Below, piece by piece: positions 1-64,000 of a stretch of 64,000 nucleotides of DNA (positions are counted from its first letter, which is position 1; every line of letters starts with the position of its first letter). Under the pieces are notes generated by a model. It worked only from the letters and a program-made list of their open reading frames with translations, had not been told where the DNA came from and did not search any database. Position numbers and translations under genes: made by a program. Source of the DNA: Polyangia bacterium (GTDB taxonomy: Bacteria; Myxococcota_A; Polyangia; Nannocystales; Nannocystaceae); contig JAUHWG010000009.1 of the NCBI GenBank assembly GCA_030424595.1, positions 124,001 to 188,000 of the forward strand. The letters run 5' to 3'.

Positions 1-343
1 GCAGTGGTGCACGCCGCCCCTCTTTGTCCTAGGCCTTTGCCCTGAGACCCCGGTAGATCGCGGCTGGCTTCCCGCTGAGGGCATAAGTCCGCGAAGCGCG
101 CGTGTGTTGACTCTCAGGCCCGCGAGGGAGGGCATCGGCGGTGGGAAATCGCCGCAGAGGCCCCGGAGCAAACCCCGCACGCCTTGTTGACGCCCTCTGG
201 CAACTCGCGTAACGTCGCACAACCTTAGGGTCAGCGTGACCCATAAGGTAGAGAGCAGAGCTATCGGAAAGCGTCGTGGGGACCGACCACCGTGCTCTCG
301 TCGCATTGCGAGAATTTCAACTAGTCACGAGGATTACTGAGCG
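1..343. other. Gene-free left edge and upstream region of the vWA gene
   Basis: No convincing gene. A GAGGA ribosome-binding-like site at 329-333 lies 10 nt before the ATG at 344. The minus strand encodes a 15-residue stretch resembling the C-terminal box of tyrosine recombinases (LMGH..PK....YA), but the rest of that frame looks random. Confidence 0.4.
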
Positions 344-2848
<2,505 letters not shown>

Positions 2849-2891
2849 TCGCGACGCGCTGCGAGACGCAGCCCCTCGGGGCTGACGATGA

Positions 2892-2940
2892 AGGAGGGCT
2901 CCCCGCGAGGGGGGTCCTCCTCTTTCTTGTTTTTGTTCTT
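2892..2940 (+). terminator. Probable intrinsic terminator of the vWA gene
   Basis: An AGGAGG (2892-2897) / CCTCCT (2916-2921) stem with an inner CCCC/GGGG pairing is followed by a T-rich run (2922-2940). It begins 44 nt after the stop codon. Confidence 0.65.
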
Positions 2941-2998
2941 TGTTCTTTGTTCTTTGTCCTTCGTCCTTCGTCCTTCGTCCTTCGTCCTTCGTCCTTCG
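2933..2998. repeat. 7-bp tandem repeat, about 9 copies
   Basis: Units shift from TTGTTCT to TCGTCCT along the array but keep a strict 7-bp period. It lies directly behind the terminator hairpin, in the 400-bp gap 2849-3250; the rest of that gap shows no gene. Pyrimidine-rich on the plus strand. Confidence 0.9.
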
Positions 2999-3250
2999 GT
3001 TTCTGTCGGCCTTGTCGATGGGGTGAGTGGACCCCTTCGCGAGATCACGAGGGTCGACGCCCGGGCCCGGGAGGGCCCCAGGGGGCCGCTGAACTCCGCC
3101 CTAGGCGCCGTTGTCGGCCCGTAGGAGGGTTCTTGTCGTGGTGGATCGGACGACGCTGCGCCGTCGCCTAGCACGGGCTTCGCGGTCTCAGGGCGGTGTT
3201 CGGAAAAAGCGGTTGGCTCGCCCGCCGCCCTTTTGCTAATCAACGCGATC

Positions 3251-5716
3251 GTGTCTCTGTCTAGCTCGGAAGCCGATCTGCTCGCCTCGCTCTCGCCGGA
3301 GGGGGGGAAGATCGTCGGCGAGGAACTCGAGATCCTCCAGCGGATCCTCGCGCGGCTCGCCCGCGAGGCGGCGGCCAAGCCCGACAAGATCGAGAACCTC
3401 GACGCGCAGCTGATCGAGCTCCGCGACGCGATCGCCGAGGCCAAAGAGGAGGACGTCGCCTCGCTCGTCGATCAGATGCACCAGGTCGCGGCGCTCAGCC
3501 GCACCCGCGGTCAGGGCCGCGACATCCCGATCGATCCGCGCAGCCCCTACTTCGGCCACCTCCGCCTGCGCGAGGCGAAGACCAAGCGGATCCGCGACGT
3601 GCTCGTCGGCAAGCACACCCTCCTCGACGACGGCGACGGCCTGTCGATCGTCGACTGGCGCAACGCCCCGGTCTCACGGCTCTACTACCGCTACGAGGAG
3701 GACGACGACTACGAGGAGGAGTTTGACGAGCGCTCGATCGAGGGAGACATCCTGATCCGCCGCTCGCTCGCGGTGATGGAGGGGGACCTGCGCCGGGTCT
3801 CGGCGCCGCAGGGGACCTTTGTGTGCGATCGGAGGGGGAGCTGGCGCGAGGCGGTCGGCGGGGCCAAGCCGACCCTCGAGGGGGGCGTCGGCACGGCCGC
3901 ACGGGTGCCGCGGGGGCAGCTCGGGATCCACAGCGACGACGACACGCCCCGGGCCGACAAGCACCTCCAGGAGATCACGGCGCTGATCGACCGCGAGCAG
4001 TTCATGCTGATCACCCAGCCGGAGTCGGGGATCGTCCTTATCCAGGGCGGGGCGGGCTCAGGCAAGACGACGGTCGCGCTCCACCGGGTCGCCTACCTCG
4101 CCTACCAGGACCCGCAGCGCTTCGCCCCGAACAAGATGCTCGTCGTCGTCTTCAACGAGGCGCTGGTCGAGTACATCAAGCACGTGATCCCCTCGCTCGG
4201 GGTCGCCGGGGTCGGCGTGACCACCTACCGCCGCTGGAGCGCGCAGCTCCTCCGCCGCGTCCACCTTCGCCTGCCGATCCACCACGTCGACGGGGTGCCG
4301 GACGCGGTCAGCCGCTTCAAGAAGCACCCGGTGATCCTGGCGATGATCGATCGCCTGATCGAGGAGCAGCTGACAGCGGCCGAGGAGGACCTCCAGCGCC
4401 GGGTCGGCGAGCGGCCGGGGGGCTCGCAGGTGCTGGACACCTGGCGCAAGTACCGTCGCCTCGCGCCCGTGCCCCGGACCGAGCGCACCCTCGACTGGCT
4501 GCGCAACGCCAGGGACCTCGCGGCGGCGACCCGGGCCGCCGCCGAGACCGGCCTCCGCTCGCTCCGGGCCGAGCTCCGCGACGTCTGCGACGACTGGCTC
4601 GAGCTGATGACCAACGGCGACGCGCTGCGGCGCTCGCTCGCGGAGGGCGCGGCCGGGGCCTTCAGCGACAACGAGGTCGAGACGATCGTCCGCTGGTGCG
4701 CCCGCAAGGCCGAGCTCGACGTCGAGGAGGAGGACGAGGACGACGACGAGGACGAGCTCGAGGGTCGGGGAGGGTCCGCGTCGCGGGAGGCCGGCGGAGG
4801 CCGTGGTGGTCAAGCCGGAGGACGCTCCAGCGGCCGCCGTGTCGCCCCGAAGGAGGAGCCGCGCCCCGCGAAGCGCCGTCGACCGCCCAACGGCGTCGGC
4901 CTCGACCCTGAGGATGACGCGATCCTTCTCCGCCTCCTCCAGGTGAAGTACGGCGGGATCTTCCTCAACAACCGCCGCTTTGAGTACGAGCACATCGTCA
5001 TCGACGAGGCTCAGGACCTCTGCTCGCTCGAGGTCCGCGTTCTCCTCGACTGCGTCAGCGCAGGCCGCAGCGTCACGATCGCCGGCGACCGGGCGCAGAA
5101 GATGATCTTCGACAACGGCTTCAAGGACTGGCCGCAGCTCCTCGCCGACGCCGGTCTCCCCCACGTCGCGATCCAGCCCCTGAAGATCAGCTACCGCGCG
5201 ACCCGGCAGATCATGGAGGTCTCGCAGCACATCCTCGGCCCGCTCCACGACCCCGACGACGCCCTCATCGCCCGCGACGGCGCCCCCGTCTCCTTCTTCC
5301 AGTTCACCGAGACCGGCGAGGCCGTCGCCTTCCTCGCCGACGCCCTGCGCTCGCTCATCCAGCGCGAGCCCACCGCCTCCGTCGCCCTCATCACCCGCTA
5401 CCCCCAGCAGGCCGAGATCTACTACGACGCCCTGCGGATCGCCGAGGTCCCCAAGCTGCGGCGTGTCGCCCGGCAGAACTTCACCTTCACCCCCGGCATC
5501 GACGTCACCGACATCCGCCAGGTCAAGGGCCTCGAGTTCGACTACGTCGTCGTCCTCGACCCCACCGCCCAGAACTTCCCCGAGGTCGTCGAGTCGCGCC
5601 ACCTCCTCCACATCGCCCTCACCCGCGCCGCCCACCAGCTCTGGATGACCTGCGCCGGCACCCCGAGCAAGCTCCTCCCCGACAACCTCATCGTCGAGGG
5701 CGGCGGCCTCGGCTGA
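3251..5716 (+). CDS. HelD-like superfamily 1 (UvrD/Rep-type) DNA helicase
   Basis: ATP-dependent helicase/translocase of the UvrD superfamily, about 821 aa. An N-terminal coiled-coil region precedes the segment IVDWRNAPVSRLYY, characteristic of the HelD/helicase IV branch (family form VDWRAP...YY). Walker A is GGAGSGKTT (about residue 266-272); Walker B is VIDEAQD (about 582). Motif IV-like SYRATRQI, motif V VKGLEFDYVVVLD and motif VI HIALTRAAHQLW follow. An acidic then Arg-rich linker of about 60 residues (E/D run, RGG-like stretch) interrupts the two helicase halves and is probably disordered. HelD proteins either act on DNA or displace stalled RNA polymerase; sequence alone cannot decide. 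GTG at 3251 is preferred over TTG at 3233 because GCTAAT lies 10 nt upstream of it, a near-leaderless arrangement seen elsewhere in this window. Confidence 0.88.
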   Translation: MSLSSSEADLLASLSPEGGKIVGEELEILQRILARLAREAAAKPDKIENLDAQLIELRDAIAEAKEEDVASLVDQMHQVAALSRTRGQGRDIPIDPRSPYFGHLRLREAKTKRIRDVLVGKHTLLDDGDGLSIVDWRNAPVSRLYYRYEEDDDYEEEFDERSIEGDILIRRSLAVMEGDLRRVSAPQGTFVCDRRGSWREAVGGAKPTLEGGVGTAARVPRGQLGIHSDDDTPRADKHLQEITALIDREQFMLITQPESGIVLIQGGAGSGKTTVALHRVAYLAYQDPQRFAPNKMLVVVFNEALVEYIKHVIPSLGVAGVGVTTYRRWSAQLLRRVHLRLPIHHVDGVPDAVSRFKKHPVILAMIDRLIEEQLTAAEEDLQRRVGERPGGSQVLDTWRKYRRLAPVPRTERTLDWLRNARDLAAATRAAAETGLRSLRAELRDVCDDWLELMTNGDALRRSLAEGAAGAFSDNEVETIVRWCARKAELDVEEEDEDDDEDELEGRGGSASREAGGGRGGQAGGRSSGRRVAPKEEPRPAKRRRPPNGVGLDPEDDAILLRLLQVKYGGIFLNNRRFEYEHIVIDEAQDLCSLEVRVLLDCVSAGRSVTIAGDRAQKMIFDNGFKDWPQLLADAGLPHVAIQPLKISYRATRQIMEVSQHILGPLHDPDDALIARDGAPVSFFQFTETGEAVAFLADALRSLIQREPTASVALITRYPQQAEIYYDALRIAEVPKLRRVARQNFTFTPGIDVTDIRQVKGLEFDYVVVLDPTAQNFPEVVESRHLLHIALTRAAHQLWMTCAGTPSKLLPDNLIVEGGGLG

Positions 5717-5835
5717 TCGCCTCGCCGTTTCCCCAACCTCCCGAGCCCCCACCGTCTAGCGCCGCGGCCCCGTCGAACGCTCCCGCGCAGCGGCGACACT
5801 GCGCGCCGCCAAAGCCCGCTGATACCCTCTGCCGT

Positions 5836-6060
5836 GGCAGCAGCACAGCCCGCGCACAGAGGCGAGGCAGACTCCTGAGGCCTAGTGCCGAGGCGCAGCA
5901 CCACAGCTCGCGCCCAGAGGCGAGGCGGACTCCTGAGGCCTAGTGCCGAGGCGCAGCACCACAGCCCGCGCCCAGAGGCGAGGCGGACTCCTGAGGCCTA
6001 GTGCCGAGGCGCAGCACCACAGCCCGCGCCCAGAGGCGAGGCGGACTCATCCGGAGCTGC
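5836..6060. repeat. 58-bp tandem repeat array (composite repeat locus A, left arm)
   Basis: Units begin GAGG at 5864, 5922, 5980 and 6038, an exact 58-bp period. The central units are nearly identical and the outer ones degenerate. The array leads directly into the conserved core at 6121. Units of the same period and clear similarity precede the second core copy at 51876-52049. No variable spacers, so this is not a CRISPR array. The gap 5717-6484 contains no credible gene. Confidence 0.92.
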
Positions 6061-6120
6061 GTGGTGGAACAGCGGCTCGGCCCATGTCCTCAGCTCATCT
6101 TCTCAGGAGGACGAGCCGCT

Positions 6121-6240
6121 GGGGACGGGCGAGGGGGGGCGTCGCGAACGAGTCTAGGACGCGCATCGACCCCTTGGGACAAGGGGTCGACGCGCGCTCC
6201 GCCCTGTCTGAGAGAGTGGCGCCCCCCCTTGACCGGCCCG
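6121..6240 (+). repeat. Conserved 120-bp structured repeat core, copy A
   Basis: Matches 52131-52250 at 119 of 120 positions (C at 6202, A at 52212). A long imperfect stem closes the block: 6122-6141 pairs with 6220-6239, including an exact 10-bp G-tract/C-tract helix (6132-6141 with 6220-6229). Inside is a strong hairpin: 6166-6176 pairs perfectly with 6180-6190 around a GGA loop, and it extends through a further 5-bp helix (6160-6164/6192-6196). The single substitution falls in a predicted unpaired segment. Similarity continues at lower level for about 60 bp on each side. Could be a structured RNA gene, a strong bidirectional terminator or a non-autonomous mobile repeat; strand is assigned only for reference. 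Confidence 0.85.
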
Positions 6241-6302
6241 CGCCTCAGCCTCCGCTCTTCCCTCACATTGTCGCGCCCGAGGGCGACCTCCAGGAGGCAG
6301 GG

Positions 6303-6372
6303 AAGAGCGGCGCCCAAAGAGCGGCGCCCAAAGAGCGGCACCCGAAGAGAGGCGCCCAAAGAGCGGCACCCC
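6303..6372. repeat. 14-bp tandem repeat array (locus A, right arm)
   Basis: Five units of the form AAGAGCGGCGCCCA. The same 7-mer building blocks (GAAGAGC, GGCGCCC) form a much longer array after core copy B. A partial duplicate of the core's right flank (CCCCCCTTGACCGGCC-like) follows at about 6368-6405. Confidence 0.9.
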
Positions 6373-6484
6373 CCTTGACCGGCCTGCGCCTCAACCTCCA
6401 CCCCCTCCAACGCGAGAAGGGCCCGTCAACCTCGACGGACCCTACTCCTCAGCGCCCTCGCGGGGCGCCCAGCGACGCTCAGCC

Positions 6485-7708
6485 TCAGCTGAGGATGCTC
6501 GCGGCCTCAGCCGCGATCGCCTTGCCGACCTCGGAGCAAGGCGCCGCCTTCTCGAGCCCGACCAGGTCGTACGTCAGCGGTCCGCCCGCCTCGAGCACGC
6601 GCGTCAGCGCCGTCTCGATCGCCGCCCCCGCCTTCGCCAGGCGATCGTCCTCCTTGCGCAGCCCCAGCCACTCGATCCCCTCCTTCACCGACAGGATCAT
6701 CGCCATCGGGTTGACCTTGTCCTTGCCCGCGTGGCGGGGAGCCGAGCCGTGGATCGGCTCGAACATCGCGTGGTCGTGGCCGATGTTGCCGCCGACCGCC
6801 ATGCCCATGCCGCCTTGCAGCGTCGACGCCAGGTCCGTGACGATGTCGCCGAACATGTTCGTCGTCACGCACACGTCGTAGTACTCGGGCTGGCCGATCA
6901 GCCACTGCGTGAACGCGTCGACGATCGCCGTGTCCTTCTCGATCTCCGGGTACTCCTCGCCGATCTCGAAGAAGATCTCGGCGAAGAGGCGGCAGCCGTG
7001 GAGGACGTTGTCCTTGACGATCGCGGTCACCCGCTTCTTGCCGTCCTTCGGGGCGCCGCGATCGCGGCGGCGGCACAGCTCGAAGGCGTAGCGGATCACC
7101 TGCTCGCTCGCGCGGCGGGTGATCACCCGGGTGTCGATCGCGACCTCGGTCCGACCGCCGGGCGCGAGCTTGCCCCCGGTCGGCGAATAGAGACCCTCGG
7201 TGTTCTCGCGGACCATCACCATGTCGACCTTGCCCGGCTCCCAGATCTGGCGGTTGGTCCCGTGGATCCGGTGCTTGACGCCCTTGTAGAGCTTCACCGG
7301 GCGGACGTTGGCGAAGAGGTTGAGGCGGGTGCGGTTGCCGAGGACCGGCGAGAACCCGGCCATCATCCCGTTGTCCATCAGGACCGGACCGGAGCCGGTC
7401 GGCGAGGGCCAGCCGACCGCGCCGAGCAGCATCAGATCCGCCGCGTCGCAGCGCTCCTCCGAGCCTTCGGGCCAGTCGCGGCTGCCGTGCTTGAGATAGA
7501 ACTGTCCGCCGCAGGGGATGTCGTCGATCTCCCACTCCACGCCCACGGCCTTGGAGACCGCATCGAGGACCCGGAGCCCCTCACGCATCACCTCAGGACC
7601 TGTCCCATCACCTCCGAGTGTCACCAGCTTGTAGGGCATGGAGTGGGTGTACACGGGCCCCGGAACGCCGTGGGAGACCGATGGGGTGCGAAAGCTCACC
7701 AGCTTCAT
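6485..7708 (-). CDS. Isocitrate/isopropylmalate/tartrate dehydrogenase-family NAD(P)-dependent decarboxylating enzyme
   Basis: Beta-decarboxylating dehydrogenase that oxidises and decarboxylates a 2-hydroxy acid such as isocitrate, 3-isopropylmalate or tartrate. Up to 407 aa. The family core begins at MPYKLVTLGGDGTGPEV. The substrate-loop motif RENTEGLYS, the DTRVITR segment and the metal-binding VTTNMFGDIVTDLAS motif are present, so the active site looks complete. Which substrate is used cannot be told: no leuA/leuC/leuD or TCA neighbours are present. The ATG at 7708 has GGAAG about 12 nt upstream; the internal ATG at 7639 (MPYKLV) matches the usual family N terminus and is the main alternative. 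Divergent from the DUF5916 gene with only 22 bp between starts. Confidence 0.88.
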   Translation of the reverse strand: MKLVSFRTPSVSHGVPGPVYTHSMPYKLVTLGGDGTGPEVMREGLRVLDAVSKAVGVEWEIDDIPCGGQFYLKHGSRDWPEGSEERCDAADLMLLGAVGWPSPTGSGPVLMDNGMMAGFSPVLGNRTRLNLFANVRPVKLYKGVKHRIHGTNRQIWEPGKVDMVMVRENTEGLYSPTGGKLAPGGRTEVAIDTRVITRRASEQVIRYAFELCRRRDRGAPKDGKKRVTAIVKDNVLHGCRLFAEIFFEIGEEYPEIEKDTAIVDAFTQWLIGQPEYYDVCVTTNMFGDIVTDLASTLQGGMGMAVGGNIGHDHAMFEPIHGSAPRHAGKDKVNPMAMILSVKEGIEWLGLRKEDDRLAKAGAAIETALTRVLEAGGPLTYDLVGLEKAAPCSEVGKAIAAEAASILS

Positions 7709-7730
7709 CTAGGCCTGCTTCCGGGCTATC

Positions 7731-10220
7731 GTGCGGCTCGGGTCGGCGCATCCGCGACGCCGTGACTTGCCTGTGGTTCTCACGAGTAGCCTCGCCCTCG
7801 CGCTGGTGCTGATGGCGTCGCCGGAGCCCAGGGCGACCCCGTCGTCGACGCCGCGGGTGGGGCGGGAGCGGGTCCGCGGGGTCAAGCTCGGCGCGACCCG
7901 GATCGACGACGACGCGATCACGATCGACGGTCGGCTCGACGAGCGCGCCTGGCTCAGCGTCCCGACCCTGCCGCCGATGATCCAGGTCGAGCCGCGCTTT
8001 GGCGCGGCGCCTACCCACCTGACCGACGTTCGGGTCGCCTACGGCGACAAGGGGATCTACGTCGCCTACCAGTGTTACGCCGACCCGGCCTCGGTCCGCG
8101 GCGCCTTCTCCCGCAAGGATCAGCTCGGCCCCAGCGATCGCGTCGTCTTTGAGATCGACACCAACAACGACGACACCACCGGCTTTCGCTTTGTGGTCAA
8201 CCCGTCGGGCGCCCAGGAGGACGCCCAGATCTTCCGCGACGACTCGATCGAGCCGCTCTGGGACGGGGTCTGGCGCTCCGCCGCCCGCAAGAACCCAGAC
8301 GGGTGGTCGGCGGAGCTCTTCATCCCCTGGTCGACGCTGCGCTTCGACTCGCAGGACAGCTACACCTTCGGGGTCAACGCGGAGCGCTGGGCCAACGAGA
8401 TCGCCGAGCGCTCGCGGCTCTCGCCGACGCCGCAGGGCCTGCCGGGGCTGATGAGCTTCGCCCTCGACTACCGCGGCGTCGAGGGGATCGAGCCCGGCCT
8501 CAACGTCGAGCTGCGGCCCTACGGATCGCTGCGCCTCGCCGCGAGGCGCCCCGAGGGGAGCCTCGACCAATCGGCGGTGCTCCTGCCCAACGCCGGCTAC
8601 GACGTCAAGTACGGCCTGCGCGGCAACCTCACCCTCGATCTCGCGGTGAACCCCGACTTCGGCCAGGCCGAGGTCGACCCGGCGGTGCTCAACCTCGGCC
8701 CCTTCGAGGTCTTCTTCCCCGAGCGCCGGACCTTCTTCCTCGAGTCCAAGGAGATCTTCGAGACCCGCTTCTCGCTCTTCTACTCCAGGCGGATCGGCGC
8801 CGCGCCGCGGCCTGGCAACGCCGACCTCAGCACCCGCGGCGTCGGCGACGATCAGGAGCAGGGGGAGCTGTCGAGCCTCGACCCGCAGACCCGGATCTTC
8901 GGCGCGCTCCGCCTCACCGGTCAGGTCGCGCCGGGCTGGAGCATCGGCGTCCTGACGGCGACGACCGGGGCCACCTCCGGGACCGAGCGCTTCTCCGACG
9001 GGGCGACGCGGCGGGTCTCGGTCGATCCGTTGAGCCAGTACTCGGTGCTCCGCCTGCGCCGCGAGTTCGACTCCCAGACCAGCGTCGGCGTGATCACGAC
9101 CGCGGTGAATCGCGGCGCCGGCAGTGCCGACGCCTTCGCCAGCGGCTTCGACTACCGGATCCGCTTCGCCGAGCGCTGGCGTCACGCGGCCCAGGTCATC
9201 GGCACCCACGACGGCGCTCACTCGGGCATGGGCGCCTCCGCCGAGCTGCGTCGGGGCGGCAAGAACACCGAGGTCTGGACGGGGATGGACATGCTCACCC
9301 CGAACGCGAACTTCAACGACCTCGGCTTCATGCGCTTCGCCAACTACATCTCGGGGAAGATGAACGTCGCGGTCTTCAACGCCCAGCCGATGGGCAAGAT
9401 CCGCCGTCTGTCGCTGGGCCCCTCCGGCGAGCTGACCAGCTCCTTCCAGGGTCAGCTGATGGTCAAGCGGCTCCACACCGAGCTCGTGCTCAGCACCGAG
9501 AAATTCTGGCAGGGCAGGCTGCTCGTCGGCGGCCATTGGCCACAGCTCGACCTCTACGAGACCCGCGGCGGCATCCCCTACGAGGTCCCGCGCCATTGGT
9601 ACATCGTCGGCTCGGCGTCGACGCCGACCAACCGTCGGGCGACCGGCTCGCTGCGCGGCGCCTACGGTGAGCAGGGCGGCAAGCCCGGCCCGGACATGGG
9701 GCTAGAGCTCCGCCTGCGGCCGGTCGATCGCCTCGACATCGCCGCCTCGTTCGACGTCAACCTGGTCTTCGCGCGGCCGCGGTGGACGACCCGCAGCGCC
9801 GACGACGAGCCGGTCTTCGGCCGCGGCGATCTCTTCTCCTATACGGCGATGCTGCGGGCGACGCTCGGGATCCTGCCGACGCTGACGCTCCAGTCCTTCA
9901 ACCAGCTCCTCTACAGCACGGCTCACCACACCAGCTTCTTCATCCTCACCGACCCGCAGACCCTGGTGCCGACCGATCCCACGCCCTACATGGGGGTCGT
10001 CGACCAGGCGCTGACGAGCCTGATCTCGAACTCGATCCTCCGCTGGGAGTACCTGCCGGGCTCGTTCCTCTTCATCGCCTACACCCACCGGACGAGCCTG
10101 AGCGAGGGGGGGATGGAGGTCCGCTTCAACCCGCGGCTCGGCCTCACCAACCTAGGGGCGATGGGGGCGGCCAACGAAGACGTCGTCTTCGTCAAGCTCG
10201 TCCATCTCTTCTCGCTCTGA
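7731..10220 (+). CDS. DUF5916-type outer-membrane protein with N-terminal CBM9-like domain
   Basis: 829-aa exported protein. An Arg-rich n-region and hydrophobic helix (LPVVLTSSLALALVLMA) form a signal peptide. Residues about 45-235 resemble the CBM9-like sugar-binding beta-sandwich at the front of DUF5916 proteins (ITIDGRLDERAW, FEIDTNNDDTTGFRF, GWSAELFIPWSTLRF). The remainder has the pattern of a C-terminal outer-membrane beta-barrel: alternating polar/hydrophobic strands, NPDFGQAEVDPAVLNL and FFPERRTFFLE motifs, and a final VHLFSL strand. Proteins of this type occur in Bacteroidetes and myxobacteria; their role is not established, with carbohydrate or peptide uptake proposed. GTG start; TTG 7767 and GTG 7773 are alternatives but would remove the basic n-region. 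Confidence 0.82.
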   Translation: MRLGSAHPRRRDLPVVLTSSLALALVLMASPEPRATPSSTPRVGRERVRGVKLGATRIDDDAITIDGRLDERAWLSVPTLPPMIQVEPRFGAAPTHLTDVRVAYGDKGIYVAYQCYADPASVRGAFSRKDQLGPSDRVVFEIDTNNDDTTGFRFVVNPSGAQEDAQIFRDDSIEPLWDGVWRSAARKNPDGWSAELFIPWSTLRFDSQDSYTFGVNAERWANEIAERSRLSPTPQGLPGLMSFALDYRGVEGIEPGLNVELRPYGSLRLAARRPEGSLDQSAVLLPNAGYDVKYGLRGNLTLDLAVNPDFGQAEVDPAVLNLGPFEVFFPERRTFFLESKEIFETRFSLFYSRRIGAAPRPGNADLSTRGVGDDQEQGELSSLDPQTRIFGALRLTGQVAPGWSIGVLTATTGATSGTERFSDGATRRVSVDPLSQYSVLRLRREFDSQTSVGVITTAVNRGAGSADAFASGFDYRIRFAERWRHAAQVIGTHDGAHSGMGASAELRRGGKNTEVWTGMDMLTPNANFNDLGFMRFANYISGKMNVAVFNAQPMGKIRRLSLGPSGELTSSFQGQLMVKRLHTELVLSTEKFWQGRLLVGGHWPQLDLYETRGGIPYEVPRHWYIVGSASTPTNRRATGSLRGAYGEQGGKPGPDMGLELRLRPVDRLDIAASFDVNLVFARPRWTTRSADDEPVFGRGDLFSYTAMLRATLGILPTLTLQSFNQLLYSTAHHTSFFILTDPQTLVPTDPTPYMGVVDQALTSLISNSILRWEYLPGSFLFIAYTHRTSLSEGGMEVRFNPRLGLTNLGAMGAANEDVVFVKLVHLFSL

Positions 10221-10260
10221 GCTCAGAGCTCAGAGCTCAGAGCTCAGAGCTCAGAGCTCC
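10221..10260. repeat. 7-bp palindromic tandem repeat after the DUF5916 stop
   Basis: Five and a half copies of GCTCAGA start at the nucleotide after the stop codon. Each junction contains the palindrome GAGCTC, so the array can form alternative hairpins. It sits between convergent genes and may help end transcription. Confidence 0.85.
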
Positions 10261-10363
10261 GCGGCGCGACGATGCAGGGCCGGTCGGCGGGCGCTGAGCG
10301 CTCGCCGACCCGTCGTTCGCGGCCACAGGCCGGGTTCAGCGACGGCGACGAGCTCGGCGACGA

Positions 10364-11101
10364 TCAGAAGCCGATGTCGAAGCAGTCGCAGAGGCTCGGG
10401 TCGTCGGAACAATTGGCCGGCGCTGAGGGGTTCGAGTCGCTCAGGTTGATCTCGAAGAGCCGCTCGTCGTCGGCGGGGTAGGCGTTGACCATCGCCCACA
10501 GCTCGTCGTTGCTCGCGCCGGCGTCGACCCGGGCGCTGTCCTCGTTGCTGATGAAGGGGACCTCGGTGGTGACGATGCCGCCGACGGGCATGCCGCTCGG
10601 GGAGAACGCGCCCTGGCTGGCGTCGATCGTCAGGTCGTAGGTGCACATCGACGGGTCGAAGCGGCCGAAGACGTCGGCCGGACAGGCGGTGCCCTGGGCG
10701 TCGATCCAGCCGAAATTGAGCCCCTCGCAGGAGGTGCCGACGCAGCGCCAGGTGTGCTTCTTGTGGAAGCCCAGGTTGGTGATGCAGGGGTGGATACAGG
10801 GGCTGATCGAGACCGGGATGACATCGCCGGGCTTGGCCTTGCTGGCGATGCAGACCTTGCCGCGGAAGAAGGGGAGGGCGAGCGGGCCGAAGTTGCCGGT
10901 CGCGGGCGGATCGGCGGTCGCGTCGACGTCGACGTCGGCCTCGATGCAGACCTTCTCCAGGGTGTCGCAGACCTCTCCGCGCGAGGAGCACGGGCGACTG
11001 CTGTCACACTCGCCGGCGTCTTCATTGGGAGTACATGCAGAGGGGGCAAAAGCGAGCATAAAGCCAGCGCCCAGGAGCAATGTTGCGGCGGTACGGGTCA
11101 T
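10364..11101 (-). CDS. Cys-rich exported (probable lipo-) protein of unknown function
   Basis: 245 aa. The N terminus is a signal peptide ending APSAC; the Cys gives a possible lipidation site, although Pro at -3 is not the usual residue. The mature part has at least 13 Cys, with an early CDSSRPCSSRGEVCDTLEKVC segment resembling short Cys-knot modules of myxobacterial lipoproteins. A middle region with FRGKVCI and CIHPCITNLG, and the tail CSDDPSLCDCFDIGF, match no family I recognise. The ATG at 11101 has a GAGGAG ribosome-binding site 7 nt upstream and a TACAAT hexamer further out. Convergent with the DUF5916 gene and divergent from the next lipoprotein. Confidence 0.75.
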   Translation of the reverse strand: MTRTAATLLLGAGFMLAFAPSACTPNEDAGECDSSRPCSSRGEVCDTLEKVCIEADVDVDATADPPATGNFGPLALPFFRGKVCIASKAKPGDVIPVSISPCIHPCITNLGFHKKHTWRCVGTSCEGLNFGWIDAQGTACPADVFGRFDPSMCTYDLTIDASQGAFSPSGMPVGGIVTTEVPFISNEDSARVDAGASNDELWAMVNAYPADDERLFEINLSDSNPSAPANCSDDPSLCDCFDIGF

Positions 11102-11122
11102 GGAGAACTCCTCGTGTGCGGC

Positions 11123-11128
11123 ATTGTA
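11123..11128 (-). promoter_or_regulatory. -10-like hexamer TACAAT
   Basis: Reads GATACAATG on the minus strand, 21 nt before the start at 11101. The same GATACAATG stands before the lipoprotein gene at 44522. Confidence 0.5.
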
Positions 11129-11305
11129 TCAGCCTCCCGGGCGTGCCCGCGAGGAACCGATAGGTTTCACCGGCGGCCCGTGAGGATCTTACCCATTCTC
11201 CGGTCGTTGCTGTCTCGCGCCCCCATGTCGTAAGTTGAGCAGGTCGCTCGCGATCGAGCGTGTACTACGTTGGGTCGAGATACCCCCGCCAGGAGTTGTT
11301 TGAAG

Positions 11306-12058
11306 ATGTTCCTACGTTCAGTTGCCATTGCCTCCGCCCTAATGTTCTCCCTCGCCGGCTGTGCTGGTGATGATAGCTCGACGACGGATGACTCCGCGTC
11401 GACGACCAACAGCACCCAGACCTCCCAGACCACCAACACCTCCACCGCCACGTCGACCGCCGGGACCGACACCGACACGTCGACCGCCGGGACCGACTCC
11501 GACGCGATGACGACGACGGACTCGACGACGACGACGACGACGGACGGTACGGCGACGGACGCGACGACGGCCGAGACGTCGACGACGACGACGACGACGG
11601 ACGCGACCGACACGGACCCGACGGGCGGGACCGACACGGATCCGACCACCGGCGGCGTCGAGCCGGACTGTATGGGCGATCCCTACTGCACCCCCGGGGC
11701 GATGGGCGACCAGTGCCTGACCGAGGAATTCGGCGAGATCCCGGCGGCGCTCATGGGCTTCGACGGCCTCGTCTGCTCCCCCGGGCCCTGCGGTTGCCCG
11801 ATGGACGACGCCACCTGCAACAAGAAGGTCGAGGACGGGGACATCGAGATCGTGGAGTGCCCGAAGGTCGAGGGCGTGAGCGCATCGCCCCAGTGCGCGC
11901 TCACGGTCGCCAACGGCATGGGCCCCGGCTCCTACTCCTCGCTCCACTGCCTGCTGATCTGTCAGCTCGCCAACGGCAACGACGACTGCCCGGTCGGCGC
12001 GACCTGTGAGGACGCGATGCAGATGGGCCTCGGGATCTGCCTCTTCCCCGAGGCCTAG
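11306..12058 (+). CDS. Lipoprotein with Thr/Asp-rich linker and Cys-rich C-terminal domain
   Basis: 250 aa. Signal peptide with a classical lipobox, FSLAGC, so the mature protein is probably lipid-anchored. Residues about 23-112 are a low-complexity Thr/Ser/Asp linker, probably an extended spacer away from the membrane. The C-terminal 130 residues contain about 15 Cys (DCMGDPYCTPG, SPGPCGCPMDDATC, CLLICQLANGNDDCPVGATC) and probably form a disulfide-stabilised domain of unknown role. Start chosen at 11306 because AGGAG lies 10 nt upstream and the signal peptide begins there. A perfect terminator hairpin follows. Confidence 0.85.
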   Translation: MFLRSVAIASALMFSLAGCAGDDSSTTDDSASTTNSTQTSQTTNTSTATSTAGTDTDTSTAGTDSDAMTTTDSTTTTTTDGTATDATTAETSTTTTTTDATDTDPTGGTDTDPTTGGVEPDCMGDPYCTPGAMGDQCLTEEFGEIPAALMGFDGLVCSPGPCGCPMDDATCNKKVEDGDIEIVECPKVEGVSASPQCALTVANGMGPGSYSSLHCLLICQLANGNDDCPVGATCEDAMQMGLGICLFPEA

Positions 12059-12090
12059 AGCCGGGCCCCGCGTGGTCCTACGCGAACGAC

Positions 12091-12127
12091 GAAGAGGCGA
12101 CGCGGCCACCGCGTCGCCTCTTCTTTT
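12091..12127 (+). terminator. Intrinsic terminator, perfect 15-bp stem
   Basis: 12091-12105 pairs exactly with 12109-12123 around a CCA loop, followed by TTTTG. Lies 33 nt after the lipoprotein stop, between convergent genes. Confidence 0.9.
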
Positions 12128-12247
12128 GTGCGTGTGCTTGGCGGAGCGCCGCTCTCCGCCCGCCTCTGGTCTCGGCGCGGCGAGCCCTCGCGACCCCGCG
12201 GCGAGCACCCCGTGGGCTGGCGTGAGCGCAGGCTCCGGGGGGGGCCG

Positions 12248-12577
12248 CTACGAGGCGGCGGAGGGCTGCTTCGCCAGGGCCTCCGCGAGCTCGCCGTTGG
12301 CGTCCATCTCGCGGATGATGTCGCAGCCGCCGATGAACTCGCCGTTGATGTAGAGCTGAGGGATCGTCGGCCAGTCGGAGAAGGTCTTGATCCCCTCGCG
12401 GACGGCCCCGTCGGTGAGGACGTTGAAGGCCTCGAAGGGGACGGAGTGCTTCTTGAGGATGTCGACGACGACCGCCGAGAAGCCGCACTGAGGGAACATC
12501 TTGTTGCCCTTCATGAAGAGGATGACGCGGTTGTTCGCGACCAGGTGGGAGATGAACTTCTGGACGTCAGCGGTCAT
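12248..12577 (-). CDS. grxD: Monothiol glutaredoxin (CGFS type, Grx4/GrxD)
   Basis: 109 aa, full length for the family. Carries the active site CGFS preceded by MKGNKMFPQ, then [19 protein letters not shown], the glutathione-binding and cis-Pro region. Monothiol glutaredoxins of this class bind a [2Fe-2S] cluster between two subunits with glutathione and act as cytosolic Fe-S carriers, often with BolA partners; no bolA is visible here. The gene stands alone and has a good sigma70-like promoter upstream. Confidence 0.96.
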
Positions 12578-12601
12578 GGGTGGGAAAACCTAACGTGAGG
12601 G

Positions 12602-12630
12602 TAGATACCTGCGGAGCCCCGCGCTATCAA
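12602..12630 (-). promoter_or_regulatory. sigma70-like promoter of grxD
   Basis: On the minus strand TTGATA (12625-12630) is followed after 17 nt by TATCTA (12602-12607). The expected start of transcription is about 18 nt before the grxD ATG. One of the best -35/-10 pairs in the window. Confidence 0.7.
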
Positions 12631-12745
12631 GCCTCTACGGCCGAATTGACGTCCCTGCGGCGATGCCGCTGTCGATCCCGCGCTCGATCCGGGGCGCTCT
12701 CTTCGCTCTGCCCGGGACCTCCGCTATCTTCGGCCGCGCTGGGGG

Positions 12746-13864
12746 ATGCCGATGAGTGCGACGGATTCGAGGGGCGCGAAGGACAGGAGCACGACGCGGA
12801 GATCGCGTGGGTCTTTGGAGGCGCGCGCGGGCTCGGCCCTGGGGTGCACCGGGCTGGTCGTGGATGGGGGCGTGGATCCGCGCTTCGGCGGGCGCCGGCG
12901 CCTGCTCGGGGGGATCCTGCGGACGCCGCTCCTGGCGCTCGCCGGCGGGCTGACGGCGAGCCTCGCAGGGCTGACGCCCAAGCGCGCCCGCGCGGGCGCT
13001 CCGCGGGTGCTCATCGTCGGCGACTCGATGATCGCCGGCGCGCTCGGCCTCTTCTTGGAGAATCAGCTCCGCGAGCAGCACGGCTACGAGGTCCACCGCT
13101 ACGGCAAGAGCAGCACGGGGCTCGCGCGTCCCGACTTCTTCTCGTGGATGAAAGAGGGAGCGCGCCAGATCGAGGCCTTTCCCGCGCCGGACGCGGTCGT
13201 CGCGATGTTCGGCGGCAACGACGTCCAGGGGCTCTACATGGGCCGAGAGAAGCGCAAGGGCGGGGGGCGCGGGCCGGTGGAGTGGATCACCTGGCACGAT
13301 GAGGGCTGGCGCGACGAGTACGCCCGGAGGATCACCGAATTCGCCGACATCGTCGCCCCCGACGGGCGCCTGCTCTTCTGGATCAGCATGCCGGTGATGC
13401 GCCCAGAGAAGTTCCACAACCGCGTCCGCAAGGTCAACACGATCGCTCGGGCGGAGATGGCGATCCGCCCCGGCGGGCGCTTTGTCGACATCTGGCGCCT
13501 CCTCGCCGACAGCGAGGGCAACTACGCCGACAGGATCGACGTCCCCGAGGAGGGGGCTTCGGAGGACTCGGCGGTCGAGGCCGAGGTCGATGGGGCGAAC
13601 GCAGCCAAGCTGAAGAAGAACAGGAAGAAGAACCGGGTGCGGGTGCGGGCCGGCGACGGGATCCACCTCAGCGTCGCTGGGGCCCACATCGTCGAGGCCT
13701 ACGTCCGCGAGCGGATCGTCAAGGAGCTCGGGGACGCAAGCGCAGAGGGGGAGGACGAGGCCGAGGCCGACGGCGCTGCCGCTGAGACGGCGCGCGCGCC
13801 AGGGGAGCCGCGCGCCGCTGCTGCTGATGCGGTCGATGTCGAGGCTCTGGCCGAGGCGCAGTAG
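12746..13864 (+). CDS. SGNH/GDSL-like hydrolase (DUF459-type), exported or membrane-bound
   Basis: 372 aa. A hydrophobic segment at about residues 55-72 (GILRTPLLALAGGLTASLAGL) with preceding Arg cluster suggests export or membrane attachment. The catalytic blocks of the SGNH fold are visible: block I VLIVGDSMIAG (nucleophile Ser), block III MFGGNDVQG, and block V GDGIHLSVAGAH with the Asp and His. This spacing fits DUF459, relatives of which occur near peptidoglycan or exopolysaccharide O-acetylation genes. It probably removes or transfers acyl groups on an envelope polymer, but no partner acetyltransferase is close by. The last 45 residues are Ala/Glu-rich and low-complexity. The ATG at 12752 is an alternative start. 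Confidence 0.82.
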   Translation: MPMSATDSRGAKDRSTTRRSRGSLEARAGSALGCTGLVVDGGVDPRFGGRRRLLGGILRTPLLALAGGLTASLAGLTPKRARAGAPRVLIVGDSMIAGALGLFLENQLREQHGYEVHRYGKSSTGLARPDFFSWMKEGARQIEAFPAPDAVVAMFGGNDVQGLYMGREKRKGGGRGPVEWITWHDEGWRDEYARRITEFADIVAPDGRLLFWISMPVMRPEKFHNRVRKVNTIARAEMAIRPGGRFVDIWRLLADSEGNYADRIDVPEEGASEDSAVEAEVDGANAAKLKKNRKKNRVRVRAGDGIHLSVAGAHIVEAYVRERIVKELGDASAEGEDEAEADGAAAETARAPGEPRAAAADAVDVEALAEAQ

Positions 13865-14177
13865 CAGCCTGCGTCCCGCGTTGGGACCCTCCCGGGCCGT
13901 GAGGAGGCTACGCGGCGTGATGATCGCGATGGAGAGCAGAGAGGGCCTGCAGCCGCCACGACCGGCTGCGCGGATCATCCTGCGGTCGCAGGTCTCGCTC
14001 GTGAGCGCCGCGAGGACGACGGCGTCCCGCGACGAGCCGCCTGGAGCGGCCCACAGCGGGTGATCAGGGCCTCTTCGTCCGATCGTTCCAGCGCGCACAG
14101 GACCAGATCGCTCGCCCTTCGCGGGGGATCCGAGGCGCTCTTCGGGGTCTTCGTCCCGTTGTCCGCTGGTCACTGCC
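13865..14177. other. Gene-free 313-bp gap
   Basis: No credible reading frame, hairpin terminator or repeat seen. CAAGAT at 14190-14195, just inside the next gene, could be a -10 element if translation starts at TTG 14205. Confidence 0.4.
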
Positions 14178-17036
14178 GTGGGCTTGGGGCAAGATGGCCG
14201 CCGCTTGTCCGCTCCCACACAGCGTCTGCGGGACCGGTGGATCGCCTGGGTTCTCGCCCACCACCGCGGGATCCTGGGCCTCGCCGCGATCGTGACCGTG
14301 GTCGCCGGGCTCCTGGCTTCGCAGCTCAAGATCGAGAGCGACCTGCGGGCGCTGCTGCCCCCGGAGCACCCGGTGATCGTCAGCCTCGAGGGGATCGAGG
14401 ACTCCTTCATCCGCCTGGGCAGCATCAACGTGGTCGCCGAGGGGGGAACGGCCGACCAGCGTCACGCCTTCGCCGACGCGGTCGCCGAGAAGCTGGAGGA
14501 GCTGCCGCAGATCTCCGACGTCGAGTACCGCCTGCGCTCGGACTTCTTCGCCGACCACGCGCTCTACTACCTGAGCGACGAGGAGATGGACTCGCTCGAC
14601 GAGCATGTCCAGGCCTGGACCCACTACGAGACCTGCTCGCGCGAGCCCGACCTCTGCCTCGACGACCCCGACCCCGAGGCGCCGAAGCGCCTGCGCGAGC
14701 TCGTCCGCGACAAGCAGGGTCAGGCGCTCGAGCGGGCCGGCTTTGCCGACTACTACGAGCGCGAGGGGATCGACGCCCTGGTCATCCTCGCCCACCCGAC
14801 CCGGGACTCGAGCGACCTCGACTTCTCGCTCGAGGTGACGGCGGCGACCCGCGCGGTGATCGATGAGGTCGGGGCCCGGCCGGACGCCCCCTGGGTGGGC
14901 TCTTCGATGAGCTGGAACGTCGTCGGCCCCTACGCGGTCAAGGCCGACGAGAACCAGGCGATCCGCCGCGACATGGTCGTCAGCGGGACCTTCGCGCTCT
15001 TCGGCGTCATCACGATCCTGCTCCTCCTCTTCCGCTCGTTCCGCGCCGTCTACACCCTGCTCATCCCGCTCCTGTGCGGCGTGACCTGGTCGATGGGGGT
15101 GACCTGGATCCTCCTCGGTCACCTCAACACGATGACCAGCCTGATCTCGACGGTGGTCATGGGCATGGGGATCGACGCGGGGATCCACTTCCTCCACGGC
15201 GTCCGCCGGGAGCGACAGGATCACGGCGAGCACGAGGCGATAAGCCGGGCGTTCCGCAACCTGATAGTCCCCCTCCTGATCGCCTCGGCGACGACCCTCG
15301 GGGCCTTCGTCGTCATGGCCTCGTCGTCGTTCCCGGCGTTCAAGGAGTTCGGCCTGATCGCCGTGCTGGGGGTGCTCCTCTGCCTCCTGTCGATGGTCAC
15401 GGTCTTCCCAGCGCTGCTCCTGCTGGTCGGCGTGCGCCTGCCGAAGCCGGAGAAGGAGACCGGCCTGCGGGCGGGGCTCGTGCGCGGGCTGCTGCGCCGC
15501 CCCGGCCTGGTCTTCCTCGGGCTCCTCCTCGTCAGCGGCGCCGCCTACCTCGGCGCCAGCCGGGTCGCCTTTGAGAACAACGGGCGGATGCTCCAGTCGG
15601 AGAGCCGTCGCGACCAGGTCGCGGCGAGCACCGCGGTGATCTCGTCGATCTTCGGCAAGGACATCCACGCCGGGATCCTCGTCGTCGACAGCCTCGATCG
15701 CGCCCGCGAGATCCTCACCCGCGCCCGCGCGGACCTGGCGAAGCGCAAGGCCGAGGGGACCAGCGTCGTCGCCGAGCTCTTCGCTGGGGTCGACATCCTG
15801 CCGCCGCCGGAGATCGATCCAGAGGCGCGCAAGGAGGCGATCGACATCCTCGTCGAGGACGTCCCGGAGTCGACCTGGGAGAAGCTCGAGGCCCAGGCCG
15901 GTGAGGGGGAGGCGAGCAAGGGCGAGTCGGACAAGGGGGGCGAGAGTGGCGAGGCCGACGAGGCCCCCGACGGTGGAAAGGCCGGCGAGGAAGAGGCCGG
16001 CGAGGCCGGCGAGGCCCCCGACGGTGGAAAGGCCGTCGGCGACGAGCGCGGCGACCCGGCCGGCGATGCCGGCGGCGAGGCTGACGAGGAGAAGAGCGCC
16101 GAGGAGGGCGACGCCGCCGGCGAAGACGCTGAGGCCGACGAGGAGAAGAGCGCCGAGGTCGGCGAAGATGGCGATGGAGCCGAGCGGGACGAGGTCGCCG
16201 AGGAGGGCGATGCCGGAGACGCTGACGAGGCGAAGAGCGCCGAGGACGGCAAGGACGGCAAGGACGGCGAGGCAGACCAAGAGGACTCCGAGGGCCTCAG
16301 CGCCGAGGATGCCCGCCGCCTGCGGGCGATGCTCAAGGCCGATCCTGTCCGCATCGACGAGGTGCCGCCGACGATCCTCGCCAAGATCCGCTCCGACGAC
16401 GGTCGCTACGCGATCTACGCCTACCCGGACTTCGACGTCGCCGACATCCAAAAGGGCGTCGAGTACATGGACGAGACCGCCGCCTACGTCGGCGACGGTG
16501 ACGAGCGCTTCGTCGGCGAGACCACCGTCTACGCGGCGATGTACCTGATGATGCGCGACGAGGCGCCGACGATCATCGCGACCGCGGCGGGGGTGATCGT
16601 CCTCCTGGTGCTCCTCCAGCTCCGCTCGCTCTTCCTGGTCGTGGTCACCCTCCTGCCGCTGGTGATCAGCGTCTGGTGGCTCCTCGGCTTGATGGGCGCC
16701 TTTGACATCCGCTTCACGCTCTTCAACATCCCGATCCTCCCGGCGGTGCTCGGGATCGGCGTCGACAACGGCGTCTACCTGACCGATCGAATCCGTCGGC
16801 TGATGGGCGACGATCCGGAGGGCGGACTGCGCCGGGCGTTGCGTGAGACCGGGGGGGCGATCCTCGCGGCGACGACGACGACGGCGCTCGGCTTTGCGAC
16901 CTTTATCGTCGCCGACTCCGGGGGCCTCAAGGGGATCGGCATCGTCGCCGTCCTCGGGATCCTCTGCGCCGCAGCGGCGGCCTTGCTGACGATCCCCTGC
17001 CTCTTCGCCCTCGCCGGTCGGCTCCGCAAGCGCTGA
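14178..17036 (+). CDS. RND-superfamily (MMPL-type) exporter with acidic low-complexity insert
   Basis: 952-aa inner-membrane protein with two similar halves. Each half has one helix, a large periplasmic loop and a five-helix block. The MMPL/SSD signature with an intramembrane Asp appears in both: MGMGIDAGIHFLHGVRRER and GIGVDNGVYLTDRI. RND pumps of this branch use proton flow to export lipids, hopanoids or other hydrophobic compounds. The second periplasmic loop carries an insert (about residues 572-711) made almost entirely of Glu, Asp, Gly, Ala and Lys, with imperfect repeats such as EAPDGGKA and ADEEKSAE. That is unusual for the family and probably disordered. GTG 14178 is tentative; TTG 14205 is possible. 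Confidence 0.88.
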   Translation: MGLGQDGRRLSAPTQRLRDRWIAWVLAHHRGILGLAAIVTVVAGLLASQLKIESDLRALLPPEHPVIVSLEGIEDSFIRLGSINVVAEGGTADQRHAFADAVAEKLEELPQISDVEYRLRSDFFADHALYYLSDEEMDSLDEHVQAWTHYETCSREPDLCLDDPDPEAPKRLRELVRDKQGQALERAGFADYYEREGIDALVILAHPTRDSSDLDFSLEVTAATRAVIDEVGARPDAPWVGSSMSWNVVGPYAVKADENQAIRRDMVVSGTFALFGVITILLLLFRSFRAVYTLLIPLLCGVTWSMGVTWILLGHLNTMTSLISTVVMGMGIDAGIHFLHGVRRERQDHGEHEAISRAFRNLIVPLLIASATTLGAFVVMASSSFPAFKEFGLIAVLGVLLCLLSMVTVFPALLLLVGVRLPKPEKETGLRAGLVRGLLRRPGLVFLGLLLVSGAAYLGASRVAFENNGRMLQSESRRDQVAASTAVISSIFGKDIHAGILVVDSLDRAREILTRARADLAKRKAEGTSVVAELFAGVDILPPPEIDPEARKEAIDILVEDVPESTWEKLEAQAGEGEASKGESDKGGESGEADEAPDGGKAGEEEAGEAGEAPDGGKAVGDERGDPAGDAGGEADEEKSAEEGDAAGEDAEADEEKSAEVGEDGDGAERDEVAEEGDAGDADEAKSAEDGKDGKDGEADQEDSEGLSAEDARRLRAMLKADPVRIDEVPPTILAKIRSDDGRYAIYAYPDFDVADIQKGVEYMDETAAYVGDGDERFVGETTVYAAMYLMMRDEAPTIIATAAGVIVLLVLLQLRSLFLVVVTLLPLVISVWWLLGLMGAFDIRFTLFNIPILPAVLGIGVDNGVYLTDRIRRLMGDDPEGGLRRALRETGGAILAATTTTALGFATFIVADSGGLKGIGIVAVLGILCAAAAALLTIPCLFALAGRLRKR

Positions 17037-17037
17037 G

Positions 17038-17101
17038 CCGCGGCGGTAGGGCGAGCTCGTAGGCCCTCGCCGCAGGTGCGGGCCCGCCCCGCACGGGGGT
17101 C
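17038..17101. terminator. Possible bidirectional terminator between convergent genes
   Basis: Two stem-loops in the 67-bp gap: GCGGCG...GGG with CCC...CGCCGC (about 17040-17077), and GTGCGGG with CCCGCAC (about 17077-17095). No T-tract, so assignment is weak. Confidence 0.35.
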
Positions 17102-17103
17102 TG

Positions 17104-17649
17104 CTAGAGGGTCGAGTAGACCGCGTTGCGGCCGAGGCCGATCCGCTCGAGGCGACCCTCTTTGACCAGCTTGCCGAGGTGGTAGCGGAGCACCTTCCGG
17201 TCGAGGCGGCTGTACTCTTCGAGGTCGTCGAAGGTCACCTCTCCGTTGCCCTCGATGAAGGGCATGATGATCGGGATGACCTCTTCGGTCGTCATCCCGC
17301 CGTCGTCGGGGGCCTTGGGCTTGGCCTTGGGCTTGCTCGGCATCTCGCCGAGCTCCTCCTCTAGGATCCGCGGCTTGCGACGGCGCCGACCGCCGGTCTC
17401 TTCGGGCTTGGGCTCGGGCGCGGGGGCGAAGGCGTCGCGGAGATCGCCGAGGGTGATCTTGGCGAAGTTCGACCAGAGGCCGCGGGCTTGGAGGAACTGG
17501 ACGAGGTCGGCGAGAGAGACCGACTCCCGCGACTTCAGGCCCTTGAGGGTCTCGAGGGCGCTGAGGCGCTCGAGCTCGCCGTTTTCGGCGCGAAATACTG
17601 CACTGGCGTCTTTGCTGGTGGGCACAGGGACTTCTCTCCGCGCCGCCAT
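17104..17649 (-). CDS. Winged-helix-like protein of unknown function
   Basis: 181 aa from the ATG at 17649 (MAARREVP); an ATG at 17661 would add four residues. The N-terminal part (GLKSRESVSLADLVQFL... ITLGDLRDAF) looks helical. A charged Pro/Lys-rich linker (RRRRKPRILEEEL) follows. The C-terminal 65 residues (VTFDDLEEYSRLDRKVLRYHLGKL, then ERIGLGRNAVYSTL) have the spacing of a winged helix-turn-helix: recognition helix and a two-strand wing. It may bind DNA, perhaps as a regulator, but no family was recognised. Divergent from nrdJ, sharing the 760-bp upstream region with the DnaA-box-like cluster. The frame stays open upstream to 18060 but that part is low-quality sequence with no start signal. 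Confidence 0.68.
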   Translation of the reverse strand: MAARREVPVPTSKDASAVFRAENGELERLSALETLKGLKSRESVSLADLVQFLQARGLWSNFAKITLGDLRDAFAPAPEPKPEETGGRRRRKPRILEEELGEMPSKPKAKPKAPDDGGMTTEEVIPIIMPFIEGNGEVTFDDLEEYSRLDRKVLRYHLGKLVKEGRLERIGLGRNAVYSTL

Positions 17650-17982
17650 GATGGGGAGCATCGCCGCGCTCGGCAAGGCTCGCACGGTTGACCCGCTCGT
17701 AGAGGGAGCGATCGCGACAAGAAGTGGCGGTGGGCGCCGGAAAATAGCGGAGGGGGTGAGATCTCCTCCGCTTGTTTGTCGGCGGGTCCTTGGCTCCAGC
17801 TCGTAGTCGCTCGCGCGGAAAGGGCGCCTTGGTGATATCTGGGGGGCGGCGGATGCGGCGTGTGGGCCGGCGTTTGCCGACCTCCGAGGGTGCGCGAGAT
17901 TCGTCCTCCCGAGGGCGATCCCGGAGGCCGGTCGAAACGATATTCCGAGGTCGTTACACGGGGACCGCGCATTGTCTATCCA

Positions 17983-18091
17983 TGTGGACAAGGGTGTGGA
18001 TCGGCGGCCGGCCGGGCAGCCGAGGCTGTGGATATGCGGGCTTCGCGGGGGGGTCACCACGTCTTGCGCCGGCCCCAGATGTTGTGGTTAA
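17983..18091 (+). promoter_or_regulatory. Cluster of four DnaA-box-like sites upstream of nrdJ
   Basis: All in the same orientation relative to consensus TGTGGATAA: TGTGGACAA (17983-17991, 8/9), TGTGGATCG (17995-18003, 7/9), TGTGGATAT (18027-18035, 8/9) and TGTGGTTAA (18083-18091, 8/9). They fall in a relatively AT-richer part of the 760-bp gap 17650-18408, which otherwise holds no gene. DnaA is known to bind upstream of nrdAB in E. coli and adjust its expression to replication. A replication origin is less likely because no dnaA, dnaN or gyrB is adjacent. Confidence 0.5.
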
Positions 18092-18408
18092 TAGGTCGCC
18101 CGACCCCAACATGCGGGGTCGCTGAATCGTCAGATTCCCCTCTCTTGCTCGGTCCGCCGAGCCCCTTGGCCTCTCGCTCGTCCCTCGCTGAGCCCGCTCG
18201 GCACCGTCCTTCGCCGCCCCGACATCAAGCCGAGCAGCATCGGCACCCCCGCAGACCACGGGCCCACGGACAGGGCTCATCGCCGCTCAGGCAGGTCTGC
18301 GAGCGTCTCGACGTGACGACCCTGGGTCGTTGCGAGGGGCTCTTATTCGCTCGTTTCCGCCCGCTCTCCCGCCCGTACACGACTCCGCGCACCTCGGATC
18401 CGCCCACC

Positions 18409-21400
18409 ATGAAGATCAGCCGCTTCTTCACCCGCACGCAGCAACAGCCCTTCGCCGATCTCGAGTTCGAGCTTCGCTCCTCGAGGATCACCAACCCCGA
18501 CGGCTCCATCGTCTTCGAGGCCAAGGACATCGACGTCCCCCAGGGATGGTCCCAGGTCGCCGTCGACATCATGGCCCAGAAGTACTTCCGCAAGGCCGGC
18601 GTCCCGACACGCCTGCGCAAGGTCGAGGAGGAGGGCGTGCCCGAGTGGCTCTGGCGCTCCGAGCCCGATCACGAGGCGCTCGCCGCCCTCCCGGTGGAGG
18701 AGCGGAGCGCCGGCGAGAACGACAGCCGTCAGCTCTACAACCGCCTCGCTGGTTGCTGGACCTACTGGGGCTGGAAGCACGACTACTTCGACGACGAGGC
18801 CTCCGCGCGGGCCTTCTACGACGAGATGATGTTCATGATGGCGAGCCAGCGGGCTGCGCCGAACAGCCCGCAGTGGTTCAACACCGGGCTCTACTGGGCC
18901 TACGGGATCACCGGTCCCGCCCAGGGCCACTCCTACTGCGACGCCGCGACCGGCGAGGTGCGCGAGTCGGAGAACGCCTACGAGCGGCCCCAGCCCCACG
19001 CCTGCTTCATCCAGTCCTGCGGCGATGATCTGGTCGGCGACGGCGGGATCATGGACCTCTGGATCCGCGAGGCGCGGCTCTTCAAGTACGGCTCGGGCAC
19101 CGGCACCAACTTCTCGTCGATCCGCGGCGAGGGCGAGCCCCTCTCCGGCGGCGGTCGTTCGAGCGGGCTGATGTCCTTCCTCAGGATCGGCGATCGGGCG
19201 GCCGGGGCGATCAAGAGCGGCGGCACCACCCGGCGGGCGGCGAAGATGGTCGTCGTCGACGTCGACCACCCGGACGTCGAGGCCTTCATCGACTGGAAGG
19301 TCACCGAGGAGCAGAAGGTCGCGGCGCTGGTCACCGGCTCGCGCCTCTGCAACAAGCACCTGAACCGGGTGCTCGAGGCCTGCCACATCTCGGTGCTGAA
19401 CGCCGACGAGCGCTTCGACCCGCGCCGCAACAAGGCGCTGCGCGCAGAGCTCAAGGCGGCGCGAAAGGTCGGGATCCCCGAGAGCTACGTCCAGCGGGCG
19501 ATCGCCCTCGCCCAGCAGGGCGCGACCTCGATCGAGTTCCACGAGTACGACACCAACTGGGACTCGGACGCCTACGGCACGGTCGCCGGCCAGAACTCGA
19601 ACAACTCGGTGCGGGTCACGGACGACTTCCTCCGCGCGGTCGAGGAGGACGGCAACTGGGACCTGATCCGGCGGATCGACGGCAAGGTCCAGCGGACGAT
19701 CAAGGCCCAGGACCTCTGGGACAAGATCGCCCTCTCGGCCTGGTCCTGCGCCGACCCGGGGCTCCAGTTCGACACGACGATCAACGAGTGGCACACCTGC
19801 CCGAACGACGGCCGGATCAACGCCTCGAACCCGTGCTCCGAGTACATGTTCCTCGACGACACGGCGTGCAACCTGGCGTCGCTCAACCTGATGAAGTACC
19901 GGGTGGAGAGCGGCGACAACGAGGGGGACATCGACCTCGACGCCTACCGCCACGCCTGCCGCCTGTGGACCGTCGTCCTCGAGATCTCGGTGCTGATGGC
20001 CCAGTTCCCGAGCCCGGAGATCGCGACGCTCTCCTACAAGTTCCGCACCCTGGGGCTCGGCTACGCCAACCTCGGCACCTACTTCATGTACCGCGGGATC
20101 CCCTACGACTCCGAGGAGGCGGTCTCGATCTGCGGCGGCCTGACGGCGATCATGACCGCGACCTGCTATGCCACGAGCGCGGAGCTGGCCGGGGAGCACG
20201 GCCCCTTCCCGGGCTACGACAACAACCGCGAGGCGATGCTCCGGGTCATCCGTAACCACCGCAAGGCGGCCTACGGTCGGCCGCGCGCCGAGTACGAGGG
20301 GCTCTCGATCGCCCCCCGCGGGATCGACCAGCGCAGCTGCCCGGACTACCTGCTCGAGGCCTCGCACCAGGCCTGGGACGACGCCCTCGCCGGCGGTGAG
20401 GAGCACGGCTACCGCAACGCGCAGGTCACGGTGATCGCCCCGACCGGGACGATCGGCCTGCTGATGGACTGCGACACGACCGGCATCGAGCCGGACTTCG
20501 CCCTGGTCAAGTTCAAGAAGCTCGCCGGCGGCGGCTACTTCAAGATCATCAACCAGACGGTCCCCGCCGCGCTCCGCCGCCTCGGCTACGAGGAGGCGCA
20601 GATCGAGGAGATCATCCGCTACTGCAAGGGCGCCGGCACCCTCGTCGGATCGCCGCGGATCGGCCACGACGAGCTCCGCGCCCGCGGCTTCACGGGCGAG
20701 CTCCTCGCCCGGATCGAGGGGGAGCTGCCGATGGCGTTTGAGATCGGCTTCGTCTTCAACCGCTTCGTCCTCGGCGACGACTTCTGCCGCGACGTGCTCG
20801 GCTTCACCGACGCCCAGCTCAACGATCCGACCTTCTCGATCCTGGAGGGGCTCGGCTTCAGCGCCGAGGACGTCCAGCGGGCGAACGACTTCGTCTGCGG
20901 GACCATGACCGTCGAGGGCGCGCCGCACCTGCGCTCCGAGCATCTCCCGGTCTTCGACTGCGCCAACCGCTGCGGCCGCTACGGCAAGCGCTTCATCGCG
21001 CCGATGGCCCACGTGCGGATGATGGCGGCGGCCCAGCCCTTCCTCTCGGGGGCGATCTCAAAGACGATCAACATGCCCCGCGAGGCGACGATCGCCGAGG
21101 TCAAGGCGATCTACACCGCCTCCTGGAAGTACGGCCTCAAGGCCAACGCCCTCTACCGCGACGGCTCGAAGCTCTCGCAGCCGCTGAGCTCGTCGACCTT
21201 CGCCGAGCTCGAGGACGACGGCCCCGAGGAGTCGACCTCACAGCCCCAGGTGATCGAGCGGATCGTCGAGAAGATCGTCGAGAAGCACATCTATCACCAG
21301 CGCCGGGCGATGCCCTCGCGCCGCAGCGGCTACACCCAGAAGGCGACGATCGGCGGCCACAAGGTCTACATCCACACCGGCGAGTACAAGGACGGCACGC

Positions 21401-22044
21401 TCGGCGAGGTCTTCATCGACATGCACAAGGAGGGCGCCGCCTTCCGCTCGCTGATGAACTGCTTCGCGATCGCGATCTCCCTCGGCCTCCAGTACGGGGT
21501 GCCGCTCGAGGAGTACGTCGAGGCCTTCACCTTCACCCGCTTCGAGCCGAACGGGCCGGTGAGCGGTCACCCGCACATCAAGCTCTCGACGAGCATCATC
21601 GACTACATCTTCCGCGAGCTGGCGGTGAACTACCTCGGCCGTCATGACCTGGCCCAGGTGCCGCCGGTCGAGGACCTCGCGCCCGACACCGTCGGCGAGG
21701 GCAACGCCCAGGGCAACAGCCCCGAGGAGGTCATCTCGGAGCGGGTCGTCACCCCGGGGCCGCTCAAGCTCAGCTCGAAGGTCCCGCCGAGCACGCTCCT
21801 CAGCTCGACGACGAGCCAGGCGAGCATCGAGGTCGTCGATCGGACCAGCGCGAGCGCTGGCAACGGCGCTGGCAACGGCAGCGGCGGCGTCCGGGTCAAG
21901 ACCTCCGTCACCGAGCAGGTCCGGGTCGCGCGGATGCAGGGCTACGAGGGCGACGCTTGCTCCGGCTGCGGCTCCTTCACGATGGTCCGCAACGGCTCCT
22001 GCCTGAAGTGCATGAGCTGCGGCGCGACCAGCGGCTGCTCCTGA
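18409..22044 (+). CDS. nrdJ: Adenosylcobalamin-dependent (class II) ribonucleoside-diphosphate reductase
   Basis: 1211 aa. Converts ribonucleotides to deoxyribonucleotides using a radical generated from coenzyme B12, oxygen-independently. Visible hallmarks: [13 protein letters not shown] and [12 protein letters not shown], the active-site NPCSEYM (Cys about 476), [32 protein letters not shown], and a C-terminal Cys-rich tail ([21 protein letters not shown]) that re-reduces the active-site disulfide. The length fits the long NrdJ form of proteobacteria and actinobacteria. ATG 18409 (MKISRFF) is chosen because homologous sequence begins there; the frame is open to 17860 but that extension looks non-coding. 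No B12 riboswitch was recognised upstream. A strong terminator follows. Confidence 0.97.
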
Positions 22045-22112
22045 GCTCTGAGCGGGAGGACCGAGCGCGCTGCGAGGTCATCCCTCTCGTCGAGAGTTGA
22101 GAGTTGAGGCGC

Positions 22113-22146
22113 GAGGGAGGGTCGGAGGACCCTCCCTCTTTTCTTA
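22113..22146 (+). terminator. Intrinsic terminator of nrdJ
   Basis: An 11-bp perfect stem, 22113-22123 with 22128-22138, loop GGAG, followed by TTTTCTT. Lies 68 nt after the nrdJ stop. Confidence 0.9.
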
Positions 22147-22260
22147 GTTCTTTCCTCCGCCGTGCCCCTCTCCGCAGGGGAGTGGAGCAGAAAGAATGTG
22201 TGAATGAAGGTCGGTTGCGCGAATGGCGCTAGCGAAAGCTCTTTTCCTTAGCGATTCGTT

Positions 22261-22286
22261 AGAAAAAATTGGCCCCAAATTTTTGT
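22261..22286. promoter_or_regulatory. AT-rich near-palindrome upstream of fic, candidate operator
   Basis: AAAAAATTGG and CCAAATTTTT face each other around CC (22263-22284). It lies in a locally AT-rich stretch (about 22235-22295) that contrasts with all neighbouring DNA, 16 nt before the Fic start. The Fic protein ends in a winged helix, so self-binding here is possible. Confidence 0.4.
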
Positions 22287-22301
22287 TAGTCCTTCCAGGG
22301 G

Positions 22302-23483
22302 ATGTTTCGGCTCATGAGTCCACAGCGCAAGACTGGGGTGTTGGTGCAAACGACAGCTGGGGACCAGAGCGTGGAAGCGTTTGTCCCGTGTCCGCTGCCG
22401 CCGGCTCCGCCCCTTGTGCTAACGAGCGCGGATCAGGACCTGATGGAGCGCGCGAATCGGGCGCTCGGTCGTTTGGACGGGATCACGGCGATCCTCCCGG
22501 ACCTCGACCTCTTCATCTACATGTATGTGCGCAAGGAGGCTGTCCTCTCCTCGCAGATCGAGGGGACGCAGTCTTCAATCTCAGACCTCCTGCTCTACGA
22601 GAACAGCGCTGTACCTGGGGTCCTGATCGGAGACGCTGACGAGGTCAGCAACTATGTCGCTGCGATGGGCTACGGGCTCGAGCGGATCAAGGAGGGCTTT
22701 CCCCTCTCGCTCAGGCTCCTGCGGGACATTCATGGGGTTCTGATGAGGGGGGCGCGGGGCGGCGACAAGGCGCCGGGCGAGTTCCGCCGGATCCAAAACT
22801 GGCTCGGAGGTCGAAGGCCGCGCGATGCAGTGTTCGTGCCGCCGCCGCCGCACCGGCTGATGGAGCTCCTCGATCCCTTCGAGCGCTTCCTTCACACGCC
22901 GCCGACTGAGACGCCGCTTCTGATCAAGGCCGCCTTGGCCCACGTGCAGTTCGAGACGATCCATCCGTTCCTCGATGGCAACGGGCGTCTCGGTCGGTTG
23001 CTGATCACCTTGCTCCTCTGTGCTCAGGAGGCCCTGAGCCAGCCGATCCTCTACCTCTCGCTCTACTTAAAGCAAAACCGCGAGGAGTACTACACGCGAC
23101 TCCAGCGAGTGCGCGCCGACGGAGACTGGGAGGGGTGGCTGCGCTTCTTCCTCGAGGGGATCCGCGAGACAGCGCAAGGCGGGGTCGTCACCGCGAAGCG
23201 GATCCTCCAAGCCTTCAAGGAGCACGAGGCCTCTCTTGGCGGCCTCGGTCAGCGTGGGCTCTCGGCGACACGGGTGTTGCGGGCGATGCAGCGGCGTCCG
23301 GTCGCGAGCGTCGCCCAGCTGGCGGAGCGGACCGAGCTATCGGAGCCCACAGTCCGCTCGTCCCTCACAAGGATGGAGGAGCTGGGGTTGACCCGGGAGA
23401 TCACAGGGCGCCAACGGGACCGGCTCTTCGCGTACTGGCCCTACATCGAGATCCTCAATGAGGGCGCGGAGCCGCTGCCTTAG
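22302..23483 (+). CDS. Fic-domain protein with N-terminal inhibitory motif and C-terminal winged helix
   Basis: 393 aa. Predicted to transfer AMP or another nucleotide to target proteins. The Fic catalytic motif is intact: HPFLDGNGRLGRLL (about residue 222). An inhibitory helix motif (S/T)xxxE(G/N) is present as SSQIEG at about residue 83, the arrangement of class II Fic proteins that keep themselves inactive. The C-terminal part (SVAQLAERTELSEPTVRSSL, then LGLTREITGRQRDRLFAY) is a winged helix, common in stand-alone Fic/DOC regulators that may control their own gene. No antitoxin gene is adjacent. ATG 22302 directly abuts AGGGG; ATG 22314 (MSPQ) is the better-spaced alternative. The AT-rich leader suggests the gene may have been acquired. 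Confidence 0.9.
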   Translation: MFRLMSPQRKTGVLVQTTAGDQSVEAFVPCPLPPAPPLVLTSADQDLMERANRALGRLDGITAILPDLDLFIYMYVRKEAVLSSQIEGTQSSISDLLLYENSAVPGVLIGDADEVSNYVAAMGYGLERIKEGFPLSLRLLRDIHGVLMRGARGGDKAPGEFRRIQNWLGGRRPRDAVFVPPPPHRLMELLDPFERFLHTPPTETPLLIKAALAHVQFETIHPFLDGNGRLGRLLITLLLCAQEALSQPILYLSLYLKQNREEYYTRLQRVRADGDWEGWLRFFLEGIRETAQGGVVTAKRILQAFKEHEASLGGLGQRGLSATRVLRAMQRRPVASVAQLAERTELSEPTVRSSLTRMEELGLTREITGRQRDRLFAYWPYIEILNEGAEPLP

Positions 23484-23489
23484 GGCTGC

Positions 23490-23495
23490 TATGCT
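23490..23495 (+). promoter_or_regulatory. -10-like TATGCT 6 nt before the S41 peptidase ATG
   Basis: Six nucleotides (CCGCCG) separate it from the ATG at 23502, so transcription would start at or within 1-2 nt of the start codon (leaderless). No Shine-Dalgarno is present. Confidence 0.55.
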
Positions 23496-23501
23496 CCGCC
23501 G

Positions 23502-24896
23502 ATGCGAGGCTCCCAGATAGGCCCTCTGGTCTTGGCGACGGTTCTCGGCGCGGGGCTCGGCGCGGGAATTCACGCTGCGGTCGCGGCCCCGAGCGGGGCT
23601 GGGCCTTCGAGGTCGAACCCGAAGGCCGAGGTGCCGATCGCGGCGCCGCTCGACTACTCGCGCTTTCGCAAGCTCGACATCTTCGCCCGGGCCCTGTCGA
23701 CGATCGAGCAGCACTACGTCCGGCCGGTCGACGGCGAGCGCCTGATCCAGGCGGCGATCGGCGGCCTGGTGTCGGAGCTCGATCCGCACAGCGAGTACCT
23801 CCGGCCCAAGGAGGCCCGCCTCCTCCGCGAGGACATCGAGGGCTCCTTCGGCGGGGTCGGGATGGTCGTGATCCAGAAGTTTGAGTCGGAGCCGCAGCCG
23901 CGGCTCGTGCTCGACGTTCGCGAGGTGATCCCCGGCGGACCGGCGGCGCGCGCCGGGGTCCGCGAGGGCGACATGATCCTCGCGATCGAGGACAAGCCGA
24001 TCTCGCACTACGTCGACCTGCGCCGGGCGATCATGGTGATGCGGGGCGACCCGGGGACGAAGGTCACCTTCACCGTCGAGCACAAGGGACAGACGCCGCG
24101 GACCGTGACGGTCTCGCGCGAGGTGATCGACTCGCCGGCGGTCATCAGCACCTACCTCGACGACGGGATCGGCCACATCCGCCTCCGCGACTTCTCCGAG
24201 ACCAGCGCCCGCGAGCTCGAGCGGGCCCTCGAGACCCTCCGCTCGAGCACCGTCGATCGCAAGCTCAAGGGGGTGGTGCTCGACCTCCGCGACAACGGCG
24301 GCGGTCTCCTCGATCAGGCGATCTCGGTGGTCGATCTCTTCGTCGCCGACGGTGCGATCGTCAGGACCCGCGGCCGCCGCGGCGCGCTCCTGGACGAGGT
24401 CTCGGCGCGCAGCGGCGGCCCGTGGAACTCGGTGCCCCTGGCGGTGCTGGTCAACAAGGCGTCGGCTTCGGCCTCGGAGGTGGTCGCCGGCGCGCTCCAG
24501 GATCATCGGCGAGCGCTGATCGTCGGCGAGCGGACCTACGGCAAGGGCTCGGTCCAAGCGCCCTTCGACCTCGGCGACGGTTCGATCCTCAAGCTGACGA
24601 TCGCCCTCTACTACACCCCCGCCGATCGCCTGATCCAGGCCACCGGGATCACCCCCGACGTCCTCGTCGGCAAGAAGGCGGCGGTCTTCGAGGACTCGCA
24701 CCCGGACTTAGAGCCGGAGCGGGCGCACCCGCGGCACCTCCAGCCGGAGAACTTCGGCTACAGGCCGACCGAGGACGACAAGGACATCAGCGGCGCGGTC
24801 GCGGCGGCCGGCGACGACTTCCAGCTCCGCGTCGCCGTCGAACATCTGGAGACGATCGGCCGGGTCGGCGGCGAGGGCCGGAGGCGCCGCCGCTAG
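23502..24896 (+). CDS. S41-family carboxy-terminal processing protease with PDZ domain
   Basis: 464 aa; exported to the periplasm by an N-terminal hydrophobic signal (LATVLGAGLGAGIHAAVAA). Order: helical N-terminal region ending SELDPHSEYL, a PDZ domain (about residues 120-210, GVGMVVIQ... GGPAARAGVREGDMIL), then the S41 core. The catalytic Ser lies in NKASASASEVVAGAL (about residue 320) and the Lys in ERTYGKGSVQ (about 347), forming the Ser/Lys dyad of CtpA/Prc. Such proteases trim or degrade periplasmic proteins, including cell-wall hydrolases. The next gene is a YibQ-like deacetylase. In many Gram-negatives EnvC, CtpA and YibQ are encoded together; here no envC is adjacent. Confidence 0.93.
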   Translation: MRGSQIGPLVLATVLGAGLGAGIHAAVAAPSGAGPSRSNPKAEVPIAAPLDYSRFRKLDIFARALSTIEQHYVRPVDGERLIQAAIGGLVSELDPHSEYLRPKEARLLREDIEGSFGGVGMVVIQKFESEPQPRLVLDVREVIPGGPAARAGVREGDMILAIEDKPISHYVDLRRAIMVMRGDPGTKVTFTVEHKGQTPRTVTVSREVIDSPAVISTYLDDGIGHIRLRDFSETSARELERALETLRSSTVDRKLKGVVLDLRDNGGGLLDQAISVVDLFVADGAIVRTRGRRGALLDEVSARSGGPWNSVPLAVLVNKASASASEVVAGALQDHRRALIVGERTYGKGSVQAPFDLGDGSILKLTIALYYTPADRLIQATGITPDVLVGKKAAVFEDSHPDLEPERAHPRHLQPENFGYRPTEDDKDISGAVAAAGDDFQLRVAVEHLETIGRVGGEGRRRRR

Positions 24897-25058
24897 CGAC
24901 CGAGGGCGAAGCGAACCGATGCTCTCGCGCCGCAATCGTCGGCCCCGCCGGCCTCAACAGGACGCAGCCGCGCCGAGCTGCAGGGCGAGCCTCCGCACAG
25001 CGGGGCCCTCCGAGCCGATGCCCGTCCACAACGGGCGCGTCGGCCGAAGAGAGGAACG

Positions 25059-26021
25059 ATGCGGATCGACCTCCTCCTCTGGTTGACGGTCGCCGGGCTC
25101 GCGCTGGCGATGGCACCCGCGCCGCCGCCGTCCCCGGTCTTGACCGCCGCTGAGGTGGTCGGGCTCCAGGCCTCGGTCGATCGAGCGCTCGAGGTGGCCG
25201 GGCGCTGGGAGGAGGCGCGCGGCGATCGGGTGCTGCCACAGGCGCAGATCCGCGGGCGGATGGCGATCGTGATCGACGATGTCGGCCGCGAGCTCCACCT
25301 CTTCGAGCAGCTCTACAGCCTGCGCTATCGCCTGACCTTCGCGATCCTCCCCGGGGCGATCTACAGCGAGGGGGTCCAGCTCCGGCTCCGCAGCGACCGT
25401 CGGCGGCCGCGGGAGATGCTCCTCCACCTGCCGATGGAGCCCCGCGATCGGGCGGCGATGGCCGAGGACCTCAGGGCTGGGGAGGTCTTCCTCGAGCTCG
25501 ATGATGGCGACGAGGAGATCCGGGAAAAGGCTGCCGCTGCGCTCGCGCGGGTGCCGGCCGCGGTGGGGGTCAACAATCACATGGGCTCAGCCCTGACCGC
25601 GGACCGGGGGGCGACCGACGCCCTCGTCGCGCTCCTGCGCGAGCGCGGCCTCTTTGTCCTCGACTCGATGACCGGGGCGGACTCCCTGCTCTTCGACGCG
25701 GCGCAGTCCCAGGGGGTCCCGGCGCTGCGTCGCTCCTTCTTCCTCGACCATGATCCGAGCCGAGGCGCGGTTGAGCGCCAGCTCGAGCTCGCGGCGAACG
25801 CGGCCTTGGAGGGGCCTGTCGTCGTCATCGGCCACCCGTCGAGCGTCGTCGTCGGGGTCCTCCGACGCGAACTCCCGAGGCTCGAGGGCGAGGGGATCAC
25901 TATCGTTCCCCTGAGCAAACTTCTTCTGGAGGCGAGCCCTGGGGACGACGGCGGAGGCGCAGACCCTCCGCGCGAGCGGTCCGCGCGAGCCGGTCCCTTT
26001 GGGGGTTTTACGGGGTTGTGA
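25059..26021 (+). CDS. Divergent polysaccharide deacetylase (YibQ-like)
   Basis: 320 aa with an N-terminal signal segment (LLLWLTVAGLALAMA). The domain starts at RMAIVIDDVGRELHLFEQLY, typical of the family (DDxG), continues with LTFAILPGA and LLHLPMEP, and includes GVNNHMGSALTADR and VVIGHPSSVVVGVL. These match the NodB-like fold with altered catalytic residues, hence 'divergent'. Relatives are periplasmic and genetically linked to EnvC-type murein hydrolase activators, so a role in peptidoglycan or glycan handling is likely but not proven. AGAGGA lies just upstream of the ATG. Same strand as the S41 gene, 162 bp apart; that gap shows nothing notable. Confidence 0.88.
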   Translation: MRIDLLLWLTVAGLALAMAPAPPPSPVLTAAEVVGLQASVDRALEVAGRWEEARGDRVLPQAQIRGRMAIVIDDVGRELHLFEQLYSLRYRLTFAILPGAIYSEGVQLRLRSDRRRPREMLLHLPMEPRDRAAMAEDLRAGEVFLELDDGDEEIREKAAAALARVPAAVGVNNHMGSALTADRGATDALVALLRERGLFVLDSMTGADSLLFDAAQSQGVPALRRSFFLDHDPSRGAVERQLELAANAALEGPVVVIGHPSSVVVGVLRRELPRLEGEGITIVPLSKLLLEASPGDDGGGADPPRERSARAGPFGGFTGL

Positions 26022-26183
26022 GCCCTCTTCGGCCGCGCAAAGGGCAAGGAGCCTCGCTGGAGCGGCGATCTCTCCTGGGAGCGTCCAAATTCGCCGTACC
26101 AGGAGCGCTGGGGTCCTAGCGGTCAAGCGCGCGGTTTCCCGGGCTCGCGGGAGAATCGCGGCAGAGCGGCGTCCCGATGGTGC

Positions 26184-26213
26184 TTGACAGCAATTCGATC
26201 GGATCTCTACCCT
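26184..26213 (+). promoter_or_regulatory. Promoter of the FHA gene
   Basis: Perfect -35 TTGACA (26184-26189), an 18-nt spacer and -10-like TACCCT (26208-26213), ending 11 nt before the ATG at 26225. Predicts a leader of only about 5 nt. Confidence 0.6.
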
Positions 26214-26224
26214 GGACCCCGCTG

Positions 26225-27367
<1,143 letters not shown>

Positions 27368-27512
27368 GGCGGCCAGTCCTCGCGTATCGCGGCGTTTTCA
27401 CGGGCGAGCGCTGTCGCGGTCCGACCTCGGCGGTCGACGAAGACTGTCGCGGCGCTCGCTCCACCAAGAGAGCTGTCTCTTTGGACAGGACTCTGTCTGG
27501 CTCAGCCGGGCC

Positions 27513-29051
27513 TTAGGTCTTCGAGGGCGAGACGCCTAGATCTCGGAGGGCTACGCTCGCAGCGTTGTAGCCGCACATCCCGTGGACTCCTGCGCCGGGG
27601 TGGGCGTAGCTGGAGCAGAGGTAGAGCCCGCGCAGCGGCATCTTGTAGCGGAAGTAGGGGAAGATCGGCCGGAAGATGAGCTGCCGGTGCCAGGCGTTCG
27701 AGCCACCGCCGAGATCGCCGCCGACGAGGTTCGCGTCCATCGACTCCAGGGCCTCGGGGCTGACGACGCGGCGCTTGAGGATCGTCGGGCGAAAGCCCGG
27801 GGCGAGCCCTTCGATCCGGGCGTCGATCGTGTCGGCGAAGCGCTCCGCGTGGTGGGCCCAACCACCTTCGAGCGAGGGGGGGACCCGCGAGTAGGCCCAC
27901 AGCGTGTGCTTGCCGGTCGGCGCGCGGCTCGGGTCGGTGACGCTCTGCTGCCCGATCACCAAGTAGGGGTTGTCGGGGAGGTCGCCGCCGCGGACCTGGG
28001 CGGTGAAGCGGCGGAGATCTTCGAGGCTGTCGCCGGCGTGGACAACGGCGCTTCGGCGGGCCAGCTCCGAGCTCCAGGGGACCGGGGCGTCGAGCGCCCA
28101 GTCGACCTTGAAGGTGCCCCAGCCCCGTGGGAAGCGCTGCATCGCCCGGACGACGCGGCCGGGGATCAGCTTGCGGTCGAGGAGGTCGAGGAGGAGCTTG
28201 GGGGCGCCGGTGTTGGCGAGGATCGCTCGGCTCGCCCGGAGCTCCTCGCCGCTGTCGAGCTTGACCGCCTGGGCGCGGCCGTCCTTGGCGATGATCTGGG
28301 AGACGCGGGCGCCGAGCCGGACCTCGCCGCCAAAGCCCTCGATCTGGCGGACGAGCGCGTCGGTGATCGTCTGGGCGCCGCCCTCGGGGATGCAGTAGCC
28401 GCCCGTCGTCGCGGTCAGCCCGAGCATGTAGCCGAGGCCTGCGGAGAAGGTGTCGTCGGGGCCGAGGTCGACGTGGAGCGCGAGCCCGGGGAGAACTCGG
28501 CGGGCGGCGACGCTGCGAAAGAGCCGCTCCGAGAGCCCGCCGCCGGTGCTCAGGAGGATCCGCGCGAGGCGAAAGAGGTCGAGCGGGAAGAGGCGGAGGA
28601 GCGGCCTCAGGGCGGGGAGGGGGCGCAGGAGAAAGCCGAGGATGTCGGCCTCGACCTTGCCGTGCCAGGTCGCGAGGCGGCGCCAGGCGTCGCCGTCCGC
28701 GGGGTCGCCGAAGTGCTTGGCGGTGACGTCGTGGTCGCGGCTGATGATCGCGACGCTGCCGTCCGGGGCTGGGTGGGCGCTCTCGATCGGCGCGTTCAGC
28801 CAGCGGACGCCGGAGCCCTCGAGGTCGAGATCGGCGAAGGCGGGGCTCGCCTTCGCGAAGGGGAAGAAGGCCGCGCCGACGTCGTGGACAAAGCCCGGGA
28901 GGGTGGCCTCCTCCGAGCCGAGGGCCCCGCCTGCGCGGGCCCGGTTGGCCTCGAGGACGAGCACCCGGAGCCCCGCGCGGCCGAGGAGGGCAGCGGCGGT
29001 CAGGCCGTTGGGGCCAGCGCCGATGACGATCGCGTCGGGGTCGCCTTGCAT
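27513..29051 (-). CDS. Phytoene-desaturase-related FAD-dependent oxidoreductase (PYROXD2-like)
   Basis: 512 aa. The N terminus AIVIGAGPNGLTAAALLGRAGLRVLVLEA is the dinucleotide-binding fold. GGALGSEEATLPGFVHDVGAAFFPF follows the pattern of CrtI/PYROXD2 relatives, and the C terminus has GLYLCSSYAHPGAGVHGMCGYNAA, the FAD-contact motif. Substrate is unknown. No carotenoid genes such as crtB are nearby, and the PYROXD2-like N terminus argues against a dedicated phytoene desaturase. A TAGAAC hexamer lies 8 nt before the ATG. Convergent with the FHA gene across a 145-bp gap containing an inverted repeat (GCGAGCGC at 27404, GCGCTCGC at 27452). Confidence 0.88.
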   Translation of the reverse strand: MQGDPDAIVIGAGPNGLTAAALLGRAGLRVLVLEANRARAGGALGSEEATLPGFVHDVGAAFFPFAKASPAFADLDLEGSGVRWLNAPIESAHPAPDGSVAIISRDHDVTAKHFGDPADGDAWRRLATWHGKVEADILGFLLRPLPALRPLLRLFPLDLFRLARILLSTGGGLSERLFRSVAARRVLPGLALHVDLGPDDTFSAGLGYMLGLTATTGGYCIPEGGAQTITDALVRQIEGFGGEVRLGARVSQIIAKDGRAQAVKLDSGEELRASRAILANTGAPKLLLDLLDRKLIPGRVVRAMQRFPRGWGTFKVDWALDAPVPWSSELARRSAVVHAGDSLEDLRRFTAQVRGGDLPDNPYLVIGQQSVTDPSRAPTGKHTLWAYSRVPPSLEGGWAHHAERFADTIDARIEGLAPGFRPTILKRRVVSPEALESMDANLVGGDLGGGSNAWHRQLIFRPIFPYFRYKMPLRGLYLCSSYAHPGAGVHGMCGYNAASVALRDLGVSPSKT

Positions 29052-29127
29052 TGTCGGTGGTTCTAGGCCGATTCGCCGGCGTTGGCCAGCGGGGCCGCCT
29101 CCGGCCCGGGCGCGAGGGCCCCTCGCG

Positions 29128-30027
29128 TTAGCGTCGGCGACTGTAGCGGTGCTGGCGGTCCGCGGTGGGGAGCGAGGGGGCCTGCTGGCGGCCGAGGAGG
29201 CCGCCCAAGAGGCTCAGGAGGCGGCTTCGAAGGTACGCCCGGACGATCCCCCCGGCGCTCAGCGGGACCACTGTGACGAGCCCATGGCCCCGATCAAAGC
29301 CGGGGTTGCGGCCGACGAAGTAGTGGACCTCCGGTCGCGGGTGCCTGCGCCAGCGACGGGCGGAGGATGCGGTCAGCGCGGTCCCGACCCGGCGGATCTC
29401 CGCGCTGCCGACGGCCTCGCCGAGCCCGAGCTGAGGGGCGAGGTGCTCACGCAGGGACTCGATCGCCGCGGGCGTCTGACGGGCGGGGCTCGGCCAGACC
29501 CGATCGGCGACGCGGTAGAGCCAGGCGTAGGCGGCGGGATCAGCGAGCGCTTGGACGATGTAGAGAGGTCGTCCGCGAGCGCGGAGCAGGGCCCGCGCGG
29601 CCTGTCCGAGGAAGAAGGCTCCGATCTCCGGCGAGCGCAGGTGCTCGGGCAGGTAGACGGCGCCGCGCAGCGCGAGGCCCGGAGCCCCTCCTGTGTCGAC
29701 CTCCTGCTCATGGAAGGCGAGGCAGCCGACCGCAAACCCGGCGTCATCGCGGTAGACAGAGAGGACGCTGCGGGTGGCCCTAGCCGGCATGAGCGTCGCC
29801 GCGAAGCGCTGCAGCGCCTCGGCGTCCCGCTCCTGTCCTGTGCAGGCGAAGAGCTCCTGGACCAGGCCCTCGCGCGCCGCAGGGTCCAGCGCCCGCGGAT
29901 CGACGAGGGTCGCCCCGCGCAGGCCTTGCCGGGGCTGGAGGAGCGTCGGCAAGGCGACGCACTGGAGCGCAGCCGCAGCGGTGACGCAGGCGTTGAGTGT
30001 CGAGCGGCCTTGGTGTGCGCGGTGCAT
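29128..30027 (-). CDS. Uncharacterised protein, possibly GNAT-fold
   Basis: 299 aa, no signal peptide or membrane helix. The central part (SVLSVYRDDAGFAVGCLAFHEQEV, then ALRGAVYLPEHLRSPEIGAFFLGQAARALL) has the strand-strand-helix rhythm of an acetyltransferase fold, and RGRPLYIVQALADPAAYAWLYRV would suit its later strands, but the acetyl-CoA loop (Q/RxxGxG/A) is not evident. The C terminus (VVPLSAGGIVRAYLRSRLLSLLGGLLG) may form an amphipathic helix. Lies 76 bp upstream of the oxidoreductase on the same strand, so the two may be co-transcribed. The start at 30027 is the first ATG with no clear ribosome-binding site. Confidence 0.6.
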   Translation of the reverse strand: MHRAHQGRSTLNACVTAAAALQCVALPTLLQPRQGLRGATLVDPRALDPAAREGLVQELFACTGQERDAEALQRFAATLMPARATRSVLSVYRDDAGFAVGCLAFHEQEVDTGGAPGLALRGAVYLPEHLRSPEIGAFFLGQAARALLRARGRPLYIVQALADPAAYAWLYRVADRVWPSPARQTPAAIESLREHLAPQLGLGEAVGSAEIRRVGTALTASSARRWRRHPRPEVHYFVGRNPGFDRGHGLVTVVPLSAGGIVRAYLRSRLLSLLGGLLGRQQAPSLPTADRQHRYSRRR

Positions 30028-30463
30028 CGAGCTCTTGGTCGGGCGAGGAGTGCGGAGCTAGGCGGGCTGCCAACGGGGAGCGACGTCGAGCTGAGCCTCG
30101 CCGACGTGCCAGCTTCAACGCCGGCAGGTCGTCGGGCGTTACGGGCTTATGAGATCGCGTCGCCGCCTGTCGAACCGCTCCCCCCTCTCTTTCGGGGCGG
30201 ACCGTCGAAGAACCGCGTTCCTCCAGCTCCTCGGGCTCGGCTCGCGCTCCCGCGGCCGCGCGCCCTGGCGGTCAGCTCGAGCGGCGTGGGTGTCTCCGGC
30301 GGTCGCGGATGGGCCGCGGTATGTCGCCGATAGATCGCGAGCGGGCTGAGAGCGCGCACGCTCGGAGGGCGTGCCTTGTCCGGACGGTCACCGATGTTCT
30401 CCGCTCAGCGGCCGAGAACGTCGGCGCCAGCTCCGAGCCGGAGCTCTCTTCTGGAGCCGATCG
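30028..30463. other. Gene-free 436-bp gap
   Basis: No credible gene. A 7-bp inverted repeat, AGCTCCG (30429-30435) with CGGAGCT (30439-30445), lies about 20 nt beyond the stop of the minus-strand lipoprotein gene and may end its transcript; no T-run follows. Confidence 0.4.
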
Positions 30464-31387
30464 CTACGGCATCGTGCACGCGTAGAGCGCGTCGAATTGT
30501 GCTTCGCAGCCCTCGACGATCGGGAGATCGTCGTCGGCGCAGGTGAAGGTCGGCTCGGCGCCGACGCAGGCGAGCATCTTGTTGTAGTCGAGCATGCAGG
30601 GGCCGTTTAGGATGTTCACGCAACCATCGACGCAGGCCTCGAGGTCGGGTGGTCCCCCCGCACAGCCGGCGTCGACGACCGACGGGCAGATCTCGTCGCA
30701 GCTCAGGCACTCCGCAGGGAAGACCTCGAGGGGCTCCCAGGCGCCTCCTTCACAGGTGAGCACGTTGCAGAACTCGCAGGGATCTTCGCAGCCGGGGGAG
30801 CAGAACTCCCCCTCGATCGTGCAAGCGCTGCCCTCCGGGGGGAGGTTGTCGGGATCGCAGGGGAAGTCGCACTCGCTCGGGTCGCCGGGGCCGATGAAGG
30901 TGTACTTCCAGAGCCCCTCGGTGCAGATCGCGTCGGTGTAGGGGAGGCAGAGATCCTTGTTCGGCGCGCAGCTCTCTCCCTCGTCGGCGCAGGGGCTGTC
31001 CTCTGGGGGGACGTCGTCGTCGCCGCAGGGGATCGGCGTGCAGAGCTCGGGATCGCCGGGTTCAACCTGTCCGTAGACCCAGGCGCCGCCTTCGCAGGTC
31101 GCGGTCGCATAGCCGCCGCAGGGCTGCGCGTCGGGGGCACAGAGCGCGCCATCCTCGGTGCAGGCGCTGCCCTCGGGGGGGAGAGAGTCGCCGCAGGCGA
31201 CCGGATCGTCGCTCGTCGACGCGGTATCCGTGGCGTCGGTCGTCGTGCCGGTCGCGCTCTCCGAGTCCGCGGTCGTGGCCGTCTCTGTGGTGCCGCTGCC
31301 GCCCGTACAGCCCGCGCTGACGAGGGGGCCCGCGCCCAGGAGGACGAGGCCGAGAACGTGCTGACGTAGGTTCATCGATAAGGTCAT
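30464..31387 (-). CDS. Cys-rich lipoprotein with internal repeats
   Basis: 307 aa. Signal peptide with lipobox LVSAGC, then a Thr/Ser/Asp linker (about 25-60). The body is a series of Cys modules with a recurring pattern (L/V)PPEGSAC-x-x-x-G-x-x-C (for example SLPPEGSACTEDGALC, VPPEDSPCADEGESC, LPPEGSACTIEGEFC), suggesting about three tandem copies of a small disulfide domain. The final part resembles myxobacterial Cys-rich surface lipoproteins (CVDGCVNILNGPCMLDYNKMLAC). Function unknown. The start at 31387 is favoured over ATG 31375 because TAGGCT sits 7 nt before it. Confidence 0.82.
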   Translation of the reverse strand: MTLSMNLRQHVLGLVLLGAGPLVSAGCTGGSGTTETATTADSESATGTTTDATDTASTSDDPVACGDSLPPEGSACTEDGALCAPDAQPCGGYATATCEGGAWVYGQVEPGDPELCTPIPCGDDDVPPEDSPCADEGESCAPNKDLCLPYTDAICTEGLWKYTFIGPGDPSECDFPCDPDNLPPEGSACTIEGEFCSPGCEDPCEFCNVLTCEGGAWEPLEVFPAECLSCDEICPSVVDAGCAGGPPDLEACVDGCVNILNGPCMLDYNKMLACVGAEPTFTCADDDLPIVEGCEAQFDALYACTMP

Positions 31388-31394
31388 ACGGTAG

Positions 31395-31400
31395 AGCCTA
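31395..31400 (-). promoter_or_regulatory. -10-like TAGGCT 7 nt before the lipoprotein start
   Basis: Minus-strand TAGGCT, seven nucleotides, then ATG 31387. Fits the leaderless pattern. Confidence 0.45.
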
Positions 31401-31473
31401 TCAGCCTCCGCTGCAGAGCGGCCAGATCGGGCCAGTTCACCGTTCTAGGCGGTCTCATGCGCCACAAGGTCCC

Positions 31474-32244
31474 TCACGGTGCAGCGCTCGCGTCTTCGCC
31501 CCTGGGGAGCTCTGGTAGAGGCCTCGGAAGGAGTGGATCGCCGTGCGCCTCCTCTGTGAGGAGCGCGCTGGAGAGGGCCTCGAGCCTCGCGTCGAGGCGG
31601 CGGACCACGCTGAGTATCTCGTCCTCCTCAGGGTCGACGAAGAGAGATGTCATGAAGCCCGCGGCATAGCCGAAGACTCCGATGCCGGCGAACATCACGA
31701 ACGATGCGACAGCTCGTCCAGGCCCTGTCGTCGGCGCGATATCGCCGTAGCCAACAGTCGTCAGCGTGACAAAGGCCCACCACAGGGCGTCGCTCAGCTT
31801 CGTAGGCTCGACCGCCTGGAGCCCGAGACCCCCAGCGAGAACCAGCGAGCCGATCACGCCGATCGCCTGCACGGCCTGGGTCGCACGACCGCGATACCGA
31901 CGCGCTCTCCAGGCGACCCGGAGCACGCGGATGATGCGGACGATCCGGATCCCTCGGAGCCCCTGGAAGGCATAGCTGAACGGTAGGGACGAGAGGAGGT
32001 CCATGAGCGTCGCCGGCCGCCTGAGGTGACGCCACCGATCCTCGGCGTACACGAGCTCTAGGACCCACTCAAAGAAGAAGAGCGCGCAGAAGACCAGGTT
32101 CTCCAGGTCGTAGGCGGCTCCGAAGCGACGTGCCCCCAGCGCGAGGTCGAGGACGATGGTCGTGAACATCGGTATGAGGAGCAGGTTGTTGATGAAGCGG
32201 GTGCCCCTCAGGATCGCCGGTTGAGCGCGTGTCGTGTTCGACAT
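31474..32244 (-). CDS. Voltage-gated-type potassium channel subunit
   Basis: 256 aa from ATG 32244 (MSNTTRAQ). Six membrane segments: S1 near LLLIPMFTTIVLDLAL, S2 NLVFCALFFFEWVLELVY, S3 LMDLLSSLPFSYAF, and S4 GIRIVRIIRVLRVAWRARR with Arg every third residue (the voltage sensor). The pore helix and selectivity filter LTTVGYGD come before S6. Forms a tetrameric K+-selective pore in the inner membrane. The C-terminal tail (VDPEEDEILSVVRRLDARLEAL) is probably a short coiled coil for assembly. A TATGAT hexamer lies about 9 nt before the chosen ATG; the frame opens further to 32346 but that part has no channel-like sequence. Confidence 0.92.
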   Translation of the reverse strand: MSNTTRAQPAILRGTRFINNLLLIPMFTTIVLDLALGARRFGAAYDLENLVFCALFFFEWVLELVYAEDRWRHLRRPATLMDLLSSLPFSYAFQGLRGIRIVRIIRVLRVAWRARRYRGRATQAVQAIGVIGSLVLAGGLGLQAVEPTKLSDALWWAFVTLTTVGYGDIAPTTGPGRAVASFVMFAGIGVFGYAAGFMTSLFVDPEEDEILSVVRRLDARLEALSSALLTEEAHGDPLLPRPLPELPRGEDASAAP

Positions 32245-32404
32245 GTCTCTACAATCATATAGTTTCTCGCCTTCGTCCTGGGCCTCTCCTACTCCTCCTC
32301 CTTGAGAGAGGACGCTGTCCTTGAGTTGGACATGCTCAGCGGTCAACGATCGCCGGAGACCTCGGCGTCTGGGCGCTGTGGCAGGTCGAGCCTCGGTCGC
32401 CGCC

Positions 32405-34843
32405 CTACTCCGCGCCGAAGTCCGTCGCCGTCGTCGACCGCTCGATCCTGAGGGTGCCGCCGGCGGCGAGCTGCTCCCAGGTGATCCAGGGTCGATCGAG
32501 CGGGATCCCGTTGTAGGTCGCGCTGGCGACGTAGATCGCCGAAGCTCCGCTCTCTCCTTCGGCGATGATCGCGAGCCGGCGCTCGGGAGCTGCCGAGTCG
32601 CCGAGGTCGAGCTCTAGGCGGTCGAAGATCGGCGCTGTGATCCAATAGCCGTCGCTGCCGGGGAGCGGGTAGAGGCCGATCGCCGACCAGACGTACCAGG
32701 CGCTCATGGTCCCGGCGTCGTCGTTGCCGGGGAGCCCGTCGGGGCCGAGGCCGTAGCTGCGCTCGCGGGCCCAGGTGACCCAACGCTGGGTCGAGGCCGG
32801 GTCGCCGATCTCCGAGAAGAGGTAGGCGTTGTGGAGCGAGGGCTCGTTCGACTGCCAGTAGAGCGAGACCTGCTCGAGCGGGCTGTAGGCGCCGCTGGTG
32901 TAGAAGGCCGCCGAGTCCTCGAAGTAGGCCGCGAGGCGCTCGCGCATCGCCGCCTTGCCGCCGAGCGTGTCGGCGAGGCCGAGGGCGTCGTGGGGGACCG
33001 ACCAGAGGTAGTGGTGCGCGGTCCCCTCGGCGTAGTAGCCCTGCCACACGTCCGGGTCGAAGCCCTCGGTGACGAAGCTGCCGTCGGCGCGTCGACCGAT
33101 CAAATAGCCGAGGTCCGGCTCCCAGAGGTTGCGCCAATTGCCAGCGCTGGCGCCGAAGAGCTCGGCGTCGTCGCTGTCGCCGCGACGGGCCGCCCAGCGG
33201 CCGAGGGAGTAGTCTGCGTGCGCGAATTCCAGGGTCCGCGAGGCGGCGGAGCCGGTGTCGTCGGCGGCGACCCAGCCGCGCTCACGGTAGCCGGCGATCC
33301 CTGAGCGGCCGGCGTTCTCGCGGGGCTCGGTCGCGTGCATCCGGGCGGCGGCGTAGGCCGCGTCCTCGTCGAAGCCGTCGATGTCCTTGAGGACAGAATC
33401 AGCGAGGACGATGTCCGCGCTGGTCCCGACCATACCGCCGGTGTAGCCGATCCCGAGGGGCCACTTCGGCAGGTCTCCCCCCTGCTCCGCCATCGTCACC
33501 AGCGAGCGCATCATGTCGCCGTGACGCTCGCGCTGGAGCAGGTTGAAGAGGGGGTGGACGGTCCGGTAGGTGTCCCAGAGCGAGAAGTCGCTGTAGTAGG
33601 TGAAGTCGTCGGCGATGTGGACCGCGTCGTCAAAGCCCCGGTAGGCGCCGCTCTGATCCGTGAAGATCGTCGGCGCGAGGAAGCTGCGATAGAGCGCCGA
33701 GTAGAGGAGGCGGCGAGCGTCGTCGCTGCCGCCCAAGACCCGCACCCGCCCGAGCTCCGCCTCCCAGGCCTCAGCGGCGGCGCTGCGGGTGTCGTCAAAG
33801 CTCTCGTCGCCGAGGGCCGCGAGGTTCGCCTCGGCCTCGTCCATCGACACGTAGGAGATCGCCAGGTCGAGCTCGACGGTCCCGTCGTCGCCGGGCTCGT
33901 CGCTGAGCGCGAAGGTCAGCCAGGCGCCGATCTCCGCCCCGGTCATCGTCTCGTCGCCGCCGAGGAGCTCGCCTTCGTCGTCCCACACGCCGTAGCCGGC
34001 GAGGGGGCGAGAGAAGCGTCCGGCGAAGTAGGTCGGCAGGCCGCCGAAGCGCTTGGAGTAGCTGCCGACGACCGTCGTCATCCCGCGCAGGGTCCCGCTC
34101 TTCGGGTCGACGCTCACCTCGCTCGCGGTCGAGCGCCCGTCGGCCGGGTTGTAGCCGAGGTTGAGGATGATGGTCGCCTCCGGGGTCGGCTCATCCCAGG
34201 TGTAGCGGTGGCGGGCGACCCGGTCGGTCGCGGTCAGCTCGGCCCGGACCCCGGGGCCCTCGAGGGTCGCCGCGTAGTAGCCCGGGCTCGCCTCCTCGTC
34301 CTCGTGGCTGAAGGGGGAGCGGGCGCCGGCGATCGCCGCCTTGCTCGCCTCCATGCCGACCGTCGGCGTGACCAGGAGCGCGCCGTAGTCGGGGACGCCC
34401 ATGCCGTTTATCCGGCTGTGGCTAAAGCCCCAGATGTCGGTCTGGTCGTAGTGATAGCCGGTGCAGTTGAGGAACGAGATCTGGAGCGGGCCGAGCCCGG
34501 TGTCGGGCCCCGGCTTGATCATGCCGAAGGGGCGGGAGGCCCCGGGGTTCATCGTCCCGACCGCGTAGCCGAGGCCGCCGCTGCCGATCAGGGGATCGAC
34601 CGCGGGGGTCAGCGCCTCGTCGGGCCACGGGTAGGGATCAAAGCCCTCACCGGTGGTGCCCGCCGTCGTCGTCTCACCGTCGGTCGCGGAGTCGGTCGCG
34701 GAGTCCGTCACGGAGTCGGAGCCCTCGCCGGTCGACGAACCCGTGGCGCCCTCGGTCGCCTCGCCCTGCGGATCGCCAGCGCAGGCGAGCAGGGCGGAGG
34801 TGGCGACGGCGAAGGGGAGCCTGAGGGCGCGGGAGACCATCAT
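32405..34843 (-). CDS. GH92-family glycoside hydrolase lipoprotein (alpha-mannosidase-like)
   Basis: 812 aa. The lipobox-like SALLAC near residue 20 and a Ser/Thr/Asp/Gly linker indicate a lipid-anchored exported enzyme. The catalytic domain begins at VDPLIGSGGLGYAVGTMNPGA and contains hallmark GH92 segments: GFSHSRINGMG, EGTAHHYLWSVPHD, and GNDDAGTMSAWYVWSAIGLYP. GH92 enzymes are Ca2+-dependent exo-acting mannosidases that remove alpha-linked mannose from glycans. In a predatory myxobacterium this would suit degradation of yeast or other microbial glycoproteins (inference). Three start codons lie together (GTG 34846, ATG 34843, ATG 34840). Same strand as the hydrolase upstream, 89 bp away. 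Confidence 0.92.
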   Translation of the reverse strand: MMVSRALRLPFAVATSALLACAGDPQGEATEGATGSSTGEGSDSVTDSATDSATDGETTTAGTTGEGFDPYPWPDEALTPAVDPLIGSGGLGYAVGTMNPGASRPFGMIKPGPDTGLGPLQISFLNCTGYHYDQTDIWGFSHSRINGMGVPDYGALLVTPTVGMEASKAAIAGARSPFSHEDEEASPGYYAATLEGPGVRAELTATDRVARHRYTWDEPTPEATIILNLGYNPADGRSTASEVSVDPKSGTLRGMTTVVGSYSKRFGGLPTYFAGRFSRPLAGYGVWDDEGELLGGDETMTGAEIGAWLTFALSDEPGDDGTVELDLAISYVSMDEAEANLAALGDESFDDTRSAAAEAWEAELGRVRVLGGSDDARRLLYSALYRSFLAPTIFTDQSGAYRGFDDAVHIADDFTYYSDFSLWDTYRTVHPLFNLLQRERHGDMMRSLVTMAEQGGDLPKWPLGIGYTGGMVGTSADIVLADSVLKDIDGFDEDAAYAAARMHATEPRENAGRSGIAGYRERGWVAADDTGSAASRTLEFAHADYSLGRWAARRGDSDDAELFGASAGNWRNLWEPDLGYLIGRRADGSFVTEGFDPDVWQGYYAEGTAHHYLWSVPHDALGLADTLGGKAAMRERLAAYFEDSAAFYTSGAYSPLEQVSLYWQSNEPSLHNAYLFSEIGDPASTQRWVTWARERSYGLGPDGLPGNDDAGTMSAWYVWSAIGLYPLPGSDGYWITAPIFDRLELDLGDSAAPERRLAIIAEGESGASAIYVASATYNGIPLDRPWITWEQLAAGGTLRIERSTTATDFGAE

Positions 34844-34848
34844 CACCG

Positions 34849-34854
34849 ACGATA
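34849..34854 (-). promoter_or_regulatory. -10-like TATCGT 5 nt before the GH92 ATG
   Basis: Minus-strand TATCGT, five nucleotides, ATG 34843 (eight to ATG 34840). Supports a leaderless start. Confidence 0.45.
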
Positions 34855-34881
34855 GTCGAAGCTCAGCGCGGGTGGTATCAC

Positions 34882-34926
34882 CAGGCTCACAGGCTCACAG
34901 GCTCACAGGCTCGCAGGCTCACAGGC
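34882..34926. repeat. 8-bp tandem repeat CAGGCTCA, about 5.5 copies
   Basis: Occupies the gap between the stop of the alpha/beta hydrolase gene and the promoter of GH92. One unit has G instead of A at the last position. Confidence 0.9.
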
Positions 34927-34932
34927 GGCGAT

Positions 34933-36468
34933 CTATTTCTCGTGGCCGGGCGCGAAGCGCTCGCCTATCCAGTCGCTCACCAGCGTCAGCACCTCGGGCG
35001 AGATCGTCGTCTCGATCGTCGCGTACTCCTCGACGGTCCCGGTGAGCGCGGGCTGGAGAATGTGGTTCAGCCCCGGGAAGCTCTGCGTCGTCACGTCCTT
35101 GTTGCGGGCCTTCTTGAGGGCCTTTTCGATGCCCGCGAGGTTCTCGCCTGCTCGCACCTGGAGATCGAGCTCGCCGCCGATCGCCAGGACTGCCGTCCTC
35201 TTCAGCTTGCGCAGGGCGGGCTGCGGGTCGCTGTTGACGAAGGACTTGAACCACGGCGACGTCATCTGGCCGAGGGCCTGGTTGGTCATCGCGTCCTTGG
35301 TCGCCTCGTCGATCCCGCGTCCGGCGACCTGGAGGTCGATCAGCGTCCGCAGCTTCTCGCTGAGGTCGTCCTTCGAGGCACCCCGCTTGATCGCCTGGAT
35401 CACGGCCCTGTGGGCAGCGGCTTCGCGGTCGAGGCTCTCGGGGTCCTTGCCGGCGGCGGCTCCGAGGTCGCGGCTTTGTCGCTCGAGGATCGTCGCGCCG
35501 GAGAGGGCCGGAGCCGAGAGGAGCACGATAAACGCGACCGCCTTGGGGTCCCGCGCGGCGGCCATCGGCGCGAGCATTCCGCCCTCGCTGTGGCCGAGGA
35601 TGCCGATCGCCTTGGGGTTGATGCGGGCGTCGCCCGCGAGGGCGAGGACCATCGCCAGGGCGTCCTCGGTGAGCTCTTCGTGGGTCGTCTCCATGTAGGA
35701 GCCGGTGGATCCGCCGACGCCGCGGTCGTCGCAGCGGATGCTCGCGATCGAGGAGCGCGCGAGGTGATCGGCGATGACCAAGAAGAGGCGGTGCTCAAAG
35801 AGCTCCGAGTCGCGGTTCTGAGCGCCCGAGCCCGAGAGGAGGGCGACTGCGGGGTAGACCGCGTCGCCGTCGGGGACGACCATCGTGCAGGCGAGCTTGA
35901 CGTCTCCGCGGGCGAGCTCGAGCTCGCGGGTCGCGTAGGGGAATGGTTCGACGGGGTTCTGCGGCCTCGGGGCGCTGTAGGTCTCGCCCGGGGCGAGGCG
36001 CTTGAGGGTGACCGGGAAGGACTGTCCCGCTTGCTCAAAGGTGCCGACCGCTCGGTCGCCGCCCGGCTCATGCTCGACGGCGACGAAGGCCCAGCGATCC
36101 TCAGGGGCGCCAGCGGGCGCGAGGACGAAGTCGAAGCCCTCGTCGGTGACCTCGACGTCCCGCAGCGGGTACTCCTTGAGCCCGGATTGTGGGAGATCGA
36201 GGGTGGCCCCCCAGGCCCCGTCGTCGCCGGGGGTGAGGCGGACGATCATCCGCATCGACGACCCTGGGACGGCGATGTCTCCGACCCATTGGGCTGGCTC
36301 CACAGGCTCGGGTTCGGGCTCGGGCTCGGCCTCGACCACCGGCGCAGGTCCCGCGGTGAGCGGCTTGGGCGGCTCGGCGCTCTGCTTCTTCGGCCCGCAG
36401 GCGAGGGCCAGGCTGAGGCCGCAGAGGCTGAGCGTCCGCGCTATTGCGAAGGTCGAGGGCCGGGGCAT
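34933..36468 (-). CDS. Alpha/beta-hydrolase lipoprotein
   Basis: 511 aa. Lipobox LALAC near residue 24, followed by a Pro/Glu spacer (EPEPEPEPVEP). A beta-rich N-terminal domain (about 60-165) precedes the hydrolase fold. The nucleophile elbow is GHSEGG (Ser), preceded by RCDDRGVGGS; the acid is probably in IGGELDLQV and the His in GLNHILQ. The insertion between the Ser and the acid (about 100 residues, helical) is a cap domain. This arrangement fits extracellular esterases or peptidase-like hydrolases with a DUF-type N-terminal domain; substrate unknown. Divergent from the LysM endopeptidase. Confidence 0.88.
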   Translation of the reverse strand: MPRPSTFAIARTLSLCGLSLALACGPKKQSAEPPKPLTAGPAPVVEAEPEPEPEPVEPAQWVGDIAVPGSSMRMIVRLTPGDDGAWGATLDLPQSGLKEYPLRDVEVTDEGFDFVLAPAGAPEDRWAFVAVEHEPGGDRAVGTFEQAGQSFPVTLKRLAPGETYSAPRPQNPVEPFPYATRELELARGDVKLACTMVVPDGDAVYPAVALLSGSGAQNRDSELFEHRLFLVIADHLARSSIASIRCDDRGVGGSTGSYMETTHEELTEDALAMVLALAGDARINPKAIGILGHSEGGMLAPMAAARDPKAVAFIVLLSAPALSGATILERQSRDLGAAAGKDPESLDREAAAHRAVIQAIKRGASKDDLSEKLRTLIDLQVAGRGIDEATKDAMTNQALGQMTSPWFKSFVNSDPQPALRKLKRTAVLAIGGELDLQVRAGENLAGIEKALKKARNKDVTTQSFPGLNHILQPALTGTVEEYATIETTISPEVLTLVSDWIGERFAPGHEK

Positions 36469-36474
36469 CGGCCG

Positions 36475-36480
36475 ATGGTA
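36475..36480 (-). promoter_or_regulatory. -10-like TACCAT 6 nt before the hydrolase ATG
   Basis: Minus-strand TACCAT, CGGCCG, then ATG 36468. Exact 6-nt spacing as for the genes at 23502, 41313, 54958 and 57505. Confidence 0.55.
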
Positions 36481-36559
36481 GCGGCCGTCGCGCGGAATTG
36501 GCAGGCTTGGCGCCCGGCCCTGGGACGGTGGGAAATTTGCCCGGCTAGAGGTCGATAGC

Positions 36560-36565
36560 TATCAC
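36560..36565 (+). promoter_or_regulatory. -10-like TATCAC 5 nt before the endopeptidase GTG
   Basis: Part of the palindrome GATAGCTATC (36554-36563). Five nucleotides separate it from GTG 36571, a near-leaderless arrangement. Confidence 0.4.
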
Positions 36566-36570
36566 TCCGA

Positions 36571-37725
36571 GTGGTGCAACGCCCGCCTCATCGTCGCCCA
36601 CGACGACCCCTGCGCCGGGGTCGCGCTCGTCACTTCGCGCTCAGCGTCGGGCTCGGGTTTTTGGCGGTCTCCGGGCTGATTGTCGTACTGGGTGTCGTAC
36701 TGGGCGTCGTCGCCGGACCCTCGGTCCAAGCCGCGACGCCGCGGGAGCAGACCGCGGTCCACCGGGTCGGCAAGGGCGAGAGCCTGAGCCGGATCTCCCG
36801 GAGCTACGGCTGTCGGATCGCCGATCTGCAGGCGGCCAACGGCATGGGCGAGCGGACGGTGATCTACCCGGGAGAGCGGCTCGAGATCCCGAATTGCGGC
36901 CCCGGATCGTCGTCGCAGGGGAAGAGCGGGAAGAAGAACGGGCCGGAGCTCGTCCACCACCGCGTCCGCAAGGGCGAGAGCCTGAGCCGGATAGCCCAGC
37001 GCTACGGCTGTTCGCCCGACGACATCCGCACCCGCAACAACCTCCGCGGGAGCATGATCCATCCGGGGATGGAGCTGGTCGTCCCCCGCGGTGGGGGTGG
37101 CAAGGCCGCGGTCGAGGTCAAGAAGGGGCAGAGCGTCGGCAAGCCCCAGCGCGGCAGCCTGACCGGCGGCGTCCAGCTCCCCTCCGATCGCGCGTACTAC
37201 CGCCGTCGGACGGCCCGCGCCTACGGGGCCTCGCACACGGTCGAGTACACCCGGCAGGCGATCGCGACGGTCCGCGCTCGCTATCCGAAGATCCATCGCC
37301 TCGCGATCGGTGACCTCTCCCATGACGGGGGCGGGGCGCTCTCGGGGCACCGATCCCACCAGTCCGGGCGCGATGTCGACGTCGGCCTCTACTATCGTCG
37401 CAAGCCCTCGGGGTACCCCAAGGAGTTCGCGCCCGGCACGGCGAAGAACCTGCACCTCGGCGCTACGTGGGAGCTGGTCAACGCGCTCATCGGGACCCGG
37501 AAGCTCGCCGGTGGGGTCGAGCATATCTTCCTCGACTACGAGCTCCAGGGCCTGCTCTACAAGTACGCGAAGGAGCAAGGGGTCAAGCGCAGCCTCTTGG
37601 CGGAGGTGTTTCAGTATCCGCGGGGCAAGGGCCACGCAGGGACGCTGATCCAGCACGTTCCGGCCCATCACGATCACCTGCACATCCGCTACAAGTGCCC
37701 GAAGGGCGACAGCGGCTGCAAGTAG
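36571..37725 (+). CDS. Murein endopeptidase of the MepA/M74 type with two LysM domains
   Basis: 384 aa. A basic N terminus and one hydrophobic helix (about 22-50) export it. Two LysM domains, each with the Y.V-GESLSRI pattern (HRVGKGESLSRISRSYGC and HRVRKGESLSRIAQRYGC), would hold it on peptidoglycan. The C-terminal domain shows the zinc-site arrangement of penicillin-insensitive endopeptidases (LAS metallopeptidases): SGHRSHQSGRDVDVG and HHDHLHIRYKC. Such enzymes cut D-alanyl-diaminopimelate crosslinks. May serve cell-wall growth or attack on prey walls. GTG start. Confidence 0.93.
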   Translation: MVQRPPHRRPRRPLRRGRARHFALSVGLGFLAVSGLIVVLGVVLGVVAGPSVQAATPREQTAVHRVGKGESLSRISRSYGCRIADLQAANGMGERTVIYPGERLEIPNCGPGSSSQGKSGKKNGPELVHHRVRKGESLSRIAQRYGCSPDDIRTRNNLRGSMIHPGMELVVPRGGGGKAAVEVKKGQSVGKPQRGSLTGGVQLPSDRAYYRRRTARAYGASHTVEYTRQAIATVRARYPKIHRLAIGDLSHDGGGALSGHRSHQSGRDVDVGLYYRRKPSGYPKEFAPGTAKNLHLGATWELVNALIGTRKLAGGVEHIFLDYELQGLLYKYAKEQGVKRSLLAEVFQYPRGKGHAGTLIQHVPAHHDHLHIRYKCPKGDSGCK

Positions 37726-37740
37726 GGGCGACCGCTGGGG

Positions 37741-37840
37741 GGCGGACTGTCCTTTGTGTCCTGTTGAGCGGGCTGGACGTGAGCAGGGGCTGTCGCGGGT
37801 GGAGGTATGTCTCTTGGGTCCTGTTGAGCGGGCGGGAGGC
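37741..37840. repeat. Two 60-bp direct repeat units in the gap before the AgmX-like gene
   Basis: Positions 37741-37780 and 37801-37840 align at exact 60-bp offset and share GTCCTGTTGAGCGGGC (37758-37773 and 37818-37833). The gap 37726-38115 holds no gene. A perfect TTGACA occurs at 37889-37894 but no good -10 follows at the right distance. Confidence 0.7.
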
Positions 37841-38115
37841 AGGTAGGGCGTCGTTTCGTCGCCTGCTTCCAACTTCGCTAACACAGCGTTGACATTGGCC
37901 CTGTCCAGGCGCGCGTTCTTGGCGGGGTCGTGACTTGCGGTGATGGGGGCTGGAGACCCAAGGGGCTGGGAGAACAGCGGTCTGCGGGGTGTTGTGGGCC
38001 GTAAGCAGGCCGTAAACCGACGCAATAGGCCGCTGGATGGTCCGTCGAAGGGAATGTGACCGCGAGCGAGGTGCCCGCGGCTGACACAAACGACGACGAA
38101 CTCAAGGAGACCATC

Positions 38116-39087
38116 ATGACCCGCACGACCGCCACCGAGTCCCTCTACGGAGCCCGCAGCCACGAGTCCGCGCTCTTCTCGGTCTCCTCGATCGACGAGG
38201 CTCGGGGGGCGCGGACGCCCTCCAGCGAGACCTCCTGCACCATCGACGTGAGGACGATCGCCGCGAGCTCTGCGCTCGACGACACGCCGCCGCTGATGCG
38301 CATGGAGACGACCCCCGCGCCGAAGACGAGGTCCCGCAAGGGTGGCCTCTACGTCATGACCGCGGCCCTGGGCCTCGGGCTTATCTCCTCTCTCACGGCG
38401 ATCGCCTCGCCTCCTCGCGCCGCCCCGGCGGTGTCGACCGAAGGCTTCGAGCTCGAGGACTCCGCCAGCGCGATCTTCGACGAGCCCTTCGAGGACGGCG
38501 TGGTCATCCTCGCGGTCGAGGAGGCGGATGAGGAGGACGACGAGATGCCCGAGCCGGTGGTCGAGCCGGAGCCGGAGCCGGAGCCGAAGGCGAAGGCGAA
38601 GCGCAAGAGCAGCAAGTCGAGGACCGCAAGGGCGAAGGCCCCGAAGAAGGCCGCTGCGAAGCCGGCCGCCAAGGAGCCGGCGAAGGCCCCCGCGAAGGTC
38701 GCCTCGGAGGCGCTCGACCCGATGTCCGCCGACTGCCTCCTCAACCCCGCGAAGTGCAAGGCGCCCAAGCCCGCACCCGTGGAGGAGGCGCCCGCCAAGC
38801 CGAGCGTGTCGCTGCCCGAGAAGCTGAGCACCTCCGCCCTCAAGGCCGGGATCTCGGGGACGAAGGACCGCGCGGAGCGGGTCTGTGATGACCTCGCGAG
38901 CTCCGGCGACAAGGTCCAGGTGAAGCTCTCGATCCGCGGGAGCACCGGCGCTGTCACCAGCGCCGCCGCCCAGGGTGCCGCCGCGAGCACGAAGCTCGGC
39001 GCCTGCGTCGCCCGCGAGCTCGCCAAGTCCACCTTCGACCGCTTCGTCGCGCCCCAGCAGGGCCTCATCGCCACCGTCCGCTTCTAG
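38116..39087 (+). CDS. Single-pass membrane protein with AgmX/TonB-like C-terminal domain
   Basis: 323 aa from ATG 38116, decided by a strong AAGGAG ribosome-binding site 6 nt upstream. A cytoplasmic N-terminal segment (about 75 residues) is followed by one membrane helix (LYVMTAALGLGLISSLTAIA). A periplasm-facing part has an acidic patch, an EPEPEPEPK repeat and a Lys/Ala/Pro-rich spacer (KKAAAKPAAKEPAKAPAK). The C-terminal 90 residues (VQVKLSIRGSTGAVTSAAAQG... CVARELAKSTFDRF...ATVRF) resemble the AgmX/PglI C-terminal domain of myxobacterial motility-associated and other envelope proteins, related in layout to TonB. The spacer would reach across the periplasm. No Ton or gliding genes adjoin. 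Followed by a terminator. Confidence 0.78.
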   Translation: MTRTTATESLYGARSHESALFSVSSIDEARGARTPSSETSCTIDVRTIAASSALDDTPPLMRMETTPAPKTRSRKGGLYVMTAALGLGLISSLTAIASPPRAAPAVSTEGFELEDSASAIFDEPFEDGVVILAVEEADEEDDEMPEPVVEPEPEPEPKAKAKRKSSKSRTARAKAPKKAAAKPAAKEPAKAPAKVASEALDPMSADCLLNPAKCKAPKPAPVEEAPAKPSVSLPEKLSTSALKAGISGTKDRAERVCDDLASSGDKVQVKLSIRGSTGAVTSAAAQGAAASTKLGACVARELAKSTFDRFVAPQQGLIATVRF

Positions 39088-39121
39088 CGGCCAACCCCCA
39101 ACGTCGTCCCCACGACACCCG

Positions 39122-39160
39122 CCGGGCGGCGGCCTCCCAAGGCCGTCGCCCGGAGCTTTT
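39122..39160 (+). terminator. Intrinsic terminator of the AgmX-like gene
   Basis: 39122-39135 pairs with 39140-39153 (14 bp including one G-T pair), loop CCCA, then AGCTTTT. Confidence 0.8.
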
Positions 39161-39322
39161 GGTTGATCTGGTCGGCTTGGTCGGGCGAGGACCGATGGTA
39201 GCGCGGTCCCAGCGGCGATGGGCGGAAACCCACCTTGGCCGGATTGCCCTGCTTGGCCTGCTTGGCCGGCTCGCCACGCCTCCTCTGCGCGCCTGCGCTG
39301 GTCAAGCGTTCGCCCCTCTGGT

Positions 39323-41035
<1,713 letters not shown>

Positions 41036-41225
41036 GGGCGGGTGGCGACGCCCTCGGGCTCGCCCCGCCAGCGCCTGCTCTCCGGTGCGCTTTGTCTGGT
41101 AGTGCGGCGCCAGGTAGTGCGGCGCCGGGTAACGCGAGGTTCGTCTGAGCCGAAGGAGTCCAGACGCCGCGAGGGCACGAGAGGCACGGCGGCCTGCTGG
41201 CGTGATGGGCTCGGTGAACGCTGGT

Positions 41226-41286
41226 CAAAGGCAAGGGCGAAGGCGAAGGCGAAGGAAAAGGCGAAGGAAAAGGCGAAGGAAAAGGG
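41226..41286. repeat. Purine-rich 6/12-bp tandem repeat
   Basis: GGCGAA units, then three GGCGAAGGAAAA units, in the 277-bp gap between prfC and the Rieske gene. Two copies of GGTAGTGCGGCGCC also lie in this gap (about 41098-41126). Confidence 0.85.
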
Positions 41287-41300
41287 CTCCGCACTTGGGC

Positions 41301-41306
41301 TAGGAT
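41301..41306 (+). promoter_or_regulatory. -10-like TAGGAT 6 nt before the Rieske gene
   Basis: TAGGAT, CCGCGG, ATG 41313. No Shine-Dalgarno. Confidence 0.55.
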
Positions 41307-41312
41307 CCGCGG

Positions 41313-43100
41313 ATGACCGCCCCCGAGTGGATCCCTGCGCTGACCCTCGAGACGCTGGAGGTCGGCGAGTCTCGCGTGATCTCCCACGGCCGCGAGCGGA
41401 TCGCGGTCTTTCATCCGCAGGAGGGCGAGCTCTACGCGATCGACAACCGCTGTCCCCACGAGGGCTATCCGCTCGCCCGCGGCTCGGTCCGCGACTGTGT
41501 CGTCACCTGTCCCTGGCACAACTTCAAGTTCGACCTCCGCGACGGGCACTGCGTCCTCGGCGATGAGCAGATCCGGGTCTATCCCCTCCGGATCCGCGCG
41601 GGGACGGTCGAGATCGACGTATGCCGGCCCGACCCCTCGCGCTTGATCCCGCGTCACCGCGCGAGCCTCGAGGGTGCGGTCCAGGGGGGCAAGCTCGGCC
41701 AGATCGCCCGCGAGGCGGTGCGCCTGCTCGAGCTCGGGATGACGCCGCGGGAGCTCGCCCACGTCGCCCTGCGGCTCGACGCGACCTATGCGGAGTACGG
41801 GACGACGCACGCTACGCCGGTCGCGATCGACGGGCTCTTCCTCGCCCGGCGCTACGCCGGGCCGAAGGCGGCGCTGCCCCTGGTCCAGGCCTTCTTCAGC
41901 GCTGCTGAGAGCAACCTGCGAATGCCGCCGCGGGAGGTCGCCCCTGCGGTCGACCCGGGGGATGATCCAGAGGCTGCGGGTGAGCGCCTGCGCGAGCGGG
42001 TCGAGGCGGAGGCGCTCGCCGAGGCGGAGGGGCTGCTGCGCGGGGCGCTCGCCCGCGGTTGGGGGCCGGAGATCGTCGAGCCCTGGATCCTCCGCCTTCA
42101 GGCCGATCACCTGCTCGGCTTCGGCCATCCGCTGATCTACGCGGAGAAGCTCTTCGCGTTTCTTCGCGAGGTCGGCTGGGAGCACGCGGATGAGCTGCTG
42201 CCCGCGCTCCTGGCCCGGACGATCAATTCCACCCGGACCGATCAGATCCCCGAGGAGCGATGGCTCCGCGAGCGGATGGCGGAGACGTGGCCCGCGCTCG
42301 GGGCGTGGGCGGCCGCCTGTGCTCGCGAGGACGCCCCGGCGATCGATCGCGAGGCGTTCGCCAGCGCGGTCCTAGACGGCGAGCGCGACGCGTGGTTCGG
42401 GCTCCTGAGGGACGCGCTGGCGGCCGGCGTCCGCCTGGAGAGCGTCGCCGACGCGTTGGTGCTCGCCGCGAGCGAGCGGCTGCTCCGCTTTGACGCCGCG
42501 GTCGACGGCGACCCGGCGATCCAGGAGGGCTGGCTCGACGTGACGCACCGCCTGACCTTCGCCTCGGCGGTCCGCGGGGCCCTGGCGGGTCGTCGTGATC
42601 CGGCGCTGCTGATGTTGCTGGTCCAGGCCGCGTTCTTCGTCCACGGGGCGGCGCCGCTCGACCTCGCCGTGGGGGATCGGCTTGAGCGCGCCTGTGTGGC
42701 CTCCGAGGATGTTGCGCGGGACCTGGAGGCGATGACCTCGGCGATCCGCCGCCATCACGGGCCGGACGCGGTCGCCGCGGCGGAGCGCCTGCTCGTCGCC
42801 GACGAGGTCGCGGAGGTCGCTCCGGAGAGCCCCGTCCTGGCCCAGCTGGAGGCGACGCTCGAGGAGCTCGCGGTCAGCGATCTGGCGACCCGTCCGATCT
42901 ACGTCGCCCACTGGATCAAGCTCTGCGTCGCCGCGTTCGCCGAGGCGCGGGCGCTGCCTCCAGGGCCAGGGCGGCGGCTGCCGATCCTCGCCTGCGTCCG
43001 CTTCTTCGCCGGACCTGTCCAGGAGAACAGGGGCCGCGGGTTGGTCCACGACGCGATCCGCTTCGTCGTCGACGGCAAGGTCCCGAAGACCTTGACCTGA
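41313..43100 (+). CDS. Rieske [2Fe-2S] protein fused to a large helical domain of unknown function
   Basis: 595 aa. Residues 1-105 are a Rieske ferredoxin-like domain with the two cluster motifs CPHEGYPL (Cys47, His49) and CPWHNFKFD (Cys66, His69). The remaining 490 residues are alpha-helical and Ala/Leu-rich with several conserved-looking His-containing segments (RELAHVALRLDATYAEYG, GFGHPLIYAEKLFAFLREVGWEHADELLPAL, DVTHRLTFASAVRGAL). These recall questin-oxidase-like (DUF4243) helical domains, but I am not certain. No cytochrome or reductase gene is adjacent. A redox or oxygenase role with the Rieske part delivering electrons is plausible. Its ATG has a -10-like box 6 nt upstream. Confidence 0.8.
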   Translation: MTAPEWIPALTLETLEVGESRVISHGRERIAVFHPQEGELYAIDNRCPHEGYPLARGSVRDCVVTCPWHNFKFDLRDGHCVLGDEQIRVYPLRIRAGTVEIDVCRPDPSRLIPRHRASLEGAVQGGKLGQIAREAVRLLELGMTPRELAHVALRLDATYAEYGTTHATPVAIDGLFLARRYAGPKAALPLVQAFFSAAESNLRMPPREVAPAVDPGDDPEAAGERLRERVEAEALAEAEGLLRGALARGWGPEIVEPWILRLQADHLLGFGHPLIYAEKLFAFLREVGWEHADELLPALLARTINSTRTDQIPEERWLRERMAETWPALGAWAAACAREDAPAIDREAFASAVLDGERDAWFGLLRDALAAGVRLESVADALVLAASERLLRFDAAVDGDPAIQEGWLDVTHRLTFASAVRGALAGRRDPALLMLLVQAAFFVHGAAPLDLAVGDRLERACVASEDVARDLEAMTSAIRRHHGPDAVAAAERLLVADEVAEVAPESPVLAQLEATLEELAVSDLATRPIYVAHWIKLCVAAFAEARALPPGPGRRLPILACVRFFAGPVQENRGRGLVHDAIRFVVDGKVPKTLT

Positions 43101-43299
43101 GCGGCTGGGCGGTTGAGGGCGCGTCGTCGCAGGAGGGCTGCTCGCAGCCCGCGGGGAAAGTCCCGGTCTGCTCTCGCGCCGCGATCGTCGTCCCCCTTGG
43201 CTTCGACGAAACGCCGCTGTGCTGGGCCGTACCGCAGGTTTCGGCGGGGTCGAGAGGAGCGACGAGGGCAAGAGTGCGCGGGACCCTTGCCATGGTCCG

Positions 43300-44172
43300 C
43301 TAGGGGGTGCGCGGCTTGTGCTGGCGGATCAGCCCCTCCTGGACGGTCGAGGCGACCAGCTCTCCCTCGCGGTTGAAGAATTGGCCGCGGGCGAGGCCGC
43401 GGGCGTGGGAGGCGGAGGGGCTCTCGAGGGCGTAGAGGAGCCACTCGTCGAGGCGGAAGTCGCGGTGAAAGTACATCGCGTGGTCGAGGCTCGCGGTCTG
43501 CATGCCCGGGGTCAGCCACGAGATGCCGTGGGGGAGCATCGCCGTGGTCATCAGGTGGAAGTCGGAGGCGTAGGCGAGGAGGAAGCGGTGGATCTTCGGG
43601 TCGTCTGGGAGGGCCTCGCTGGCGCGGACCCAGACGTAGCGCTCTGGCTCGCGGACCTCGGGGTGGAGCGGGTTGACGGGGCTCACGGAGCGGAGCTCGA
43701 TCGGCTTGTCGGCGAGGGCCCGCGCGCGCAGGGGCTCGGGGATCCGATCGGCGAAGCGCCTGGAGATGTCGGTCTCGGAGGGCAGGTCCTCGGGGCCGGG
43801 GACCTCCGGCATCGCCGTCTGGTGGTCGTAGCCGCCCTCGTCGATCTGAAACGAGGCGCCCATCGAGAAGATCGCCTTGCCGTTTTGGATGGCGACGACG
43901 CGGCGGGTGGTGAAGCTCTTGCCGTCGCGGATCCGGTCGACGTCGTAGACGATCGGCTTGCTCGCGTCGCCGGTCCGGAGGAAGTAGCCGTGGAGCGAGT
44001 GGACGGCGCGACCGTCGGGGACGGTCTGCTGGGCGGCGGAGAGGGCCTGGCCGAGGACCTGCCCGCCGAAGACGTTGCCCCAGCCGAGATCCTGGCTCTG
44101 GCCGCGGAAGAGGCTCTCTTCGAGGCGTTCGAGGCCGAGGAGGTCGAGGAGGTCGGCGAGGACGGAGTCCAT
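43300..44172 (-). CDS. tesB: Acyl-CoA thioesterase II
   Basis: 290 aa from ATG 44172 (MDSVLADLLDLL). Double hot-dog enzyme that hydrolyses acyl-CoA to free fatty acid and CoA. Family motifs: GWGNVFGGQVLGQALSAA, HSLHGYFLRTGDASKPIVYDVDRIRDGKSF, ASLDHAMYFHRDFRLDEWLLY and the C-terminal FNREGELVASTVQEGLIR. Complete. Convergent with the Rieske gene and divergent from the DUF4215 lipoprotein gene. Confidence 0.96.
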   Translation of the reverse strand: MDSVLADLLDLLGLERLEESLFRGQSQDLGWGNVFGGQVLGQALSAAQQTVPDGRAVHSLHGYFLRTGDASKPIVYDVDRIRDGKSFTTRRVVAIQNGKAIFSMGASFQIDEGGYDHQTAMPEVPGPEDLPSETDISRRFADRIPEPLRARALADKPIELRSVSPVNPLHPEVREPERYVWVRASEALPDDPKIHRFLLAYASDFHLMTTAMLPHGISWLTPGMQTASLDHAMYFHRDFRLDEWLLYALESPSASHARGLARGQFFNREGELVASTVQEGLIRQHKPRTP

Positions 44173-44177
44173 GCGTC

Positions 44178-44183
44178 GCTCTA
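44178..44183 (-). promoter_or_regulatory. -10-like TAGAGC 5 nt before tesB
   Basis: Minus strand TAGAGC, GACGC, ATG 44172. Weaker match because the sixth base is C. Confidence 0.3.
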
Positions 44184-44506
44184 GCACTGACCCTCGGGGA
44201 CCGCCAAGCCGGCCTCCGCAGAGCGTGAGGGCGCAGCCGCATGCGAAGGGGGTTGCGCGCTGGTGGGAGGTGGGAGGTGAGGGGGCACGGGCCCGCGGCG
44301 ATCGAGGGGAGCCTCGGGCTCAGACCGCAAGAGGTGGTCGTGACTCCACGGCGCTCGATCCTCCGAGCTGGTTCAGCGATCGCAGATACGCGCCCGAGGG
44401 CCATCCGCGTCGGCGCCAGCGCGCAGCTTCGCCCCTGCGAAGATGCGGGGTCGGGCGGCGGTCGACGCTTCGCGCAGGAGCGGCGGTCAACCTCGCCCTG
44501 GACCGA

Positions 44507-44512
44507 TACAAT
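44507..44512 (+). promoter_or_regulatory. -10-like TACAAT before the DUF4215 lipoprotein gene
   Basis: GATACAATG, identical to the box before the lipoprotein at 11101. Lies 9 nt before ATG 44522, so any leader is 2-3 nt. The rest of the 349-bp gap 44173-44521 shows no gene. Confidence 0.55.
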
Positions 44513-44521
44513 GGGCGGAGG

Positions 44522-46141
44522 ATGTGTCGGCTCGTCGCCCTCTCGATCGTCATCGTCGCCGCGGTCGTCCATGTCGGCTGTACTGGGGATGACGGCGCGA
44601 GCGGAGGGAGCTCGAGCACGGGGGCGACCTTCAGCACGTCGGGGATGACCTCGGAGTCAGCGGGCGGCACCGAGACGACAGGCGTGTCGACGACGGTCGC
44701 GTCGGACCCGACCGACCCGACCGACCCGACCGACCCGACCGACCCGACCGACCCGAGCGGGGGCGGGCCCCTCTGCGGCGATGGCACGGTCGACCCGGGC
44801 GAGGCCTGCGACGACGGCAACATCAGCAGCGCCGACTCGTGCCTCGCGGACTGCACCCCCGCGACCTGCGGCGACGGGACCATCTGGATCGGCGAAGAAG
44901 AGTGCGACCTAGGGGCGGCCAACGACGGCAAGAGCCCCACGGGCTGTCGTCTCGACTGTAGAGCTCCGGCCTGCGGCGATGGTGCCCTCTACCCGGCGTC
45001 CTTCGGCCAGGCGATCGAGCTCGCGACCTCGGGCGATCACTCGGACGCCAAGCTGAGCGAGACCTCACCGCGGGCGGTCGCGATCGACGGCAGCGGGAGG
45101 GTGCTCGTCGTCACCGACTGGGCGATCTTGGGCGGTCTCATCCATCAGGCTGTGGTCGAGCGCTACACCCCCGACGGGCAGCTCTTTGGCCCGCCGATCG
45201 TCGTCTACGAGGCCAACGGCGGGATCAACTGGCCGGCGATCGCGGCCTCGCCGGATGGAGCCTTCGTCGTCGTATGGACGGCCGACGGCAACAGCGACGA
45301 TGTCTACTACCGACGCTTCGACGCCGACGGGACCGCGCTCACCGATCCGACGGTCGTCTCGGAGAACAGCGGCGGCAACCAGCGCAACCCGATGGTCGCG
45401 ATCAACAGCGGAGGGGAGGCGTTGGTCACCTTCCGGGCGATGTCGGGTCCAGACCCCGGCGATCGCCACGTCGTCCGCGCGCGCAGGCTCCCGGCCCGAG
45501 GCCTCGGCGCCCCCGACTTTGTCGTCAGCAACATCGACTCGGACGTCTCGTCGCCGACCGCAGCGATCCGCAGCGACGGCTCCTTCGTCGTCGGCTACGC
45601 CGACCGCAACGTCGGGACGATCTACGCCACGAGCTACGACCCCGCGGGCGCGGTGACGCTCCAGCTGAGCGGCGTCCCGGGGCTCATCAGCGCCGCCGAC
45701 GGCATCTTCCAGTGGGTCGGCGTCGCCGCGCCGGAGAACGGCGATATCGCGATCGCGGGGATGACCGAGGCCTCGGCCCTCGGGGTTCATCGCTTTGACC
45801 CGGGCGGGGCGCTGCTCCACGAGGTGATCGCCTCCGAGCCGCTGGGGTCGATCCCGCGGATCGATCTCGGCGCCGACCCCGAGGGCAACCTGGTCGCGCT
45901 CTGGGGCGGTTGTGGGCTTCCGGGGGAGAACGACACCTGTAAGGGAGATCCCTCGTTCCTCGGCCTGCGGCGGATCTACGCCGACGGGGAGCCCTTCGAG
46001 AAGACCGTCGAGATCGCCACGCTGACCTCGTGGCAGCGTCAGGGGATCGGCGTCGCGATCAACGCGCGCGGCGACATGGCGGTGGTCGCCGAGGAGTCGG
46101 GGATCCCCTACCTCCGGATCGCCAGGCCCGAGTGCCCCTGA
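44522..46141 (+). CDS. Lipoprotein with DUF4215-type Cys repeats and beta-propeller-like domain
   Basis: 539 aa from ATG 44522. Signal peptide with lipobox VHVGC. Linker of Ser/Gly/Thr and five DPT units encoded by a 9-bp repeat (GACCCGACC-like). Residues about 80-155 carry Cys repeats CGDGTVDPGEACDDGN and CGDGTIWIGEEECDLG, as in the protein at 344-2848. The rest contains recurring blocks of the type 'AIDGSGRVLVVTDW', 'AASPDGAFVVVWTADG', 'AINSGGEALVTFRA' and 'AIRSDGSFVVGYAD', spaced about 45-50 residues apart, as in a beta-propeller. Ligand unknown. GGAGG directly abuts the ATG, which fits a leaderless rather than a Shine-Dalgarno start. Confidence 0.85.
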   Translation: MCRLVALSIVIVAAVVHVGCTGDDGASGGSSSTGATFSTSGMTSESAGGTETTGVSTTVASDPTDPTDPTDPTDPTDPSGGGPLCGDGTVDPGEACDDGNISSADSCLADCTPATCGDGTIWIGEEECDLGAANDGKSPTGCRLDCRAPACGDGALYPASFGQAIELATSGDHSDAKLSETSPRAVAIDGSGRVLVVTDWAILGGLIHQAVVERYTPDGQLFGPPIVVYEANGGINWPAIAASPDGAFVVVWTADGNSDDVYYRRFDADGTALTDPTVVSENSGGNQRNPMVAINSGGEALVTFRAMSGPDPGDRHVVRARRLPARGLGAPDFVVSNIDSDVSSPTAAIRSDGSFVVGYADRNVGTIYATSYDPAGAVTLQLSGVPGLISAADGIFQWVGVAAPENGDIAIAGMTEASALGVHRFDPGGALLHEVIASEPLGSIPRIDLGADPEGNLVALWGGCGLPGENDTCKGDPSFLGLRRIYADGEPFEKTVEIATLTSWQRQGIGVAINARGDMAVVAEESGIPYLRIARPECP

Positions 46142-46280
46142 TCGTCGCTCGTGGCGACAATGGAGGCTGTGGCGTGAGCCGCGGGGAGTCGCGGGGCCTG
46201 TCTGGGTCGGTGGCGGCCTGGCGAGGACCGCGGCGGCGTCTCGCCTCGGGGGCCGCCGGCCCGGCGGAGCACGTCTCTCC

Positions 46281-46342
46281 CCAGACGGGGGCAGACGGGG
46301 GCAGACGGGGGCAGACGGGGGGGCAGACGGGGGCAGACGGGG
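46281..46342. repeat. 10-bp G-rich tandem repeat (GCAGACGGGG), about 6 copies
   Basis: Runs of four to seven G at 10-bp spacing on the plus strand could form a G-quadruplex. It lies in the 402-bp gap 46142-46543 after the lipoprotein gene; the gap has no gene. Confidence 0.88.
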
Positions 46343-46543
46343 CTAGGTGGGGCCAGGCGGGCAGGCGGGGCTAGACGGATTGGACGCGGGCGCACGGGTG
46401 GTCGATGTGCGCCGGCGGTGGCCGGGACGGAGCAGGGCTGCCGCCCAGGGCCCTGTACCCGGCGAGATCCTCACAGGGGATGGGCGGTGCCGCTCCGCCG
46501 CTTGCTTGGCGCGGCTCGCCGCGGGGCCTAAGCTTGGGAACTC

Positions 46544-48799
46544 ATGGCCGCGATGAGCCCGACCCCGGGGGCGCCGATGGAGCCCCACGACGACGCCGAT
46601 CGGGCGCTCGAGCAGCTCTCGCGGCTGGTCGGCGTGCTCCGGCGGCGGTGGTTGGTGCTGGTGATCTCCTCGGCGGTGGCGGTGGCGGCCGCCCTCGTGA
46701 CGATCTCGAGCCTGCAGCCGCGCTGGCGGGCGAGCGCGACGGTCGTCCTCCACCTGAGCGGCCCGCAGGTGCTCGACAAGGTGAAGGGGGTCAGCGATGA
46801 CGAAGGCCGGCTCCTCGCCTATCGCGAGTACTACCAGACCCAGCGCGAGATCATCTCCAGCCGTGAGGTGGCGGGGCGGGCCCTGGCGCGCCTCGGCCTG
46901 GCCCAGGACCCGCTCTTCCTCGGGGTCGACGGGATCACCTCGGAGCCGGAGCGCCTCGCCCGGATCGCCGAGATCGACCCGGTCGAGCGTCTCCGGGAGC
47001 TGACCTTCATCGAGGAGATCCGCGGCTCGCGGATCCTCAAGATCAACGCCGACTACCCCGATCCGGTGGTCGCCGCGGAGATCGCCAACGCCCTCGCCGA
47101 CGCCTTCCTCGAGTACACCCAGAGCCGGCGCTCGGCGACCGGCGAGCAGGCGAAGGAGAACCTGACGACCGAGCGCAGCAAGGCGCTCGTCGACCTCCAG
47201 GAGGCCGAGGAGAAGATCTCCGAGTTCCTCGACGGGCATGAGATCTCGTCGGTCTCCCTCGCCGATCGGCAAAACGAGATCACCGAGGCCGTGATCGCCG
47301 AGACAGGTCACCTAAAGCAGGCCGAGGCCGACTTCTACGCCGCCCAGGCAGCCTACGATCAGGCCAAGCGGCTGCACCGCTCCGGCAGCTTGGCCTCGGC
47401 GACGCTGCTCCCGCCCCTCGAGCGCAAGGTGTTCGAGGAGATGCGCGCCGATCAGCTCGCCGCCGAACGGGAGGTCGAGCAGCTCAGCGTCAAGTACGGC
47501 GAGAAGATGCCCGAGCTCCAGCAGGCCAAGCGCCAGCTCGCGCTGATCAACGCCCGGATCGAGCGCGAGAGCGAGGAGCAGCTGCGGGCGCTCAAGGCCA
47601 AGGCGGCGGCGACCCAGCAGACCAAGCAGAAGCACCAGGCCTCGCTCGCGGCCGAGAAGGAGCGGGCGCTCGAGCTCGCGGGCCTGGAGCGGGAGTACCG
47701 GAAGCTCGAGCGGGTGGTGAAGACCGCCGACGAGACCTACTCGTTCGTCAGCCATCGCGACGCGGAGATCGGCATGACCAACCGGGTCGAGGCTGAGGGG
47801 ATCGAGATCCTCGACCGGGCGATGCCGCCGAGGCGGCCGATCTTCCCGCCGAGGCCGCTCCTCCTCTCGCTCGCGTTCGTCTTCGGCCTGGGCCTCGGGG
47901 CGATCCTGGCGGTGGGGATCGACCTGCGTGATCACAGGATCCGCTCGATCGTCGACCTCGAGCGGGCGCTCTCGGCCTCGGGCCTCTCGGTGCTCGGTCA
48001 GCTCCCGCTCCTGCCCTCGGACGCGCGCCTAGGCCAGGGCAACATCCGCGCCCAGCGGCGGCAGCGGGACCTCCACGCCTATCTCTACCCCCAGTCGTTG
48101 ATGGCCGAGCGCTGCCGCGGCCTGCGGACCGCGCTCAGCTTCGTCGAGGGGGAGCATCGCTGTCGGACGCTGATGATCACCTCGCCGAGCTCGTCGGAGG
48201 GCAAGAGCTCGACGACGCTGAACCTGGCGATGAGCTACTGCCAGTCGGGCAAGCGGGTGCTCCTGATCGACGCCGACATGCGACGGCCGCGGCTCCATCA
48301 GGTGTTCACGCCGACCGCCGGCGTCGAGCCGCCTGGCCTCTCGGCCCTGCTCCAGGGGACAGCGAGCATCGACGAGGCGCTCCTCGGCGGCGCCGAGGCG
48401 GGCCTCGAGAACGACGACGAGCGGCCGATCAACCTCTCGGTCCTGCTCTGCGGCGAGGTCCCGCCGAACCCCGCCGAGCTCCTGGACTCGCCGGCGATGC
48501 GGCGGCTCTTGGGGGAGCTGCGCGAGCGCTTTGACGTGATCCTGATCGACTCGCCGCCGGTCCTGCCGGTCACCGACCCGGTGATCCTCGCGCGGATCGT
48601 CGACGGCGTTCTCTTGGTCGCCCGCTGCCTCTCGACCAGCAAGGCCGAGCTTCAACGGTCGATCAGCAGCCTGCGCCAGGGCGACACCAACCTCCTCGGC
48701 GTCGTCCTCAACGAGGTCGACCCGCGCTCCGAGAGCAGCGGCTACCGCGTCGGCTACTACGCCTACGGTCAGCGCGAGGCGCCAGGCGAGAGCGCCTGA
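46544..48799 (+). CDS. Wzc-like polysaccharide co-polymerase with bacterial tyrosine kinase domain
   Basis: 751 aa. Controls chain length and export of an exopolysaccharide by cycles of autophosphorylation. Membrane helix 1 (WLVLVISSAVAVAAALVTI, about 36-55), a long periplasmic coiled-coil domain, and helix 2 (LLLSLAFVFGLGLGAILAVGI, about 445) define the Wzz-type part. The cytoplasmic BY-kinase has Walker A SPSSSEGKSST (about 547), Walker A' LLIDADMRRPRLH and Walker B VILIDSPPV. The C terminus has a tyrosine cluster, YRVGYYAYGQ, the expected phosphorylation site. TAAGCT lies 9 nt before ATG 46544; ATG 46553 is also possible. The next gene follows after 15 bp and encodes the ligase/polymerase-like protein, so the two form an operon without adjacent glycosyltransferases or wza. 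Confidence 0.93.
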   Translation: MAAMSPTPGAPMEPHDDADRALEQLSRLVGVLRRRWLVLVISSAVAVAAALVTISSLQPRWRASATVVLHLSGPQVLDKVKGVSDDEGRLLAYREYYQTQREIISSREVAGRALARLGLAQDPLFLGVDGITSEPERLARIAEIDPVERLRELTFIEEIRGSRILKINADYPDPVVAAEIANALADAFLEYTQSRRSATGEQAKENLTTERSKALVDLQEAEEKISEFLDGHEISSVSLADRQNEITEAVIAETGHLKQAEADFYAAQAAYDQAKRLHRSGSLASATLLPPLERKVFEEMRADQLAAEREVEQLSVKYGEKMPELQQAKRQLALINARIERESEEQLRALKAKAAATQQTKQKHQASLAAEKERALELAGLEREYRKLERVVKTADETYSFVSHRDAEIGMTNRVEAEGIEILDRAMPPRRPIFPPRPLLLSLAFVFGLGLGAILAVGIDLRDHRIRSIVDLERALSASGLSVLGQLPLLPSDARLGQGNIRAQRRQRDLHAYLYPQSLMAERCRGLRTALSFVEGEHRCRTLMITSPSSSEGKSSTTLNLAMSYCQSGKRVLLIDADMRRPRLHQVFTPTAGVEPPGLSALLQGTASIDEALLGGAEAGLENDDERPINLSVLLCGEVPPNPAELLDSPAMRRLLGELRERFDVILIDSPPVLPVTDPVILARIVDGVLLVARCLSTSKAELQRSISSLRQGDTNLLGVVLNEVDPRSESSGYRVGYYAYGQREAPGESA

Positions 48800-48814
48800 C
48801 GAAGGGGCCCTGCG

Positions 48815-51757
48815 GTGACATCAGAGGCGGACAACGGCGCGGGGAGTGGCCTCGGTCGGTCGGATGCGGTGCCCTCCGCTCGGCACAATTCGACGGTTCG
48901 TCAAATTGTGGAGGAACGGCTGGAAGCGCCCGAGATGGCCGTTAGAGGCCGTTCTTCGGGTACTTCGGGTACTTCGGGCACTTCGGGCGCGACAGGGACT
49001 GGCACCGCGGACGGGGCGAAGCTCGCGAGCGAAAACGCGGGGAAGAGCGCAGCGGCGGACGCAGCGAAGGACGCGGCGACGGACGCAGAGACGGACGCGG
49101 GGAAGAGCGCGGAGACGGACGCAGCGAAGGACGCAGCGAAGGACGCAGAGACGGACGCAGCGAAGGACGCAGCGACGGACGCGGTGAAGGACGCGGCTAC
49201 GGACGCGGTGAAGGACGCAGCGACGGACGCAGGGGCGGATGCAGGGAAGGGAGAGGCGAGGGGCGCAGGGAGGAGAGAAGCGGCGGACGCAGAGAAGAGC
49301 GCAGTGACAGCGAAGGACGCAGTGGCGGACGGTACGGCGAAAGCGGCCTCGGACAGAGCGGTCGACGCCGCGAGGTCGAGAGCGACGAGGGCTGGGCGCC
49401 CGTCCACGGGCGCTCCCCTGCCGAGTCGAGCTCCTTCGCCTCGCTCGCCGCCGGGCTCCGCGAGCTGGTCCGGTCACGGCCGCAAAGCGGGGTGGCCGTG
49501 GACCCGCGGGCTCTTGGCGGTCGTCGTGATCGGCCCTGCGCTCGCGCTCGGGGGGGTCGCGCCGGAGGTGGTGATCGCCTCCTTGATCCTGCTCCTCCCG
49601 CTCTGGCTCCGCCTCGGGAGGCGCTCGCGGGGGACGATCGAGGTGCCCTGGCCGGCATGGATCGGCCTCGCCGCGATCGTCCTCACGGCGCTCCAGTGCG
49701 CGCCCTTGCCTGCGGGGCTGCGGGAGCTCTTCGCCCCGGGGAGCGGCGAGCGGATCGCGAGAGCCCTCGCCGGCAGCGGGATCGAGGCCTGGCCGAGCCT
49801 CTCGCCGACGCCCGCCGACACCGCCCTCGAGGTCGCGCGCCTCTCCGGCTTGACGGTGCTCTTCGTCATCGCAGCGCAGCTCCCCTGGCGCTTCACGGCG
49901 GGGCTGGTGAGCGCGGCAGGGGCGGCGGTCGCCGGGCTCGGGCTCCTCCAGGTCGGGCTCGGGATGCGGGCGATCTACGGGCTCTACAGCCCGCTCGACG
50001 TCGATCCGACGGCGACGCCCGCTCTCCTGACGAGCTTCGTCAACCCCAACCACCAGGCCGATCTCTTCCTCCTCGCGCTCTTCTCCGCGGGCGCGCTCTT
50101 GGTCCGGCAAGGACTCGCTGAGGCGCGCGAGGCCGCATCGCCGGAGACGCGGATGCTGCTCTGGTCCTGCATCCTCGTGGTCGGCGCGGCGCTCCTGCTC
50201 TCGCTCTCCCGCGGTGCCCTCCTGGCGCTCGTGCTCACGGCCCCGATCGCCCTCGTCATCGCCGCGTTCTCCAGGCATCGCGAGGGCGGCGATCGGAGCC
50301 GGCGGGGCCGGGTGCGGTGGTGGCCGCGGGTCGCGGTTCTCGTCGCGGTTGGGGCGGCCGCGGCGATGATCGCCCAGGCCGGCGCCTGGGCGGAGATGAG
50401 GACCCTGGCAAACCCTGGCCAGGGTGTCGCCGACAAGCTGCGGATCGCCGCGGACGCGCTAGAGCTCCACGAGCTCTCGCCCTACGTCGGCGTCGGTCGT
50501 GGCGCCTTTGTCGATCTCTTCCCCGCGGTCGACAGCGCCCCCGGCGAGGTGATCCACACCCACCTGGAGTCGGCGCCCGCGGCCCTCTGGGTCGAGTGGG
50601 GCTGGGCAGGGGCGGCGATCGGTGTGGGCCTCGTCCTCGCCTTCTTCGACGCGCTCCGTCGGCTCCGCGTCCGCAGCGACGGGGCCGCCCGCGCCATCGC
50701 CCTCCTCGGCGTCGCCGCGGTCGCGCTCCACAGCCTCGGGGACTTCAGCCTGGAGTTCCTCGGCGTCGCCGCGCCGACCGTCGCGCTCGCCGGGGCGCTC
50801 GCCGGTCGAGGCCGCCGCTTTGGGTCGCCTCGCGCGACCGCGGCGGGCCTGCTCCTGCTCCTGCTCGCCCTCCCGCTCGCCATCGTCGCCGCGCCGCACA
50901 CCTGGTCGAAGCGGGCGGCCCGCGGCGAGCTGTCCGAGCTCCGCGTCCGACCCCTCGACGCCCATCTCCACCGGACCCTCGCGAGGCGTTCGCTGGAGCA
51001 GGGCGCGGACCCCGAGCGCGCGCGACACCACGCGACCGTCGCCACCGCGCTGCGCCCTGGGGAGAGCGAGAGCTGGCTCCTGCGCGCGGCCGCCGAGGCG
51101 CGGCTCGGCGAGCAGGGGATGGCGAACGAGTCGACGCGCCGCGCCCTGGCGACCCTCGATGGAGCGCCGACCCCCGCACTCATCACCTATCTCTTAGCTC
51201 AGGTGGACGCGCCCGCCGAGCTCGGCAAGCTCCTCCCCGAGTCGCCGGAGCGCTGGGCCGCCCTGGTCTCGGCGGTCGCCGGCGTCGACCCGGCGGCGGG
51301 GTTGGAGCTCGCCACCACCCGCAGCGATCGGCCCACGCCGGAGGTCGCCCCGGTTCTCGAGGCCCAGGCCGGGGCAGCGCTGGTCGCTGGAAACCCCGCG
51401 CTCGCGATCCACTACGCCCGCCTCCTCGCCCAGGCCGCCCCCGCCGAGGCCAGCGCCCACCTTCTCTTGGCCCGCGCCCTCGGGGCGAGCCAACGTCCGA
51501 GGCGCGAGGAGATCCGCCGCGTTCTCACCCGCGCCCTCGACAGCGCCCTCATCGACGACCCCGCCGAGCTCGGCCTCCTCGAAGAGGCCCTCCTAGACCA
51601 GCTCCTCGGCGCCGCCGCCGACGGTGACGACCAGGCCCTCCGCCAAGCCCACGAGCTCCTCCCAAGCCTACGCCGACGCCCCGGCGATCGGGCCGCCCTA
51701 CAGCGCCGCTACGCCCTCCAAGAAGCGGCAGATCGACTCACCGCCGCTCGTCGTTGA
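48815..51757 (+). CDS. O-antigen ligase/polymerase-like membrane protein with LEA-like N-terminal repeats and TPR-like C terminus
   Basis: 980 aa. Residues about 65-175 are an Ala/Asp/Lys/Glu repeat region built from units such as DAAKDAATDAE, the 11-residue rhythm of group 3 LEA proteins, after a Gly-Thr-Ser repeat. A membrane part (about 225-700) of roughly 10-12 helices contains SFVNPNHQADLFLLALF and the large loop LHELSPYVGVGRGAFVDLFP, positioned as in the Wzy_C/O-antigen ligase family, which joins or polymerises glycan units at the outer face of the inner membrane. The C-terminal 270 residues look like TPR repeats (HLHRTLARRSLEQGADPERARHHA). GTG start with AAGGGG upstream. Partner of Wzc by operon position. 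Confidence 0.85.
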   Translation: MTSEADNGAGSGLGRSDAVPSARHNSTVRQIVEERLEAPEMAVRGRSSGTSGTSGTSGATGTGTADGAKLASENAGKSAAADAAKDAATDAETDAGKSAETDAAKDAAKDAETDAAKDAATDAVKDAATDAVKDAATDAGADAGKGEARGAGRREAADAEKSAVTAKDAVADGTAKAASDRAVDAARSRATRAGRPSTGAPLPSRAPSPRSPPGSASWSGHGRKAGWPWTRGLLAVVVIGPALALGGVAPEVVIASLILLLPLWLRLGRRSRGTIEVPWPAWIGLAAIVLTALQCAPLPAGLRELFAPGSGERIARALAGSGIEAWPSLSPTPADTALEVARLSGLTVLFVIAAQLPWRFTAGLVSAAGAAVAGLGLLQVGLGMRAIYGLYSPLDVDPTATPALLTSFVNPNHQADLFLLALFSAGALLVRQGLAEAREAASPETRMLLWSCILVVGAALLLSLSRGALLALVLTAPIALVIAAFSRHREGGDRSRRGRVRWWPRVAVLVAVGAAAAMIAQAGAWAEMRTLANPGQGVADKLRIAADALELHELSPYVGVGRGAFVDLFPAVDSAPGEVIHTHLESAPAALWVEWGWAGAAIGVGLVLAFFDALRRLRVRSDGAARAIALLGVAAVALHSLGDFSLEFLGVAAPTVALAGALAGRGRRFGSPRATAAGLLLLLLALPLAIVAAPHTWSKRAARGELSELRVRPLDAHLHRTLARRSLEQGADPERARHHATVATALRPGESESWLLRAAAEARLGEQGMANESTRRALATLDGAPTPALITYLLAQVDAPAELGKLLPESPERWAALVSAVAGVDPAAGLELATTRSDRPTPEVAPVLEAQAGAALVAGNPALAIHYARLLAQAAPAEASAHLLLARALGASQRPRREEIRRVLTRALDSALIDDPAELGLLEEALLDQLLGAAADGDDQALRQAHELLPSLRRRPGDRAALQRRYALQEAADRLTAARR

Positions 51758-51760
51758 GAG

Positions 51761-51874
51761 GGCTCGCGGAAGGGAAGAGGGCTCGCGGAAGGGAAGAGGG
51801 CTCGCGGAAGGGAAGAGGGCTCGCGGAAGGGAAGAGGGCTCGCGGAAGGGAAGAGGGCTCGCGGAAGGGAAGAG
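51761..51874. repeat. 19-bp tandem repeat, 6 copies
   Basis: Perfect units of GGCTCGCGGAAGGGAAGAG start at 51761, 51780, 51799, 51818, 51837 and 51856, beginning four nucleotides after the ligase stop codon. It is continuous with composite repeat locus B. Confidence 0.95.
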
Positions 51875-51875
51875 C

Positions 51876-52049
51876 GAGGCGAACTCACCAGCCGTCGTGT
51901 GGTGGCGAAGCACTACGGTCTGCGGGCACAAGTGAGGTGAACACATCAGCCGTCGTGCGGTGGCGAAGCACTACAGCCTGCAGGCAGGGACGAGGTGAAC
52001 TCATAGGGGTCAGGCGGTGGCGGAGCATTGCAGCCTGCGCGCAGACGCG
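51876..52049. repeat. 58-bp tandem repeat array (composite locus B, left arm)
   Basis: Units begin GAGG at 51876, 51934 and 51992, exactly 58 bp apart, the same period as at locus A. Aligned by eye with the locus A unit, roughly two thirds of positions match, including the central GGCG-AGCAC-AC segment. The gap 51758-52696 contains no credible gene. Confidence 0.88.
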
Positions 52050-52130
52050 GCAGACGCGTCAGGAGTTGTGAGGTGGACAAGCGGCTCGACCCATGTCCTC
52101 AGCTCACCTTCGCTAGGAGGACGAGCTGCG

Positions 52131-52250
52131 GGGGACGGGCGAGGGGGGGCGTCGCGAACGAGTCTAGGACGCGCATCGACCCCTTGGGACAAGGGGTCGA
52201 CGCGCGCTCCGACCTGTCTGAGAGAGTGGCGCCCCCCCTTGACCGGCCCG
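52131..52250 (+). repeat. Conserved 120-bp structured repeat core, copy B
   Basis: Same orientation as copy A (6121-6240) and differing from it only at 52212. Keeps the closing stem (52132-52151 with 52230-52249) and the GGA-loop hairpin (52176-52186 with 52190-52200). Flanks of about 50 bp upstream (from GCGGCTCGACCCATGTCC) and 60 bp downstream remain clearly similar to copy A but with many substitutions. Confidence 0.85.
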
Positions 52251-52315
52251 TGTCTCAGCCTCCGCCCCTCCCCCACATGGTCGCGCCTGGGGTTGACCTT
52301 CAGGAGCAGGGGAGG

Positions 52316-52662
52316 GCGGCGTCCGAGGATCGAAGATTGGACTCCGAAGAGCGGAGCCCGAAGAGCGGAGTCGAAGGGCGGCGTCCGAGGATCGAAGATT
52401 GGAGTCCGAAGAGCGAGGATCGAAGAGCGAGGATCGAAGAGCGAAGAGCGAAGAGCGGCGCCCGAAGAGCGGCGCCCGAAGAGCGGAGCCCGAAGAGCGG
52501 AGCCCGAAGAGCGGAGCCCGAAGAGCGGAGCCCGAAGAGCGGCGCCCGAAGGGCGAGGATCGAAGAGCGGCGCCCGAAGAGCGAAGAGCGGCGCCCGAAG
52601 AGCGAAGAGCGGCGCCCGAAGAGCGAAGAGCAGCACCCGAACACCCGAACAACCGAAGAGCG
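52316..52662. repeat. Expanded 7/14-bp tandem array (locus B, right arm)
   Basis: Built from 7-mers GAAGAGC, GGCGCCC, GGAGCCC and GAGGATC in varying order, about 45 7-mers in all. The GAAGAGC-GGCGCCC pair equals the 14-bp unit that follows core copy A. Confidence 0.9.
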
Positions 52663-52665
52663 GGA

Positions 52666-52692
52666 GAGGGCTCCCCAGCGGAAAGAGCCCTC
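52666..52692 (-). terminator. Possible terminator of the M28 peptidase gene
   Basis: GAGGGCTC (52666-52673) pairs with GAGCCCTC (52685-52692), just past the minus-strand stop at 52697. The stop codon itself lies in the loop of a second 7-bp hairpin (52691-52707). Confidence 0.45.
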
Positions 52693-52696
52693 GCCG

Positions 52697-54958
52697 CTAC
52701 GGCGAGAACGCGCGATAGGCCAGCGACAGGTCCCCCCACTGCGAGGCCACCAGCTCCTCAGGGCGGGCCTCCGCGAGCCCTCGATCCCCCGCGGGAAGAC
52801 CCAGCAGCGCGTCGGCGACGACCCACGGCTGCTCCCCCGAGACCGTCGCGACGACCTCGACACCCGTCGGCGGAGGACCCCAGATCGTCACCGTCTTCGC
52901 CCCTCCCGCGACGCCACGGAGGCCCGCCACGTCGACGGTCTCGCCCTCGATCGTGATCGACAGCAGCTCCGGGAGCACCACGTGGACAAGCGCGGCGCCC
53001 GGGCGGGCCCGGATGAGAGCCCGGATCGTTCGACCTTCGGCGAGGGGCGTCAGGGCGCGGACCTCGAGCTCGGGGCCGGCCTCCGCCACGGTCGCGGCTG
53101 CGGTCGTCGGCATCGACCGTCCGCTCCAGGGGAGCACCGGGCTCGGCGAGGACCAGGGAGCGCCCGTCAGCGCCTCCGGCAGGCGATCGACCGCGAGCGA
53201 CGACTCGATCGCGATGACGCTGCTGGCCCGGTCGAGATCGCTGACATGGAGGAAGTTCAAGCGATGGGGCTGATCGGCGGTCGCCCGCGGCGTCACGGCG
53301 CTGAGACCCCCGCCGATCACGGTCAGGCCGACGAGCCCCCAAGCCAGCGCCCGCAGGCCGAGGTCCCCGCGCTCCGCGGCGAGCGTGGGCAGGGCCGCCG
53401 TCCACATCCAGCCGACCGCCGCTCCGACCATGAGACCGTTGAGGCCGACCGCGTCGGCGAGGATCTGCACGTGAGGGACGAGGATCGCGAAGGCGACCGC
53501 GCCGGAGACGAGGGTCGCGGCGAGGTAGCTCTCGGCGCCTCGGCGGCTCGAGGCGATGAGCAGGCCGATCGCGCTGACGAGGGCGGTGGGCAGGAGGAGC
53601 GCGCTCGCTCCGGGGAGGAGGAGCGCGGTCGCGAGGCCGAGGCCAGCCCAGAGGAGGCCGGCTCCGAGGGCGAGGGAGGGGGCGCCGATCCGCCGGGCGA
53701 GGGGGCCTATCGCCAGCAGCGTCGACGACGACGCCGCGGCGGCGACGGCGAGCAGGGCGAGCCCTGGCGCGGTCGGAAAGGGCCCGAGGGGGGAGCTGAG
53801 GGCGCCCGTCAGCCAGAGGAGAGCGTATCCCCCGGCGGCCGCGATGATCGGGGTCAGGAGGACCACGGCGAGCGCGGCCGCGAGGCCAGCGAGCCGCACG
53901 GCGCCGGCCGACCGCGCTCGGACAGCCGCGCCGAGGAGACCGAGGAGGGCGAGCACCGCGAGGATCACCCCGGTGGGCGCCGACCAGCGCAGGAGCAGGG
54001 CGCCGAAGAGATCGGTGTAGGCCGCGTCGACGGTGGGCTCCAAGGGCTGGCGATCGGCGAGGAGCGCCCGCGTCGTCGAGAGCACGGCGGCGCCCTGGAC
54101 CTGGACGCTGCCGTGGTCGAGGTGGGCGAGATCATCGCGGGGTGTGTGGTAGCGGCGGACCCCGCCGATAAACGCGAAGTTCAGCCCCTGCGCCCCGCCG
54201 CGCATCCACACGCTGAGGTCGGTGTCGTTCGGCATCCGGCGATAGATCTCGTAGGCGAGGGAGGTCGTCATCGGCAGCCGCTCGCTGCTGGCGACGGCGC
54301 CGATCAGCCGGTGATTGCCGGCGCTCGCCTCGAACATCTGCGGTCGACCCTCGGTCCCGCGGGCCTCGACGTTGATCATGACGGCGACGTCGGTGAAGAG
54401 CGGGTGACGGGTGAAGGCGCGGGCGCCGAGGAGGCCGACCTCCTCGCCGTCGGTGAAGACCGCGACCAGCGGCCGGTAGCTCGGACCCCTGCGCGCGCGG
54501 GAGTCGAGGAGCGCCCGCAGACACTCGATGACCGTGCCTACGCCCTGGAGATCGTCGGCGGCTCCAGGGCCTGCGCTGACCGAGTCGTAGTGGGCCGCGA
54601 GGGCGATCGCGGGGACCTCGGCCTCACCCGGCAGACGGACGATCACGTTCTCTACCCAGGCGCAGACGCCCCGGTCGCTGCAGGAGAAGGAGCGCTGGAG
54701 CTCGGGCTCTACGCCGAGCTCCTCGAGCTGAGCGATGAGGCGCCCGCGGACCGCCTGGTTTGCGGGGGAGGCGACGGGGTGCGGCCGCTCGTCGCCGAGG
54801 AGGGCGGAGACCCGGGCGACGGCCCGCTCCGCTGAGAACTCGCGGGCCGCCGCGTCGACCGGCGCCGGCGCAGGCAGGGTCGTCGTGATGAGGGCGAGGA
54901 GGCCTGCGATCACGCACGCGACGACGACCAAGAAGTAGGGGCTCGGGCGCCAGCGCAT
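52697..54958 (-). CDS. M28-family zinc metallopeptidase with C-terminal membrane domain
   Basis: 753 aa. A signal-anchor helix (YFLVVVACVIAGLLALITT) is followed by an M28 aminopeptidase-like domain in the periplasm. All likely zinc ligands are visible in order: AHYDSV, ADDLQGV, DGEEVGL (catalytic Glu and ligand), NVEARGT and YHTPRDD. After residue 325 come about eight hydrophobic helices and then a beta-rich tail. This layout resembles the ER-type Fxna/ERMP1 branch and its bacterial relatives rather than secreted leucine aminopeptidases. Substrate unknown. A TACGAT box lies 6 nt before the ATG. Confidence 0.92.
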   Translation of the reverse strand: MRWRPSPYFLVVVACVIAGLLALITTTLPAPAPVDAAAREFSAERAVARVSALLGDERPHPVASPANQAVRGRLIAQLEELGVEPELQRSFSCSDRGVCAWVENVIVRLPGEAEVPAIALAAHYDSVSAGPGAADDLQGVGTVIECLRALLDSRARRGPSYRPLVAVFTDGEEVGLLGARAFTRHPLFTDVAVMINVEARGTEGRPQMFEASAGNHRLIGAVASSERLPMTTSLAYEIYRRMPNDTDLSVWMRGGAQGLNFAFIGGVRRYHTPRDDLAHLDHGSVQVQGAAVLSTTRALLADRQPLEPTVDAAYTDLFGALLLRWSAPTGVILAVLALLGLLGAAVRARSAGAVRLAGLAAALAVVLLTPIIAAAGGYALLWLTGALSSPLGPFPTAPGLALLAVAAAASSSTLLAIGPLARRIGAPSLALGAGLLWAGLGLATALLLPGASALLLPTALVSAIGLLIASSRRGAESYLAATLVSGAVAFAILVPHVQILADAVGLNGLMVGAAVGWMWTAALPTLAAERGDLGLRALAWGLVGLTVIGGGLSAVTPRATADQPHRLNFLHVSDLDRASSVIAIESSLAVDRLPEALTGAPWSSPSPVLPWSGRSMPTTAAATVAEAGPELEVRALTPLAEGRTIRALIRARPGAALVHVVLPELLSITIEGETVDVAGLRGVAGGAKTVTIWGPPPTGVEVVATVSGEQPWVVADALLGLPAGDRGLAEARPEELVASQWGDLSLAYRAFSP

Positions 54959-54964
54959 CGTCGG

Positions 54965-54970
54965 ATCGTA
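54965..54970 (-). promoter_or_regulatory. -10-like TACGAT 6 nt before the M28 gene
   Basis: Minus-strand TACGAT, CCGACG, ATG 54958. No ribosome-binding site. Confidence 0.55.
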
Positions 54971-55047
54971 CGGCTGCGCGCCGAAGCGCTCAATCCGTAT
55001 TCTGAGGCCGCGCTGGGCCGCTGCGGCGCGCTGCTCGAGGTCCCGAT

Positions 55048-55345
55048 CAGGCCTCCGTCGGTGGCGAGGAGCGGCTCATCGAGGGCTCGGAAGGTGACCG
55101 TCCTCGGCTCTATTCTCGACTGCGTTGGCCGCCCCGCAGCGGTTGGGCGCCCTGCTCAGGCCTCAGCCAGCGGTGAGGAGCGGCTCAGCGAGCGCTCGGA
55201 AGGTGACCGGCCTCGGCCCTACTTCGGCCGCGCTGGCCGCTTCGGCGCAGCGGCCAGCGCGGCCTGATCGAGGCTCTGCTCAGGTCTCAGCCGGTGGCGA
55301 GGAGCGGCTCGTAGAGCGCTCGGACCGTGACCGTCAGGGTGATAA
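55048..55345. repeat. Three imperfect copies of a small-gene 3' end
   Basis: About 60-bp blocks at 55048-55108, 55152-55215 and 55278-55342 share CGGTG(GC)GAGGAGCGGCTC...GAG-GCTCGGA--GTGACCG. The third block contains the 3' end of the minus-strand gene 55287-55655 (encoding VRALYEPLLATG). The other two lie downstream of it as non-coding copies, filling the 328-bp gap 54959-55286. Confidence 0.75.
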
Positions 55346-55655
55346 ACGCGAGCAGGCATCCGCCGCCGAGGAACCAGATCGCCCGGTCGTGGCCCATGGC
55401 CAGACGGGTGGCGGTGCCGGCGGCGAGGAGGCAGATCGCGGCGAAGAGCGCGACGAGCTGAAAGCCGATGTGGGTCACGAGCGCGGCGGCGCCCTGGAAG
55501 CTCGCGGGGTCGATCGACTTGCGGAGCATCAGCTCCGGGACCATTCCGAACCAGAGGACGCTGAGGCCGGCGCACGTCGAGACGCCGAGCAGAATGAAGG
55601 CGATCTCGCGCAGGCGGAGCTTGAGCGGATGCTGAGTGGTCATCGTCGCGTGCAT
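55287..55655 (-). CDS. Small four-helix membrane protein of unknown function
   Basis: 122 aa from ATG 55655 (MHATMTTQHP); ATG 55643 would give 118 aa. Four hydrophobic segments are apparent: IAFILLGVSTCAGLSVLWF, GAAALVTHIGFQLVALFAA-type, a short AICLLAAGTATRLAMG region and AIWFLGGGCLLAFITLTVTV. No catalytic motif seen. TAGCCT lies 8 nt before ATG 55655, supporting that start by analogy with neighbours. Its 3' end is duplicated twice downstream. Confidence 0.65.
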   Translation of the reverse strand: MHATMTTQHPLKLRLREIAFILLGVSTCAGLSVLWFGMVPELMLRKSIDPASFQGAAALVTHIGFQLVALFAAICLLAAGTATRLAMGHDRAIWFLGGGCLLAFITLTVTVRALYEPLLATG

Positions 55656-55723
55656 GATGCCCGAGGCTAGGGTGAAACGCACGCCGGCCGCGGTCGGTCT
55701 GCGGATGGTGCGTGCGAGGGGGC

Positions 55724-55757
<34 letters not shown>

Positions 55758-55948
55758 TGGTCAGTGGGCTCGGGAGCACGGAATGGGCGGAGATTTCTCG
55801 CTTGTGCCGCGGCGAGGGTCGCGGGCCCGGGCGACTTGTGCGGATGTCATCGGCGCTGCGGCGGTCCTCGGTCGGCGCGGCGCAGGACCCTCAGAGGCGG
55901 TCGCGTCGGCTCTCGTCGGCGGTCGGCGGCGCCCTCGCGCTCCGCCCG

Positions 55949-56743
55949 CTAGCGGCCGCGCGTCAGGCTGTAGACGTCGATCGTCATCGTCAGGCCGGCG
56001 CTCTGGAGCGGCGTCCGCTCGCGCTGGACGACGAGCCCCGCTCGCTCGCAGCGGTCGGCGAAGCGGGCGGCGGTCGGTCGTCCGGGATCGGCGACCATCG
56101 CGATCCCGTCGGCGGCGAGGGTGCGGAGGATGGCGCCGATGACGAGGTCGGTGTGCTCAGGCTCGTAGAGAACGTCGGCGGCGACGACCCGATCGAAGGT
56201 CGAAAGATCCGCGGGGAGCGAGCGCCAGTCGAGCATCTCGGTCCTCGGCTCCGTGAGCCCGTTGAGCCAGGCGTTGGCGCGGACGAAGTCGAGGGCCTCG
56301 GGGTAGTAGTCGGAGGCGAGCACGTTGCGGCTGCGGTAGCCGGAGTCGGCGGCGACGAGGCTCAGGAGGCCGACGCCGCAGCCGAGCTCGAGGAGCGTGC
56401 GGCCAGCGGCGCCGCGGCGCTCCGAGGCGATCCGCTCGGCGAGGATCTCCGCCGAGGGCCACACCTCCGCCCAGTAGGGGATCCTGCCGTCGCGATCAAA
56501 GGCCTCCTCGTCGAGCATCGACTCGGCGGAGCGGGGTCGAAGGAGCTCCCACAGCCGCCCTTTGCACTCGAGGCTGGCGTCGACGACGTCGTAGCGGCGG
56601 CGGAGGGCGGCGACGAGCTCTTCACCGTGAAGGGCGGCGAGGTCGGTGGCGGTTTCGGTCAAGGCGGGCCTGGGTCGCTGGACGGGGGGGGAGAGCGGAG
56701 AAGCGGAGCGCAGGAGCTGACGAAACGAACGCCATGGGGTCAC
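55949..56743 (-). CDS. Class I SAM-dependent methyltransferase (METTL/ETFB-lysine-methyltransferase-like)
   Basis: 264 aa. After a variable N terminus, IPYWAEVWPSAEILAERI is the hallmark preceding the Rossmann fold in METTL20/21-type enzymes. SAM motif I is LLELGCGVGLLSLVAA, motif II ASDYYPEALDF, and FDRVVAADVLYEPEHTD is the post-II motif. Members methylate lysine or histidine on proteins, or small molecules; bacterial relatives can modify electron transfer flavoprotein or ribosomal protein. Target not deducible here. The GTG at 56743 is the longest start; later ATG codons are possible. Confidence 0.88.
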   Translation of the reverse strand: MTPWRSFRQLLRSASPLSPPVQRPRPALTETATDLAALHGEELVAALRRRYDVVDASLECKGRLWELLRPRSAESMLDEEAFDRDGRIPYWAEVWPSAEILAERIASERRGAAGRTLLELGCGVGLLSLVAADSGYRSRNVLASDYYPEALDFVRANAWLNGLTEPRTEMLDWRSLPADLSTFDRVVAADVLYEPEHTDLVIGAILRTLAADGIAMVADPGRPTAARFADRCERAGLVVQRERTPLQSAGLTMTIDVYSLTRGR

Positions 56744-56858
56744 AGAGGGCGTTGTGACGTGTTGGTCGGTCGTGTCGGCGGAGCGCGCGGGACTTCTACC
56801 ACGGCGTCCGAAGGCTGCGGGCGGCGACTATACTCGGGCACTGGGGAGACGTTCGCCG

Positions 56859-57425
56859 ATGCCGAGCCGCTACAGCAACGTCGTCGGGGTGGACGACGGG
56901 CCCTTCGCCCGAGAGCACCGCGGCGATGTCCCGGTCGTGGCGACGGTGACGACGCAGTGCCGCCTGGACGGGCTGCTGGTCGGCAAGATCCGCCGCGACG
57001 GTCGCAACTCGACCGATCGGATCGCCGCCTTGATCGGCGAGTCCCGCTTTCACGCCCACGTCCAGGCGGTCCTGCTCCAGGGGATCGCCGTGGGGGGCTT
57101 CAACGTGGTCGACATCCACCGCCTGGCGGAGCTGCTGGAGCGGCCGGTCGTGGTCGTCGCCAGGCGGCGGCCGAACATGAAGAAGATCGAGGCGGCCCTG
57201 CGGACGAAGGTCCCAGGGGGGCTGCGGAAGTGGCGGTTGGTGGCGCGGGCGGGGCCGATGGAGCCCTGCGAGGGGGTCTGGGTCCAGCGTGCCGGGGTGG
57301 ACCTCGCGGGGGCCGGGGCGATCGTCCGCGACTCGCGGGTGCACGGGGCCTTGCCGGAGGTGCTGCGCCTGGCCCACTTGATCGCCGGGGGGCTCGTCGA
57401 CGGGGAGAGCCGCGGGCGGGCCTGA
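56859..57425 (+). CDS. DUF99 family protein (endonuclease dU-like)
   Basis: 188 aa from ATG 56859, with GGGGAG about 12 nt upstream and TATACT further out. The motif VVGVDDGPF at the N terminus, FNVVDIHRLAELLERPVVVVARRRP in the middle and a C-terminal segment LPEVLRLAHLIAGGL match DUF99. This family is best known from archaea, where a member was reported to cut DNA next to deoxyuridine. That function is transferred by family only; catalytic residues were not verified here. An uncommon family in bacteria. Stands alone, same strand as the following fusion gene (79 bp apart). Confidence 0.8.
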   Translation: MPSRYSNVVGVDDGPFAREHRGDVPVVATVTTQCRLDGLLVGKIRRDGRNSTDRIAALIGESRFHAHVQAVLLQGIAVGGFNVVDIHRLAELLERPVVVVARRRPNMKKIEAALRTKVPGGLRKWRLVARAGPMEPCEGVWVQRAGVDLAGAGAIVRDSRVHGALPEVLRLAHLIAGGLVDGESRGRA

Positions 57426-57492
57426 ACCACTCGGGAGGCTGCGCAGCGTTCAGCTTCATGGGCCGAGCTTGTCTCGCGCGCGGGCTTGCGGG

Positions 57493-57498
57493 GATACT
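57493..57498 (+). promoter_or_regulatory. -10-like GATACT 6 nt before the DsbA/HCCA fusion gene
   Basis: GATACT, CCTGCG, GTG 57505. Fixes the start codon at GTG 57505 rather than at 57469. Confidence 0.5.
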
Positions 57499-57504
57499 CC
57501 TGCG

Positions 57505-58914
57505 GTGTCGGTTCTCCGCTTCTACTACGACGTCGTCTGCCCCTTCGCGTACCTGGCGTCGGTCCAGGTCGAGGCGGCGGCGGCCCGGGCGGGAGCTATG
57601 GTCTCTTGGCGGCCCGTTCTCCTCGGCGGTCTCTTCCGCAACGTCGCGGCGCCGCAGGTGCCGGCGGCGTCGATGAGCCCGCCGCGGGCCCGCTTCAACC
57701 TCCTCGACATGTACCGCTGCGCCGATCGCCTGGGGCTCCCCCTGACGATGCCCTCGGCCCATCCCCGGCGGACGGTCGAGGCGATGCGGCTGCTGGTCGG
57801 CGTCGGCGAGGGGACGACGCGGGAGGCGCTGACGGCCGCGCTCTACCGGGCCTATTGGGGGGAGGGGCGCGATGTCAGCGACCGCGATGTGCTCGACGGG
57901 ATCGCCCGGGAGCACGGCGTCGATCCGGCGATCATCGACTCCCGCGAGGCGCGCGAGGGGCTCTTCGCCAGCACCGCCGAGGCCTCCGCCCTCGGCGCGT
58001 TCGGGGTCCCGACCTTCGCCGTCGGCGAGCGGATCTGGTGGGGTCAAGACCGGCTGCCGCTGGTCGAGGAGGCGCTCGGTCATCGGGTCCGCCGGCCCGG
58101 TGAGCCTGGGGTCGGCGAGGGAGCTCCGTCAGCGTCGGCATCGTCGACAGCGTCGACATCGTCAGCATCGGCATCGTCAGCGTCAGCATCAGCATCGTCG
58201 GCATCGTCGGCATCGTTGGCATCGTCGGCATCGTCGGCATCGTCGGGGTCGTCGGCATCGTCGGCATCGTCGGGGTCGCCGACGTCGAGCCCAGGGGCTG
58301 GGGCGACGATCGACTTCTTCCACGACTTCGCGAGCCCCTACGCCTACCTCGCCGCGACCCAGATCGACCGGATCGCCGCGGCCTGGGGCGCGACGGTCCG
58401 CTGGCGGCCGATCCTCCTCGGCGCGCTCTTTCGCGAGATCGGCTGCGCCGATGTTCCGCTCTTCGAGGTGAGCGAGGCGAAGCAGCGCTACATCCGTCGT
58501 GATCTCGCGGACTGGGCGGCGCACTGGGGGGTGCCCTTTCGCTTCCCCTCGCACTTTCCCCTGCGCTCGATCGCCCCGCTGCGGGCCGCGCTCGTCGCCC
58601 CGGAGCTGACGCCGACGCTCTACCGTGCGACCTGGTCGGAGGACCAGGCCGTCGATGATCCCGAGGTGCTGGCGCGGGTGATCGCCGCCGCGGGGCACGA
58701 CGCCGCCGCGATCCTGGCGGCGTGCAGCCGCCCCGAGATCAAGGCGGAGCTGCGGGCGAACACGGCGGCGGCGATCGAGGCCGGCTGCTGCGGCGCCCCG
58801 TCGATGGTGATCACCCCGGCGGGCGGCCGCGAGGGGCCGATCCTCCTCTGGGGTCAGGACCGGCTCGACATGGTCGAGGATGTGCTCGCCGGCTGGCGAC
58901 CTCCCCGGGGTTGA
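57505..58914 (+). CDS. Tandem fusion of two DsbA-like 2-hydroxychromene-2-carboxylate isomerase domains
   Basis: 469 aa. Two homologous kappa-GST/DsbA-like modules, about residues 1-204 and 269-469, each beginning with F-x-D-x-x-(C/S)-P-(F/Y)-AYLA. Both have the ISOM-type continuation (WRPVLLGGLFRNV and WRPILLGALFREIG), a helical insert and the C-terminal cis-Pro region (GAFGVPTFAV; CCGAPSMVI) ending (W)WGQDRL. Module 2 has Ser277 at the position of the glutathione-activating Ser in HCCA isomerases; module 1 has Cys12 there. The linker (about 205-268) is Ser/Ala/Thr low complexity encoded by 9-bp (GTCGGCATC-like) repeats. Probably a glutathione-dependent isomerase or thiol enzyme; substrate unknown. 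Confidence 0.85.
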   Translation: MSVLRFYYDVVCPFAYLASVQVEAAAARAGAMVSWRPVLLGGLFRNVAAPQVPAASMSPPRARFNLLDMYRCADRLGLPLTMPSAHPRRTVEAMRLLVGVGEGTTREALTAALYRAYWGEGRDVSDRDVLDGIAREHGVDPAIIDSREAREGLFASTAEASALGAFGVPTFAVGERIWWGQDRLPLVEEALGHRVRRPGEPGVGEGAPSASASSTASTSSASASSASASASSASSASLASSASSASSGSSASSASSGSPTSSPGAGATIDFFHDFASPYAYLAATQIDRIAAAWGATVRWRPILLGALFREIGCADVPLFEVSEAKQRYIRRDLADWAAHWGVPFRFPSHFPLRSIAPLRAALVAPELTPTLYRATWSEDQAVDDPEVLARVIAAAGHDAAAILAACSRPEIKAELRANTAAAIEAGCCGAPSMVITPAGGREGPILLWGQDRLDMVEDVLAGWRPPRG

Positions 58915-58929
58915 GCGACCTTTCGTGGC

Positions 58930-59170
58930 GACGTGACGAAGCTGCGACGTGACGACGTGATGACGTGATGACGTGACGACGTGACGACGCGACGACGCGA
59001 CGACGCGACGACGCGACGACGCGACGACGAGACGACGCGACGAGGGATGACGAGGCGACGTGACGAAGCGGCGACGAGGCGACGTGACGAAGCGGCGACG
59101 TGACGACGCGACGAAGCGGCGAGGTGGCGACGTGATGACGTGACGACGGCGACGTGGCGACGTGACGACA
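58930..59170. repeat. 8-bp tandem repeat tract (GACGYGAY), about 240 bp
   Basis: Units drift from GACGTGAT to GACGCGAC and later to mixed GACGAAGC forms. Fills most of the 324-bp gap 58915-59238 between convergent genes; no gene in it. Confidence 0.85.
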
Positions 59171-59238
59171 TGACGAAGCGGCGATGCGAGGCAGCGCCGC
59201 GGCCCAGCCGCGAGCGGTCGGCCTCTTGGGACAGGCAG

Positions 59239-60276
59239 CTAGGCCCCGCGAGAGGCGTCCGCGATCCGGCGGCGCAGGTTCGCCGGCGTGACGAAGGGGA
59301 GCGGCCGCTCGGCGGTCTCGAGCTCGCGGATGATCGCCGTGATGGTCTGGTTTGCGGGGGCGGGGAATCCGTGGGCCTGGGCGAGGTCTGCGATCGCCCC
59401 GTTGAGGTCGCCGATCTCCGTGGGCTTGCCGGCGTCGAGATCCTGGAGGGTGCTCGAGCGGGCCTCGGGGTCGAGGCTGACCATCTTCCGCGCGACCATC
59501 ATCACTAGGATGTCGGGCAGCTTGAGGAGGCTGGCGATGAGCGAGGGGGCGAGGCCGATGACGTTGCGCGGCCGATAGCCGGCGGCGGTGAGGGCGGCTA
59601 TCCCCTCGCGGATGCAGCGGGCGAAGCAGATCCGGGCGTCCCGCGAGCGCAGGGTCGCGGCGATCGGCAGGCCGGTCGCCGCGCCGACGCCGTTGCTGAG
59701 GTTGAGGAGGAGCTTGCCGGCGATGACATCGTCGATGTCGGCCCTCAGCTCCAGCGGCAGGCCGCCGGCGTCGAGCGCTGCGGCGAGGGCCTGGAGGTGA
59801 GGGCGACGCCCGCCCTGCTCGCCGCCGTCGCCGGCGATCAGCGGTCCGCTCGTCGCCTGGCGCAGCCGCGGCCCGTCGCGGATCACGTTGAACGAGACCA
59901 TGCCTGCGACCACCCGCGGGCCCAGGCTGCTGCCGAGCCGCTTGAGGTTGCCGAGCCCGTTTTGGAAGGAGACGATCGTCGCCCGATCGGGGAGGATCGT
60001 CGCGAGCCGCTCGCCGACGGCCGTGCTGTCGCGCGACTTGACGGTGACGATGACGACGTCGGCCTCGGCGAGGGCCTCCGGATCGTCGCTGAGGACGAGC
60101 GTCGACGGCGGCCTCAGCGTGCGTCCGTCGAGCCGCGTCGCGGAGAACTCCGCCGCGGACTCGAGCAGGGACGAGCGGCCCACCAGGGTGACGCGCGCGC
60201 CCCCTGCCGCAGCGTGGAGGCCGACAAACCCCCCGACCGCACCTGCGCCCATGACTCCGATGTGAAGCGCTGCCAC
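59239..60276 (-). CDS. panE: 2-dehydropantoate 2-reductase (ketopantoate reductase)
   Basis: 345 aa. NADPH-dependent reduction of ketopantoate to pantoate in pantothenate and coenzyme A synthesis. N-terminal dinucleotide fold GVMGAGAVGGFVG, then VIVTVKSRDS and SFQNGLGN, with the catalytic Lys in DDVIAGKLLLNLSNG and the C-terminal helical domain (SSTLQDLDAGKPTEIGDLNG). Complete. GTG start with AAGGGA upstream. Convergent with the isomerase fusion gene; no other pan genes nearby. ApbA-type enzymes acting on other keto acids cannot be excluded. Confidence 0.93.
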   Translation of the reverse strand: MAALHIGVMGAGAVGGFVGLHAAAGGARVTLVGRSSLLESAAEFSATRLDGRTLRPPSTLVLSDDPEALAEADVVIVTVKSRDSTAVGERLATILPDRATIVSFQNGLGNLKRLGSSLGPRVVAGMVSFNVIRDGPRLRQATSGPLIAGDGGEQGGRRPHLQALAAALDAGGLPLELRADIDDVIAGKLLLNLSNGVGAATGLPIAATLRSRDARICFARCIREGIAALTAAGYRPRNVIGLAPSLIASLLKLPDILVMMVARKMVSLDPEARSSTLQDLDAGKPTEIGDLNGAIADLAQAHGFPAPANQTITAIIRELETAERPLPFVTPANLRRRIADASRGA

Positions 60277-60680
60277 TCTTGTCCCTTGAGGGAGCCTAAC
60301 AGTCAGCGGAGGAACCTGACACGCGCGGTCGATGAGGGCTTCTGCGGCCGTCGTCGGCGCGGAGCTACGCTCATCATCGGCCGGGCCGTGCGTCGGTGAT
60401 GGGCCGGGAGCGGCGCGTATTGTTCGACACAGAGCGGGGTTTGTCAGGCAGCTCTAGCCTGTCCCCTCAGCTCCGCTCGGCTCCGCCAAGATCTGCGGAC
60501 GAGCGCGGTGGCGCTGCGTGATGTGCGAGCCGAGCGAGTCTGCGACGACGGCGCGGGAGCGGCCGGGACTTCTTCACGTGCAAGGCCTCGGGCCGAGCGC
60601 TCTCAGCTGGGCCCGAGGCCGGCACTCCGATGACGTGGCCCGAGGGGGACCGCCTCGGAGGCGGGCGAGGGGCCGCTTGG
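60277..60680. other. Gene-free gap upstream of panE
   Basis: No credible gene on either strand. Minus-strand TAGGCT at about 60293-60298, 16 nt before the panE GTG, may be its -10 box. Confidence 0.4.
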
Positions 60681-60752
60681 GTCGAGGGCTCAGGGTCGAG
60701 GGGGCTCAGGGTCGAGGGCTCAGGGTCGAGGGGGCTCAGGATCGAGGGCTCG
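60681..60752. repeat. Alternating 14/16-bp tandem repeat
   Basis: GTCGAGGGCTCAGG (14 bp) and GTCGAGGGGGCTCAGG (16 bp) alternate, giving a 30-bp super-period over two copies, then decay. Lies 87 bp beyond the stop of the Tim44-like gene. Confidence 0.9.
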
Positions 60753-60838
60753 AGCTTCGGGCGAGAACTCGAGGTTGAGCCGGGGACGCGGGCGAACTCT
60801 CAGCCCGCACCCTGCCTCGCCCGCCGAGACCGCGCGGC

Positions 60839-62500
60839 TCAGCCGCTGTAGCTCTCGTCCTGCTCGATCTTCGACAGCACCCAGTCGAACTCACCGCGGG
60901 TGAGGTGGGCTCCGCAGTACTCGCAGGTGCCCGCCATCGACACCTTGAGCCCGGCGCCGCACTGCGGGCAGTTGGCGTCGGTGCGCGGCGTCCCGCGGAC
61001 GTCCGCTCCGCGGATCAGGGTCCAGTACTCCGAGTAGGGGCGGCGCTTTCGCTTGGAGCCGGCGACCACCTTGCCCGCGGCGTTGACCGTGTAGTCCTTG
61101 CCGCTGGCGTAGATCCGCACCGTGATCGCATCGTAGTAGCGATCGCGGCTGACCTTCACCAGGAGCACCCGCTCGATCCCGGCGTTTTCCAGGATGTTGC
61201 GCAGGCCCTGCTCGCGGTAGGTGTCGAGCCAGTAGCGGAGGTAGTCGAACATCCCGTCCGAGACGTAGGGGCGGAGGTGTTCGGCGTTCACCGCCGACCA
61301 GCCGATCGAGAGCTCCTTGAAGATCATCTCGACGCGGGCGCGGAGGTTGGTGACGGTCAGCTCCGTGTCGTCGATCGTCAGCGACTGCCACTTCTTGCGC
61401 AGGTGGGGATCGATGATCGTCGGCAGGTCGGTGCCCTGCTCGGCGACGGTCCCGGTCAGCGCAGGCTTGCGCTTGTCCTGGCGGATCACGTTGATCGCCT
61501 GGACCTCCCAGTCAAAGCGGCCGCCGGCGACAACCTCACCGCAGTAGTCGCAGCGGCTGTTGCCGCTCGAGGTGAAGGGGGCGCCGCAGTGGGGGCAGCC
61601 GAGCACGTCGACCTTCTCGGGCGGCCGGCTCTGGGCGTGGACCGAGCGGCGGAGGGTCCAGATCTCCTCGGTGTAGTAGGTGTTCTCCGCGGTGCTCATG
61701 TTCGCCTCGAAGGCGAGGCGGACGGAGACCATCGGGGTGTCTTGGGTGGGCGCGTCGGGGTCGACGACGTCGCGCTCGCGGAGATCCTCGCGGCGCGGGA
61801 CCTGGACGCTGAGCACCCGCATCGAGCCGATCACGACGTTCTTGATCGGCAGGTTGGTCGGCGGTCGCTTGCTCAGCTCGTCGCGGACGCCGTCGCTCAG
61901 GTAGGGGGCGAGCGCCTCGAGGTCGCTGGGGATCCGCCGGGCCTCGTGGGCGCTGGCGAAGAGGCGATAGACGAAGTCCTGAAAGACGATCGGCGAGAAG
62001 TGGGGGTCGACCCCGAGGATCTGCGAGAGGTCCGCGGAGCGCCGGGGGGCGGCCGCGGCCGCGGGGCTGTTCCACTCCTTCGGCTTGCCCTTGCGGCCCT
62101 TGTAGATGAAGTAGACGATCGCGGCGATGAGCAGCGGGAAGCCGATCGCCGGGTAGTGGATGCAGAGGCGGATCAGGAGGAAGAAGAGCTCCGCCTCGCC
62201 GCCGCCGCCGCCGCCTGACGAGCCGCCGCCGCCACCCCCTCCGGAGTAGCTCTGACCGCCGCCGGGGCGAGCCTCCGCGTCGACGGCGACGAGCGCCAAT
62301 GCGACGAGAACGACGCCTGCGAGGAGGCGGCGTCGACGGCTCGCAACACTGCGAGGGTGCTCGCGGGGGCGCTCCTCGAGGTGGCCGTGCCGATGACCGT
62401 CTTGAGCGTCGTGACGATGCTGATGATGGTGACCACAGGCGCAGCCGGCCGCGGCCTCGGACTCTCGCCCGGACGTCAGAGGATCGGTCCTGGAGGTCAT
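60839..62500 (-). CDS. Membrane protein with two Tim44-like domains, each followed by a zinc ribbon
   Basis: 553 aa. A His-rich cytoplasmic N terminus (CACGHHHQHRHD...GHRHGH) precedes one hydrophobic helix (LLAGVVLVALALVAV), a Gly/Ser repeat, and a second helix pair (LFFLLIRLCIHYPAIGFPLLIAAIVYFIY). Two Tim44/TIM44-like domains follow (FQDFVYRLFASAHEARR... and KKWQSLTIDDTELTVTN...), each ending with a CxxC...CxxC ribbon: CPHCGAPF/CDYCGEVV and CPQCGAGL/CEYCGAHL. The pattern implies internal duplication. Tim44-like domains bind membranes or partner proteins; function in bacteria is unclear. Its ATG overlaps the stop of the TPM gene by 4 nt (ATGA), so the two are translationally coupled. Confidence 0.85.
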   Translation of the reverse strand: MTSRTDPLTSGRESEAAAGCACGHHHQHRHDAQDGHRHGHLEERPREHPRSVASRRRRLLAGVVLVALALVAVDAEARPGGGQSYSGGGGGGGSSGGGGGGEAELFFLLIRLCIHYPAIGFPLLIAAIVYFIYKGRKGKPKEWNSPAAAAAPRRSADLSQILGVDPHFSPIVFQDFVYRLFASAHEARRIPSDLEALAPYLSDGVRDELSKRPPTNLPIKNVVIGSMRVLSVQVPRREDLRERDVVDPDAPTQDTPMVSVRLAFEANMSTAENTYYTEEIWTLRRSVHAQSRPPEKVDVLGCPHCGAPFTSSGNSRCDYCGEVVAGGRFDWEVQAINVIRQDKRKPALTGTVAEQGTDLPTIIDPHLRKKWQSLTIDDTELTVTNLRARVEMIFKELSIGWSAVNAEHLRPYVSDGMFDYLRYWLDTYREQGLRNILENAGIERVLLVKVSRDRYYDAITVRIYASGKDYTVNAAGKVVAGSKRKRRPYSEYWTLIRGADVRGTPRTDANCPQCGAGLKVSMAGTCEYCGAHLTRGEFDWVLSKIEQDESYSG

Positions 62501-63120
62501 AGATAAACCTCGTCGGGGAGCTCGTTGATGTCGTCGTCAGCGACCGGCAGGTAGGGCTCGAGGATGTCGCCCAAGGCGCTGATCTCAGCGGCGATCGCCG
62601 CCGCGTCGGCGCCGACCGTGACACGCTCGGCGATCTTGGCGATCGCGGAGTGCCAACGGTCGTGGGGGACGACGGTGACGATCCCGCGGTCGCCGATCAC
62701 CGCGGCGGTCTCCTCCAGGAGGGAGACGTAGACGAGGATCCCGGTGCGATCGGCGGTCAGGTGGACGCCGCGCTCAAAGAACGCGGCGTGGGCGGCGGAC
62801 TCCACCCAGCGGTGGCGGAGCTTGTTCGGGGTGAGGGCGCGACGCAGCCGAGGTGAGCGCGACGAGAGCCAGCCCGCGGCCGCGCCGGCGACCAGCGGGT
62901 CGATGACAAACCAGTGAATCCCGAACTCGAAGTGGGAGAAGAGGAGAAAGGCGAGGGCGAGGACCGCGACGACGCCGCTGACGATCAGATCGGCGTGCAG
63001 GTAGAAGCCGGAGCGGGCGCGGACGGTGACGACCACCTCCGCCGAGGAGCGCCCTTCGACCGCCTTGATCGCCGTTGTCAGGGCGGCCTTGCCGGCCTCG
63101 TCGACCAGGGACGAAGACAT
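62497..63120 (-). CDS. TPM-domain membrane protein (YgcG/Psb32-related)
   Basis: 207 aa from ATG 63120 (MSSSLVDEAGK). The TPM fold is split by two membrane helices: first part IKAVEGRSSAEVVVTVRARSG, then DLIVSGVVAVLALAFLLFSHF and a second helix (FVIDPLVAGAAAGWL), then AHAAFFERGVHLTADRTGILVYVSLLE and VVPHDRWHSAIAKI. This topology occurs in bacterial TPM_phosphatase-family proteins. Upstream partner of the Tim44-like gene, with ATGA overlap. A TATCGT box lies 7 nt before the ATG; the frame extends to 63189 without matching sequence. Confidence 0.85.
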   Translation of the reverse strand: MSSSLVDEAGKAALTTAIKAVEGRSSAEVVVTVRARSGFYLHADLIVSGVVAVLALAFLLFSHFEFGIHWFVIDPLVAGAAAGWLSSRSPRLRRALTPNKLRHRWVESAAHAAFFERGVHLTADRTGILVYVSLLEETAAVIGDRGIVTVVPHDRWHSAIAKIAERVTVGADAAAIAAEISALGDILEPYLPVADDDINELPDEVYL

Positions 63121-63127
63121 CGTCGCG

Positions 63128-63133
63128 ACGATA
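63128..63133 (-). promoter_or_regulatory. -10-like TATCGT 7 nt before the TPM gene
   Basis: Minus-strand TATCGT, CGCGACG, ATG 63120. Would drive the TPM/Tim44 operon from a leaderless start. Confidence 0.45.
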
Positions 63134-63578
63134 GCGCATTCTCCTGGCCGCTGGCGCCGCTTCCCGAGGCGCCGGGAGAAAGGCTCCAAGCTCCGCGTCG
63201 CGCGGTCCGGGGCTCGATCGTGCGCGGGTACGGGCGCCTTTGCCGGGTCGCTGCGGGCGGCCCGTCGAGAGCCAAGGGTAAGCCAGGTCTCGGCCGTCCG
63301 CGGTCATCAGCGGTGCTCGCCGCACGGGCAGGCCTGCAGCCTGCGGGATCTGCCGTCCTGCGCGGGACCTGCAGAGGAGCCTGCGGCTGGTCCCGTTGGC
63401 GAGCGGTCGGAGGCGGGCGTGTCGGGGCTTGTAGGCCCGATCGTCTGGGGGAGCGGGACCCTGGTCAGGCGTTCGCCTCGAGGTCGCTCCAGCGTCTCGT
63501 CCGCGCCGGGCGGAGGCGCCTCGCCTGGCCGCTTCGGCGTCGCTCGCCGCTGGCACAGGGCTTGCTCTTGAAGCAGGC
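63134..63578. other. Gene-free 445-bp divergent gap
   Basis: No credible gene, repeat or terminator seen. It should hold the promoter of the gene beginning at 63579, which was not identified. Confidence 0.4.
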
Positions 63579-64000
63579 ATGCCTTACCCGAACGACCCGC
63601 AGCTCCCCCTCGTCCGCAACACCGGTCGCGCGATCGACCGGATCTACGGCCGCTTCGTCGCCGCGCTCCCCGGGGCGCTGCAGGAGGTGGCGATCCGCTT
63701 GCCTGAGCGCCTCGGGCTGACGACGAACGACGAGCTGCCGTGGAGCGAGGCGTTTGATCACCCCGAGCTGCTCCGGGTGCCGGAGCTCATCGCCGCGAGC
63801 GACCGCTTGACGATCTCCCGCGAGCTCTCCGAGGCGGCCGCAGCGGCCCACCTCTTCGGGATGATCGGCGCCCTCGGGGTCGACGCGATCACCTCGCGCC
63901 GCGTCGATCAGGACGCCGAGGTCGTCGCCGTGATCTACGAGGTCCACCGCGCGCGGGACCGGGCCTACGCCCGCCTGAGCGGCGGCCCCGAGGCGGCCGT
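63579..64000 (+). CDS. Uncharacterised protein, 5' part only (cut by window end)
   Basis: The frame from ATG 63579 (MPYPNDPQLPLVRNTGRAI) stays open to the window end, 140 codons so far, with normal third-position G/C bias. It is mostly helical: TGRAIDRIYGRFVAALPGAL, ASDRLTISRELSEAAAAAHL, FGMIGALGVDAITSRRV. No signal peptide or membrane helix so far. No family recognised. The opposite-strand frame over the same DNA (63465-63947) is a shadow. Confidence 0.7.
   Translation, partial: MPYPNDPQLPLVRNTGRAIDRIYGRFVAALPGALQEVAIRLPERLGLTTNDELPWSEAFDHPELLRVPELIAASDRLTISRELSEAAAAAHLFGMIGALGVDAITSRRVDQDAEVVAVIYEVHRARDRAYARLSGGPEAA

Follow-up and report, generated by a model that had tools for sequence, protein, structure and literature searches.

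A dispersed intergenic hairpin element with a conserved internal loop, probably of an undescribed family, in a Polyangia bacterium

Repeats of the ERIC, BOX, RUP and Correia type are imperfect palindromes of ~100-300 bp that lie in intergenic DNA in both orientations. Among structured RNAs, invariant internal-loop residues held between freely varying helices typically mark a molecule that binds a protein or is catalytic. REPINs and REP elements are high-copy, intergenic, hairpin-forming and non-autonomous, and they are often clustered or inverted (PMC3116915, PMC3733652). Retron-derived msDNA-like repeats (RMSD) are ascribed to Nannocystis exedens in the title of Lampson and Rice 1997, as that title is cited in PMC6868368.

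The DNA analysed here, called the window, is a stretch of 64,000 nucleotides (G000:C52:124001-188000) from the 9.54-Mb, 65-contig assembly of this genome (G000). A preliminary description had reported that a block at 6121-6240 is 119/120 identical, in the same orientation, to 52131-52250 and can be folded into one closed structure; both statements were confirmed, with an MFE of -83.2 kcal/mol and the sole difference at 6202. The BLASTN search of the genome that it had proposed recovered the second copy at E=4e-67, a value that excludes chance for this pair, and found further copies. The flanks, described as diverged, are indeed less alike and their similarity fades, yet they are still related, with gapped similarity to the family consensus over 6063-6296 and 52072-52293. 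Likewise, position 6202 had been placed in a predicted loop; it is unpaired in the MFE fold of copy 1 but paired in the family consensus, in a GUC/GAC helix. Across the family the loop strand GACCTGTCTGA has an A here that hardly ever changes; copy 1 has C instead and so departs from the family at a loop base that is almost fixed.

The block is not a special pair. In this genome blastn gave 65 matches, 40 of them full copies, and the covariance-model search that had also been suggested, run with a model (R1) built on 42 copies and followed by curation, placed the element at 78 distinct positions, some at contig ends. The near-identity of the window copies, taken earlier as a signal in itself, is therefore that of one close pair within a large family. 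The hairpin is present in all 78 copies, and none of them lies inside a predicted gene. The sister species (G001) has at least 8 copies, and a third genome has 3. Similarity between copies peaks over a 133-base core and fades over ~100 bases on each side. As regards MITE features, the arms differ among copies and the ends are gradual, for which reason a target-site duplication is not definable. The features of the two window copies are as follows, with columns referring to the alignments A1 (42 copies) and A2 (34 divergent copies).

6063-6296, + strand: copy 1, whole stretch resembling the family consensus (5' hairpin, core hairpin and 3' arm region; blastn 87%, L001:1464-1697)
6071-6120, + strand: copy 1, accessory 5' hairpin; AGCGGCTCG at 6071-6079 pairs with CGAGCCGCT at 6112-6120 in the MFE fold of 6060-6260
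6123-6145, + strand: copy 1, 5' arm of the outer stem (A1 columns 2-24, covarying helix 1)
6150-6157, + strand: copy 1, 5' strand of the conserved internal loop, GAGTCTAG (columns of A1 and A2 that vary hardly or not at all)
6157-6200, + strand: copy 1, variable, covarying inner hairpin, GGACGCGC..GCGCTCC (A1/A2 helix 3)
6201-6211, + strand: copy 1, 3' strand of the conserved internal loop, GCCCTGTCTGA here and GACCTGTCTGA in the family
6216-6238, + strand: copy 1, 3' arm of the outer stem (A1 columns 97-120)
52072-52293, + strand: copy 2, whole stretch resembling the family consensus (blastn 89%, L002:1458-1679)
52132-52264, + strand: copy 2, core hairpin region as located by covariance model R1 (155.9 bits, G000:C52:176132-176264)
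52160-52167, + strand: copy 2, 5' strand of the conserved internal loop
52211-52221, + strand: copy 2, 3' strand of the conserved internal loop, GACCTGTCTGA
5837-6048, no strand: 58-bp tandem repeats adjoining copy 1, 3.7 units (TRF), missing, like the element, in the sister species
6303-6371, no strand: 14-bp tandem repeats on the 3' side of copy 1 (TRF)
51875-52038, no strand: 58-bp tandem repeats adjoining copy 2, 2.8 units (TRF)
52344-52625, no strand: 14-bp tandem repeats past copy 2, ~21 units (TRF)

The upstream block that holds the accessory 5' hairpin is conserved in many copies, and in some the 5' part is itself tandemly repeated (5 units of 96 bp at C43, 3 of ~120 bp at C62). Both window copies have 58-bp tandem repeats on their 5' side and 14-bp repeats on their 3' side, and tandem units also occur at three other copies (L003, L020 and L136, where they include a truncated hairpin); the arrays look as if provoked by the hairpin, or as if they were themselves part of the element.

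Every copy forms a long hairpin in which the outer stem and the inner hairpin vary and the internal loop between them (GAGTCTAG / GACCTGTCTGA) is nearly invariant. Over the 42 copies of A1 the loop strands hardly change, and the stem pairs swap types: 99.5% of cells are paired, and 54 cells show double changes, as against 8.9 +/- 2.5 after shuffling. In A2 there are 160 double-change cells versus 44 +/- 7.5 in the shuffled alignments, with 26 covarying pairs, and the covariation signal is lost when the partner is slid by 1-3 columns. Covariation beyond the phylogeny-free and slid controls was found for helices 1 and 3 only; helix 2, which adjoins the loop, has none in A2, and its putative pairing is supported by conservation only. 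The preliminary description had allowed that the block might occur at only two places and lack covariation; what was found instead is ~78 copies in which helices 1 and 3 covary. A count of wobble pairs in A1 over the paired cells, with two mismatch-prone pairs included manually, gave 135 G.T against 27 A.C, nearly all A.C at one pair. A modest bias of the same kind exists in other taxa, where the outer arms of 28 other copies have 22 G.T and 9 A.C (p=0.03). The excess of G.T over A.C implies that the strand as written seems to be the one whose folding is kept.

Relatives of the element are sporadic in other taxa. Among 318 genomes of the class the loop pattern was found 72 times in G000, 6 times in G001 and 3 times in G012, well above the reversed-pattern control; class-wide matches outside these three genomes were rejected, the inspected ones folding without arms and their numbers lying near that control. 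Scanning the whole collection with the loop form of this genus returned no matches, and the broader form given below succeeded. A wider covariance model (R2) picked out, by covariance score, one genome of another family, and this genome holds a second, inverted copy ~135 bp away that was not used in finding it. From this other-family form a stricter exact pattern was derived (CGAGTYCC..CGAGGACCTGTCTGAG), whose chance expectation is ~0.1 in 257 Gb; it matched 19 contigs in several phyla. The carriers are two Myxococcales bins, one bin each of Krumholzibacteriia, Eisenbacteria, Clostridia and Bdellovibrionia, and two Olsenella; the Myxococcales bins are probably G001 and G098, because one bin repeats sequences of the former and the other those of the latter, and the unreliable gene-context calls of one such bin (palsa_1104) were left out. 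Two further copies of the stricter-pattern form occur in G008, of the same family.

Each of these copies whose two arms are both contained in the contig has its own outer stem of 20-30 bp. The outer arms, which formed no part of the search pattern, pair over 18-26 bp (mean 22.8 of 26 bases, 36 sequences), a mean that falls to 13.9 +/- 4.6 if each arm is given a partner from another taxon; arm identity between taxa is only 36%. Arm GC varies with the host, being 33% in the Clostridia and Bdellovibrionia copies versus 71-85% in Myxococcota. Some of the foreign-phylum copies come from one MAG contig each; since the composition of the AT-rich arms differs from that of Myxococcota, mis-binning is unlikely for the AT-rich copies. 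Selection, which the preliminary description had proposed among other causes, is thus supported at the level of structure, by covariation far above the shuffles and a loop conserved across phyla.

Several of these relatives have features of their own. In the two Olsenella genomes (L271:6-48, L272:3794-3836) the hairpin adjoins proS, apparently in opposite orientation relative to this gene, as if it had been flipped. In the Krumholzibacteriia bin (L263, L264, L274) the copies share the 12 bp of outer stem next to the loop, and farther out each copy has a stem sequence of its own that is still complementary; partial repeats of GAGGACCTGTCTGAGCAGGGGACTTGTGTCTTC stand beside L264. The Bdellovibrionia copy (L270:4657-4774) is a single AT-rich palindrome whose arms pair over ~48 bases, located between apparently divergent HAD and GNAT genes. 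One match on a viral contig was rejected when it folded without paired outer arms, and a second scan of viral contigs gave none; plasmids, phages and E. coli contained no copies, or short matches without the second loop strand.

The history of individual loci points to turnover. In the sister species both neighbour genes of copy 1 are kept at 85-87% identity without the element between them, and the gap between them measures ~90-100 bp there versus 768 bp here. Such an empty site could in principle reflect loss in the sister species instead. The incomplete assembly of that species yielded no counterpart of the second window locus. Two other loci carry copies in both species (L104/L147 and L108/L111), on the same side of the shared gene and in the same orientation relative to it. 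Core identity between these orthologous copies is only 66% and 60%, with species-specific stems, and the G001 copies have 76-88% core identity to their nearest copy within G001. In G000, 12 copies have their nearest relative within 100 kb on the same contig, as compared with 2.0 +/- 1.7 by permutation, and the two window copies are one such nearby closest pair. This pattern of identities agrees with copies spreading, or being converted, inside each lineage. Recent copying or gene conversion, as suggested for the window pair, thus gains support from the greater-than-expected likeness of nearby copies and from the empty site; movement of the element is what copy number and the empty site, taken together, suggest.

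We consider it fairly probable that the block forms the core of a hairpin element, non-autonomous and dispersed between genes, which belongs to a new family and is conserved for an RNA (or single-strand) structure around its loop. The internal loop, held between two stiff helices, would be the recognition or active part, and the stems would only need to pair. Because the wobble pairs favour one strand, the loop would act mainly in RNA form, in transcripts that run on beyond gene ends through intergenic DNA, and a machinery acting in trans, not encoded beside the copies, may spread the copies and homogenise them within a genome. More tentatively, and with appreciably less confidence, the element might represent an undescribed class of non-coding RNA, present in several phyla and a mobile repeat in some genomes, whose conserved internal-loop core binds a conserved protein or is catalytic. 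The core proposed for such an RNA reads GAGUYCCGCAG..CGAGGACCUGUCUGAG in most taxa and GAGUCUAG..CGACCUGUCUGAG in this genus.

The alternative that survives best, which we rate as possible though rather doubtful, is that the hairpin acts as single-stranded DNA, a selfish REPIN- or MITE-like unit whose loop is the site of a transposase or recombinase supplied in trans, with no part played by RNA. High copy number, sporadic distribution, the empty site, local spread, opposite orientations and inverted pairs would all be expected of such a unit; REPINs have a life cycle of this kind (PMC3116915), and G.T pairs occur in single-stranded DNA too. Yet no RAYT (Y1_Tnp, PF01797) was matched in G000, an assembly 93% complete, whereas 5 of 14 control genomes gave matches; no transposase was seen among the scanned neighbour proteins of single-copy loci; and there is no GTAG-tagged short palindrome, inspection of the aligned element consensus showing no unpaired GTAG tag at the palindrome foot. 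CGTC does occur, in the stem of the 5' accessory hairpin and not as an unpaired tag, and the stems are much longer than the 8-9 bp of the CGTC superfamily. Palindromes that are read by an enzyme should keep the sequence of their stems, and here the stems vary and the loop is kept.

Genomic placement, based on a simple codon-usage gene caller, counts in favour of the preferred reading and bears as well on a further and unlikely explanation, namely a protein-bound hairpin after genes that serves as terminator or stabiliser of mRNA 3' ends and is spread by recombination, not by movement of its own. Of 70 copies, 26 lie between convergent genes, 44 in tandem gene pairs and none in divergent gaps; the 55 element-free gaps of >=100 bp comprise 8 convergent, 31 tandem and 16 divergent ones. 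Both the absence from divergent gaps in G000 (0/70 with a copy vs 16/55 without, p=5e-7) and the enrichment in convergent gaps (26/70 vs 8/55, p=0.005) suit a hairpin working at gene ends. On the other hand, copies in tandem gene pairs have no preferred orientation (23/21), distances to the genes are long, often 200-400 bp, and there is no U-run. The avoidance of divergent genes does not hold throughout the family, because the Bdellovibrionia copy stands between apparently divergent ORFs. No neighbour gene family is common to the loci among 134 neighbour proteins, beyond four DUF4215 proteins.

An origin as RMSD repeats is highly improbable. This genome belongs to the same broad bacterial group as Nannocystis, and its only RT is of a retron (type XIII, PADLOC); against such an origin, no copy lies within the 16 kb around that RT, model R1 gave nothing significant at 26 RT loci of the family, neither loop strand is visible on inspection in the conserved non-coding block that precedes nine other retron-type RTs, and copies occur in the Clostridia bin, Olsenella and Bdellovibrionia with no retron seen nearby. 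The candidate was accordingly rejected. The retron locus itself (L032:2363-15933; G000:C15, ~86.4-99.9 kb) holds a complete-looking type XIII operon by PADLOC models (HEAT/ARM, SWIM, RT), with a gene for an HSP90-like ATPase downstream and no msr-msd seen beside the RT. The nine retron-type RTs of related genomes (L170-L178) share a well-conserved upstream non-coding block of ~250 bp, msr-msd-like in look, with no Rfam match at E<=1 in the loci searched. An assembly or repeat artefact, to which contigs ending inside copies (C33, C21, C38, C7) might point, is virtually dismissed: the copies have unique flanks and distinct stem sequences, an independently assembled genome holds orthologues of them, and unrelated genomes hold relatives.

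The preferred reading, a structured element that spreads within genomes and acts as RNA, probably describes a family that has gone unrecorded. Rfam 15 contains no family that scores above the gathering threshold at the position of an element (chance matches only, and none even at E<=5-10), in keeping with the earlier remark that no named family matches; a literature search for the letters of the loop gave only unrelated hits among the matches listed. No catalogue searched contains the loop. That ~25 nearly fixed loop bases are kept across phyla, with their surroundings rewritten and pairing maintained, is a strong sign of real function. If the element works as RNA, it is a new motif; if as DNA, it is a hairpin repeat recognized by its loop and not by its stems. 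With it one can test by what route REP-like repeats spread when no RAYT is present, and why they keep their structure, and the family provides a search model for annotating such repeats.

Compared with the known systems, the element shares with retron msr-msd and with the RMSD repeats of Nannocystis exedens a long hairpin, a myxobacterial host group and a repetitive nature, but it has no similarity to the retron loci tested and no copy beside an RT. It resembles structured RNA motifs of Rfam, including ribozyme classes, in having invariant internal-loop residues between freely varying helices, and, unlike them, it is found mostly as dispersed repeats. With REPs and REPINs it has in common high copy number (78 copies here), intergenic location and hairpin structure. 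Yet REPs are 20-40 bp long with stems of 5-13 bp, a GTAG or CGTC tag and, for the GTAG type, a RAYT, whereas this element has stems of 20-30 bp of variable sequence, an internal loop conserved across phyla and no RAYT found. On the best reading of these comparisons, it would be REPIN- or ERIC-like in lifestyle and lack the defining features of REPs that were tested. ERIC, BOX, RUP and Correia-type repeats are similar to it in size, imperfect palindromic form, intergenic position and occurrence in both orientations, and the repeated modules of BOX recall the tandem 5' units of this element. Those repeats, however, are lineage-restricted and conserved in sequence, whereas the loop motif of the present element persists in several phyla, with stems that have diverged completely.
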